Source: Streptomyces afghaniensis 772
GTDB lineage: Bacteria; Actinomycetota; Actinomycetes; Streptomycetales; Streptomycetaceae
Length of the DNA: 47,451 nucleotides
Assembly (NCBI GenBank): GCA_000415505.1
Contig: KE354221.1
Location: 1-47,451, forward strand
Reading direction: 5' to 3'
A model generated the notes under the pieces. The model worked only from the letters and a program-made list of their open reading frames with translations. It ran no database searches and was not told the DNA's origin. Below are positions 1 through 47,451 of this stretch, one piece after another (positions within the stretch are counted from its first letter, which is position 1; the number at the start of each line of letters is the position of its first letter). The position numbers were made by a program, and so were the translations under genes.

Positions 1-1191
1 GCCGACTGCACCCGGATCACGGCGACCTGCGTGCTGGCCTTCGGGCTCGCCGGGTACTGCAGTGCCGCCCTGCGGGCCCACCGCTGTTTCCTCGCGCCCG
101 CGGCGATCTACGTCGCCTACAACACCGGCATCATCGCCGCGATGTTCCTCCTCGGCGAAGGCTGGGGCGTGCGCTCCGCCGCGGTCGGGGTCGCGGCGGG
201 CGGCTGTCTGATGGTGGCGGTGCAACTGCCGTCGCTGTGGCGGCGGCTGGCGTCGCGTACGCCGCCCGTCGCCAGGGCCGGGGCACAGGTCGAGGAGCGG
301 CCGATGCAACTCGCCCTGGTCGCCGCCGTGCTCCTCTTCGCCCTGTGCCGCCAGTCGCAGGTCCTCGCCGAACGCTTCCTCGCCTCCGGCCTGCCCGCCG
401 GCGCCATCTCGCACCTGAACTACGCGCAGAAGGTCGCCCAGATCCCGATGACGCTGTCGCTGATGGTGTGCACCGTCACCTTCCCGGTGGTGGCGCGGGC
501 CCTCGCGGACGGCGACACCGCGCGGGCCCGCAGCCGCGTGGAGCGGGATCTGGCGCTCGCCTCGTGTCTGGTGCTGCTCGGCATGTGCGCGGTGATCGCC
601 TGTGCCCCCCAGATGATCGAACTGCTCTTCCAGCGGGGCGCGTTCACCGCGAGCGACACCGCGGCGACGGCGGACGTCATGCGCGTGTACGCCCTCGGAC
701 TGCTGGGCCAGACCCTGGTGGGCGCCCTCGTGCGCTCCTACTTCTCGGCGGGCCGGGCCAGCTGGTACCCCCTCGGCGCGATGGCGGCGGGCATCGCCGT
801 GACGTCCTGGATCGGCGCCGCCACCGTGCACTCCTGGGGCGTGGCGGGGATCGCCGCCGCCAACGCCCTCGGCATCACCGTCACGGCCGCCCTGCTGCTC
901 GCCGGGCTGCGAACGGGCCGGCTGAACAGCCCCCACAGCGTCTCGGTCCGTGTCCGGCGGGTCCTGGCCGAACTGACCAGGCTGGTGTGCGCCGCGGTCG
1001 TCGCCACGGCCGCGGGCGCGTTCGCCGCGAGCCGGCTGCCGTCCCCGGCGTCGGGCCTCGCGGCCGGCTGCCTGACCGTGACCTTCGTCTTCGTCCCGCT
1101 CACCTGGGCCCTCGGTGCCCAGAGTCCCGCGTCCGCTCTGCGCTTCCTACGCGCCGTCACACGAAGGCTCACACATGGCCGCTTCCGTTGA
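1..1191 (+). CDS. MurJ/MviN-like flippase of the MOP superfamily (5' end outside window)
   Basis: The frame is open from base 1, so the start lies upstream. The visible part is almost wholly hydrophobic, with about nine to ten membrane segments. It carries the MurJ-type signature LLFQRGAFTASDT, where the Arg-Gly follows a membrane helix. MOP-superfamily members flip undecaprenyl-linked precursors (lipid II or glycan repeat units) across the cytoplasmic membrane. A deacetylase, glycosyltransferase and chain-length-like gene follow directly, so a glycan-repeat flippase is more likely than the housekeeping lipid II flippase; that is inference. Its 3' end overlaps the next gene by 17 nt, which suggests translational coupling. 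The C-terminus ends in a short basic tail. Confidence 0.85.
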   Translation, partial: ADCTRITATCVLAFGLAGYCSAALRAHRCFLAPAAIYVAYNTGIIAAMFLLGEGWGVRSAAVGVAAGGCLMVAVQLPSLWRRLASRTPPVARAGAQVEERPMQLALVAAVLLFALCRQSQVLAERFLASGLPAGAISHLNYAQKVAQIPMTLSLMVCTVTFPVVARALADGDTARARSRVERDLALASCLVLLGMCAVIACAPQMIELLFQRGAFTASDTAATADVMRVYALGLLGQTLVGALVRSYFSAGRASWYPLGAMAAGIAVTSWIGAATVHSWGVAGIAAANALGITVTAALLLAGLRTGRLNSPHSVSVRVRRVLAELTRLVCAAVVATAAGAFAASRLPSPASGLAAGCLTVTFVFVPLTWALGAQSPASALRFLRAVTRRLTHGRFR

Positions 1192-1939
1192 TTCCCTCGA
1201 CACCGGCAGACCCCCGGCCCCGCACCGGAGTCCGGTCCCCTGGGTGGCGATGTACCACTCGGTGGGCGACTGCTCGGACGACCCGTACCGCATCACGGTC
1301 ACGCCCGAGCGGCTCGGCAGGCAGCTGGCCTGGCTGCGCCGGCGCGGGCTGCGGGGCGTGTCCGTGACCGAGCTGCTCGCCGCCCGCGCCCGCGGCGAGG
1401 GGCGGAACCTGGTCGGGCTGACCTTCGACGACGGGTACGCCGACTTCGTCACCGACGCCCTGCCGCTGCTGCACCGCTGGGACTGCGGCGCCACCCTCTT
1501 CGTGCTGCCCGGACGGCTCGGCGGCGACAACGCCTGGGATCCGCTCGGCCCGCGCAAGCCGCTGCTGACCGCGGACGGCATCCGGCACGCGGCCGCCGAA
1601 GGCGTGGAGATCGGCTCGCACGGGCTGACGCACGTCGACCTCACCAAGGCGGACGACCTCACCCTCAAGGCCGAGGTCGTCGAAAGCCGCGCCCAGCTCG
1701 AGGAGCTGACCGGCGCCCAGGTCGCCGGCTTCTGCTACCCCTACGGCACGATCGACGCCCGCGCCGTCCGGGCCGTACGGGAAGCGGGATACACCTACGC
1801 CTGCGCCATCGACCCCGGCCCGCTGACCGGTCCGCACGCCCTGCCGCGCGTGTACGTCGGCCAGGACGACACGGCATGGCGCCTGAACCTCAAGCACTGG
1901 CTGCACCGGCTGCGCCGGCGTCCGGTGGAGGGCCTGTGA
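1175..1939 (+). CDS. Polysaccharide deacetylase (NodB/CE4 family)
   Basis: A 254-residue protein starting at the ATG at 1175, inside the end of the flippase gene; no strong ribosome site is needed if the two are coupled. The CE4 signatures are present: TFDDGYADF with the catalytic and metal-binding Asp pair, the metal-binding HGLTHVDL, and FCYPYG. The family removes N-acetyl groups from amino sugars in a metal-dependent way. There is no signal peptide or lipobox, so it looks cytoplasmic. That would fit modification of a lipid-linked or nucleotide-linked intermediate rather than of mature wall polymer. Two nt separate it from the glycosyltransferase gene. Family assignment is firm; the substrate is unknown. 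Confidence 0.88.
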   Translation: MAASVDSLDTGRPPAPHRSPVPWVAMYHSVGDCSDDPYRITVTPERLGRQLAWLRRRGLRGVSVTELLAARARGEGRNLVGLTFDDGYADFVTDALPLLHRWDCGATLFVLPGRLGGDNAWDPLGPRKPLLTADGIRHAAAEGVEIGSHGLTHVDLTKADDLTLKAEVVESRAQLEELTGAQVAGFCYPYGTIDARAVRAVREAGYTYACAIDPGPLTGPHALPRVYVGQDDTAWRLNLKHWLHRLRRRPVEGL

Positions 1940-1940
1940 G

Positions 1941-3092
1941 ATGAGGGCTCTGCACATCATCACCGGCCTCGGCGTCGGCGGGGCCGAGCAGCAGTTGCGC
2001 CTGCTGCTGCGTCACCTGCCCGTCGACTGCGACGTCCTGACGCTCACCAACCCCGGTGCGGTCGCCGAGGGCCTCGCGGCCGACGGCGTCCGCGTCATGC
2101 ATCTCGGCATGGGCGGCAACCGTGACCTGGCCGCGCTGCCGCGCCTGGTCCGGCTGATCCGCGCCGGCGGCTACGACCTGGTGCACACCCACCTGTACCG
2201 CGCCTGCGTCTACGGCCGGTTCGCGGCACGCCTGGCCGGGGTCCGGGCGGTCGTCGCCACGGAACACTCCCTGGGCGACTCGCAGATGGAGGGCCGCAGG
2301 CTGACGGCCGGGGTGCGCCGGCTGTACCTCGCCAGCGAGCGGCTCGGTTCGGCGACGGTCGCCGTCTCCCCGACGGTGGCCGAGCGCCTGAAGCGCTGGG
2401 GCGTGCCCGCGCCCCGCATCGAGGTCGTCCCGAACGGCATCGACCTGGACCGCTTCCGCTTCGACCCGGAGCGGCGGGAGCAGACCCGCCGGCGCCTCGG
2501 CCTGCCGGAGGACGCCTGGGTGGTGGGCGGTGTCGGGCGGCTCACCGCGGGGAAACGGTTCGACGTCCTCGTCCGCGCGCTCACCCTGCTCCCGGACGAC
2601 CACCGGCTGCTGCTGGTGGGCGGCGGCCCCGAGGAGCACGCCCTGCGTCGCACGGCCCACGAGGCCGGCGTGGCCGGCCGCGTCGTGTTCACCGGCGAAC
2701 GTCCCTACGTGCCCGACGGCTCGCCCGGCCCGGACCTGCCCTCGCTCACGTCGGCGATGGACCTGCTCGCGTCCCCGTCCACGGACGAGGCCTTCGGTCT
2801 GGCGGCCGTGGAGGCGCTGGCGTCCGGCCTGCCCGTGCTCTACGCCTCCTGTCCGGCCATCGAAGATGTGCGGCCGCCGTCCGCCGCCGGCGCCCGGCGG
2901 GTGTGCGGCGGCCCCGAGGCATACGCCCGCGCGATCGCCGAGGTCCGCGAGGCCGGCGCCCGGCCGCGCACCGCCTCGGAGGTCGCCCACCACTACAGCA
3001 TCACCCACTGCGCGGCCCGTCTGACGGACGTGTACGCGGCAGCGGTCTCCGGTTCACCGTCCCTCTCACCTCTGGGAGCCACCTCCTCATGA
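1941..3092 (+). CDS. Family 4 glycosyltransferase (GT-B fold)
   Basis: A 383-residue GT4 enzyme. The N-terminal GGAEQQLRLLL loop is typical of the acceptor domain. The donor domain has VVPNGIDLDRF, the GGVGRLTAGKRFD strand-loop and the E-x7-E signature DEAFGLAAVEALASG. The family is retaining and usually transfers a sugar from a nucleotide donor to a lipid-linked or growing glycan on the inner face of the membrane. The stop overlaps the next start as ATGA at 3089-3092, so the genes are coupled. Together with the flippase and chain-length-like protein it suggests assembly of a repeat-unit polysaccharide. Donor and acceptor cannot be read from sequence. Confidence 0.9.
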   Translation: MRALHIITGLGVGGAEQQLRLLLRHLPVDCDVLTLTNPGAVAEGLAADGVRVMHLGMGGNRDLAALPRLVRLIRAGGYDLVHTHLYRACVYGRFAARLAGVRAVVATEHSLGDSQMEGRRLTAGVRRLYLASERLGSATVAVSPTVAERLKRWGVPAPRIEVVPNGIDLDRFRFDPERREQTRRRLGLPEDAWVVGGVGRLTAGKRFDVLVRALTLLPDDHRLLLVGGGPEEHALRRTAHEAGVAGRVVFTGERPYVPDGSPGPDLPSLTSAMDLLASPSTDEAFGLAAVEALASGLPVLYASCPAIEDVRPPSAAGARRVCGGPEAYARAIAEVREAGARPRTASEVAHHYSITHCAARLTDVYAAAVSGSPSLSPLGATSS

Positions 3093-3745
3093 CCGACACT
3101 CCGACCCGCCGGCGCCGCCTGTCCCTGGCTCGTCTCAAGAGGCTTCCCCTGTGGTCCGTGCTCGCGGCCGGCACCCTCGCCGGGGGGCTGCTCGGCGGTG
3201 CGTACGGCTTGCTCACCCCCTCCACGTACACGGCCACGAGCTACGTCATCGCCGTACCGACCGACAAGTCCACGCCGGACGCCGCCCTCGGCTTCGCCCA
3301 GGCGTACGGCCGGGTCGCCACCCAGCTCGCCGTGCTCGGGGACGCGCAGGTGTACGCGGGGGTGCCCGTGCACACCCTGCAGCGCAGTGTGCGCACGGCG
3401 ACGTCGCCGGACGCGCCGATGGTCGCCGTCTCGGCCACCTCCTCGCGCCCCGGCCTCGCCGTCGACATGGCGAACGCGGTCACCCGTTCGCTGACCCGCC
3501 ACGCGGACGACACCAGGGGCAACACCAACGTGCGGCTCGTGCAGTTCTCGCGGGCGGTGGAGCCGAGCGAGCCGACGTCCGCGTCCCCGGCGGTGACCGG
3601 TCTGGTAGGGGCGAGCGCGGGCGGTCTGCTGGGCGGTCTGGCCCTGCTGGCGCGGCCGCGGAAGACCGGCCAGGACGACGAACCCGCCCCGGCCCCCTCG
3701 GTGCCCGGCCCGGCCGCCGCCGCCGATGTGCGCGGACAACGGTGA
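3089..3745 (+). CDS. Wzz-like polysaccharide chain-length/co-polymerase membrane protein
   Basis: A 218-residue protein starting at the ATG at 3089 in an ATGA overlap with the glycosyltransferase. Topology is typical of short actinobacterial Wzz/CapA-like proteins: a basic N-terminus, one membrane helix at about residues 21-43, a roughly 125-residue external domain that begins STYTATSYVIAV and ends VEPSEPTSASPA, a second membrane helix at about 173-193, and a Pro/Ala-rich cytoplasmic tail. The PS.PTSASP stretch before the second helix is a Wzz hallmark. There is no Walker-type tyrosine kinase domain. Such proteins set polymer length or couple polymerisation to export. Little sequence is diagnostic beyond this layout, so the assignment rests on topology and neighbours. 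Confidence 0.75.
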   Translation: MTDTPTRRRRLSLARLKRLPLWSVLAAGTLAGGLLGGAYGLLTPSTYTATSYVIAVPTDKSTPDAALGFAQAYGRVATQLAVLGDAQVYAGVPVHTLQRSVRTATSPDAPMVAVSATSSRPGLAVDMANAVTRSLTRHADDTRGNTNVRLVQFSRAVEPSEPTSASPAVTGLVGASAGGLLGGLALLARPRKTGQDDEPAPAPSVPGPAAAADVRGQR

Positions 3746-3797
3746 CGACGGCGGGCCTGGCCGGACACGGCGCCGGGGAGCGCTGTTTCGCCGTGCT

Positions 3798-5050
3798 CTA
3801 CCACCAGTCGAAGCGCAGGCAGAGCTTCCCGCCGAGCCACTCCTCCACCCAACCGCCCAGGTCGAGCGGCGTGCAGTCCGCCGGGGGCGGCGGCGTGCTG
3901 GGCGGGGTCGGCTTCGGCGTGGGCGTCAGGGGCGGGGTCCCCGGGTCGGTGCGGCCGAACAGGGCGGACCGGTAGAGGTGGGACGACCTCGGGTTGGCCC
4001 CGCACTGCCACACACCGTGCGGGCAGTAGTCGGTCAGCGTGTTGTAGAGCGGTTTGTGTTCCTCCATCCAGGCGAGCATGCGCCGCATGTACTCGGCATT
4101 GTCACCGTTGCGGAAGAGACCCCATTCCGGATAGGAAATGGGTTTGCCGTGAGCCTTCGCGAAATCCACGTGGTGCTGCAGCCCGTAGGGTTCTTTCACC
4201 TGTTGGTCGAACGACATCCCGGCCGGCTGGTCATAGGAGTCCATGCCAATGATGTCCACCGTGTCGTCTCCCGGATAGCATTTCGTCCAGGGAACGGCGT
4301 CCACGCCTCGACTCGGCGTGAAATCGAACCGAAACTTCTGGCCCGGCACGGAACGCATGGTGGTGACGATCCGATTCCAGTACTTCTTCCAGGCCTCCGG
4401 GTCCGGCCCGCACCGATGGGTGTACGTGGTGCCGTTCATTTCCCAGCCGAGCACGACGATCGTGTCCGGCACCTTCAACTCCACCAGCCGCTCGGCCAGG
4501 ACACGGAAGTGGTGATCGAACTCCCCGGCGGCGCCCTGTCGCAGCAGCCGCCGGACCTCGCTGTCGGAGACGCCCTCCTCGTTGCGCTCCTGCATGGGGA
4601 CGTTGAGGACGAGCATCCGGTCGGGCTTCTTGTTGCGCCAGTGCGCCCACACCTTCAGGAAGTCGGCGGAACCCTCGATGTCGCGCCAGCGGTGGCCCGG
4701 CAGATAGGTGTGGCCGGCGCGGAGCTCCGTGCCGCCCAGCCAGTGGCTGAACAGCGGCATGCGCGCCACACCGCGGCTGTCGGACTTGAGGAAGACACCG
4801 AAGGCCGGGGCTTGCCCGCCCACCGCCGGGGTGGTGGCCGGGGCCGGCGCCGAGGGCAGGGGGACGGCCGGAGGAGTGAGGGCCGAGGGCGTGGCCACGG
4901 GCGTCGGGCTCGGTGCCGGAGCCCGCGGATCGGCGGCTCGCGCCACCCCACCCCCGCCGCGAGGCCGGACGCCAGGGCGGCCGACGCGGCGACCGCTGCC
5001 GCGCCCAAGGCCAGCCGGCGGACCCCGGCCCGCTTGTGCTGTGGGGCCAT
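3798..5050 (-). pseudogene. Secreted GH26 glycoside hydrolase, frameshifted just after the signal peptide
   Basis: The mature part reads from 4946 down to 3798 and is a GH26-type (mannanase-like) domain: GWEMNG holds the likely acid/base Glu and YPEWGLF the likely nucleophile Glu. A Pro/Thr-rich linker and a short Cys-containing C-terminal tail ending RFDWW follow. The signal peptide (MAPQHKRAG, then an Ala-rich helix) starts at the ATG at 5050 behind a good AAAGGAA ribosome site, but in another frame. One extra G in the G-rich stretch at 4946-4955 would join the frames and give an Ala-rich h-region ending GVARAADP, a normal cleavage site. The restored protein would have 417 residues. It faces the polysaccharide operon convergently and may trim its product. 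True mutation and sequence error cannot be told apart here. Confidence 0.8.
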
Positions 5051-5173
5051 GCCTGTTCCTTTCTTCGCTCTCGTCCGGACCACTGCCAGCGTTTGTGTTA
5101 TTGACGGGCAGTCATATGAAGTCAGTCACAGAAAAGCCAATAGCGCCACAACCGTTACGACTTTCGAGTGCCG

Positions 5174-5195
5174 GGCTCGCCCGTGCGGGTGAGCC
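5174..5195 (+). promoter_or_regulatory. Hairpin in the 5' leader of the ATP-grasp gene
   Basis: Two 9-nt arms (GGCTCGCCC and GGGTGAGCC, one G-T wobble) flank a 4-nt loop. The hairpin ends 23 nt before the GTG at 5219. It lies in the divergent spacer between the GH26 and ATP-grasp genes. It could affect mRNA stability or translation; no U tract follows, so it is not a classical terminator. Confidence 0.35.
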
Positions 5196-5218
5196 GATCG
5201 AAGAGAAAGAGAGAATTC

Positions 5219-6471
5219 GTGTCGCTGCTCGACACCCGCGTCCCCGCTGTGCTGCTGCGGATCGACCGGAATCCCTTTCACCACGGAACCCTGGGGGCCG
5301 CGCGTTCGCTCGGCAGGTCAGGAGTGGAGGTGCACGTCGTCGCGGATTCCGCGGGAAGTCCCGTGGGCGCGTCACGTTACGTACGCCAGATGCATCCCCC
5401 GCCGCTCCCGGGAGCGTCCCCGGACGACGTTCTCGCCGTGCTGCGCCGCGTGGCCGACGAAATCGCGCGCCCCGCCGTGCTGGTCCCGTTGGACGACGCG
5501 AGCGCGATCGCCGTGGGACGGATGCGGGACGAACTCGCCCCTTCCTACCTGCTGCCCTCGATGCCGGGCACTCTGGCCGAACGCGTCGCCGACAAGGCGG
5601 AACTGGCCGCCGTGTGCGCGTCCACCGACGTCCCGCACCCGACGACGCTGATCCCGGACAGTCCCGCGGAGGTCACCGACGCCCTGCGGCGGCTCGGGCT
5701 GCCGGTGGTGGCGAAGTGGAGCCGGCCCTGGCTGCTGCCCGTCGGCAGCGGGCTGCGCAGCACGGTACTGGTCCGCTCCGTGCAGCAGGCGCGGGAGCTG
5801 TTCCTGCGCACCGGGGAAGCGGGCAGCCGGCTGCTGCTCCAGGCGTACCTGGCACCGGGGCCGGACCGGGACTGGTTCTTCCACGGCTACGCCGACCACT
5901 CGGGCACCGTGCGCGCGGGCGGACCGGGCCGCAAGCAGCTGTCCTGGCCGCGCGGGGCGGGCTGACCGCGGTCGGCTGCTGGACGCCCAACACGCAGGTG
6001 CAGGCGCTGTCCGAGCGGCTCACCGACGAGCTGGGCTACCGGGGCATCTTCGACCTCGACTTCCGCCGCTGCGGCACGACGGGGCGCTACCACCTGCTCG
6101 ACTTCAACCCGCGCGCCGGCGCCCAGTTCCGGCTCTTCGCGGACAGCGCGGGCCTGGACGTCGTACGGGCCCTGCACCTGGATCTGACGGGCCGTCCACT
6201 GCCGGCCGGGGCCCCGCTGGCCGGGCGGGCGTTCGTGGTGGAGAACTACGCGCCGCTGGCGGCGCTGCGTGCGGCGCCGGGCGGGCGTGAACTGGCCTGG
6301 TACGCCGCGGACGACCGCGCCCCCGGACGGGTCATGTGGGCCCAGTGGTGCCGGCACGTGTCCCGCCGGCTGCGTGAACGGCTGGGCACCACGACGACCG
6401 CGCCGACGCCCCCGCTGATCCCCCGGGCGGCCTCGCCCTCCCTGACCGACAACGAGAAAGCGAGCAGTTGA
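5219..6471 (+). pseudogene. ATP-grasp ligase, frameshifted in the central domain
   Basis: From the GTG at 5219 the protein reads as an ATP-grasp enzyme: an N-terminal pre-ATP domain (residues 1-110), then VADKAELAAVC and VVAKWSRPW of the ATP-binding domain. It hits a stop at 5963-5965. The rest of the domain continues in the next frame from about 5960 to 6471, including DLDFRRCG and LLDFNPRAGAQFRL, whose Asn/Arg bind Mg-ATP in this fold. One extra G near 5954-5961 would restore about 417 residues. ATP-grasp ligases join a carboxylate to an amine or thiol through an acyl-phosphate. Its end overlaps the FAD oxidoreductase start (TGATG), so both probably modify the same cell-envelope compound; the substrate is unknown. 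Confidence 0.82.
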
Positions 6472-7739
6472 TGGTGTACGACCTTCTGGTGGTGGGCGCA
6501 GGCCCGTACGGCCTGTCTATCGCGTCCCACGCCGCGGCCGCCGGGCTGAACCTGCGCGTGTTCGGCCGGCCCATGGCCTCCTGGCGGGACAACATGCCCC
6601 GCGGCATGTTCCTGAAGTCGGAACCGTGGGCGTCCAACCTCTCCGACCCGGCCGGCCGCTGGCGGCTGGACGTCTACTGCGCGGAGCACGGCCTGACGGC
6701 ACGTCACGCGAAGCCGATTCCCGTCGAGGCGTTCGCGGAGTACGGCCTGTGGTTCGCCCGCCACGCCGTGCCGGAGGTGGACGAGCGCACGGTGACCCGT
6801 GTGTCGGCCGGGCCCGGCGGCTTCACGGCGGTCACCGAGGACGGGGAGGAGGTGCACGCGCGGACGGTCGCCCTGGCGGTCGGTGTGATGCCGTTCGTCG
6901 AGGTACCGCAGGCACTGCGCGGACTGCACCCCGCGCTGGTGACACACAGCAGCCACCACAGCGACCTCGACCGCTTCCGCGGCAAGGACGTCACAGTAAT
7001 CGGCGGCGGTCAGGCGGCCCTGGAGACGGCGGCGCTGCTCGCCGAACAGGGCACGCGCGTCCGGGTGCTGGCACGGGCGGAACAGCTGCGGTGGAACGAT
7101 GTGCCGCCGCCCTGGGAGCGCCCCTGGTGGCAGTCGGCCCGCTCGCCCCACAGCGGGCTCGGCCCCGGATGGCGCAACTGGTTCTACGCGGAGCGTCCGG
7201 GCCTCTTCCGGCGGCTGCCGGAGCCGACCCGGGCGCGCATCGCGACCACGGCGCTGGGACCGGCGGGCGCGTGGTGGGTGCGGGACCGGGTGGAGGGCGT
7301 GGTGGAGCTGCTGCCGGGCCATGAGGTCACCGCGGCCTGTGCGGTGCCGGGCGGGGTACGGCTGGACACGGTGAGCCGCGCGGGTGCCCTGCGCAGCCTG
7401 GAGACCGAACACGTCATCGCCGCGACCGGGTTCCGGGCGCGTTGCGACCGGCTGGGACTGCTCTCCCCCGAGTTGCGCGGAACGCTCGCGGCACTGCCGG
7501 ACGGCTCCCCGGAGGTCGGGCGCAGCTTCGAGTCCTCCTACCGCGGCCTGTTCCTCGCGGGCCTGGTGACGGCCTCGGGCTTCGGCCCGGCCATGCGCTT
7601 CGTGCAGGGCGCGTCCTTCACGGCGTCGACCCTCGTCCGAGGTGTGTGCCGCCGGCTCGGGGCGACACCGGTGGGCGGCACCGTCCCCGCACCGGTGGAC
7701 GGCAGCCGGAGCGAGTCGCCGTCGCCGGTACGGCGCTGA
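6471..7739 (+). CDS. FAD/NAD(P)-dependent oxidoreductase (flavin monooxygenase-like)
   Basis: A 422-residue two-dinucleotide-fold protein. LLVVGAGPYGLSIASHA near the N-terminus binds FAD, and TVIGGGQAALETAALL at about residues 170-185 is the NAD(P)H-binding Rossmann motif. VIAATGF near residue 320 is the ATG motif of flavin N-hydroxylases and related monooxygenases. The segment GMFLKSEPWASNLSDP resembles the lysine/ornithine N-hydroxylase group and its uncharacterised relatives. The ATG at 6471 overlaps the preceding stop, so it is co-translated with the ATP-grasp gene. A strong hairpin at 7763 ends the operon. It probably oxidises an amine or other group on a product of the cluster; the substrate is not evident. 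Confidence 0.82.
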   Translation: MVYDLLVVGAGPYGLSIASHAAAAGLNLRVFGRPMASWRDNMPRGMFLKSEPWASNLSDPAGRWRLDVYCAEHGLTARHAKPIPVEAFAEYGLWFARHAVPEVDERTVTRVSAGPGGFTAVTEDGEEVHARTVALAVGVMPFVEVPQALRGLHPALVTHSSHHSDLDRFRGKDVTVIGGGQAALETAALLAEQGTRVRVLARAEQLRWNDVPPPWERPWWQSARSPHSGLGPGWRNWFYAERPGLFRRLPEPTRARIATTALGPAGAWWVRDRVEGVVELLPGHEVTAACAVPGGVRLDTVSRAGALRSLETEHVIAATGFRARCDRLGLLSPELRGTLAALPDGSPEVGRSFESSYRGLFLAGLVTASGFGPAMRFVQGASFTASTLVRGVCRRLGATPVGGTVPAPVDGSRSESPSPVRR

Positions 7740-7762
7740 CGGGGAACCGCGCGGGTGACACG

Positions 7763-7796
7763 GGGCCGCTGACGGCGACGGAGCCGTCAGCGGCCC
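7763..7796 (+). terminator. Hairpin terminator after the FAD oxidoreductase gene
   Basis: Perfect 14-nt arms (GGGCCGCTGACGGC and its complement) flank a 6-nt loop 23 nt after the stop at 7739. There is no T tract, as is common for streptomycete terminators. Confidence 0.8.
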
Positions 7797-8008
7797 GCCC
7801 TTGTGCCGGCGCCGGGGGACGGCGGTGGCGGGTGCGGTGTGACGCGACGGCCGACACCCCCCGGATCATGTCGACGGGGGGTGCGAGTGATGCGTGTCCC
7901 GGGAAGCCAGGGGCCTCGCGCCGGGACCAGGAAAGTGACGGGGCGTATGGTCCCCGGACCGGCTGTGGCCTGCCTCTGGTGGTGGCGGGCGCCGGTCCGG
8001 GGTGGGTG

Positions 8009-8039
8009 CGGGTGCCGGGCGGGTCGCGTCCGGCACCCG
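8009..8039 (-). terminator. Hairpin terminator after chpA
   Basis: Ten-nt arms (GGGTGCCGG extended by one pair, with its complement) lie 7 nt beyond the chpA stop. Confidence 0.65.
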
Positions 8040-8046
8040 GTGCCGG

Positions 8047-8766
8047 CTAGCGGGACCAGGTGGTGCGCCCGCGGCGGTACAGCATCACCCCGCCGGCCAT
8101 CAGGGCGGCACTGGCGACCGAGGCGGCCACCAGGGCCTCACTTCCGGTCTCGGCCAGCTGGGGCAGCGGGCCGCTCTCCTTCTCCGGAGTGGACGGCGTC
8201 TTGCTGTCCTCCTCGGGCGCGGGCGGGGAGTCCGGCGTCTCCTCGTCGTGCGGGGTGGGACGGTCCTTGGCCGGCGGGACCGTCCGGTCCTCACCACTCG
8301 GCTTCTCGGTGTCGTCCTCGCCGCCGTAGCCGCCGTGGCCGCCGCCCGAGCTGTTGTGGCAGGAGTTCTCGGACGCCTCGTTGAACACCCCGAGGCCGGC
8401 GACGTTGTTGCCGCACGCGTTCACCGGCACGTCGACCGGCACCTGCACGACGTTCCCGGATCCCACGCCGGGGGAACCCTTCGCGACTCCCGAGGCGTCC
8501 GCGCCGGAGCCCTTCCCCTTGTGCGAGCTGTTGCGGCAGAGGTTGCCGAACGACTCGTTGAGCGCACCGAGCACCTCGACGGTGTTGCCGCACAGGTTGA
8601 TCGGCACGTCGACCGGCACCTGCACGTTGTTCCCGGACAACGCACCGGGAGAGTCCTTCGCCACTCCCGACGCGTCGGAGTCAGCGAAGGCGGGGCTGCC
8701 ATACAGGGACAGAATCCCCGTGGCGGCGGCCGCCGCGAACGCTCCCTTGCTCAGGGTCTGTCGCAT
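8047..8766 (-). CDS. chpA: Long chaplin ChpA: two chaplin domains and a sortase LAETG anchor
   Basis: A 239-residue secreted protein. Residues 1-28 form a Sec signal peptide ending SPAFA. Two chaplin domains follow (about 29-82 and 90-142), each starting DASGVAK.SPG, with the amyloidogenic VQVPVDVP strand and two Cys (LCGN...NLCRN and ACGN...NSCHN). A Gly/Glu/Pro-rich wall-spanning region leads to LAETG at 204-208, a hydrophobic helix and a basic tail, the class E sortase signal of long chaplins. The ATG at 8766 has an AGGAGGAC ribosome site. Long chaplins are covalently anchored to the wall and help the short chaplins coat aerial hyphae with hydrophobic amyloid. From memory, chpA of S. coelicolor sits beside chpD and the rodlin genes; here only a rodlin remnant is next to it. 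Confidence 0.95.
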   Translation of the reverse strand: MRQTLSKGAFAAAAATGILSLYGSPAFADSDASGVAKDSPGALSGNNVQVPVDVPINLCGNTVEVLGALNESFGNLCRNSSHKGKGSGADASGVAKGSPGVGSGNVVQVPVDVPVNACGNNVAGLGVFNEASENSCHNSSGGGHGGYGGEDDTEKPSGEDRTVPPAKDRPTPHDEETPDSPPAPEEDSKTPSTPEKESGPLPQLAETGSEALVAASVASAALMAGGVMLYRRGRTTWSR

Positions 8767-8921
8767 TGCAGTTGTCCTCCTGCTTGAAGAATTGGGGCAG
8801 CCGGCCGCGGAACGGAGATCCACATCCAAGGTCGGCGGTGTGGCGCGTGGAAAGTCGCAGCGCTGAACAGGAATGAGGCGTAGGGGGTGCTCGCTCGCGC
8901 CGAAGGGGCCGCGGAGGCGGT

Positions 8922-9035
8922 TCAGCGTTCCTCGCCCTGGCCCATCGCGACGGCCGGCGCCGGGGCAGCGGCCGTCGTCGGCATGTCGATGGCAGAAGCG
9001 GCGGCGGCCGCGACGTTCATAGCCTCCTTGAGCAC
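8922..9035 (-). pseudogene. Truncated rodlin-like gene (signal-peptide remnant)
   Basis: A 37-codon frame starts at the GTG at 9035, 7 nt after an AAAGGA ribosome site. It reads MLKEAMNVAAAAASAI, then an Ala/Pro-rich stretch ending GQGEER and a stop. This resembles the rodlin signal peptide as I recall it (M-I/L-K-K..., AAxAAS, AAAPQA, AIG), while the roughly 100-residue mature rodlin domain is absent. Rodlins are secreted proteins that organise chaplin fibrils into rodlets, and rdlA/rdlB lie next to chpA/chpD in S. coelicolor. The frame sits immediately upstream of chpA in the same orientation. Deletion of the rodlin/chpD segment leaving its 5' end is the simplest reading. The alternative is an unrelated short peptide gene. 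Confidence 0.6.
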
Positions 9036-9155
9036 TGCGCGTTCCTTTCTCGTAGCGCCGCATGCTCTACTGCCTCATCAACCCGGTGCGGGAGAATTGG
9101 TTCCGCAGGTTCACCCGGTTGGCCCGCGTCGCATGTCGAAAGACCGCAACCGTGT

Positions 9156-10679
9156 TCAATCCCGGCGGCGGTCGGCCTGTCCGATGGCCTCGGCGAGTTC
9201 ACGCACCGCCCCGTCCTCCGTGGTTCCGGCCAACGCACGTGCGCGGCCGGCGAGTTCGGCGAAGGGGACCGGGGCTCCGGGGAGGCGGTGGTAGCGGTCG
9301 TCACCGGAGCGGAGGGCGTCGGCGAAGTAGGCCGCCACCGCGGTGACCTGGAAACGGCTGGGGGCGGCACGCAGGGAGTCGTGGAGGGCGTCGGTCTCGA
9401 GGTCGCCGGACTCCTCGTGGGGGTCGCGGGTGTCCGGGTCGAGCCAGCGGACGGTGGCGGTGGCCAGGTGGCCCTCGGCGCCCGGCGCGGTGCGGACGGC
9501 GTACAGGGCGGTGACGGTGTGGCCGGGGCCGACCTCGCCGCCGTCGACGCGGTCGTCGCGGAAGTCCTCGTCGGCGACCCGGCGGTTGTCGTAGCCGACC
9601 AGGCGGAACTCCTCGACGGTCTCGGGATCGAAGGCGACCTGGGCCTTGGCGTCGCGGGCGGTGAGGTCGATGTTGCGCGGGAGTTGCTCGCAGAAGACCT
9701 TGCGGGCCTCCTCGGTGCCGGACACGTACACGGTGTGGCCGTCGCCCTTGTCGGCGAGGCGCTCCATCAGGGCGTCGCCGTAGTCGCTGCCGACGCCGAC
9801 GCCGAAGAGGGTGATGCCGTGTTCGCGGCGTTCGCCGGAGATCCGCTCCAGGATCGTGTCCGCGTCGGTGTCGCCGGTGTTGGCGAGGGCGTCGGAGACG
9901 AGGACGACCCGGTTGGTGGCGCCCTCGCGCAGGCCCTCGACGGCCGTCTCGTACCCGGTCTCGACGCCCGCGCCGAGGTTGGTGGAGTCCCGGATGTCCA
10001 GCTCGGAGATGACGTCGTGGATCTCGTCGCGGTTGCCGTCGAGGCGGGTCATGGGCAGGACGGTCTCGGCCTCGTCGCTGAAGGTGACGATCGCGACCGA
10101 GTCGTCGTCGCGCAGCCGGTCCGTCATCACGGACAGGGACTTCTGGGCGAGGTCCAGACGGCCGGGTTCGGCCATGGAGCCCGAGACGTCGACGACGAAG
10201 GTGAGGGCGGCGGGCGGGCGTTCGCCGGTGCGTTCCGTGGTGCGGGTGGCCAGGCCCACGCGGACCAGGGACCAGTCCTCGTCGTCGGTGCGGGCGCCGT
10301 CGACGGTGACCGAGAAGCCGTCGCCGTCGGGGCGTTCGTAGTCCTGGCGGAAGCTGTTGACGAACTCCTCGGGGCGGACCGTCGACGGGTCGGGGAGCCG
10401 GCCGTCGGCCAGGGTGCGGCGGGCGTAGTCGTAGGAGGCGGTGTCGACGTCGAGGGCGAAGGTGGAGAGGTGGTCGGGGGCGGCTTCGCGGTCCTCCTGC
10501 TCGCTCGTGCCGTCCTCGTCCCCGTGGGCGGGCGCGGGCAGACCCGAGGTGTCGCGGTCGGCGGCATTGCTGCCCTCGCTGCTGCCGGCTCCCCCGCTGC
10601 ACGCGGTGAGCAGCAGCCCGCCCGCCGCCGTGAGCGCCAGCAGCAGCCTGCGTGTCCGGTACCGCTCGTACGGCTTCAT
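9156..10679 (-). CDS. VWA-domain lipoprotein of the YfbK type
   Basis: A 507-residue protein starting at the ATG at 10679. It has a lipoprotein signal with lipobox LLTAC (Cys27), then a Ser/Gly/Glu-rich linker and an N-terminal domain with TFALDVDTASYDYARR. The von Willebrand A domain has a complete MIDAS DVSGS (Asp164) and the strand RVVLVSDALANTGD. A C-terminal region of about 170 residues, starting DLTARDAKAQVAFDP, matches the YfbK C-terminal domain. The product should be lipid-anchored outside the membrane and bind a ligand in a metal-dependent way. The family is widespread but its role is poorly defined. The upstream ABC genes are separated by a hairpin, so it is probably its own transcription unit. 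Confidence 0.87.
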   Translation of the reverse strand: MKPYERYRTRRLLLALTAAGGLLLTACSGGAGSSEGSNAADRDTSGLPAPAHGDEDGTSEQEDREAAPDHLSTFALDVDTASYDYARRTLADGRLPDPSTVRPEEFVNSFRQDYERPDGDGFSVTVDGARTDDEDWSLVRVGLATRTTERTGERPPAALTFVVDVSGSMAEPGRLDLAQKSLSVMTDRLRDDDSVAIVTFSDEAETVLPMTRLDGNRDEIHDVISELDIRDSTNLGAGVETGYETAVEGLREGATNRVVLVSDALANTGDTDADTILERISGERREHGITLFGVGVGSDYGDALMERLADKGDGHTVYVSGTEEARKVFCEQLPRNIDLTARDAKAQVAFDPETVEEFRLVGYDNRRVADEDFRDDRVDGGEVGPGHTVTALYAVRTAPGAEGHLATATVRWLDPDTRDPHEESGDLETDALHDSLRAAPSRFQVTAVAAYFADALRSGDDRYHRLPGAPVPFAELAGRARALAGTTEDGAVRELAEAIGQADRRRD

Positions 10680-10771
10680 CGTCCGTGCCCCCTTGGTCCG
10701 TTGGCGTCGGCTTTCTTGCGACTGTGACGGCGCAGGGGGCCCGAACGTGCGGTACGGGGGGTTGCGGAAGC

Positions 10772-10806
10772 GTCTCGAAGCGGCCACGGGGACCGGCCTT
10801 CGAGAC
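10772..10806 (-). terminator. Hairpin terminator after the ABC exporter operon
   Basis: Nine-nt perfect arms (GTCTCGAAG and CTTCGAGAC) lie 23 nt beyond the permease stop at 10829, with further pairing in the loop. It separates the exporter operon from the VWA lipoprotein gene. Confidence 0.6.
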
Positions 10807-10828
10807 CGGTGGGTGATCCTCCGTTGAC

Positions 10829-11701
10829 CTAGGAGACGACGTCCTTGCGGGCGAAACCGCGGAAGGCCAGGGCGAACAGCACGAGCGCGTACGTTACGGA
10901 AATCGACGTGCCCTGGATCATGTCCGTCCACTGCAACTGCGGCTGGACGGCGTCGAGCCAGGCGTACTGCCAGTGCGCGGGCAGGAAGTGACGCCAGTCG
11001 CCGAGGGCCGTCACCTCGTCGAGGACGCTGCCGATGATGGTCAGGAACACCGCGCCGCCGACCGCGCCGAGCGGTGCGTCCGTCCGGGTCGACAGCCAGA
11101 ACGCGAGGGCCGCGGTGACCAGTTGGGACACCATGATGTACACGACGACGATCAGCAGGCGCTGGGCCGCGGTGCCGGTGGGCAGGGTGCCGCCGGTGGG
11201 CAGCTCGAGCGGGCCCCAGCCGTAGGCGGCCGTGCCGACGACGAGGGCGACGATCGGGAGCAGCACCAGCGCGGCCAGGCTCAGGCTGAGTCCGACGGCG
11301 AGCTTGGACCACAGCAGCCGGGCCCGGGGCACGGGGGCCGCGAGCAGGTAGCGCAGGGACGACCAGCTGGCCTCCGAGGCGACCGTGTCGCCGCAGAACA
11401 GGGCGACGGGGATGACGAGGAGGAAGCCTGCGGCGGAGAAGAGGTTGACGGCGGCGAAGTTGGCGCCGGAGGCCGTCGCCGTGTCCATCAGGTTCACGCG
11501 GTTGTTGTTGCCGCCCGGGTCGCCGCCGACCTGGAAGGCGATGAGCAGGATGAGCGGCAGGGCGAACAGGACACCGCCCATGACCATCGTGCGGCGCCGC
11601 TTCAGCTGCCGGACCAGCTCGACCCGGAAGGGCAGGGTGCGGCCCGCGCGGTAGCCGTCGGCGACCTCGACGGGCGCGGCCCGGTCGGCGAGCTTGCTCA
11701 T
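10829..11701 (-). CDS. ABC-2 type transporter permease
   Basis: A 290-residue membrane protein with a basic cytoplasmic N-terminus, a first helix at about 40-57, a roughly 40-residue external loop, then five further helices, the last near 265-282. That is the ABC-2 exporter layout. The CGDTVASEASWSSLRYLLAAPVPR-type cytoplasmic loop between helices 2 and 3, rich in Glu and Arg, is the usual contact with the ATPase. The start at 11701 overlaps the stop of the hydrolase-ATPase fusion as ATGA, so the two are coupled and almost certainly form one transporter. The substrate is unknown; the hydrolase domain on the partner hints at a peptide or ester compound. Confidence 0.85.
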   Translation of the reverse strand: MSKLADRAAPVEVADGYRAGRTLPFRVELVRQLKRRRTMVMGGVLFALPLILLIAFQVGGDPGGNNNRVNLMDTATASGANFAAVNLFSAAGFLLVIPVALFCGDTVASEASWSSLRYLLAAPVPRARLLWSKLAVGLSLSLAALVLLPIVALVVGTAAYGWGPLELPTGGTLPTGTAAQRLLIVVVYIMVSQLVTAALAFWLSTRTDAPLGAVGGAVFLTIIGSVLDEVTALGDWRHFLPAHWQYAWLDAVQPQLQWTDMIQGTSISVTYALVLFALAFRGFARKDVVS

Positions 11702-14352
11702 GCTTCGGCTCCGATCAGGGTGAGGAAGGCGTCCTCCAGGCGGCGGTGCGGGCCGATCGACCGCACGGGCACGTCCAGCCGTACGAGTTCGGCGACCAGG
11801 CGCTGCGGGGTGCCGTCGGCGTCGAGCTGGACCAGGAGGCCCTCGTCGACGGGCACGGCCGAGGCGACACCCGGCAGGGCGGCGACCTTCTCGACGACGG
11901 GCTCGTCCACGGGCGTGGCCGTGCCCACCAGGAGGGTGTCGCCCGAGCCGACGATGTCCTCGACCGGCCCCGCCTGGACGAGCTGTCCGTGGTCCATCAC
12001 GACCAGGTGGGTGCAGGTCTGCTCGACCTCCGCGAGGAGGTGGCTGGAGACGATGACCGTGCGTCCCGCGGCGGCGTAGCGGATCATCACCTCGCGCATC
12101 TCGCGGATCTGGGGCGGGTCGAGGCCGTTGGTCGGTTCGTCGAGGATGAGCAGGTCCGGCATGCCGAGCATGGCCTGGGCGATGGCCAGGCGCTGGCGCA
12201 TGCCCTGGGAGTAGGTGCGCACCGCGCGGGCGAGCGCGTCGCCCAGGCCCGCGATCTCCAGGGCCTCCTCCATGTGCGCGTCCTCGGCCGGGCGGCCGGT
12301 CGCGCGCCAGTACAGCTCCAGGTTCTCGCGGCCGGACAGGTGCGGCAGGAAGCCCGCGCCCTCGACGAAGGCACCGACCCGGGACAGGACCGGGGCGCCC
12401 GGGCTGATGGCGTGGCCGAAGACGCGGACCTCCCCGCCGTCCGGCTTGATCAGGCCCATCAGCATGCGCAGGGTGGTGGTCTTGCCGGCGCCGTTCGGGC
12501 CGAGCAGGCCGAGGACCTGGCCCTTCTCCACACGGAACGACAGGTCCTTGACCGCGTACCGGTCGGAGGACTTGGCGTACCGCTTGGTCAGGTCCGTGAT
12601 CTGGAGGGGCACTTCGGCCAGCTCGGGGTCCGGCGGGGCGGGTGCGGCCGTGCGGCGGCGTCCCGTGACGACCAGTGCCAGGGCGATCGCGGCGCCGGCG
12701 GCCGGCATCCACCACACCCAGGCGGGCAGCGAGCCCTGTGCGTTGCTCTCGCCGAGCGCCGAGGGAACCTTCAGGTCGCCCTTGAGGGAGACGGTGTACG
12801 TGGCCGGGGTCGCCGGGGAGGCGTAGCCGAGGTCCGTCGAGGCGAGGACCAGGCGCAGCCGGTGGCCGTCGTCGACCTCGTGGTCGATCGCCGGGAGGGT
12901 GATGGTGACGTCCTTGCCTGCCTTGGCGCCCTCGACCCTGATGGGCGTGACCAGCTGGGAGGGCAGCACCGGCTGGGTGCGGCCGGGGCCGACGTCGTAG
13001 ACCTTGGCGAAGAGCACGGCGTCGTCGCTGGTGGACTTCATATGGACGGTGGCCGTCGGGGAGCCGGTGATCTGGACGTCGTCGCGGAACGGGGCCGACT
13101 CGAACGCGGCGAACTGGCCGGGGAAGTCGAGGGAGATTCCGACGCCGAGCGAGGACAGCTGGCTGAGGCCGCCCGCGCCGCCGAGGCCGGGCAGGGCGGA
13201 GACGCCGGGCGGGCTGGCGCCGGGCGGGTTGCCGAAGCTCTGCTCGCGGCCGGCCAGGGCGATGGAGCGCTGCTTGCTCTCCAGGCCGGGGTAGCGGTCC
13301 GAGGTCACGCCGGTCAGGCGGGGTTCGCCGTCGCCGGAGCCGAGGCCGAGGGTGCGGGTGACGCGGAAGGCGGGGCCGGTGTCGACGCCCTTGTCGTCCT
13401 TCAGGTAGCGGTCGAACCAGCTCTGCACGCGGCCCTGGACCCGGCTCGTCTCCATGTCGCCGCCGTCGTGGCCGCCGGCGATCCAGTCGACGTCGACGGG
13501 GGCGCCGCCCGCCCGGATGGCCTTCGCTGCCTGGTCGGCCTGGCCGAGCGGGAAGAGGGAGTCCGACTGGCCCTGCATCAGCAGGGTGGGCACCTTGATG
13601 CGGTTCCCGACCGCGGAGGGCGAACGCTCGTCGAGCATCTTGCGGGCCTCGGCGTCCGGTTTGCCCGACTCTGCGACTCGCTCGTACATCCGGCACAGCG
13701 CGGGCTCGAACCGCTCGCAGCCGCCACCGGAGTTGACGAAGATGCCGGCCCACAGCTTCTTGAAGACGCCGTTCGGGAACAGGGCGTCGGCGAGGTTCCA
13801 GTACGTGATGGCCGGGGCGATGGCGTCCACCCGGTCGTCGTGTCCCGCCGTGAGCAGGGCGATCGCGCCGCCGTAGGAGCCGCCGGCCATGCCCACGCGG
13901 GGGTCGCCGGGCTTGTCGAGTTCGACCTGGGGCTGCTTCGCGAGCCAGTCGATGAGCTTGGAGACGTCGGCGACCTCGCCCTTGGGGTCGTTCAGCCCGA
14001 TCTTCCCGTTGGACTTGCCGAAACCGCGCGCCGACCAGGTCAGGACCGCGTAACCGTCTCTGGCGAGATCCTCGGCCTGCTGCCGTACGTCGTTCTTGCT
14101 GCCGCCGAAGCCGTGGCCGAGCAGGACGGCGGGACGGCGGCGGTCTCCTCCGGAGGTGAAGAACGAGGTGTCGACGCGCACGCCGTCCTGGGTGCGCAGG
14201 AGCCGGTCGGTGCGGTGGACCGGGGGCGCCTCGTCGCCGGCGACGGCCGTCCACGTTCCCGCGCCCGCGAGCACGACGACGGCGGCCCCGGCGGCGAGGA
14301 GCCTCCGGGGCCTCCGAAGCAGCCCGTTCAGTCCGGGCAGTCGAAGATCCAT
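11698..14352 (-). CDS. Fusion of an extracytoplasmic alpha/beta hydrolase (S15/CocE-like) with an ABC transporter ATPase
   Basis: An 884-residue two-part protein. A membrane anchor at about 15-35 is followed by an alpha/beta hydrolase of the Xaa-Pro dipeptidyl-peptidase/CocE type, with VLLGHGFGGSK and the nucleophile elbow GGSYGGAIALL (Ser near 157), then a jelly-roll-like domain to about 540. A second helix at about 545-568 (WVWWMPAAGAAIALALVV) returns the chain to the cytoplasm. A complete ABC ATPase then follows: GPNGAGKTTT near 617, YSQGMRQRLAIA signature, LLILDEPTNGLD Walker B and the VIVSSH switch His. The topology is consistent, with hydrolase outside and ATPase inside. It overlaps the permease gene. 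A plausible job is self-immunity or processing: export a compound and hydrolyse it at the outer face. That is inference. Confidence 0.88.
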   Translation of the reverse strand: MDLRLPGLNGLLRRPRRLLAAGAAVVVLAGAGTWTAVAGDEAPPVHRTDRLLRTQDGVRVDTSFFTSGGDRRRPAVLLGHGFGGSKNDVRQQAEDLARDGYAVLTWSARGFGKSNGKIGLNDPKGEVADVSKLIDWLAKQPQVELDKPGDPRVGMAGGSYGGAIALLTAGHDDRVDAIAPAITYWNLADALFPNGVFKKLWAGIFVNSGGGCERFEPALCRMYERVAESGKPDAEARKMLDERSPSAVGNRIKVPTLLMQGQSDSLFPLGQADQAAKAIRAGGAPVDVDWIAGGHDGGDMETSRVQGRVQSWFDRYLKDDKGVDTGPAFRVTRTLGLGSGDGEPRLTGVTSDRYPGLESKQRSIALAGREQSFGNPPGASPPGVSALPGLGGAGGLSQLSSLGVGISLDFPGQFAAFESAPFRDDVQITGSPTATVHMKSTSDDAVLFAKVYDVGPGRTQPVLPSQLVTPIRVEGAKAGKDVTITLPAIDHEVDDGHRLRLVLASTDLGYASPATPATYTVSLKGDLKVPSALGESNAQGSLPAWVWWMPAAGAAIALALVVTGRRRTAAPAPPDPELAEVPLQITDLTKRYAKSSDRYAVKDLSFRVEKGQVLGLLGPNGAGKTTTLRMLMGLIKPDGGEVRVFGHAISPGAPVLSRVGAFVEGAGFLPHLSGRENLELYWRATGRPAEDAHMEEALEIAGLGDALARAVRTYSQGMRQRLAIAQAMLGMPDLLILDEPTNGLDPPQIREMREVMIRYAAAGRTVIVSSHLLAEVEQTCTHLVVMDHGQLVQAGPVEDIVGSGDTLLVGTATPVDEPVVEKVAALPGVASAVPVDEGLLVQLDADGTPQRLVAELVRLDVPVRSIGPHRRLEDAFLTLIGAEA

Positions 14353-14463
14353 GCGTCAACGGTACGGGGTCAACCTGTCGATGAGTTGTCGACCGGAGAC
14401 CGAAGTGCAAGGCCTTCCAGGGGTGTACACGGAGTTTTCGGCGTACTGCGGGTGGTGTACGCC

Positions 14464-15966
<1,503 letters not shown>

Positions 15967-15980
15967 GGCCGGGAACTCCT

Positions 15981-17864
15981 TCACAGATGGCGGCGTCGGG
16001 TGGAGACGTGCCGTTCGTACAGCTCGCGTGCCTTGACCGCGGACGGCCGTGTCGCGGTCTCGGCCACGGGTACATCCCACCAGGCCTGCGCGGGAGGCGC
16101 GCCCGACACTGTGTCTGCCGTTTGGGTCTCCACGTAGACACATGTGGGAGTGTCGGCGGCCCGGGCCTCGGCGAGCGCCGCCTGGAGGTCCCGCACGGTC
16201 TTCGCGCGCAGCACGCGCATGCCGAGGCTGGCCGCGTTGGCGGCGAGGTCCACCGGCAGCGGTGGCCCCGTGTACGTGCCGTCCTCGGACGGGAAGCGGT
16301 AGGCGGTGCCGAACCGCTCGCCGCCCACCGACTCGGACAGTCCGCCGATGGACGCGTAGCCGTGGTTCTGGATGATCAGGACCTTGATCGCGATGCCCTC
16401 CTGCACGGCCGTCACGATCTCCGTCGGCATCATCAGATACGTGCCGTCGCCGACCAGCGCCCACACGGGACGGTCGGGGGCGGCCATCTTCACGCCGATG
16501 GCGGCCGGGATCTCGTAGCCCATGCAGGAGTAGCCGTACTCCAGGTGGTACTGGTCGCGGGACCGGGTCCGCCACAGCTTGTGCAGGTCGCCGGGGAGGG
16601 AACCGGCGGCGTTGATGAGGATGTCCGACTCGTCGACCAGGGCATCCAGGACGCCGAGGACCTGCGGCTGGGACGGGCGGGTGTCCGGCTCGTCCACCTC
16701 GTAGCAGGCGTCGACCCGCTGCTCCCAGCGCTCCTTGTCCTCGGTGTACTCGGTGGCGTACAGCGGCGCGACCCGGTGGCCGTGCATCTCCAGCCGCTCG
16801 GTCAGCTCCTCCAGGCCGGTGCGGGCGTCCGCGACCAGGGGCTGCCCGGCGAGCTTGTGGCCGTCGAAGGAAGCGATGTTGAGGTTGAGGAACCGGACGT
16901 TCTCGCCGGTGAAGAGGGTGCCGGAGGCGGTGGTGAAGTCGGTGTAGCGGGTGCCGACGCCGATCACCAGGTCGGCGGTGCGGGCGAGTTCGTCCGCGGT
17001 GGCCGTGCCGGTGTGGCCGATGCCGCCGACGTCCTGGGGGTGGTCGTGGCGCAGGGAGCCCTTGCCGGCCTGGGTGGAGGCGACCGGGATGCCGGTGGTC
17101 TCGGCGAACTCGGCGAGCGCCTCCTCGGCGCGGCTGTGGTGGACGCCGCCGCCCGCGACGACCAGGGGCCGCTTCGCCGCGCGGATGATCCGTACCGCCT
17201 CGGCGAGCTCCGCCGGGTCGGCGCCGGGCCGCCGTACGGTCCAGACGCGCTCGGCGAAGAACTCGTCGGGCCAGTCGTACGCCTCGGCCTGCACGTCCTG
17301 GGGCAGCGCGAGGGTGACGGCGCCGGTCTCGACGGGGTCGGTGAGCACGCGCATCGCGTTCAGCGCCGACGGGATCAGGGTCTCCGGGCGCGTGATCCGG
17401 TCGAAGTACTTCGACACCGGGCGCAGACAGTCGTTGACCGACACGTCGCCCGCGTACGGCACCTCCAGTTGCTGGAGGACCGGGTCGGCGGGGCGGGTGG
17501 CGAAGATGTCGCCGGGCAGCAGCAGCACCGGCAGGTGGTTGATGGTCGCCAGCGCGGCGCCGGTGACGAGGTTGGTGGCGCCCGGGCCGATGGAGGTCGT
17601 GACCGCGTGCGTGGACAGGCGGCCCGACTGGCGCGCGTAACCGACCGCGGCGTGCACCATGGCCTGTTCGTTGCGGCCCTGGCGGTACGGCATCGCGTCC
17701 GTGTGTTCCAGGAGCGCCTGGCCGATGCCGGCGACGTTGCCGTGGCCGAAGATGCCCCAGGTGGCGCCGATGAGCCGCTGCCGTACGCCGTCGCGTTCGG
17801 TGTGCTGGGCGGACAGGAAGCGTACGAGCGCCTGAGCGACCGTCAGCCTCGTCGTCGAGGTCAT
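15981..17864 (-). CDS. iolD: 3D-(3,5/4)-trihydroxycyclohexane-1,2-dione hydrolase (ThDP enzyme)
   Basis: A 627-residue thiamine-diphosphate enzyme. The N-terminal Pyr domain has GRNEQAMVHAAVGYARQ with the cofactor-activating Glu-like site and TSIGPGATNLVTGAA. A central transhydrogenase-like domain follows (about 220-370). The C-terminal PP domain carries the GDG...N ThDP motif (VGDGTYLMMPTE... to IIQNHGYASIGGL), which is characteristic of IolD. It hydrolyses the cyclic diketone of the inositol pathway to 5-deoxy-D-glucuronate. The start at 17864 has a GGGAGGGG site. The next enzyme, IolB, should act on its product, but the iolB gene just upstream is a remnant. Confidence 0.94.
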   Translation of the reverse strand: MTSTTRLTVAQALVRFLSAQHTERDGVRQRLIGATWGIFGHGNVAGIGQALLEHTDAMPYRQGRNEQAMVHAAVGYARQSGRLSTHAVTTSIGPGATNLVTGAALATINHLPVLLLPGDIFATRPADPVLQQLEVPYAGDVSVNDCLRPVSKYFDRITRPETLIPSALNAMRVLTDPVETGAVTLALPQDVQAEAYDWPDEFFAERVWTVRRPGADPAELAEAVRIIRAAKRPLVVAGGGVHHSRAEEALAEFAETTGIPVASTQAGKGSLRHDHPQDVGGIGHTGTATADELARTADLVIGVGTRYTDFTTASGTLFTGENVRFLNLNIASFDGHKLAGQPLVADARTGLEELTERLEMHGHRVAPLYATEYTEDKERWEQRVDACYEVDEPDTRPSQPQVLGVLDALVDESDILINAAGSLPGDLHKLWRTRSRDQYHLEYGYSCMGYEIPAAIGVKMAAPDRPVWALVGDGTYLMMPTEIVTAVQEGIAIKVLIIQNHGYASIGGLSESVGGERFGTAYRFPSEDGTYTGPPLPVDLAANAASLGMRVLRAKTVRDLQAALAEARAADTPTCVYVETQTADTVSGAPPAQAWWDVPVAETATRPSAVKARELYERHVSTRRRHL

Positions 17865-17877
17865 CGGTTTCCCCTCC

Positions 17878-18177
17878 CTATGGATGGTCACGGGTACGCA
17901 GTGGCCGCCGCGGGTGTTCACCACCGGGTGTGAACACGCAGGTCTCCGGCACTGCACGACGAGGCCGCGTGCGCCGCGGACACGCCCTGGCGTGGGGGAC
18001 CTCCGGCGCGGGGCCGTAGCGGGCGGGGAGTTGTCGCTCGCACTTCGCTCCTGCCAAAGCAAAGCGGCCTCCCGCGCCGGAGGCGATCTGGGCCCGGGTG
18101 TCGGGGACGCCCGGGAGGGGCGGCACGATCCGCACGCGGGTCGTGGTGCCCTGGGGGATGTACGGCTCACTGCTCAT
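17878..18177 (-). pseudogene. iolB: Remnant of iolB (5-deoxy-glucuronate isomerase), heavily deleted
   Basis: A 99-codon frame sits where iolB is expected, between the aldolase and iolD genes. It starts MSSEPYIPQGTTT, like an IolB N-terminus. It then contains AQIASGAGGRFALAGAKCER followed by QLPARYGPAPEVP, which matches my recollection of an internal IolB segment (about residues 80-115). The remainder, Arg/Pro-rich, does not look like a folded protein. IolB is about 290-300 residues with two cupin domains, so roughly two-thirds is missing, including the metal-binding His region. IolB isomerises 5-deoxy-glucuronate to 5-dehydro-2-deoxy-gluconate. Unless another copy exists, inositol catabolism is blocked here. 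The operon frame is otherwise intact. Confidence 0.75.
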
Positions 18178-18187
18178 GAAGCGGCCC

Positions 18188-19069
18188 TCACAGCAGTCCT
18201 ACGGCGGTGTCCACGGCGGCGGCCACGTCGCCGTCCGCCGGGTACAGCAGCGAACGGCCGACCACCAGACCGCGCACGGTGGGCAGTTGGAGAGCGCCGC
18301 GCCACTTCTCGTACGCCCCGTCCTGGTCGTCGCCCACCTCGCCGCCCAGCAGCACGGCGGGCAGCGTGGAGGCGGCCATGACCTCGGCCATGTCGTCGGG
18401 GTTGTCGGTGACCGGCACCTTCAGCCAGGTGTAAGCCGAAGTGCCGCCCAGGCCCGAGGCGATGGCGATGGACCGGGTGACGGCCTCGGCGGACAGGTCG
18501 TTGCGCAGCCGGCCCGTCTCGTCGCGGCGGGAGATGAACGGCTCGACGAAGACGGGGAGCCGGCGGGCCGCCATGTCGTCGATGGCGCGGGCGGTGGACT
18601 CCAGGGTGGTGAGCGAGCCCGGGTCGTCGTAGTCGATGCGCAGGAGCAGTTTGCCCGCGTCGAAGCCGAGGCGCTCGATGTCCTCGGGGCGGTGGCCGGT
18701 GAAGCGGTCGTCGAGTTCGAAGCACGCGCCCTGGAGGCCGCCGCGGTTCATCGAGCCCAGGACGACCTTGCCGTCGAGGGCGCCGAGCAGGAGCAGGTCG
18801 TCGAGGATGTCGGCGGTGGCGAGGACGCCGTCCACGCCCGGGCGGGACAGGGCCAGGCAGAGGCGTTCGAGGAGGTCGGCGCGGTTGGCCATGGCCAGGC
18901 TGCGGCCGCCGACGCCGAGGGCGCCGCGGGCCGGGTGGTCGGCGGCGACGATCATCAGCCGGCCGTTGTCGTTCAGCAGGGGCCGGCGCGGGCGGCGGGC
19001 GGCGGCCTCGGCGATCGCCTCCGGGCGGTGGCTGCGGAGGCGGACGAGTTCGGAGACGTCGACGGTCAC
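18188..19069 (-). CDS. Class I-type (beta/alpha)8 aldolase of the inositol operon (Cgl0159-like)
   Basis: A 293-residue protein starting at the GTG at 19069 in a GTGA overlap with the end of iolC. It resembles the Cgl0159/DeoC-like aldolase family found beside iolC in actinobacteria: LMIVAADHPARG near residue 40, KLLLRIDYDDPGS, and YTWLKVPVTDNPD with a candidate Schiff-base Lys. Its likely role is cleavage of the phosphorylated 5-dehydro-2-deoxy-gluconate made by IolC into dihydroxyacetone phosphate and malonate semialdehyde, the IolJ step. The order iolC, aldolase, (iolB), iolD, mmsA matches the reaction order. The function is inferred from context and family memory. Confidence 0.82.
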   Translation of the reverse strand: MTVDVSELVRLRSHRPEAIAEAAARRPRRPLLNDNGRLMIVAADHPARGALGVGGRSLAMANRADLLERLCLALSRPGVDGVLATADILDDLLLLGALDGKVVLGSMNRGGLQGACFELDDRFTGHRPEDIERLGFDAGKLLLRIDYDDPGSLTTLESTARAIDDMAARRLPVFVEPFISRRDETGRLRNDLSAEAVTRSIAIASGLGGTSAYTWLKVPVTDNPDDMAEVMAASTLPAVLLGGEVGDDQDGAYEKWRGALQLPTVRGLVVGRSLLYPADGDVAAAVDTAVGLL

Positions 19070-20016
19070 TTGACGGCCCCCGCGGTGACGGCCGCCTCGA
19101 TCTCGTCCGGAGTGGGCATCGCGGAGGAGCACTCCAGGCGGGAGGCGACGATGGCGCCGGCGGCGTTGGCGTGCCGCATGGTCTTCTCCAGGTCCCAGCC
19201 GGCCAGGAGGCCGTGGACCAGGGAGCCGCCGAAGGCGTCTCCGGCGCCGAGGCCGTTGAGGACGTTCACCGGCAGCGGCGGGACCTCGGCGCTCTCACCG
19301 TCGCGGTTCACGGCCAGGACGCCCTTCGGGCCCTGTTTGACGACGGCCAGCTCGACACCGGCGTCCAGGAGGGCCCGGGCGGCGGCGTGCGGCTCGCGCA
19401 CGCCGGTGGCGACCTCCACCTCGTCGAGGTTGCCGACGGCGACGGTGGTGTGGCGCAGGGCCTCCTCGTAGAAGGGGCGGGCCGCGTCGGGGTCGGTCCA
19501 GAACATCGGGCGCCAGTCGAGGTCGAAGACCGTCGTGCCGGACTTGGCGCGGTGGGCCAGGGCCGCGAGGGTCGCCGTACGGCTCGGTTCCTCGCTCAGG
19601 CCCGTGCCCGTGACCCAGAAGACGCGGGCGTCACGGATGGCGTCCAGGTCGAGCTCGTGGGCGTCGATCTCCAGGTCGGGGGCCTTGGGCTGCCGGTAGA
19701 AGTACAGCGGGAAGTCGTCCGGCGGGAAGACCTCGCAGAAGGTGACCGGGGTGGGCAGGCCGGGGACCGGGGTGACCCAGCGGTCGTCCACGCCGAAGCC
19801 CTTCAGTGCCTCGTGCAGGTAGGTGCCAAAGGGGTCGTCGCCGGTGCGGGTGATCACCGCGGTGTGCCGTCCCAGGCGGGCCGCGGCGACCGCGACGTTC
19901 GTGGCCGAGCCGCCGAGGAACTTGCCGAAGGACGTGACCTGCGGCAGCGGGACGCCCGTCTGGAGCGGATACAGATCCACTCCGATGCGCCCCATGGTGA
20001 TCAGGTCGTACGCCAT
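19066..20016 (-). CDS. iolC: 5-dehydro-2-deoxygluconokinase (PfkB family)
   Basis: A 316-residue PfkB kinase and first gene of the inositol operon. The N-terminal GRIGVDLYPLQTGVPL with FGKFLGGSATNVAVAAARLG is the PfkB signature 1 in its IolC variant. NGLGAGDAFGGSLVHGLL is the catalytic signature 2, with the Asp base. IolC phosphorylates 5-dehydro-2-deoxy-D-gluconate at the 6-position with ATP. The ATG at 20016 follows an AAGGGGAA ribosome site. A TTGACA promoter and a TGTCCGGACA palindrome lie directly upstream. Confidence 0.93.
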   Translation of the reverse strand: MAYDLITMGRIGVDLYPLQTGVPLPQVTSFGKFLGGSATNVAVAAARLGRHTAVITRTGDDPFGTYLHEALKGFGVDDRWVTPVPGLPTPVTFCEVFPPDDFPLYFYRQPKAPDLEIDAHELDLDAIRDARVFWVTGTGLSEEPSRTATLAALAHRAKSGTTVFDLDWRPMFWTDPDAARPFYEEALRHTTVAVGNLDEVEVATGVREPHAAARALLDAGVELAVVKQGPKGVLAVNRDGESAEVPPLPVNVLNGLGAGDAFGGSLVHGLLAGWDLEKTMRHANAAGAIVASRLECSSAMPTPDEIEAAVTAGAVK

Positions 20017-20047
20017 CGGCTTCCCCTTGGTGTCGGCTCTCCCCGGC

Positions 20048-20077
20048 TTTGTAGTCCCCTACCCGAAGCCCTGTCAA
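20048..20077 (-). promoter_or_regulatory. Promoter of the iol operon
   Basis: Reading the minus strand, a perfect -35 TTGACA (20077-20072) and a TACAAA -10 (20053-20048) are separated by 18 nt. Transcription would start about 25 nt before the iolC ATG. This looks like a vegetative sigma promoter. Confidence 0.6.
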
Positions 20078-20082
20078 TGTTT

Positions 20083-20092
20083 TGTCCGGACA
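20083..20092. promoter_or_regulatory. Palindromic operator, GntR-like, at the iol promoter
   Basis: TGTCCGGACA is a perfect 10-nt palindrome lying 5 nt upstream of the -35 box. It is followed by a half-repeat TCGGACCAG. The shape fits GntR-family (IolR-like) operators in streptomycetes. The regulator is not encoded in this window. Confidence 0.5.
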
Positions 20093-20252
20093 TTCGGACC
20101 AGATCATGACAGCGCTTTCCGGTGTCGTGCGCAGGTGTCCGCCGTGTGTGCGCCCTCGTTCTTCAGTCTTCGCCTGATGCCGCGTCAAGGCACCCCGCCG
20201 GAGCCTGGACGGCGCGTTTGCCCCGGCTGTGTCACAAACGCCCCCTTCCTGT

Positions 20253-20293
20253 CACGGGTGTCCCGTGTACGCGGACCTTCCGTCACACCCGTG
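20253..20293. promoter_or_regulatory. Inverted repeat upstream of the small HTH gene
   Basis: Perfect 9-nt arms (CACGGGTGT and ACACCCGTG) are separated by 23 nt. They lie 130 nt before the HTH start, inside the 407-nt divergent gap 20017-20423. Several TGTCAC-like motifs occur around them. No gene was seen in the gap. A binding site is possible but unproven. Confidence 0.3.
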
Positions 20294-20423
20294 CACAGGC
20301 CCTGCCCTGTGTCACCGAGCGTCGTTGACCGGACACAGGCTCGTTGATCGCCAGCGCAGCGCCCGGCTCCCCCGGACGGCCGTCCCCGGTCGCCGCCGTG
20401 GTGCGCGCGGGGAGGTACACGTC

Positions 20424-20624
20424 ATGACCGACCGAAGGCTCTGGTCCTACAAGGAGATCGCGGCACACATCCGGGTGCAGCCGGACACCGTGCGGTCCTA
20501 CCGCAAGCACGGTCTGCTGCCCCCGCCCGACCATGTCGAGAACGGCAAGCCCTACTGGTACGCCGACACGGTCCGGGCCTGGGTGGCGTCCCGGCCCGCC
20601 AACCGTGCCCGAAGAGCCGACTGA
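20424..20624 (+). CDS. Small MerR-type/excisionase-like helix-turn-helix protein
   Basis: A 66-residue protein starting at the ATG at 20424 behind GGGGAGGT. Almost the whole chain is one winged-helix DNA-binding domain: WSYKEIAAHIRVQPDTVRSY is the helix-turn-helix, and KHGLLPPPDHVENGKPYWYA is the wing with the Tyr-Trp-Tyr typical of MerR/AlpA-like domains. There is no effector domain. Such proteins act as small regulators or excisionases. No integrase or att site is near, so a chromosomal regulator is more likely. Targets are unknown; the divergent iol operon is one possibility. Confidence 0.75.
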   Translation: MTDRRLWSYKEIAAHIRVQPDTVRSYRKHGLLPPPDHVENGKPYWYADTVRAWVASRPANRARRAD

Positions 20625-20641
20625 CCATGCCGGCCCGCCCT

Positions 20642-20667
20642 CGTGCCCCACCGCCGCGTGGGGCACG
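20642..20667. terminator. Bidirectional hairpin terminator
   Basis: Perfect 10-nt arms (CGTGCCCCAC and GTGGGGCACG) flank a 6-nt loop. It sits between the convergent HTH gene (stop 20624) and the alcohol dehydrogenase gene (stop 20686), so it can serve both. Confidence 0.8.
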
Positions 20668-20685
20668 GCTGCCTCCGGGGGACGG

Positions 20686-21729
20686 TCAGCGCCACGGCTC
20701 GATGACCGTCGCGCCCGCCGGTGGCGCCGTCCCCATCGCCGCCAGGGCTTGCGGGGCCTCGTCGAGCGGGATCGTGGAGGTCACCAGCAGGTCGGGGCGC
20801 AGGACGCCGCTGCGGACCAGCTCCAGCATCGGCGGGTAGCCGTGCGCGGCCATGCCGTGGCTGCCGAGGAGTTCCAGCTCCAGGGCTATCGCGCGGGCCA
20901 TCGGCACGGGTGTCGTGCCGGCCGGCGAGGGCAGCAGGCCGACCTGGATGTGCCGGCCGCGACGGCGCAGGCCGTTCACGGAGGCGGCGCAGGTGGCAGG
21001 GGAACCGAGGGCGTCGAGGGAGAGATGGGCACCGCCACCGGTGAGGTCACGGACCGCCACCGCAGGGTCCGGCACGGCCGACGCGTCCAGGCAGTGCGCC
21101 GCCCCGAACCTCCGGGCCAGGTCCAGTGCTCGGGGCGACACGTCGACGGCCACGACCCGGGCGCCCGACGCCGCCGCGATCATCACCGCGGAGAGGCCGA
21201 CCCCGCCGCACCCGTGCACCGCGACCCACTCCCCCGCCGCGACCCGGCCCTGCCGCACCACCGCCCGGTACGCCGTGGCGAACCGGCAGCCCAGGGAGGC
21301 CGCCGTCGCGAAGGACAGCTCCCCGGGAAGCGCCACGAGGTTGACGTCGGCGTGGTCCAGGGCCACGTACTGGGCGAAGGAGCCCCAGTGCGAGAAGCCG
21401 GGCTGGGTCTGCCGCTCGCACACCTGGTGATCGCCGGCCGCGCAGGACGGGCAGGTGCCGCAGGCGCAGATGAACGGCACGGTGACCCGGTCTCCGGGCC
21501 GCCAGCGGGTGACCCGGTCGCCCACCGCCTCGACGACCCCGGCGAGTTCATGCCCGGGCACATGCGGCAGCGCGATGTCCGGGTCGTGGCCCTGCCAACC
21601 GTGCCAGTCGCTGCGGCACAGCCCCGTGGCCTGGACCCGCACGACGACCCCGTGCTCCGCGGGCTCCGGATCGGCGACGTCCCGTACCTCGGCCGGCTCC
21701 CCGTACCGCTCGAACACCACGGCCCGCAT
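20686..21729 (-). CDS. Zinc-dependent alcohol dehydrogenase (MDR family)
   Basis: A 347-residue medium-chain dehydrogenase. [13 protein letters not shown] holds the catalytic zinc Cys, [14 protein letters not shown] the second zinc ligand region, and [18 protein letters not shown] the four structural-zinc Cys. [15 protein letters not shown] is the Rossmann nucleotide motif, followed by VVAVDVS with an acidic residue that favours NAD. It oxidises or reduces an alcohol/carbonyl substrate in the cytoplasm. The neighbours do not form an obvious pathway, so the substrate stays open. It lies 103 nt downstream of the MMPL gene on the same strand with a hairpin between, so it is probably separate. 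Confidence 0.9.
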
Positions 21730-21808
21730 GGTCTACCCGCCTTCCTTTCGAGTCCGGGGTCGCCGTGGATCCCGGCGCCCCGGGCAGTCAGTGCCTCGGC
21801 GAACGCTA

Positions 21809-21825
21809 GCCCGTGCCGTACGGGC
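21809..21825 (-). terminator. Short hairpin after the MMPL transporter gene
   Basis: Six-nt perfect arms (GCCCGT and ACGGGC) with a 5-nt loop lie 8 nt beyond the stop at 21833. It is a modest stem, so a weak call. Confidence 0.45.
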
Positions 21826-21832
21826 CGGTGCT

Positions 21833-24040
21833 TCAGCCCGGGGTTCCGGCCTTTTCCCGGGCCGGTTCCGGTGCTCTGGCCGGTTCCGGGCCGGACTCGC
21901 TCAGGCCGAAGCGTTCGTGGAAGCGGCGCAGGGGGCCCGGGGCCCACCAGGTGGCGCGGCCGGTGAGGCGCATGACAGCGGGGACCAGGAGACTGCGGAC
22001 GATCATCGCGTCCATCAGGACCGCCAGGGCGATGCCCAGGCCGAGCATCTTGGTGTTGGTGACCCGGGACGTGCCGATCGCGACCATGACCACGGCCAGG
22101 ATGACCGCCGCCGCCGTGATCAGCCCGCCGGTGCGCTTCAACCCGTGGCGGACGGCCTGGTCGTGGTCGCCGGTGCGGTCGTACTCCTCCTTGATGCGGG
22201 AGAGCAGGAACACGCCGTAGTCCATGGACAGGCCGAAGGCCACGCAGAACATCAGGACCGGGAGGGTCGTCTCGATGGAGCCGGGGCTGGTGAAGCCGAG
22301 CAGGCCGGAGAGATGGCCGTCCTGGAAGATCCAGACGACCGCGCCGAACATGGCCGTCAGACTGAGCGCGTTGAGGACGACCGCCTGGACCGGTATGAGC
22401 ACGCTGCCCGTGAGGAGGAAGACCAGGAGCAGGGTGACGATCGTGATGAAGACGGCAGCGAGCGGCAGGCGCTCCCCTATGGCGTCCTTGGAGTCGACCA
22501 GGACGGCCGCCGTGCCGGTGACCTTGGTGTCGAAGGGGGCCCGGACCTCGCGCAGTTCGCCGACGAGGCGCTGGGCCGGGTCGTCGACCGCCTCGCCCTT
22601 CGGCAGCACCGTGAAGTACGCCGAGTCGCCCTTCACCAGCGGCCCGTCGACCCGCTGCACATCGGGCAGCCCGGCGATCCGCTCCTTGTAGGCGCCGTAC
22701 TGCGCCTCGGTCGCGCGGCCCTCGGCGAGCACTTCCAGGCCGCCGCCGGGGCTGCCCGGGAAGCCGTCCCGGATGTGCTGCTGCACGACATGGGACTCGG
22801 ACGTCGAGGGCAGCTGGCGGTCGTCGGCCGTGCCGAACTTGACGCCCAGGAAGGGCAGTCCGAGCAGGACGAGGACGGCGGTGGTGCCCAGGGCGAAGAA
22901 CGGGGCGCGGCGCATGACGAGCGACGCCGAGCGCGCCCAGGCCCTGCCCTCCTCCGCGGCGGGCCTCGGCCGGTGTCCACGCCGGAACACGCGACGCAGG
23001 TCGAGGGAGTTGACCCGGTGCCCCAGCAGCGTCAGCGCCGCCGGGAGCAGGATCAGCGCGGCGGCCGCGGCCAGCAGCACCACGGCGATACCGGCGTAGG
23101 CGAAGGACCGCAGGAAGTACTGCGGGAAGACCAGCATCGCCGCCAGGGACACCGCGACCGTGAGGGCGGAGAACAGCACCGTGCGGCCGGCCGTGCGCAG
23201 CGTGGTGCCGATCGCGGTCAGGGGCTCGGCGCCGGTGGACAGTTCCTCGCGGAAGCGGCGGACGATGAACAGCGCGTAGTCGACGGCGAGGCCGAGGCCG
23301 AGGGCCGTGGTGAGGTTGATCGCGAGCACGGACACGTCGGTGAGCTCGGTGAGGCCGCGCAGGATCGCGTTCGTCCCCAGGATGGCGACGATGCCGATGC
23401 CGAGCGGCAGCAGGGCGGCGACGGCGCTGCCGAAGACCATCACCAGCAGCACGAGCGTCACCGGCAGGGCGATGAGCTCGGCCCGGGTCAGGTCCTCCTG
23501 GATGATCGTCTGCATCTCGTGCCGCACGGCGACCGGGCCGCCGATGGTGACGTCCACCGGGCCGTGCACGCCGCGATAGTGGGGCGCGATGCGCTCCAGG
23601 GTCTCGCCGGCGGTCTTCTCGTCGCCCGTGATGCGGGCTGCTACCAGTGCCTCGTGGCCGTCCTCGGCGCGCAGGGCCGGGGTGCCGGACTGCCAGTAGG
23701 AGCCGACGCCGGTGACGCCCTTCTCGTGCGCCAGTCGCTCGGCGAGGCGCTCGGCCCGGGCGGCGACGGCCGGGTCGTCGACCGAGACGTCGCCCGCGTC
23801 GACCAGGAGCAGCAGGTTGGGCTGGGAGCCGGGGAACTCGCGCTCCAGGGCCTTGGTCGCGTACGTGGACTCGGCGGCGGGGTCCTCCCAGCCGCCGGCG
23901 CCGAGCCGGTCGGCGACGCCGCTGCCGGCCAGCACCGCGAGCGCGGTGAGCACCAGCGCCACCAGCAGCGACAGTCTGGGCCGGGTGGTCACGAAGCGGG
24001 TCCAGGCTCCGACGCGTGGTGGCGTGTTGACTTCGGTCAT
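21833..24040 (-). CDS. MMPL/RND-family transporter
   Basis: A 735-residue membrane protein with the duplicated RND layout: helix 1 (about 22-42), a large external loop, helices 2-6, then helix 7 and a second external loop, then helices 8-12. The two MMPL signatures are GLGLAVDYALFIVRRFRE and GLSMDYGVFLLSRIKEE, each with the Asp-Tyr pair that relays protons. MMPL proteins export lipids or hydrophobic compounds using the proton gradient. The start at 24040 is divergent from a TetR gene with an inverted repeat between, so substrate-induced efflux is likely. The cargo is unknown. Confidence 0.93.
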   Translation of the reverse strand: MTEVNTPPRVGAWTRFVTTRPRLSLLVALVLTALAVLAGSGVADRLGAGGWEDPAAESTYATKALEREFPGSQPNLLLLVDAGDVSVDDPAVAARAERLAERLAHEKGVTGVGSYWQSGTPALRAEDGHEALVAARITGDEKTAGETLERIAPHYRGVHGPVDVTIGGPVAVRHEMQTIIQEDLTRAELIALPVTLVLLVMVFGSAVAALLPLGIGIVAILGTNAILRGLTELTDVSVLAINLTTALGLGLAVDYALFIVRRFREELSTGAEPLTAIGTTLRTAGRTVLFSALTVAVSLAAMLVFPQYFLRSFAYAGIAVVLLAAAAALILLPAALTLLGHRVNSLDLRRVFRRGHRPRPAAEEGRAWARSASLVMRRAPFFALGTTAVLVLLGLPFLGVKFGTADDRQLPSTSESHVVQQHIRDGFPGSPGGGLEVLAEGRATEAQYGAYKERIAGLPDVQRVDGPLVKGDSAYFTVLPKGEAVDDPAQRLVGELREVRAPFDTKVTGTAAVLVDSKDAIGERLPLAAVFITIVTLLLVFLLTGSVLIPVQAVVLNALSLTAMFGAVVWIFQDGHLSGLLGFTSPGSIETTLPVLMFCVAFGLSMDYGVFLLSRIKEEYDRTGDHDQAVRHGLKRTGGLITAAAVILAVVMVAIGTSRVTNTKMLGLGIALAVLMDAMIVRSLLVPAVMRLTGRATWWAPGPLRRFHERFGLSESGPEPARAPEPAREKAGTPG

Positions 24041-24096
24041 CGTGCGGTGTCCCCTTCACCGTGACCCGTGTCCAGGCGCAGCCTGACAGCACGGGG

Positions 24097-24113
24097 CTGC
24101 CATAGACTGGCAG
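24097..24113. promoter_or_regulatory. Inverted repeat in the MMPL/TetR divergent spacer (MMPL-proximal)
   Basis: CTGCCA and TGGCAG flank a 5-nt spacer. The spacer overlaps TAGACT, a streptomycete-like -10 hexamer on the plus strand. Confidence 0.4.
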
Positions 24114-24124
24114 ACACGAGAGAT

Positions 24125-24159
24125 CGCTCGCATTTCTGCCCGACTCCAGAATGCGAGCG
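24125..24159. promoter_or_regulatory. Probable TetR operator between the MMPL and TetR genes
   Basis: CGCTCGCATT and AATGCGAGCG are exact inverted 10-nt arms separated by 15 nt, extended by CTG/CAG with one extra base. A third partial copy (ACTCGCGTTT) follows at about 24163. Size and position between the divergent genes fit an autoregulating TetR repressor that also controls the transporter. Confidence 0.65.
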
Positions 24160-24204
24160 GCCACTCGCGTTTGTCAATCGCGTGCTGAGACCTGGGGAAA
24201 ACGC

Positions 24205-24885
24205 GTGCCCGAGAAGACCGAGAAACCCGGAACGGCGAAACCCGGAGCCGAGACGACGACGGCGACCGAGGACCGGCCGCGCCGCCGTCAGGCGCGCGGC
24301 GAGCGCCGGATCGCCCAGCTCCTCGACGCCGCCGCCACCGTCTTCTCCACGACCGGCTACACGGCCGCCAGCACCAATGCCATCGCCCGCGAGGCAGGCG
24401 TCTCACCGGGGACGCTCTACCAGTTCTTCCCGAACAAGGAAGCGATCGCGATCGAGCTGGGCAGCCGGCTCATGCACGAGATGCGGCAGTCCTACGACGA
24501 GGCCCTCACCCCGATCGACCCCGGGGCCACCCCGATCGAGGACGTGATCGCCGGGACCGTCGACCGCTTCATCGAGTTCAACTGCCGCCACCCGGCCTTC
24601 TTCGCGCTGATGCACGGGCCCGACATCCCCGGACGCATCGCCGAGGAGCACGACGCACTGCATCGCACGCTGACCGCCCGGGTCGAGGCGCTCCTCGCCC
24701 CGTTCACCCCCGGCACCCCCGCACCGACCCTCGCCCGCACCGCCCAGATGTGCGTCGGCATCTACAAGGCGGGCCTGGAGCTGGTCCTGGCCCACGAGGG
24801 CGCCGAGCGCGAGGCGTACGTCCAGGAGTTGAAGGTCACCCTCCTGCGCTACCTGAGTCCACTGGTCGGGGACGTCGTGAAGTGA
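24205..24885 (+). CDS. TetR-family transcriptional regulator
   Basis: A 226-residue repressor. I chose the GTG at 24205, after GGGGAAA, over the in-frame ATG at 24151, because 24151 lies inside the right arm of the operator. A Lys/Glu/Thr-rich N-terminal arm is followed by the TetR HTH at about 32-78 (RRIAQLLDAAATVFSTTGY, AIAREAGVSPGTLYQFFPNK). The C-terminal domain (VTVDRFIEF-like helix, FFALMHGPDIPG, YKAGLELVLAHEG) would bind the inducer. It is divergent from the MMPL transporter, which it probably represses. The stop touches the CsoR-type operator of the copper operon. Confidence 0.9.
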   Translation: MPEKTEKPGTAKPGAETTTATEDRPRRRQARGERRIAQLLDAAATVFSTTGYTAASTNAIAREAGVSPGTLYQFFPNKEAIAIELGSRLMHEMRQSYDEALTPIDPGATPIEDVIAGTVDRFIEFNCRHPAFFALMHGPDIPGRIAEEHDALHRTLTARVEALLAPFTPGTPAPTLARTAQMCVGIYKAGLELVLAHEGAEREAYVQELKVTLLRYLSPLVGDVVK

Positions 24886-24900
24886 TACCCCCTAGGGGTA
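24886..24900. promoter_or_regulatory. CsoR-type copper operator before copZ-copA
   Basis: TACCCCCTAGGGGTA is a 15-nt palindrome starting right after the TetR stop codon. It matches the GC-rich TACCCC...GGGGTA box bound by the copper-sensing repressor CsoR in actinobacteria. A TACAGT hexamer at 24899-24904 could be the -10 box, so bound repressor would cover the promoter. Cu(I) binding by CsoR would release it. csoR itself is not in the window. Confidence 0.82.
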
Positions 24901-24966
24901 CAGTGGGGGGATATGCGGACCCCAGAGGTCCCCATGGCCCCACATGCCTCGACGAGGAGTAACGAC

Positions 24967-25206
24967 ATGACCGCCCAGACCGACACCACGGGCCCCGTCA
25001 CCACCGTCTACAAGGTGAGCGGCATGAGCTGCGGACACTGCGAGGGCGCCGTCTCCGGCGAGATCTCCCAGATCTCCGGCGTCAGTTCGGTGACGGCCGT
25101 CGCCTCGACCGGCGAGGTCACGGTCGTCTCCGCCACCCCGCTCGACGACGATGCCGTGCGTGCGGCCGTCGACGAGGCCGGTTTCGAGCTGGCCGGCAAG
25201 GCCTGA
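24967..25206 (+). CDS. copZ: Copper chaperone CopZ (HMA domain)
   Basis: A 79-residue single heavy-metal-associated domain with the Cu(I)-binding motif MSCGHC (Cys22, Cys25) in the first loop and a beta-alpha-beta-beta-alpha-beta length typical of Atx1/CopZ. The ATG at 24967 follows CGAGGAG. It binds Cu(I) and hands it to the CopA ATPase, whose gene follows 242 nt later. The CsoR-type operator upstream implies induction by copper. The last codons are the seed of a degenerate tandem repeat that fills part of the gap to copA. Confidence 0.93.
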   Translation: MTAQTDTTGPVTTVYKVSGMSCGHCEGAVSGEISQISGVSSVTAVASTGEVTVVSATPLDDDAVRAAVDEAGFELAGKA

Positions 25207-25309
25207 GCTGTCGGCCGGGAAGGCCTGAGCCCGTCAGGCGGCAAAACCTGAGCCCGTCAGCCAGTAAGGCCTGAGCCCGTTGACCGGAAGGACCTTCGCC
25301 GGTTTCGAG
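25192..25309 (+). repeat. Degenerate tandem repeat derived from the 3' end of copZ
   Basis: The copZ tail GCCGGCAAGGCCTGAGC (25192-25208, including the stop) recurs three times as units of 23-24 nt starting at 25213, 25237 and 25260, each with CCTGAGCCCGT. A fifth, weaker unit starts at 25284. At 25298-25309 the 12-mer GCCGGTTTCGAG repeats copZ bases 25177-25188. Repeated slippage or unequal exchange at the gene end is the simplest origin. Confidence 0.8.
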
Positions 25310-25448
25310 AGCCCGAGACGCACAGGCCTGGGACACCCCGGTCCTGGCACTCGTACCGACGTACCGACGTACGGGCCGTACGCCGCCGCCCCCGGCCCGT
25401 ACGGCCCGTCCCGCTTCCCGGGCGCCCCGCATCTCCTGGAGTACGGAC

Positions 25449-27704
25449 ATGACCAGCACCACCGCCAAGGCACCGGCCGACCGCGAACCGGCGCTCGCCG
25501 AGGTCGAGCTGCTCATCGGCGGGATGACCTGCGCCTCCTGCGCGGCCCGCGTCGAGAAGAAGCTCAACCGCATGGACGGCGTCACCGCCACGGTGAACTA
25601 CGCGACGGAGAAGGCCCGGGTGACCTACCCCGTGGGCACCGAGGTCGCCGACCTGATCGCGACCGTGGTGAAGACCGGGTACACCGCCGAGGAGCCGGCG
25701 CCCGCGCGGGAGGAGGAGCCCGCCGCAGAGGGCACGCACGCCGCCGGGGAGGACCCCGACCTGTCGGCCCTCCGCCGGCGCCTCGTCGTCTCCGCCGCCC
25801 TCGCCGTGCCCGTCGTCCTGCTGGCGATGGTCCCGGCGCTCCAGTTCGACAACTGGCAGTGGCTCTCGCTCACCCTCGCCGCACCGGTCGTCGTCTGGGG
25901 CGGGCTGCCGTTCCACCGGGCGGCCTGGACGAACGCCCGGCACGGCGCCGCCACCATGGACACGCTGGTCTCCCTCGGCACGCTGGCCGCGTTCGGCTGG
26001 TCCCTGTGGGCCCTGTTCCTCGGCGACGCGGGCATGCCCGGCATGCGGCACCCCTTCGAACTCACGGTCTCGCGCGGTGACGGCGCCTCCTCGATCTACC
26101 TGGAGGTCGCCTCCGGCGTCACGGCCTTCATCCTCCTGGGCCGCTACCTGGAGGCCCGTTCCAAGCGCCGTGCGGGCGCGGCCCTCAAGGCGCTGATGGA
26201 ACTGGGCGCCAAGGAAGTGGCCGTGCTGCGGGACGGGCGCGAGGTGCGGATCCCGGCGCAGCGGCTGGCCGTCGGCGACCGGTTCGTCGTACGGCCGGGC
26301 GAGAAGATCGCCACCGACGGCACGGTCGTCGAGGGCGCCTCGGCGGTGGACGCCTCGATGCTGACCGGCGAGTCGGTGCCGGTGGACGTGACGGCCGGGG
26401 ACGCGGTCACCGGCGCGACGGTCAACGCGGGCGGCCGGCTCGTCGTCGAGGCCACCCGGATCGGCGCCGACACCCAGCTCGCGCGGATGGCGAAGCTGGT
26501 GGAGGACGCGCAGAACGGCAAGGCCGAGGTACAGCGGCTCGCCGACCGGATCGCCGGGGTCTTCGTGCCGGTGGTCCTGCTGATCGCCGCCGCCACGGCC
26601 GGCGTGTGGCTCGGCCTGACCGGCGACGGCGTCGCCGCGTTCACCGCCGCCGTCGCCGTCCTGATCATCGCCTGCCCGTGCGCGCTGGGCCTGGCCACCC
26701 CGACCGCACTGATGGTCGGCACCGGCCGCGGCGCCCAGCTCGGCATCCTCATCAAGGGCCCGGAGGTCCTGGAGTCCACGCGCCGGATCGACACGGTCGT
26801 CCTGGACAAGACCGGCACGGTCACCACGGGCCGCATGACCCTCCAGGAGGTTCATGTCGCCGGGGGCGCCGACGAGAAGGAGGTGCTGCGGCTCGTCGGC
26901 GCCGTCGAGCACGCCTCCGAGCACCCCGTGGCCCGTGCGATCGCGCTGGGGGCCGAGGAGAGGGCCGGACAGCTCCCGGGCGTCGAGAACTTCGAGAACG
27001 TCCCCGGGCGGGGCGTACGGGGACGTGTGGAGGGCCGTGAGGTCGCCGTGGGGCGGCTCTTCGGGGACGTACCGCCGGAGCTGGCCCGCGCGCGGGACGA
27101 GGCCGAGCGGGCCGGCCGTACGGCCGTCCTGGCCGGCTGGGACGGGACGGCGCGGGCCGTGCTGGCCGTGGCGGACGCGATCAAGGAGACCAGCGCCGAG
27201 GCGGTGCGCGAGCTGCGCGCGCTGGGGCTCACGCCGGTGCTGCTGACCGGGGACAACCGGGCGGTGGCCGAAGCGGTGGCCGAGGCCGTCGGGATCGACC
27301 GGGTGATCGCGGAGGTCCTGCCCGAGGACAAGGTCGAGGCCGTACGGCGGCTGCGGGCCGAGGGACGGGTCGTCGCCATGGTGGGCGACGGCGTCAACGA
27401 CGCGGCCGCGCTCGCCACCGCCGATCTGGGCCTCGCCATGGGCACCGGCACGGACGCGGCGATCGAGGCGGGCGATCTGACGCTGGTGCGGGGCGATCTG
27501 CGGGTGGCCGCGGACGCGATCCGGCTGTCCCGCCGGACGCTGGCCACGATCAAGGGGAACCTCGTCTGGGCCTTCGGCTACAACGTGGCCGCGCTGCCGC
27601 TGGCCGCCGCGGGACTGCTGAACCCGATGATCGCCGGGGCCGCGATGGCCTTCTCGTCGGTTTTCGTCGTCACGAACAGCCTTCGGCTCCGGACATTCCG
27701 GTGA
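25449..27704 (+). CDS. copA: Copper-translocating P1B-type ATPase CopA
   Basis: A 751-residue P-type ATPase with one N-terminal HMA domain (MTCASC, Cys28 and Cys31) and eight predicted membrane helices. The A-domain has LTGESVPVD. The membrane metal site is CPC at 409-411 in [13 protein letters not shown], and the phosphorylated Asp453 is in DKTGTVT. The SEHPVARAI His-Pro pair and [10 protein letters not shown] are present. It pumps Cu(I) out of the cytoplasm using ATP. The ATG at 25449 is preceded by CTGGAGTACGG. Its place after copZ and the CsoR-type box makes a standard copper-resistance operon. Confidence 0.96.
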
Positions 27705-28176
27705 AGTCACCCGAATTCGCCCTAAGTTCGCGGCGAACGTGATATGAGCCCCTCTGGAGTCCCGGGCCCGGCTCACATAAGCTCTTCACAAGGCTCGCGC
27801 ATCATCCTTACGCTTGAGTCCCGGACGGCATATCCGGGCTCTTGCGCATCTACCGGACATATGCAAGAGACGCAGATCACAGTGATGTGAACGTAACCAT
27901 CGAAGGGGTTCGAAGGTCTAAGTTGACGATGTCAGGGAGCGTCTTGGGGGGCGTCACCTGGCATCTGGAGATGTCTTGGGGGACTTCTCCAGAGATGCGT
28001 TGCCGGGGCACGTACACCGGGAAGCTTTGAGCGGCCCTCCCGGTCGTGCGTTGTCCCGGCAGACCGCACACGGCAGTACGGCGAGTTTTGCTCGTTTTGC
28101 TCAACAGCGATTCAGGCGCTGTCCTCACAGACGCCCGGCCGGATCCCGTGGGGGGAATCCGTACCGGGACTGGGAA
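27705..28176 (+). other. Intergenic region without a clear gene; candidate leader or small RNA
   Basis: This 472-nt stretch follows copA and ends at a strong plus-strand terminator that no annotated gene explains. It is less GC-rich than its surroundings. It holds an inverted repeat CCCGGA/TCCGGG (27820-27838) and another, ACAGCG/CGCTGT (28104-28122). A short frame from 27886 (MNVTIEGVRRSK..., 47 codons) has no convincing ribosome site. The content suggests either a small RNA ending at the terminator or the leftover ends of a deleted gene. From memory, an sRNA has been reported next to the citrate synthase gene of S. coelicolor. Confidence 0.4.
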
Positions 28177-28236
28177 GGCGCCCTGGTCGTCGGCCCGTGG
28201 GGGGACCGGCGACAGGGCGCCTTCTTTTCTGCTTCT
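28177..28236 (+). terminator. Strong intrinsic terminator, plus strand
   Basis: GGCGCCCTG with an extended arm pairs with CAGGGCGCC over about 18 nt with one bulge, ending at 28221. The T-rich run TTCTTTTCTGCTTCT follows. This is the most classical rho-independent terminator in the window. Confidence 0.85.
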
Positions 28237-28294
28237 CGGCCCCTTCTTCTGCTTCTCTTCTCCTACGGCCTGCTCGCCCCGCACCTACGCAAGA

Positions 28295-28328
28295 GCCCCC
28301 GCACCCGCACAAGCGCGGATACGGGGGC
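28295..28328 (-). terminator. Hairpin terminator after citA
   Basis: On the minus strand GCCCCCG-ATCCGC pairs with GCGG-CGGGGGC around a 6-nt loop, 19 nt beyond the citA stop. Confidence 0.75.
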
Positions 28329-28347
28329 CGAGCGGTAGTACTGCGCC

Positions 28348-29637
<1,290 letters not shown>

Positions 29638-29712
29638 GTCATCCCTCACCGACGTTGTGCCTCTTCTTCGAGGTGCCCTGACTGTCTCTACCATCCCCCA
29701 CTCGGCTCAGGA

Positions 29713-29761
29713 GAGTGCACTCGGGGTCGACCATCGGGCCTATTGACGGCACTGAGTGCCG
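29713..29761. promoter_or_regulatory. Two palindromes sharing half-sites upstream of citA
   Basis: GAGTGCACTC (29713-29722) and CGGCACTGAGTGCCG (29747-29761) are perfect palindromes built on AGTGC/GCACT half-sites. A further single AGTGCTC lies at 29801. On the minus strand the second palindrome falls between TTGGCG and TAGGCC, 17 nt apart, a possible citA promoter. A repressor or activator binding both sites is plausible. Confidence 0.5.
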
Positions 29762-29815
29762 CCAACTTCCTCATCCTGCCCCCTGTGTTCCCCTTCTGGA
29801 AGTGCTCTGTGACCT

Positions 29816-32095
29816 TCACGACTCATTTGATCGATCATTTTTCTGCGAACCGAGCCGGAAGTCGAGTGCCGTGCACCGGCGGCCCGCGGAAACGGAGCGC
29901 ACCGCCTGCCCGATCGCCCTGCGCGAACCGACGAGGACGACCAGCTGTTTGGCCCGGGTGACCGCCGTGTAGAGCAGGTTCCGCTGGAGCATCATCCAGG
30001 CGCCCGTGGTGACCGGGATGACGACCGCCGGGTACTCGCTGCCCTGGGAGCGGTGGATGGTCACGGCGTAGGCGTGAGCCAGCTCGTCGAGCTCGTCGAA
30101 CTCGTAGGGGACCTCCTCGTCCTCGTCCGTCAGGACCGTCAGGCGCTGGTCGACCGGGTCGAGCGAGGTGACCACACCGACGGTGCCGTTGAAGACGCCG
30201 TTCTTGCCCTTCTCGTAATTGTTGCGAATCTGGGTGACCTTGTCGCCGACACGGAACACCCGTCCGCCGAATCTCTTCTCGGGCACGTCGGGGCGGCCGG
30301 GGGTGACGGCCTGCTGGAGCAGGCCGTTGAGAGTGCCCGCGCCCGCCGGGCCCCGGTGCATGGGGGCGAGGACCTGCACGTCCCGGCGGGGGTCCAGCCC
30401 GAACTTGGCCGGGATCCGCCGCGCCGCCACGTCCACCGTGAGCCGCCCCGCCTCCTCCGTGTCGTCCTCGACGAAGAGGAAGAAGTCCTTCATGCCGTCG
30501 GTGAGCGGGTGTTGGCCGGCGTTGATCCGGTGCGCGTTCGTCACCACGCCCGACTGCTGGGCCTGCCGGAAGACCCGGGTGAGGCGGACGGCGGGGATCG
30601 GGCTCCCGTCGGCCAGGAGGTCGCGCAGCACCTCGCCCGCGCCGACGCTGGGCAGCTGGTCCACGTCCCCGACGAACAGCAGATGGGCTCCCGGGGGAAC
30701 GGCCTTCACCAGCTTGTTGGCGAGGAGCAGGTCCAGCATGGACGCCTCGTCGACCACCACCAGGTCGGCGTCCAGCGGGCGGTCCCGGTCGTAGGCCGCG
30801 TCGCCGCCGGGCTTCAGCTCCAGCAGGCGGTGGACCGTGGAGGCCTCGGCGCCGGTGAGCTCGGACAGGCGCTTGGCGGCCCGGCCGGTCGGGGCGGCGA
30901 GCACGACCTTCGCCTTCTTGGCGCGGGCCAGCTCCACGATGGAGCGGACCGTGAAGGACTTGCCGCAGCCGGGGCCGCCGGTGAGGACGGCGACCTTCTC
31001 GGTCAGCGCGAGCTTGACGGCGGCCTCCTGCTCGGGGGCGAGGTCGGCGCCGGTGCGGGTTCTCAGCCAGCCGAGGGCCTTGTCCCAGGTGACCGCCCGG
31101 AAGCCCGGCATCCGGTCCTGCTCGGTGCGCAGGAGACGCAGCAGCTGGGCGGAGAGGGAGAGTTCGGCGCGGTGGAAGGGGACGAGGTAGACGGCGGTGA
31201 CCGGCTCCGAGGCGCCGTCGGGACCGGGGACCTTCTCCCGTACGACCCCGGGGTCGCCGCCGTCCTCGGGGGCCTCGGCCAGCTCCGCGAGGCACTCGAT
31301 GACGAGCCCGGTGCCGACCTGGAGCAGCTTCACCGCGTCCGCGATCAGCCGCTCCTCCGGGAGGTAGCAGTTGCCCTGGTCGGTGGCCTGCGACAGCGCG
31401 TACTGCAGGCCCGCCTTGACGCGCTCCGGGCTGTCGTGCGGGATGCCGACGGACTGGGCGATCTTGTCGGCGGTGAGGAAGCCGATGCCCCAGACGTCGG
31501 CGGCGAGGCGGTAGGGCTGGTTCTTCACCACGGAGATGGAGGCGTCGCCGTACTTCTTGTAGATCCGCACCGCGATGGACGTGGACACCTCGACGGTCTG
31601 GAGGAAGAGCATGACCTCCTTGATGGCCTTCTGTTCCTCCCAGGCATCGGCGATCTTCTTCGTCCGCTTGGGCCCGAGGCCCGGGACCTCGATGAGCCGC
31701 TTGGGCTCCTCCTCGATGATCTGGAGGGTGTCCAGGCCGAAGTGCTGCGTGATGCGGTCGGCGAAGACCGGGCCGATGCCCTTGACCAGCCCGGAGCCGA
31801 GGTAGCGGCGGATGCCCTGGACGGTGGCCGGCAGGACCGTCGTGTAGTTCTCCACGTGGAACTGCTTGCCGTACTGGGGGTGCGAGCCCCAGCGGCCCTC
31901 CATGCGCAGCGACTCCCCGACCTGGGCACCGAGCAGCGCGCCCACGACCGTGAGCAGATCGCCGCCGCCTCTGCCGGTGTCGACCCGGGCGACCGTGTAG
32001 CCGTTCTCCTCGTTGGCGTACGTGATGCGCTCGAGAACGCCTTCGAGCACGGCGAGCCGCCGATCGCCGGCGGGGGTTCCCGTCTGGTTGGGCAT
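29816..32095 (-). CDS. RecD2-type ATP-dependent DNA helicase (SF1B)
   Basis: A 759-residue helicase starting at the ATG at 32095. The N-terminal region (about 10-100) begins LEGVLERITYANEENGYTVARV, the RecD2 OB-like domain. Tandem helix-hairpin-helix motifs follow (LVKGIGPVFADRI, LIEVPGLGPKRTKKI, VWGIGFLTADKIA). Motor motifs are LTGGPGCGKSFT (Walker A, about 370), VVDEASMLD (Walker B), VGDVDQLPSVGAGEVLRDL, and C-terminal AVTIHRSQGSEYP and YTAVTRAK. RecD2 proteins act apart from RecBCD as 5'-3' helicases in repair or replication-fork handling. Streptomycetes use AdnAB rather than RecBCD, which fits the stand-alone form. Confidence 0.92.
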   Translation of the reverse strand: MPNQTGTPAGDRRLAVLEGVLERITYANEENGYTVARVDTGRGGGDLLTVVGALLGAQVGESLRMEGRWGSHPQYGKQFHVENYTTVLPATVQGIRRYLGSGLVKGIGPVFADRITQHFGLDTLQIIEEEPKRLIEVPGLGPKRTKKIADAWEEQKAIKEVMLFLQTVEVSTSIAVRIYKKYGDASISVVKNQPYRLAADVWGIGFLTADKIAQSVGIPHDSPERVKAGLQYALSQATDQGNCYLPEERLIADAVKLLQVGTGLVIECLAELAEAPEDGGDPGVVREKVPGPDGASEPVTAVYLVPFHRAELSLSAQLLRLLRTEQDRMPGFRAVTWDKALGWLRTRTGADLAPEQEAAVKLALTEKVAVLTGGPGCGKSFTVRSIVELARAKKAKVVLAAPTGRAAKRLSELTGAEASTVHRLLELKPGGDAAYDRDRPLDADLVVVDEASMLDLLLANKLVKAVPPGAHLLFVGDVDQLPSVGAGEVLRDLLADGSPIPAVRLTRVFRQAQQSGVVTNAHRINAGQHPLTDGMKDFFLFVEDDTEEAGRLTVDVAARRIPAKFGLDPRRDVQVLAPMHRGPAGAGTLNGLLQQAVTPGRPDVPEKRFGGRVFRVGDKVTQIRNNYEKGKNGVFNGTVGVVTSLDPVDQRLTVLTDEDEEVPYEFDELDELAHAYAVTIHRSQGSEYPAVVIPVTTGAWMMLQRNLLYTAVTRAKQLVVLVGSRRAIGQAVRSVSAGRRCTALDFRLGSQKNDRSNES

Positions 32096-32158
32096 GATCC
32101 GACCGTACCGCCGGGGGGTGACAGCGGGAGTGGGCGGTGAGGGGCGTGGGTCCGGTCG

Positions 32159-32170
32159 TATCGGCCGATA
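32159..32170. promoter_or_regulatory. Palindrome in the recD2/DUF6230 divergent spacer
   Basis: TATCGGCCGATA is a perfect 12-nt palindrome 45 nt before the proposed DUF6230 start. It may be an operator for the isoprenoid module. Confidence 0.35.
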
Positions 32171-32215
32171 GTGAGTTCGGCAGTACTTCGGTCCGGAACG
32201 GTCGTTGGGCCAGGC

Positions 32216-32819
32216 GTGATCAAGAACAACAGTCCCGTGACGGCGCGGACCGGGCGCACGAGCCGCCTGCGGTTCGCACTGGCCCTGGCACCCCTGCTCC
32301 TGGGTGCCTCCGCCCTGCTGGCCGGAAGCGCCGCGGGGGCCGGTCTCCGTGGCGTTCGCGGGGGAGGTGCCGGTCACGGTCCATGCCGCTCGGGTGGCCG
32401 GGTCGGGTGTCTCGGCCTCTCCGGGCGCCTCCGGGCATGGCGGTCTGCTGCCGGCGCTGGCCACGCGGGTGGAGCGGGCCACCGTGCACGACGCCTGCGT
32501 GACCTCCACCGCCCGCCTGCCGGTCGTCGGCGCGGTGACGGCCGTCGTGCGGATCGAGCGTGCGGCGGCCACCGGGTTGACCGTGGAGACGGGCAAGACC
32601 ACTGCCGGGTCGGTGAAGCTGTCCGGCGCGACGTTCGGCACACCGCAGAGGGCCCCGGACCGGCCCACGGGCCTGTTCACCGTCGGCGCGGAGCAGGTCA
32701 GCGGCAGCCGGGTGACCACGCAGCCGCACGCCTTCACGGCCGGGACGATCACCTCCCGGGGTGTGGCCATCGAGGTGCGCCGGGCCGAGGGCGGCTGCGA
32801 GCCGGGAGCGGCCCGATGA
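32216..32819 (+). pseudogene. DUF6230-type exported membrane protein, frameshifted after the signal/anchor
   Basis: From the GTG at 32216 the first frame reads MIKNNSPVTARTGRTSRLRF and a hydrophobic helix ending LLAGSAAGA. The rest continues in the next frame from about 32340 to 32819: PVSVAFAGEVPVTVHAARV, VHDACVTSTARLPVVG, TTQPHAFTAGTITSRGVAIE and a C-terminal GGCE. Removing one G from the run at 32335-32339 would join them into about 200 residues. This layout (basic N-terminus, one helix, external domain with two conserved Cys) is that of DUF6230, usually encoded next to DUF6114 as here. The stop overlaps the DUF6114 start (ATGA). The function of the family is unknown. Confidence 0.72.
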
Positions 32820-33217
32820 GCGCGGTGATCCGGCCCGCCGGGTGGTCCGCGTGGCCTGCCGGGTGGTCCGCGTGGCGTCAGGGCCGTCCGTTCGCGGCGG
32901 GACTGCTGCTCGCCCTCGGCGGGCTGGAGTTGATCGGCGTCTCCTGGGTGGGGCTGGGATTCCTGCGGTTCACCGGCACCGCGGGCGCGGCCTCATGGAC
33001 CCTGGGCGCCCTGTTCGTCGTCGCCGGTGTGACGACGTGGCGCAACCCCGCCCTGCGCTACTTCTCCGGCGTCCTGGCCGGCGTGCTGTCCCTGGTCAGC
33101 CTGGTCGCCGCCAACCTCGGCGGCCTGCTCCTCGGCTTCCTGCTCACCGCCGTCGGCAGCGCCCTGGCCCTGGCCTGGATCCCCCAGCAGGCGCCTTCGA
33201 CTCGAGAGGAGGCGTGA
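32816..33217 (+). CDS. DUF6114 small integral membrane protein
   Basis: A 133-residue protein with a Trp-rich, basic N-terminus (WSAWPAGWSAWRQGRPFAAG) and four predicted membrane helices, ending in a short polar tail (PQQAPSTREEA). The GRPFAAGLLLALGGLEL start of helix 1 is characteristic of DUF6114 as I recall it. It overlaps the DUF6230 gene and is followed, after 1 nt, by the prenyl-synthase fusion, so the three form one operon. Function is unknown. A role in anchoring or transporting an isoprenoid product is only a guess from the neighbour. Confidence 0.75.
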   Translation: MSAVIRPAGWSAWPAGWSAWRQGRPFAAGLLLALGGLELIGVSWVGLGFLRFTGTAGAASWTLGALFVVAGVTTWRNPALRYFSGVLAGVLSLVSLVAANLGGLLLGFLLTAVGSALALAWIPQQAPSTREEA

Positions 33218-33218
33218 G

Positions 33219-35087
33219 GTGAGGCCTTTGCCCGTGCACCCCGCCCGCGTCTACCGGAGCAGCGGCATCCACGACCCGGTCCTGCGCCGCGGCTACGAGG
33301 AATGCCGCCGCGCCACCCGCGCCAGGGGCGAGATCGAGTACGCCGTCTCGCTGCTGCTCCCGCCGCCCCTGCGGATCGCGACCTGGGCGTTGTACGGCGC
33401 CGGGGTGACGGTGGACTGCCTGGCCGACACGGCACAGCCGTCGGACACGAAGGACGCCGGGCGCGCCGAGCGGCTGGAGGCGTGGATCTCGGCGTTCGAC
33501 GCCGACCTGCGCGACGGCCGCAGCACCGACCCGGTACGGAAAGCGCTGATCCACACCATGCTCACGTGGAACCTGCCGCCGGGATTCATGCACACCCAGT
33601 TCGAGCAGCTGCGCCTGGACGCCCACGGGCGCCGGTTCGCCACGTGGGAGGAGTGGCGACGCTACAACGGCCTCGTCACCACCCCGTTCCTGCTGCGCGC
33701 GGCCTCCCTGATGATGCGGGTCGCGGGTCTGTCCGCCGAACCCGAGTCGATCGCCTCAGGCGTACCGGAGGCGGCGGTGGCGTGGCAGACGGCAGCCGAC
33801 GCCATCCTCCTCACCGATGCCCTCGTCGACCTCTCCGAAGACCTGGCCGACGGACATGTGCCGCTGCCGCAGGAGGCCCTGGACGAGGCCGGCGTACGCC
33901 GCGCCGACCTCCTGGACCGGCGCAGCACCCCCGCCTTCGAGGAACTGGTGCGCCGCCTGGCCGACAGGGCCCGTGGCTGGCTGGACCGGACACCGGTGCC
34001 GCCCGTGCTGCACCCGGCGGTCGGCATCGCGCTCGGCGCTTACACAGACCTGTACCGGCTGCGCCTGAGGGCCGCCGCCGACGCTCCGGCCGCGCTGCTG
34101 CTGCGCCGCCCGGCCGTGCCGGGAGGTGCCCGGCTGCGCGTGCTGCTGCCCGCCCGGACGCGGGTCGCACTGGCCTGGACCCTCTTCCCGCTCCCCGTAC
34201 GCCCCTGCCCGCCGCCGGAACCGGCCGGCCCGCCCGCAGGACCGGCCAGGGCCGAAGCGACCGAAGCACGCCCTCTCACCACCGAGCGGCGGCCGGTGGT
34301 CCCTCCGGCACCGCACCCGTCCGGCGCCCGCCCGCCCCGGTTGCCCGCCGGGGCCGTGCCGCGCCACGTCGCGATCGTGATGGACGGCAACGGCCGCTGG
34401 GCCACCGCCCGGGGCCTGCCGCGCCCCGAGGGCCACCGGGCGGGCGCCGACGCACTGGTCGACGTCGTCCACGGCGCCCTGGAGATCGGCCTGAAGTACC
34501 TGACCGTGTACGCGTTCTCCACCGAGAACTGGAAACGCCCGGCTGACGAACTGCAGGCCCTGATGCAGGAGGTGCCCCGGCAGCTGCGGCGGATCACGGA
34601 CGACGCCAAGCCGCTGGACGTCCGCGTGCGCTGGGCCGGACTGCGCTCCCGCCTGCCGGCCGACGTCATCGAGACACTCGTCGACGCGGAGCAGGGCACC
34701 CGCGACCGCACCGGGCTCACCCTGACCGTGTGCCTCAACTACGGCGGCCGGGCCGAGATCACGGCAGCAGCGGCACACCTCGCGCAAGAGGCGGTCGCCG
34801 GGCGGATCGACCCCGCCTCGGTCTCCGAGCACGCCTTCGCCCGCCACCTGCACGTCCCCGAGCTGCCGGACGTCGACCTGCTGCTGCGCACCGGCGGCGA
34901 CCAGCGCACCTCCAACTTCCTGCCCTGGCAGGCCACTTATGCCGAGCTGCTGTTCCTCGACACCCCGTGGCCGGAAGTGGACCGCCGTGACCTCTGGGAC
35001 GCGATCGAGCAGTACGCCCGCCGCACCCGCCGCTACGGCTCCGTCCCTCGCATTCCCGCGCAGGCCCGGCCGGCGCATGGGGCGTGA
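33219..35087 (+). CDS. Fusion of a squalene/phytoene-synthase-like domain with a cis-prenyltransferase (UppS-like)
   Basis: A 622-residue two-domain protein starting at the GTG at 33219 with AGGAGG 6 nt upstream. Residues about 25-300 match the squalene/phytoene synthase fold: YAVSLLLPPPLRIATWALY, a first Asp motif D66CLAD70, YATW-like RFATWEEWRRYN, and a second motif D204LSEDLADG followed by VPLPQEALDEAGV. A Pro-rich linker (about 325-375) leads to a complete cis-prenyltransferase: IVMDGNGRWA (Asp389), RPEGHRAG, YAFSTENWKRP, and RTGGDQRTSNFLPWQATYAE (near 557). The second domain should extend an allylic diphosphate with cis units; the first would ionise or couple prenyl diphosphates head-to-head. 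Both active sites look intact. The DUF6230/DUF6114 neighbours suggest a membrane-linked isoprenoid. Confidence 0.85.
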   Translation: MRPLPVHPARVYRSSGIHDPVLRRGYEECRRATRARGEIEYAVSLLLPPPLRIATWALYGAGVTVDCLADTAQPSDTKDAGRAERLEAWISAFDADLRDGRSTDPVRKALIHTMLTWNLPPGFMHTQFEQLRLDAHGRRFATWEEWRRYNGLVTTPFLLRAASLMMRVAGLSAEPESIASGVPEAAVAWQTAADAILLTDALVDLSEDLADGHVPLPQEALDEAGVRRADLLDRRSTPAFEELVRRLADRARGWLDRTPVPPVLHPAVGIALGAYTDLYRLRLRAAADAPAALLLRRPAVPGGARLRVLLPARTRVALAWTLFPLPVRPCPPPEPAGPPAGPARAEATEARPLTTERRPVVPPAPHPSGARPPRLPAGAVPRHVAIVMDGNGRWATARGLPRPEGHRAGADALVDVVHGALEIGLKYLTVYAFSTENWKRPADELQALMQEVPRQLRRITDDAKPLDVRVRWAGLRSRLPADVIETLVDAEQGTRDRTGLTLTVCLNYGGRAEITAAAAHLAQEAVAGRIDPASVSEHAFARHLHVPELPDVDLLLRTGGDQRTSNFLPWQATYAELLFLDTPWPEVDRRDLWDAIEQYARRTRRYGSVPRIPAQARPAHGA

Positions 35088-35150
35088 GCCGCCGGTACGG
35101 CCGGCCGGGGTCCGACAGTCAGGCCTTCATGTGACTTTCCTTGACGGCCG

Positions 35151-35411
35151 TCACTCTCCGGACTGCTGCTCGTGCCGGTGGGTGCCGCGGGCCAGTCCCT
35201 GCAGCAGCTCGTGCTCGGTCTTCCCGGACTCCCGGGCCATCTTGCGCAGCAGCAGGGCGCAGAGGGCCGCCGCCCCGTCCAGGAGGGCCTCGGTCGCCAT
35301 GGGGTCCTCGCGCCGTCGCTCCGTCACGTAGGCCGTCAGCAGGTCGTTGCCGGAGACGTAAGCGGTCATGAACTCGATGCCGTTACGGAGACGGTCGTAG
35401 TCACTGGTCAT
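35151..35411 (-). CDS. Small conserved-looking protein of unknown function
   Basis: An 86-residue protein starting at the ATG at 35411. It is predicted mostly helical and charged: an N-terminal MTSDYDRLRNGIEFMTAYVS, a middle ERRREDPMATEALLDGAAAL, and a Lys/Glu/His-rich C-terminus. There is no signal peptide, membrane segment, Cys or known motif. It lies 38 nt downstream of the CGNR gene on the same strand, so the two may be co-transcribed. I do not recognise the family; codon use is normal for the region, which supports it being a real gene. Confidence 0.6.
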   Translation of the reverse strand: MTSDYDRLRNGIEFMTAYVSGNDLLTAYVTERRREDPMATEALLDGAAALCALLLRKMARESGKTEHELLQGLARGTHRHEQQSGE

Positions 35412-35448
35412 GGTCGAACCGTCCCACACGGGTGAAGGAGTGACCGAG

Positions 35449-36051
35449 TCACCGCGAGTTGCTGCGGCGGGCATAGGCGCGAGCCGCGCGGGCGCGGTCG
35501 CCGCAGCGGGTGGAGCACCAGTGGCGGCGGCCGTGGCGGAGCAGGTAGCGGTTGCAGGGCGGGGATCCGCAGGCCGTGAGGCGTTCGGCGTCGGGGGACG
35601 TGAGCAGGTCGGCGGCGTCGGCGGCGAGCGTGGCCAGGGCCAGGTCGACGATCGCGGTGGTGGGGTGGGGGGCCGTGCGGTAGGGGCCGGTCTTGTCGTC
35701 CCACCGCAGCAGCGGGGCCGTGGGGACCCGGGTCATCGCTTCGTTGACGGCCGCCACGGCCGCTGGGAGGGCGGGCAGGCCTTCGGCGCGGGCGGCGAAC
35801 AGCGACCTGATCTGTTCGCGCAGGGATCGCAGTTGGGTCGCGCACATCTCCCGCATGCCGGCGTCGACCGGGGCGAGGCCGCGCTGGGTCAGCCAGTGGT
35901 TCGTCTGCGCGGGGGTGCCCAGGAGGTCGAGCGTGTGCCCGCCGGGCAGCGTGATCGCGCTGTTGACGAGAGCGAGAGAGGGGTGTTCCTCCTCGCCCTG
36001 CGCGGGCGGCGGGGCGGGCTGTTCGATCACGGGCTCCTCCATGCTTCTCAT
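35449..36051 (-). CDS. ABATE/CGNR zinc-finger domain protein
   Basis: A 200-residue protein (197 if the ATG at 36042 is used; neither start has a clear ribosome site). The N-terminal part, with LALVNSAITLPGGHTLDLLG and a long helical middle, matches the ABATE domain (stress-induced transcription-related). The C-terminus is a treble-clef zinc finger with four Cys: LTACGSPPCNRYLLR and HWCSTRCGDRARAARAYARR. The usual CGNR tetrad reads CGDR here. Members are thought to be DNA-binding regulators. It is divergent from a metallohydrolase gene with repeated CCGTGAG sites between, which it may bind. Confidence 0.8.
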   Translation of the reverse strand: MRSMEEPVIEQPAPPPAQGEEEHPSLALVNSAITLPGGHTLDLLGTPAQTNHWLTQRGLAPVDAGMREMCATQLRSLREQIRSLFAARAEGLPALPAAVAAVNEAMTRVPTAPLLRWDDKTGPYRTAPHPTTAIVDLALATLAADAADLLTSPDAERLTACGSPPCNRYLLRHGRRHWCSTRCGDRARAARAYARRSNSR

Positions 36052-36059
36052 GGTAGGGC

Positions 36060-36089
36060 TTGCGCCTATCCGTGAGAAGTGGCTACGGT
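36060..36089 (+). promoter_or_regulatory. Promoter of the metallohydrolase gene
   Basis: TTGCGC (36060-36065) and TACGGT (36084-36089) are spaced 18 nt, with a start expected about 33 nt before the GTG at 36129. A CTATCCGTGAG copy fills the spacer. Confidence 0.45.
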
Positions 36090-36121
36090 TACCTCACGGT
36101 TCAAACGCATCTATCCGTGAG
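36066..36121. promoter_or_regulatory. Repeated operator-like motif CTATCCGTGAG
   Basis: Two direct copies of CTATCCGTGAG lie at 36066-36076 and 36111-36121, with an inverted CCTCACGG at 36092-36099 between them. The three sites are about 23 nt apart and flank the -10 box. This is a typical arrangement for a regulator binding cooperatively across a divergent promoter. Confidence 0.6.
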
Positions 36122-36128
36122 GTTTTTC

Positions 36129-36932
36129 GTGTCTGCCCTTCCTGCGACGACCGCCCCCTTCCCCGTCCGCGTCTTCGGTGGCCCGACCGCCCTCTTCGAG
36201 TACGGCGGCCTGCGGTTCCTGACCGACCCGACCTTCGACGCTCCCGGCGACTACCCCCGCGGTGACGGCGGGTTCCTGACGAAGACCGCGGCCTCCGCCA
36301 CCGCCACCGCCGACCTCGGCCGCATCGACGTGGTGCTGCTCTCCCACGACGAGCACGCCGACAACCTCGACACCTCCGGCCGGGCCCTCCTCGCCGGCAT
36401 ACCGCTGACCCTGACCACGCCCGGCGGCGGCGAGCGGCTGCGCGAGAGCCTGGGAGAGAAGGCCAGGGGCCTGGCCGACTGGGCGTCCGTCGAGCTGGAC
36501 CGGCCCGGCGGTGGCACGGTCACCGTGACCGGCGTGCCCGCCGTGCACGGCCCGGGCCCCCGCGAGGAGGTCGAGCCGGTCACCGGTCAGGTCGTCGGCT
36601 TCGTCCTGACCGGTGACGGGCTGCCCACCGTCTACGTCAGCGGCGACAACGCCTCACTCGACGCGGTGAAGGAGGTCGCCGAGCGCTTCGCCCCGGTGGA
36701 CACCGCCGTGCTCTTCGCGGGCGCTCCCCGCTTCTCCGCCCTCTTCGACAACGAGGTCATCGTCCTGGACAGCGCCATGGCCGCCGAGGCCACGCGGATC
36801 CTCGGCGCCCGCCGGGTGGTCCCCGTCCACTACGACAGCTGGGCCCACTTCACCGAGGGCCGTGACGAGTTGCAGGCGGCTTTCACCGCCGCAGGGCTGG
36901 CCGACCGTCTGGACTGGGGCGGACGCGACTGA
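36129..36932 (+). CDS. Metallo-beta-lactamase-fold hydrolase (UlaG/RomA-like)
   Basis: A 267-residue protein starting at the GTG at 36129. It has the MBL-fold strand LFEYGGLRFLTDPTFD, the metal-binding LSHDEHADNLD (HxxHxDxxD form), a distal GVPAVHGPGP His, the VYVSGDNASLDAV Asp and the C-terminal VVPVHYDSWAHF His. This set fits the UlaG/YcbC-like branch of cytoplasmic MBL hydrolases rather than true beta-lactamases; no signal peptide is present. The substrate is unknown. It ends 6 nt before the convergent dihydrofolate-reductase-like gene. Confidence 0.87.
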   Translation: MSALPATTAPFPVRVFGGPTALFEYGGLRFLTDPTFDAPGDYPRGDGGFLTKTAASATATADLGRIDVVLLSHDEHADNLDTSGRALLAGIPLTLTTPGGGERLRESLGEKARGLADWASVELDRPGGGTVTVTGVPAVHGPGPREEVEPVTGQVVGFVLTGDGLPTVYVSGDNASLDAVKEVAERFAPVDTAVLFAGAPRFSALFDNEVIVLDSAMAAEATRILGARRVVPVHYDSWAHFTEGRDELQAAFTAAGLADRLDWGGRD

Positions 36933-36938
36933 CCTGCC

Positions 36939-37586
36939 TCACTTCCGCCAGAACAGGTGATGCGTCACCCCGCTCGGACTCGGCACGACATCGCAGTGGA
37001 ACCGGTCGAACAGCTCCTCCGGTGACTCCCAGAGCCGTGAACCGGATCCGAGCTTCACCCCCGGCGAGACCGTCACGTGCAGCGTGTCCACGAGGTCGGC
37101 GTCGAGGAACTGCCGGATGACCGTGGCGCCACCGCCGAGTCGGACGTCCTTGCCCTGTGCGGCCCGACGCGCTTGTTCGAGCACCTCGGCCGGGTCGCCG
37201 CCGACGAAGTGGAACGTCGTGTCGGAGAGGGTGAACGAAGGGCGCTCGTGGTGGGTCATGACGAACACCGGCGTGTGGAACGGCGGTTCGTCACCCCACC
37301 AGCCCTTCCACTCGTAGTCCTGCCAGGGGCCGCGCTGGGGGCCGAACTTGTTGCGGCCCATGATCTCGGCGCCGATGTTGTTCGTGAAGTCGCGCGTGAG
37401 GTAGTCGTCGAGACCACGACTGCCGCCGGGCTCGGTGCGGTTGGGCCAGCTCGCCGTGGCGCCGGCCCAGGCGAACATCTGCCCCGGGTCGGCGTGGCCG
37501 AAGGGCCGCTCCAGACTCTGGTGCTCACCGGCACCGAATCCGTCGCTCGAGACGTTGAAGTTCTGCACGCGCAGTAGCTGAGGCAC
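36939..37586 (-). CDS. Dihydrofolate reductase family protein (RibD C-terminal domain)
   Basis: A 215-residue protein. I chose the GTG at 37586 because AGGAGGAG sits just upstream; a longer in-frame start at 37640 exists. It begins LLRVQNFNVSSDGFGAG, has EIMGRNKFGPQRGPW (the MGRxxF/Y motif), TPVFVMTHHERPS, and DVRLGGGATVIRQFLDADLVDTLHVTV, the GGA.....L....ID pattern of RibD_C/YyaP-like reductases. Such proteins bind NADPH and reduce pteridine- or riboflavin-like or other small substrates. The exact reaction is unknown. It is separated from the cupin gene by 81 nt and may share its transcript. Confidence 0.87.
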   Translation of the reverse strand: MPQLLRVQNFNVSSDGFGAGEHQSLERPFGHADPGQMFAWAGATASWPNRTEPGGSRGLDDYLTRDFTNNIGAEIMGRNKFGPQRGPWQDYEWKGWWGDEPPFHTPVFVMTHHERPSFTLSDTTFHFVGGDPAEVLEQARRAAQGKDVRLGGGATVIRQFLDADLVDTLHVTVSPGVKLGSGSRLWESPEELFDRFHCDVVPSPSGVTHHLFWRK

Positions 37587-37667
37587 GACGCTCCTCCTGT
37601 AGTCGATGAGGGTTGGACCGCTCCGGCCGGCGAATCTCATCGGTCGTAGGGAAATCCCGCCTCCGGC

Positions 37668-38033
37668 TCACCCCAACTGTGCCACCACGTGCTCGATCAC
37701 CTGCTGGAATTCCTCGCTCGGGGAGAACTCCACGAACTCGCTGTCCTCCAGGGCGACCGGGACGTGGCCGGGGCCCCAGTAATACGCCTGTCCCGCCTCG
37801 TACTCCTCCTCGCCGGCGGCCGTGCTCATCCTGATCCGGCCCTTCAGCAGATAGCCCCAGTGGGGGCACTGGCACGCGTCGTCGGGCAGGCCCTTGAGGG
37901 CCGGGCCCATGTCCGTGCCCCGGGGCAGGCTGATGTAGCCCACCGACATGCCGCCCCCGATCGGCATGAGGCGCAGTTCCACGCCGTTGCCCTCCAGGGC
38001 GACGGGTACGTCGTTCCGGGTCGCCGCCGTCAT
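37668..38033 (-). CDS. Cupin-domain protein
   Basis: A 121-residue single-cupin protein starting at the ATG at 38033 after GGAGGAG. It has the first cupin motif area CPHWGYLLKGRIRM and the second GQAYYWGPGHVPVALEDSEFVEFSP. Only some canonical metal-binding residues are present (His in PHWGY, His in GPGHVP), so metal binding is uncertain. No fused DNA-binding domain is seen. It may act as a small ligand-binding or isomerase-like protein. The role is not evident from neighbours. Confidence 0.78.
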   Translation of the reverse strand: MTAATRNDVPVALEGNGVELRLMPIGGGMSVGYISLPRGTDMGPALKGLPDDACQCPHWGYLLKGRIRMSTAAGEEEYEAGQAYYWGPGHVPVALEDSEFVEFSPSEEFQQVIEHVVAQLG

Positions 38034-38163
38034 GACTCCTCCGCTCCGGCCCCGCCGGGCCTCGCGACAACGGACCTCCTCCCTCCACCCTGAACCGCCG
38101 GGGAGCGGCCCGCGACATCACGATCCGGTCAAGAGGTGTCCTCGGGGTCTTGATTTACCGGCG

Positions 38164-38203
38164 TGTAATCGATTCCATCCCTCCGTCGATGTAATCGATT
38201 CCA
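38164..38203. promoter_or_regulatory. Twin LacI-type operators upstream of the ribose operon
   Basis: TGTAATCGATTCCA occurs twice as direct copies, at 38164-38177 and 38190-38203, 26 nt apart. Each has the AATCGATT centre with the CpG expected of LacI/GalR operators. They lie 53-92 nt before the LacI start. The regulator encoded next door probably binds them and represses the whole operon, including its own gene. Confidence 0.8.
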
Positions 38204-38255
38204 CGAGCACTCAGCACGTGCTCCCACGACTGATCCACAAGGAGGTGGAGCGGCG

Positions 38256-39275
38256 GTGGCCAGCATCAAGGACGTCGCTGCCGAGGCCGGCGTATCCGTC
38301 GCCACGGTCTCGCGCGTCCTGAACGACCACCCGTCGGTCAGCGCCGACGCACGCACGCGCGTGCTGGCCGCCGTCGAGTCCCTGGGCTACCGCCCGAACG
38401 CCGTCGCCCGCTCGCTGCGCACCGACCAGACCCACACCCTCGGCCTGGTCATCAGCGACGTACTGAACCCGTACTTCACCGAACTGGCCCGCTCCGTCGA
38501 GGAGGAGGCCCGCGCGCTCGGCTACAGCGTCATCATCGGCAACGCCGACGAGCGGCCCGACCTCCAGGACCACCACGTACGCAACCTGCTGGACCGGCGG
38601 ATCGACGGGCTGCTCGTCTCCCCCACGGACGGCGGCTCGCCGCTGATGCTGGACGCCGTGCGGGCGGGGACGCCCATGGTGTTCGTGGACCGGTGGATCC
38701 CGGGCGTGGACGTGCCGGTGGTCCGTGCGGACGGCCGGGCCGCCGTGCGGGATCTCGTGGCGCATCTGTACGGGCTCGGGCACCGGCGGGTCGCGATCAT
38801 CGCGGGTCCGGCGGCGACCACGACCGGACGCGAGCGCGTGGAGGTCTTCAGGGAGGCTCTCCAGGAGCACGGGCTCGACCTCCCCGAGGCCTACACGGGC
38901 CAGGGCGACTTCCAGGCCGAGAGCGGGCGGCGGGTCACCGAGGGCTTCCTCGACCTGGCCGAACCGCCCGAGGTCGTGTTCGCCGCGGACAACCTGATGG
39001 CGCTCGGCGCGCTGGACGCCGTACGCGCGCGTGGACTGCGGGTTCCCGACGACATCGCGCTGGCCGCGTTCGACGACATCCGCTGGTTCGTGCACACCGA
39101 CCCGCCGGTCACCGCGATCGCCCAGCCCACGGGCGAGCTGGGCCGGGCCGCCGTACGGGCCCTGGTCGACCGCATCGAGGGGCGGCCCGGCGAGTCCGTC
39201 ACCCTCCCCGCCCGTCTCGTCGTACGCCGCTCGTGCGGCGAGTCCCCCTCCCCAGTGCAAAGGAGCACGACGTGA
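38256..39275 (+). CDS. LacI-family repressor of the ribose operon
   Basis: A 339-residue regulator starting at the GTG at 38256 behind AAGGAGG. The N-terminal HTH and hinge are classical (MASIKDVAAEAGVSVATVSR; residues 1-25, then a hinge with SLGYRPNAVARSLR). The periplasmic-binding-like effector domain runs from about 62 to the end (TLGLVISDVLNPYFTELAR, GHRRVAIIAGP, AAFDDIRWF). Ribose or a phosphorylated pentose is the likely inducer, from the genes it precedes. Its stop overlaps the ATPase start (GTGA), so it is autoregulated within the operon. Confidence 0.92.
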   Translation: MASIKDVAAEAGVSVATVSRVLNDHPSVSADARTRVLAAVESLGYRPNAVARSLRTDQTHTLGLVISDVLNPYFTELARSVEEEARALGYSVIIGNADERPDLQDHHVRNLLDRRIDGLLVSPTDGGSPLMLDAVRAGTPMVFVDRWIPGVDVPVVRADGRAAVRDLVAHLYGLGHRRVAIIAGPAATTTGRERVEVFREALQEHGLDLPEAYTGQGDFQAESGRRVTEGFLDLAEPPEVVFAADNLMALGALDAVRARGLRVPDDIALAAFDDIRWFVHTDPPVTAIAQPTGELGRAAVRALVDRIEGRPGESVTLPARLVVRRSCGESPSPVQRSTT

Positions 39276-40810
39276 GCAACCCGGACGAGTTGCTGCGCAT
39301 CGAGGGCATACGCAAGACCTTCCCGGGTGTGGTCGCGCTGGACGGCGTCGACTTCGACCTGCGCCGGGGCGAGGTGCATGTGCTGCTCGGTGAGAACGGC
39401 GCGGGCAAGAGCACCCTCATCAAGATGCTCTCCGGCGCCTACACGCCCGACGCCGGGCGGATCCTGGTCGGCGGCGAGGAGGTGCGCATCCAGGGTGCGC
39501 AGGACTCCGAGCGGCTCGGGATCGCGACCATCTACCAGGAGTTCAACCTCGTTCCGGACCTGACGGTCGCCGAGAACATCTTCCTGGGGCGGCAGCCGCG
39601 CCGGTTCGGGGTGATCGACCGGAAGCGGATGGAGGCCGACGCCGAGGTCCTCCTCGCGCGCGTGGGTGTGAACGTGTCGCCCCGCGCGCGGGTGCGCGAA
39701 CTCGGCATCGCCCGACTGCAGATGGTCGAGATCGCCAAGGCGCTCAGCCTCGACGCGCGCGTGCTCATCATGGACGAGCCGACCGCCGTGCTCACCTCCG
39801 AGGAGGTCGAGAAGCTCTTCGCGATCGCGCGCACGCTGCGAGAGGACGGCGTCGGGATCGTGTTCATCACACATCACCTGGAGGAGATCGCCGCCCTCGG
39901 TGACCGGGTGACGGTCATCCGGGACGGCAGGAGCGTCGGGCAGGTCCCGGCCTCCACCCCGGAGGACGAGCTCGTACGGCTCATGGTGGGGCGGTCGATC
40001 GAGCAGCAGTATCCGCGCGAGCGGGCCGACCGCGGTGCCGCCTTGCTGTCCGTCGAGGGACTCACCCGGGACGGTGTCTTCCACGACGTCAGCTTCGAGG
40101 TGCACGCCGGTGAGGTGGTCGGCATCGCGGGGCTGGTGGGCGCCGGCCGTACGGAGGTCGTACGGGCCGTGTTCGGGGCGGACCCGTACGACAAGGGGGC
40201 CGTGAAGGTCGCCGGTTCCGGCGTCCCCAAGTACGACGTCAACGCGGCGATGACCGCGGGCATCGGGCTCGTCCCCGAGGACCGCAAGGGCCAGGGCCTG
40301 GTGCTGGACGCGTCGGTCGAGGAGAACCTCGGTCTGGTGACGCTGCGCTCGGCCACCCGGGCGGGGCTCGTCGACCTCAAGGGGCAGCGCGAGGCCGCCG
40401 AGCGGATCGCGGGGCAGCTCGGTGTGCGGATGGCGGGCCTCGGCCAGCACGTGCGCACGCTCTCCGGCGGCAACCAGCAGAAGGTCGTCATCGGCAAGTG
40501 GCTGCTCGCCGACACCAAGGTGCTGATCCTCGACGAGCCGACGCGCGGTATCGACGTCGGCGCCAAGGTCGAGATCTACCAGCTGGTCAACGAACTCACC
40601 GCGGCCGGAGCCGCCGTCCTGATGATCTCCAGCGACCTGCCCGAGGTGCTCGGCATGAGCGACCGGGTCCTGGTGATGGCGCAGGGCCGGATCGCCGGCG
40701 AACTCTCCGCCGACGAGGCGACCCAGGACGCCGTGATGGCACTCGCCGTCAGCACTCCGACGACCACGACCACGATCACGACCGGAACGGAGGCCGCCCG
40801 TGGCCACTGA
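39272..40810 (+). CDS. rbsA: Ribose-type sugar ABC transporter ATPase
   Basis: A 512-residue CUT2-type ATPase with two ABC halves. Half one has [31 protein letters not shown] and [11 protein letters not shown]. Half two has the degenerate [16 protein letters not shown], then [15 protein letters not shown] and [15 protein letters not shown]. That pattern (intact first, altered second Walker A) is the RbsA/MglA/XylG family. It energises uptake of ribose or a related monosaccharide. The GTG at 39272 is coupled to the LacI gene, and its stop overlaps the permease gene by 11 nt. Confidence 0.95.
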
Positions 40811-42749
40811 CACGCTCAAGAGCACGACGGGCGCGGGTGGCGCCTCGGGCGGCCTGCGCCGTCTCCTGCTCGACAACGGCGCGCTCACCGCGCTCATCGT
40901 CCTCGTCGTCGCGATGTCGGCGCTGTCCGGCGACTTCCTGACGACCGACAACCTCCTGAACGTCGGCGTACAGGCGGCCGTCACCGCCATCCTCGCCTTC
41001 GGCGTCACCTTCGTGATCGTCTCGGCGGGCATCGACCTGTCGGTCGGCTCGGTCGCCGCGCTGTCGGCCACGGTCCTCGCGTGGAGCGCCACCTCGGCGG
41101 GCGTCCCCGTGTTCCTCGCCGTCCTGCTCGCCCTTGCGACCGGTATCGCGTGCGGCCTGGTCAACGGCATCCTGATCTCCTACGGCAAGTTGCCGCCGTT
41201 CATCGCGACGCTGGCCATGCTGTCGGTGGCCCGCGGTCTGCTGCTGGTCATCTCCGAGGGCTCGCCGATCGCCTTCCCCGACTCGGTCTCCCGCCTGGGC
41301 GACGCGCTCGGCGGCTGGCTGCCGGTGCCGGTGCTCGTCATGGTCGTGATGGGCCTCATCGCCGCGTTCGTGCTCGGCCGGACGTACATCGGCCGCTCCA
41401 TGTACGCGATCGGCGGCAACGAGGAGGCCGCGCGGCTGTCCGGCCTGCGCGTGAAGAAGCAGAAGCTCGCGATCTACGCCTTCTCGGGCGTCTTCGCCGC
41501 CGTCGCCGGTGTCGTGCTCGCCGCTCGGCTGTCCTCCGCACAGCCCCAGGCCGCCGACGGCTACGAACTGGACGCGATCGCCGCGGTCGTCATCGGCGGC
41601 GCCTCCCTCGCGGGCGGCACCGGCAAGGCGTCCGGCACGCTCATCGGCGCGCTGATCCTCGCCGTGCTGCGCAACGGGCTGAACCTGCTGAACGTGTCGG
41701 CGTTCTGGCAGCAGGTCGTCATCGGCGTCGTCATCGCGCTGGCGGTGCTGCTGGACACGGCCCGCCGCAAGGCCGGGGTGACCCCGGTCGCGGGCGGCGC
41801 GGGCGGCGGCAAGGGCAAGCAGGCGACGACGTACGCGCTCGCGGCCGTGGTCACCGTCGCGATCGTCGGCGCCACCTCCTTCCTGCACAACGGCTCCTCC
41901 TCGGCGAGCACCCCGAAGATGGGACTGTCGCTGTCCACCCTCAACAACCCCTTCTTCGTGCAGATCCGGGCGGGCGCCCAGGCCGAGGCGAAGAAGCTGG
42001 GCGTGGACCTGACCGTCACGGACGCCCAGAACGACGCCTCCCAGCAGGCCAACCAGCTCCAGAACTTCACCAGTTCCGGACTCGGCGCGATCATCGTCAA
42101 CCCGGTCGACTCGGACGCGGCGGGCAACTCGGTGAAGGCCGCCGACCAGGCGAAGATCCCGGTCATCGCCGTCGACCGCGGCGTCAACAACGCCAGGACC
42201 GACACCCTCGTCGCCTCCGACAACGTCACCGGCGGCGAACTCGCCGCGAAGACCATCGCCGACAAGCTGGGCGGCAAGGGCAAGATCGTGATCCTCCAGG
42301 GCCAGGCCGGCACCTCCGCCGCCCGCGAACGCGCCCAGGGCTTCGCCAACGGGCTCAAGGCCTACCCGGGCATCCAGGTCGTCGCCCAGCAGCCGGCCGA
42401 CTTCGACCGCACCAAGGGCCTCGACGTGATGTCGAACCTGCTCCAGGCCCACCCGGACGTCCAGGGCGTCATCGCCGCCAACGACGAGATGGCGCTCGGC
42501 GCGATCAAGGCCCTGGGCTCCAAGGCCGGCACGTCGGTCTCCGTGGTCGGCTTCGACGGCACGCCTGACGGACTGAAGGCGGTCGAGGGCGGCACGCTGT
42601 ACGCGTCCGTGGCGCAGCAGCCGTCCCAGCTCGGGAAGATCGCCGTGGACAACGCCCTGAAGGCACTCCAGGGCAAGAAGGTCGAGGAGACGGTGAAGGT
42701 GCCGGTGAAGGTGGTCACGAAGGAGAACGTGGCCGGGTTCAGCGGCTGA
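40800..42749 (+). CDS. Fusion of ribose ABC permease (RbsC) and sugar-binding protein (RbsB)
   Basis: A 649-residue fusion starting at the GTG at 40800 after ACGGAGG. Residues 1-320 are a CUT2 permease: about eight helices, [35 protein letters not shown], and [20 protein letters not shown], the ATPase-contact region. After a Gly/Lys linker, an extra helix at about 343-362 crosses outward. Residues about 370-649 are a complete RbsB-like binding protein ([51 protein letters not shown]) without its own signal peptide. The binding protein is thus tethered to its permease. From memory, S. coelicolor has the same fusion. A hairpin follows before rbsK. Confidence 0.94.
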
Positions 42750-42760
42750 CATCGGGGAAC

Positions 42761-42797
42761 GGCGGGCGGTCATCCACTCCTGGTGGGGCCGCCCGCC
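42761..42797 (+). promoter_or_regulatory. Stem-loop between the transporter fusion and rbsK
   Basis: Perfect 9-nt arms (GGCGGGCGG and CCGCCCGCC) with an inner CCAC/GTGG stem. There is no T tract. It may be an attenuator or mRNA-stability element that sets lower expression of rbsK-rbsD than of the transporter. Confidence 0.55.
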
Positions 42798-42823
42798 CAT
42801 GTCACTCACTTGGGGAGAAACTC

Positions 42824-43726
42824 ATGTACGACTACGACCTCCTGGTCGTGGGGTCGGCCAACGCCGACCTGGTGATCGGTGTCGAGCGCCGGCCCGGTGC
42901 CGGCGAGACCGTGCTCGGCTCCGACCTGGCCGTCCACCCGGGCGGCAAGGGCGCGAACCAGGCGGTCGCGGCCGCCCGGCTCGGAGCCCGTACGGCTCTG
43001 CTGGCCCGGGTCGGCGACGACGCGTACGGACGGCTGCTGCTGGACTCGCAGCGCTCGGCCGGCGTGGACACGGTGGGTGTCCTGGTGGGCGGCGCGCCGA
43101 CCGGGGTCGCGCTGATCACGGTCGACCCGTCCGGGGACAACAGCATCGTGGTCTCGCCGGGTGCGAACGGCCGGCTGGCCCCGGACGACGTCAGCGCCGC
43201 AGGGAGCCTCTTCCACGCCTCCCGGGTGGTCTCGGCGCAGCTGGAGATCCCGCTGGAGACGGTGGTGGAGGTCGTACGGAACCTGGCGCCGGAGAGCCGT
43301 TTCGTGCTGAATCCCTCGCCGCCGCGCCCGCTTCCGCAGGAGGTGCTGGCGGCGTGCGATCCGCTGATCGTCAACGAGCACGAGGCGAAGGTGATCCTGG
43401 GCTCGGCCGCCGTGGGCGACAGCCCGGAGGACTGGGCGCGCATCCTGCTCGCGAAGGGACCGCGGTCGGTGGTGGTGACGCTGGGCGCGGAGGGCGCGCT
43501 GGTCGCCTCCGCGCAGGGCGTCACCCGGGTGCCGTCCGTGAAGGTGAGCGCCGTGGACACGACCGGCGCGGGTGACGCGTTCACCGCCGCGCTGGCCTTC
43601 CGGCTGGGGGCCGGTGAGTCCCTCGCGGAGGCGGCCGCGTACGCGGCGCGGGTCGGGGCGGTGACCGTGACGAAGGAGGGCGCGCAGGCGTCCTTCCCCA
43701 CGGCGGCGGAGGTCGCTGCGCAGTGA
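42824..43726 (+). CDS. rbsK: Ribokinase
   Basis: A 300-residue PfkB-family ribokinase. The N-terminal DLLVVGSANADLVIGVERRP with VHPGGKGANQAVAAARLGA is typical of RbsK. The C-terminal DTTGAGDAFTAALAFRL contains the catalytic Asp and anion hole. It phosphorylates D-ribose to ribose-5-phosphate with ATP. The ATG at 42824 follows GGGGAGAAA. The stop overlaps the rbsD start (GTGA). Confidence 0.95.
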   Translation: MYDYDLLVVGSANADLVIGVERRPGAGETVLGSDLAVHPGGKGANQAVAAARLGARTALLARVGDDAYGRLLLDSQRSAGVDTVGVLVGGAPTGVALITVDPSGDNSIVVSPGANGRLAPDDVSAAGSLFHASRVVSAQLEIPLETVVEVVRNLAPESRFVLNPSPPRPLPQEVLAACDPLIVNEHEAKVILGSAAVGDSPEDWARILLAKGPRSVVVTLGAEGALVASAQGVTRVPSVKVSAVDTTGAGDAFTAALAFRLGAGESLAEAAAYAARVGAVTVTKEGAQASFPTAAEVAAQ

Positions 43727-44112
43727 AGAAGGCCGGAATACTGAACCGTCACCTCGCCGGTGCGCTGGCCGAGCTGGGCCACGGCGACGGGGTGCTGGTG
43801 TGCGACGCGGGCATGCCCGTTCCCGACGGCCCGCGGGTGGTGGACCTGGCCTTCCGGGCCGGGGTGCCGGCGTTCGCGGAGGTGCTGGAGGGGCTGCTGG
43901 CCGAGCTGGTCGTCGAGGGGGCGACGGCGGCGGAGGAGGTACGGGAAGCGAACCGGGAGGCTTCGGAGCTCCTGGACGGGCACTTCCCGTCGCTGGAGCT
44001 GGTGTCGCACGAGCGGCTCAAGGAACTGTCGGCCCGGGCCCGGCTGATCGTCCGCACGGGCGAGGCACGGCCGTACGCGAACGTGCTGCTGCGCTGCGGC
44101 GTCTTCTTCTGA
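43723..44112 (+). CDS. rbsD: D-ribose pyranase
   Basis: A 129-residue RbsD protein, the usual length, starting MKKAGILNRHLAGALAELGH (catalytic His region) with VCDAGMPVPDGPRVVDLAF, and ending VRTGEARPYANVLLRCGVFF, the family's C-terminal active-site signature. It interconverts the pyranose and furanose forms of ribose, supplying the form RbsK uses. It is the last gene of the operon, coupled to rbsK by GTGA and followed by a strong terminator. Confidence 0.95.
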   Translation: MKKAGILNRHLAGALAELGHGDGVLVCDAGMPVPDGPRVVDLAFRAGVPAFAEVLEGLLAELVVEGATAAEEVREANREASELLDGHFPSLELVSHERLKELSARARLIVRTGEARPYANVLLRCGVFF

Positions 44113-44159
44113 GACCTCGAATGAGACCCGGAAAGGCCGGAAAGGCCCGAAAAGGTTTC

Positions 44160-44198
44160 GAGGGGGCCCGGTCCGTCGACCGGGCCCCCTCGGCTTTT
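44160..44198 (+). terminator. Strong terminator of the ribose operon
   Basis: Perfect 14-nt GC-rich arms (GAGGGGGCCCGGTC and its complement) with a 4-nt loop, followed by GGCTTTTCC. It lies 47 nt after the rbsD stop. Confidence 0.92.
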
Positions 44199-44328
44199 CC
44201 CCTCCCGTCAGGAACCCCCGCGATCCCCCCAGATCCCCCTCCAGAAGTCCTGACACCAAGTACGACCCGCGAGGGGCGGGAAGGGTTGCACGGCAAAGTA
44301 AGAAATTCTTGCCGGATTCTCGGAAAGA

Positions 44329-44832
44329 TCACCGCGCCGGCCGGGTCAGCACGCGGGTGAGACCGCCGTCGTCCTCCTCGACGTCCCTGACGTGCGCGAA
44401 TCCGATCCGGCCGAGCAGGCGCAGGGAGGCCTCGTTCTGCGCGGCGACGGTGGCGTGCACCTCGGTCAGCCCGAGTGTGTCCAAGCCGTACCTGACGAGC
44501 GCCTCCGCCAGCTCCGTCCCGAGCCCGCTGCCCCAGGCCTCCGGGGCCAGGGCGTAGACGATCTCGTGACCGTCGACCGCGTCCGTCCGCTTGATCTCCG
44601 CGTGCCCGACCAGTCGCCCACCGCGCCGGACCGCCCACACGTCGAACAGGTCCCGGGCGTAGACCTTGGTGAAGATCCGCCCGAACAGGGCCCGGTCGTC
44701 CGCCTCGGCGGCGGGGCCGTCACCCATCCACCGGGAGACCCTGGTGTCCTGGAACAGGGCGACGAAGTCCTCTTCGTCCTCCGGGGTGTAGGCGTCGAGG
44801 AGCAGGCGGGCGGTGCGCAGGGTCGGGGGCAT
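44329..44832 (-). CDS. GNAT acetyltransferase (RimJ/RimL-like)
   Basis: A 167-residue acetyltransferase of the RimJ/RimL type: LRTARLLLDAYTPEDEEDFV at the N-terminus, WAVRRGGRLVGHAEIKR, YALAPEAWGSGLGTELAEAL (the acetyl-CoA pyrophosphate loop, here WGSGLGTE) and VAAQNEASLRLLGRIGFAHV. It transfers acetyl from acetyl-CoA to an amine, perhaps a protein N-terminus or a small molecule. The ATG at 44832 has no ribosome site, but a -10 hexamer lies 8 nt upstream, so its mRNA is probably leaderless. Confidence 0.88.
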   Translation of the reverse strand: MPPTLRTARLLLDAYTPEDEEDFVALFQDTRVSRWMGDGPAAEADDRALFGRIFTKVYARDLFDVWAVRRGGRLVGHAEIKRTDAVDGHEIVYALAPEAWGSGLGTELAEALVRYGLDTLGLTEVHATVAAQNEASLRLLGRIGFAHVRDVEEDDGGLTRVLTRPAR

Positions 44833-44840
44833 GGGGGGTG

Positions 44841-44870
44841 ACGCTAGCCATGCGGACAGTGGGGGTGCAA
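44841..44870 (-). promoter_or_regulatory. Leaderless-type promoter of the GNAT gene
   Basis: On the minus strand TTGCAC (44870-44865), an 18-nt spacer and TAGCGT (44846-44841) end 8 nt before the ATG, placing the transcript start at or next to the A of the start codon. Confidence 0.6.
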
Positions 44871-44889
44871 CGCACTTTCCGCGGGAGCG

Positions 44890-45606
44890 TCACGGGGTGC
44901 GGAAGCCGCGGAACGTCACGCGCTTCCGGCTGGTGAAGCCGAGTCGTTCGTAGAGGGCGATCGCTTCGGTGTTCGTGTCCGCCACGTGCAGGAAGGGGCG
45001 TTGGCCCTGGGCCAGGATGCGGGTGACGAGGGCGGTGACCAGGCGGAGGGCGTGGCCTCGCCCGCGTGCCTCGGGGTCCGTGCAGACGGCGCTGATCTCG
45101 GTCCATCCGGGAGGCCGGAGCCGCTCGCCCGCCATGGCGACCAGCCTGCCGCCGTCGCGGACGCCGAGGTAGGTGCCGAGGTCGCGGGTGCGCGGCCAGA
45201 ACGGCCCGGGTCTGGTTCGTGCGGCCAGGTCGAGCATCTCGGGCACATCGGCTTCGCCGAGTTCGACCACGTCGGTGCCGCCGGTCGCGGCACGGGCCTG
45301 AGCGGGCCGGCTGCCGGCGGGCCAGATCATCTGGCGGCCTTCGAGGACGAAGACCGGCTCCCAGTCCGGCGGCGGGGTCGCCGGGCAGCTGAACATGTCG
45401 GCGAACGCGTCCCGGCCGAGGAGCCGTGCGAGATCGGCCCAGTCCGCCGCGTTCGCTTCGGCGGGTACCGCCGAGAAGGTCGCGACCCCCGGCAGGTAGG
45501 TGGCGGCCCGGCCGGCCCGGCGGCCGAGCTCCGCGTGGCGGCCTCGAAGCGACTCGCCCACCGGGTCGTCGAGTGCCGTGGTGTCACCGCTGTCGCCGTT
45601 CGTCAT
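44890..45606 (-). CDS. GNAT acetyltransferase with an N-terminal extension
   Basis: A 238-residue protein. The first 110 residues form a helical, Trp-containing domain of unknown role. The C-terminal GNAT domain includes LGVRDGGRLVAMAGERL, WTEISAVCTDPEARGRGHAL (motif A, R-G-R-G-H) and LHVADTNTEAIALYERLGF. This FR47/ElaA-like arrangement occurs in uncharacterised GNATs. The ATG at 45606 has a TAGCCT hexamer 8 nt upstream but a poor -35 box, so a leaderless start is possible. It lies 57 nt upstream of the other GNAT gene and is divergent from the MoxR gene. Confidence 0.85.
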   Translation of the reverse strand: MTNGDSGDTTALDDPVGESLRGRHAELGRRAGRAATYLPGVATFSAVPAEANAADWADLARLLGRDAFADMFSCPATPPPDWEPVFVLEGRQMIWPAGSRPAQARAATGGTDVVELGEADVPEMLDLAARTRPGPFWPRTRDLGTYLGVRDGGRLVAMAGERLRPPGWTEISAVCTDPEARGRGHALRLVTALVTRILAQGQRPFLHVADTNTEAIALYERLGFTSRKRVTFRGFRTP

Positions 45607-45698
45607 CGTGGACCAGGCTACCGTTCATTTCATCGTAGGTTCGGGTCACAGGGCCCGTCTCGTCGGATCAACACGGTGTCGCAGGAAAGGAGTTGAAC

Positions 45699-46889
45699 GT
45701 GGACGCGCAGGACACCGCCAGGCGGCTGCGGAGGATCGGCGACGAGATGTCGGAGCGGTTCTACGAGCGGGCCGATGTCGTGCGGACGCTGGTGGTGGCG
45801 CTGCTGGCCGGGCAGCACTCGCTGGTGCTCGGTCCGCCCGGGACCGCGAAGTCCGAGATGGCGCGGGAGCTCACGGGCCGGATCGAGGACGCGGCCTACT
45901 GGGAGATCCTGCTGTCGAAGTTCACCGCGCCGACGAGGATGTTCGGCCCCATCGACGTCGCCGCGCTGGCCCGGGGCGAGTACCGCCAGGTCTACGACGG
46001 CCGCGCCACCACCGCGCACGTCGCGTTCATCGACGAGATCTTCAAGTGCTCCACGGCTGCGCTGAACGAGACGCTGGGTTACCTCAACGAGCGGCTCTAC
46101 CACCCCGAGAACGGCGGCGAGCCGATCCGCTGCCCTCTCATCGGGGCCATCACGGCGAGCAACGAACTGCCGAGTGAGGACGACGCGGCGGCGATCTACG
46201 ACCGGCTGCTGGTACGGATCGAGGTGGGATACCTGGAGAACCCCTCGAACTTCGCCGCGCTCGTACGGTCCGCCGTCCGGCAGCCGGCGGCACCGGTCAG
46301 GACCACCGTCGAACTGGCCGCGTTGCAGCACGCCGTGCGCGAAGCCGTTCCGGCCGTGGACGTCCCGGACGCGATCGTGGACGCGGTGTGCACGCTGCGC
46401 GCCGCCCTGCGCCGCAGGGAACTCGTCGCCTCCGACCGCCGCTGGCGGCAGGCGGTGGGGCTGCTCCAGGCCTCCGCGTACCTCGACGGCCGCCCGGCGG
46501 TCGACGAGACCGACCTGTCGATGCTGACGCACGTGCTGTGGGACTCCCCCGCCGACCGGCCCACCGTCGAGCGCGAGGTGCTGCACCTGGTCAACCCCGA
46601 CGCCAAGGAGGCGCTCGACCTGGCCGACGCCATCGACGAACTGGAGGCGCAGCTCGACGCCATGGCCGGGCAGTCCCGCGAGGCGCTGAGCGACTGGGTC
46701 ATCAAGAAGGCCCACCACAAGCTCGCCACGGCGGGCAAGCGGCTGGAGAAGCTGCGCGCGGAGGCGGTGGCGGCCGGTCGCTCCACCGCCGCCATCGACC
46801 GGGTCACCGGCCGCCAGCGCGCCGTCCGCGCCCGGGTTCTCACCGAGGCCCTCGGCATGGACGCGAGCATGGTGCAGGCGCAGCTCTGA
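45699..46889 (+). CDS. MoxR-family AAA+ ATPase (RavA-like)
   Basis: A 396-residue AAA+ protein starting at the GTG at 45699, 6 nt after GGAAAGGAG (a TTG at 45693 overlaps less well). Walker A is SLVLGPPGTAKSEMAR, Walker B VAFIDEIFKCST, sensor 1 GAITASNELPSED and the arginine finger region YDRLLVRIEVG. These are RavA-type MoxR features. A C-terminal helical region of about 100 residues (DAIDELEAQLDAMAGQ, then a basic helix) follows the lid. MoxR ATPases work with a VWA-domain partner, often as chaperones for metal-enzyme or complex assembly. The partner probably starts 13 nt downstream. Confidence 0.92.
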   Translation: MDAQDTARRLRRIGDEMSERFYERADVVRTLVVALLAGQHSLVLGPPGTAKSEMARELTGRIEDAAYWEILLSKFTAPTRMFGPIDVAALARGEYRQVYDGRATTAHVAFIDEIFKCSTAALNETLGYLNERLYHPENGGEPIRCPLIGAITASNELPSEDDAAAIYDRLLVRIEVGYLENPSNFAALVRSAVRQPAAPVRTTVELAALQHAVREAVPAVDVPDAIVDAVCTLRAALRRRELVASDRRWRQAVGLLQASAYLDGRPAVDETDLSMLTHVLWDSPADRPTVEREVLHLVNPDAKEALDLADAIDELEAQLDAMAGQSREALSDWVIKKAHHKLATAGKRLEKLRAEAVAAGRSTAAIDRVTGRQRAVRARVLTEALGMDASMVQAQL

Positions 46890-46902
46890 ATCCGGGGGGA
46901 CC

Positions 46903-47451
46903 GTGGAGGGGGCTTCGAGCGGGCCGGACGAGCTGGCGAGCCTGGCCGGGAAGTGGCTGAGGTTGTCCTCCGCCGTGCCCGCGCGGCACACCGCGGCCGT
47001 GGTCGCGGACCGGTTCGACCGGATGACCTGGCGCGACACCTACGAGCAGTCGGCCGCACTGCGCGAGCTGGCCCGGGAGCTGGCCGCGCGCCACGACCAC
47101 GCCACGGACCTCCTGACCGACGTGTTCCTGGCGGCCTACAAGGCCGGCCCGCGGTTGCGCGAGCCCGCCGAGATGGATCCCTCCCGGCTGGTCGACCACC
47201 AGGTCGTCACCGCACTCGTGGAGTCACGTGGGTTCACCGAGCTGCGCCGGGAGACGGCGGGTGACCCCTACGCCGCCGCCATGGCCGTACTCGCCCAGGC
47301 CACCGCACTGCGGGGGCTGCTGGAGCGCACCCGCGAGGCCCGGGAACGGGCCGGGCGGGCGGGGCAGGGGCAGCAGGACGCCGAAGAGGCGGCGTCCGCC
47401 GTGGCCGAGGCGCTGCGGCAGGCCGCCGAGGAGGCCGGTGAGGCCGGCACC
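46903..47451 (+). CDS. Probable partner protein of the MoxR ATPase (3' end outside window)
   Basis: The frame from the GTG at 46903, after GGGGGGA, stays open for 183 codons to the window end. The visible part is helical, rich in Ala, Glu and Arg, with ARHTAAVVADRFDRMTWRDT near the N-terminus and a long charged helix (about 135-183, RTREARERAGRAG, EEAASAVAEALRQAAEEA) that looks like a coiled coil. No VWA domain is visible yet; one is expected further on by analogy with RavA/ViaA-like pairs. Only 13 nt separate it from the MoxR gene, so they are co-transcribed. The name rests mainly on context. Confidence 0.65.
   Translation, partial: MEGASSGPDELASLAGKWLRLSSAVPARHTAAVVADRFDRMTWRDTYEQSAALRELARELAARHDHATDLLTDVFLAAYKAGPRLREPAEMDPSRLVDHQVVTALVESRGFTELRRETAGDPYAAAMAVLAQATALRGLLERTREARERAGRAGQGQQDAEEAASAVAEALRQAAEEAGEAGT

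Follow-up and report, generated by a model that had tools for sequence, protein, structure and literature searches.

What does an enzyme make that carries both a squalene/phytoene-synthase-like (SQS-like) domain and a cis-prenyltransferase (CPT) domain, and what links it to DUF6230 and DUF6114, two uncharacterised families encoded directly upstream? The genes are at positions 32,216 to 35,087 (+ strand, as are all features below) of the window, the whole 47,451-nucleotide stretch of Streptomyces afghaniensis 772 DNA that we analysed. An initial annotation had proposed a three-gene module in which a cis-prenyl diphosphate made by one domain is coupled or cyclised by the other and handled by the membrane pair. 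We found that the fusion is real and conserved. It combines known folds in a new way and has a putative export partner that can be exchanged. A literature search (open-access papers, title and start of abstract) found no description of it.

The fusion gene is an uninterrupted open reading frame (ORF; 33,219-35,087) that begins with GTG and encodes 622 amino acids. Both domains of the initial annotation were recovered in a Pfam scan, including the N-terminal one, whose similarity to squalene/phytoene synthases had been left to profile searches. SQS_PSY (PF00494) matched residues 40-300 (33,336-34,118; 105.5 bits, E = 4.9e-30, cut-off 26) and Prenyltransf (PF01255) matched residues 387-607 (34,377-35,039; 244.9 bits, E = 8.8e-73, cut-off 27). 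In structure comparison, both domains also matched their expected folds. They are joined by the Pro-rich linker that had been noted between them (residues 327-376, 34,197-34,346; 17 Pro in 50 residues). The motifs were located where they had been placed, at residues 66-70 and 204-211, at Asp389 and near residue 557. These are the first Asp motif, D66-C-L-A-D70 (33,414-33,428), the second, D204-L-S-E-D208 (33,828-33,842), and the CPT motifs MDGNGRW (with D389; 34,380-34,400) and RTGGDQR (with R557; 34,887-34,907). D66, D70, D204, D208, M388-W394, R557-D561 and R563 are invariant in the alignment of 15 orthologues. An AlphaFold2-type model of the fusion was middling (mean pLDDT 61.5, pTM 0.47), with residues 326-362 and 366-376 below pLDDT 50 and residues 558-622 low, so we left the packing of the domains without interpretation.

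The residues of the SQS-like domain bear on its chemistry. The metal-binding residues D66, D70, D204 and D208 are all kept in 52/52 fusion-clade domains. In the GRxYxP motif that follows the second Asp motif, Tyr is present in 0/52 and Arg in 1/52 fusion domains, in contrast to 7/7 canonical enzymes that have both. Conversely, W117, D200 and L205 are found in 52/52 fusion-clade domains and in LvqB4 and CqsB4, and in 0/7 canonical enzymes. Gln at the column of CrtM Q165 occurs in 0/19 domains of the window's clade and in 9/33 of the remaining fusion domains, and Tyr149 in only 3/33 of those outside the clade. In the window's subclade (3/19 of the clade) the first motif is altered, with C67 for D and V63 for R. 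Two sequences with frame breaks (L025 and L040/L087) were dropped before the residue counts and the tree. In a quick tree, the fusion domains and LvqB4/CqsB4 met at an unresolved fork and did not group as one clade. The best NCBIfam equivalog score of the domain, among the HpnC, HpnD and CrtB models, was 79.8 bits, against a cut-off of 278.6 bits.

These results weigh against head-to-head coupling, in which the SQS-like domain would join two prenyl diphosphates, at least one of them from the CPT domain, and so yield a C2n hydrocarbon containing a cis chain. Because the Tyr and Arg of GRxYxP are lost, coupling of the squalene/phytoene type, as the initial annotation had it, is unsupported; taken as a whole, the initial interpretation is partly supported. 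The distribution of the Gln and of Tyr149, the loss of the first-motif Arg (V63) and equivalog scores far under the cut-off also speak against coupling, and we consider it rather unlikely. Alternatively, the SQS-like domain could remove the diphosphate, with quenching by water or ring closure, to release a polyprenol or a cyclic terpene. YisP reportedly forms a polyprenol-type product by water quench. The fold matches, however, are uninformative on chemistry, and we regard hydrolysis or cyclisation as likewise rather unlikely.

The SQS-like domain could also be non-catalytic, anchoring or regulating a CPT domain that supplies extra polyprenyl phosphate carrier. The altered first motif of the window's subclade (D67 to C and R63 to V, 3/19) and the loss of part of the canonical signature would fit such a role. 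We compared pN/pS in 8 pairs selected among 13 sequences of the window's clade, with members shared between pairs, and obtained 0.24-0.44 for the SQS-like domain, 0.18-0.44 for the CPT domain and 0.38-1.05 for the linker. As judged from these ratios, the SQS-like domain is under purifying selection. Its pN/pS is about as low as that of the CPT domain, whereas the linker is relaxed; together with the four metal-binding Asp in 52/52 domains, this makes a non-catalytic domain very unlikely.

The CPT domain resembles enzymes that make long chains. It scored 231.4 bits with TIGR00055, above the cut-off of 109.55. Its nearest solved relatives by sequence were 7cpm/7cpn, by title the Thermobifida fusca dodecaprenyl diphosphate synthase, and the Mycobacterium tuberculosis decaprenyl diphosphate synthase (2vg2), that is, C60 and C50 enzymes by title. 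Short-chain enzymes have a bulky residue at the position of the Ala in YAFSTENW (Leu in the short-chain enzyme Rv1086), and the fusion keeps the Ala. Judged from the solved relatives and from this Ala, the product of the CPT domain is likely to be a long chain.

We found the fusion in a limited set of genomes. An SQS-domain scan of named genomes gave 17 loci, all in Streptomyces, with 58-92% identity. DUF6230 and DUF6114 are both directly upstream in 13/17, with a frame break in the DUF6230 gene of L014, so most orthologues keep the neighbours that the initial annotation had expected of them; L012, L016, L023 and L025 have no DUF pair upstream. Of 392 genomes of the genus, 66 had an SQS match at E <=1e-18. 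Nine of these are close orthologues (at least 66% identity, the window's genome included; the one in G104 has a stop), and the others are distant fusions and other SQS-type genes. A fusion-domain profile gave at least 218 bits in 25/297 Streptomycetaceae genomes and in 5/394 genomes across the class, some of these matches being taken on score alone. All five in the class sample were in the window's genus, and the next best score was 192.9 bits. Four genomes (G197, G881, G907 and G953) have two matches each. Going by the class and family samples, the fusion seems restricted to Streptomycetaceae: Streptomyces, Embleya (L006) and another genus of the family (G781).

The joining of the two domains is itself conserved. 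The loci used for context were hand-picked (34 regions taken from the scan matches, to which we added the 17 named loci and, from plasmids, L006-L008) and are the basis of the counts of 27 and 52 loci; the count of 52 additionally takes in short loci from the genus scan. SQS and CPT domains share one open frame in 49/52 non-redundant fusion-clade loci. The exceptions are L011 and L055, cut by contig ends, and L064, whose CPT is in a different frame from the SQS domain. L025 and L087 (G104, L040/L087), both outside the 52, have a broken fusion gene, and in L008 and L091 each domain has its own gene, the two lying next to each other.

The genes upstream are tightly packed. The fusion starts 1 nt after the stop of the DUF6114 gene, whose start overlaps the stop of the DUF6230 gene, and in this respect the annotated three-gene module stands. 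It does not stand for DUF6230, which has no intact ORF from 32,216. By translation, a leader with the signal/anchor segment (32,216-32,341) is in a different frame from the DUF6230 domain, the mature part (32,334-32,819; PF19741, E = 8.4e-10, 39.5 bits, cut-off 27.5; 85% identity to L010). A DNA alignment with four relatives placed one extra base at about 32,342-32,343 relative to 4/4 of them. The leader matches the N-termini of L009 and L010 up to LLAGSAAGA in a protein alignment of twelve relatives with an intact gene, and residues 20-38 of the L010 protein form a hydrophobic segment. The assembly is a draft of 1724 contigs in which another CPT gene (C498) likewise falls into two frames, which makes an assembly error plausible; a real recent break is conceivable as well. 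The break in L014 is a separate one. The DUF6114 gene (32,816-33,217) encodes a membrane protein of 133 amino acids (PF19609, E = 1.6e-25, 90.2 bits, cut-off 27.9) with two hydrophobic segments above threshold. An AlphaFold2 model of DUF6230 (13 sequences) was uninformative (mean pLDDT 32.9), and NCBIfam gave no model match for the DUF proteins (searched at E 1 for the window pair and at E 0.001 for two proteins of the core copy).

Both families are widespread in the genus. DUF6230 and DUF6114 matched in 41/41 genomes of the genus sample and were side by side in 15/16 fetched loci, the remaining one being cut by a contig start. A core copy of the pair adjoins genes of the pyruvate kinase, acetate kinase and phosphotransacetylase type, which we take to be pyk/ackA/pta-type from their sequence starts. 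By gene order, this core pair presumably corresponds to SCO5420-SCO5421, with SCO5420 being DUF6230. One report (PMC7494193) calls SCO5420 a cholesterol esterase that increases almost 37-fold on Tween, and names SCO5423 pyk2.

We found different membrane proteins beside more distant fusions. Neighbourhoods were compared using a simple gene caller, BLASTP clusters and Pfam on representatives. An ABC ATPase and an ABC-2-like permease are beside 13/27 distant fusion loci (11 directly upstream, two on the other strand), DUF6230 and DUF6114 are upstream at 2/27 (L060 and L065), and an MMPL transporter is beside 1/27 (L071). The other 11/27 have no adjacent ABC, MMPL or DUF partner, and L064 has no such neighbour. 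In L008 (by Pfam) and L091 (by cluster), where CPT and SQS are unfused, an MMPL gene likewise comes after the two genes. Pfam scores of the representatives were 100.4 bits for the ABC ATPase of L061 and 230.2 and 227.0 bits for MMPL of L008 and L071. The permease was assigned from weak Pfam scores (20.6 bits in L061 and 20.3 in L069, below the cut-off of 31.6; no match in L062), from the ATPase that accompanies it, and from the five hydrophobic segments that the L066 and L069 proteins have. L085 has a gene resembling ABC ATPases some 1.6 kb downstream, which we left out of the adjacency count.

In some loci a membrane partner is part of the same ORF. DUF6114, SQS and CPT are one ORF in L024. 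In L069 a single ORF encodes a permease-like protein and the enzyme, and so does one in L062, as judged only from the similarity of its start sequence. Loss of a stop through sequencing errors could account for some of these shared ORFs. Partner labels cluster on the tree, with five changes compared to a mean of 13.1 after shuffling (as low in 0/200), a clustering that near-copies help. We conclude from gene neighbourhoods that the putative membrane partner of the fusion has been exchanged between lineages. That the DUF pair and the enzyme are unrelated and merely adjoin is highly improbable: both families occur in 41/41 genomes, most without a close fusion orthologue, and the pair is absent at 4/17 named orthologues, but the same order is kept in the other 13, DUF6114 shares the enzyme's ORF once, the pair recurs upstream of L060 and L065, and partner labels cluster on the tree, helped by near-copies.

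Oxidative genes accompany a subset of the loci. In 8/17 loci there is an orthologous P450 gene (70-100%) and a divergent cholesterol-oxidase-like gene (73-100%) upstream. The nearest NCBIfam models of the L013 P450 were albaflavenone monooxygenase and pentalenene oxygenase, below cut-off, and the cholesterol-oxidase-like gene of L014 scored 356 bits, also below cut-off. Given these two genes, some strains probably oxidise the product of the fusion. In the window, both genes are missing beside the fusion, and the best identity to the L014 P450 in the window's genome was 34%, indicating that it has no close orthologue there. Apart from the membrane partners and this P450/GMC pair, we saw no gene cluster recur beside the fusion among the annotated neighbours, which are a minority. 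Several candidates did not recur across branches and were set aside: genes by L074/L076 that we take to be PNK-like from the sequence start, BrkB and CtaG genes next to L067/L073/L080/L083 (with Pfam scans of L067 only), and carotenoid-type genes by L090 (named by sequence).

We propose, with a probability of roughly 0.38, that the enzyme's two domains act in turn, the CPT domain building a cis-polyprenyl chain and the SQS-like domain transferring it to an acceptor, and that the membrane partner takes the product. The substrates of the C-terminal CPT domain would be an allylic diphosphate and IPP, giving a long cis-prenyl diphosphate that may be kept between the domains without release (channelling). 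The N-terminal SQS-fold domain, with both Asp motifs, would then ionise the chain. Instead of joining two chains, it would move the chain to an acceptor for which the locus need not carry dedicated genes, in the style of the squalene/phytoene-synthase-like (PSL) prenyltransferases. The LvqB4/CqsB4 structure paper is said to provide a PSL precedent for acceptor transfer. Two reports (PMC6173783, PMC10156859) describe PSL enzymes as a precedent for prenyl transfer to an acceptor by an SQS fold. The resulting isoprenoid lipid would be passed for export to DUF6114 and exported DUF6230 here, and to ABC-2-like or MMPL proteins in relatives. In a subset of relatives the P450 and the cholesterol-oxidase-like enzyme might also oxidise it.

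More broadly, we suggest tentatively that streptomycetes produce and export isoprenoid lipids of a class not yet described. One polypeptide would build a long cis-polyprenyl diphosphate and use it in its second active site, and the lineage would have swapped at least three membrane systems (DUF6114/DUF6230, ABC-2-like and MMPL) that handle the product. The chief known role of long cis-polyprenyl diphosphates in bacteria is that of carriers in wall and glycan synthesis. A conserved enzyme that makes such a chain, spends it in a second site and is linked to exporters would put the chain to a new use and might be the source of a new surface lipid. DUF6114/DUF6230 would then form a lipid-handling pair of a new kind, found throughout Streptomyces. 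Their exchange with transporters gives a testable function to two uncharacterised families found in every genome of the genus sample.

The locus resembles several known systems in part. HpnC, HpnD, CrtM and CrtB share the fold and both Asp motifs, but the fusion is below the NCBIfam equivalog cut-offs and without the GRxYxP Arg and Tyr, and the window's clade is without the canonical Gln. The PSL prenyltransferases (LvqB4 and CqsB4; DmtC1 and NozPT in papers) are closer in that W117, D200 and L205 are common to LvqB4, CqsB4 and the fusion. However, LvqB4 and CqsB4 keep the Arg and Tyr of GRxYxP that fusion domains are without, and the fusion is joined to a long-chain-type CPT, has no recognised acceptor genes nearby and, in the quick tree with its unresolved fork, does not come out in one clade with them. 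The long-chain CPTs (7cpm/7cpn and 2vg2) align over the whole domain with catalytic motifs kept; they are stand-alone enzymes, whereas the CPT of the window is the C-terminal half of a fusion. Finally, the Streptomyces core DUF6230-DUF6114 pair has the same two families in the same order. The core pair adjoins what we take to be pyk/ackA/pta-type genes and a third gene, whereas the copy in the window belongs to the fusion.

At three other loci, the fusion enzyme and a membrane protein share a single open reading frame. At the S. scabichelini locus (L024:9557-11893), we found DUF6114 joined to the squalene-synthase-like (SQS-like) and cis-prenyltransferase (CPT) domains. At L069:8385-10958 and L062:8465-11083, an ABC-2-like permease region is joined to SQS-CPT; in L062 the permease was assigned by likeness of its start only.

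Genes for putative oxidative enzymes lie beside the fusion gene at some loci. An orthologous P450 gene and a divergent cholesterol-oxidase-like GMC gene lie upstream of it at eight Streptomyces loci (L012, L013, L014, L016, L017, L019, L020 and L021), in L012 and L016 without the DUF6230-DUF6114 pair. At L085:7395-8627, the gene divergent from a fusion gene encodes an FAD enzyme that matches a Pfam family of squalene-epoxidase type (PF08491, 61.1 bits).

DUF6230-DUF6114 pairs also occur elsewhere. The core pair and a third conserved gene (about 400-500 aa) adjoin genes of the pyk/ackA/pta type, named from sequence starts, at L102, L104, L105, L106 and L115; of the core pair, DUF6114 alone is present on the L106 contig. 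At L103 and L114, another such pair is followed by a P450 gene.

Several genes were interrupted. In the window, DUF6230 (32216-32819) has a one-base frameshift compared with its relatives; this draft assembly also contains, on contig C498, another CPT gene that is split. A frame break or stop codon was found in DUF6230 at L014:9110-9582 and in the fusion genes at L025:10001-11516 and L087:9512-11384.
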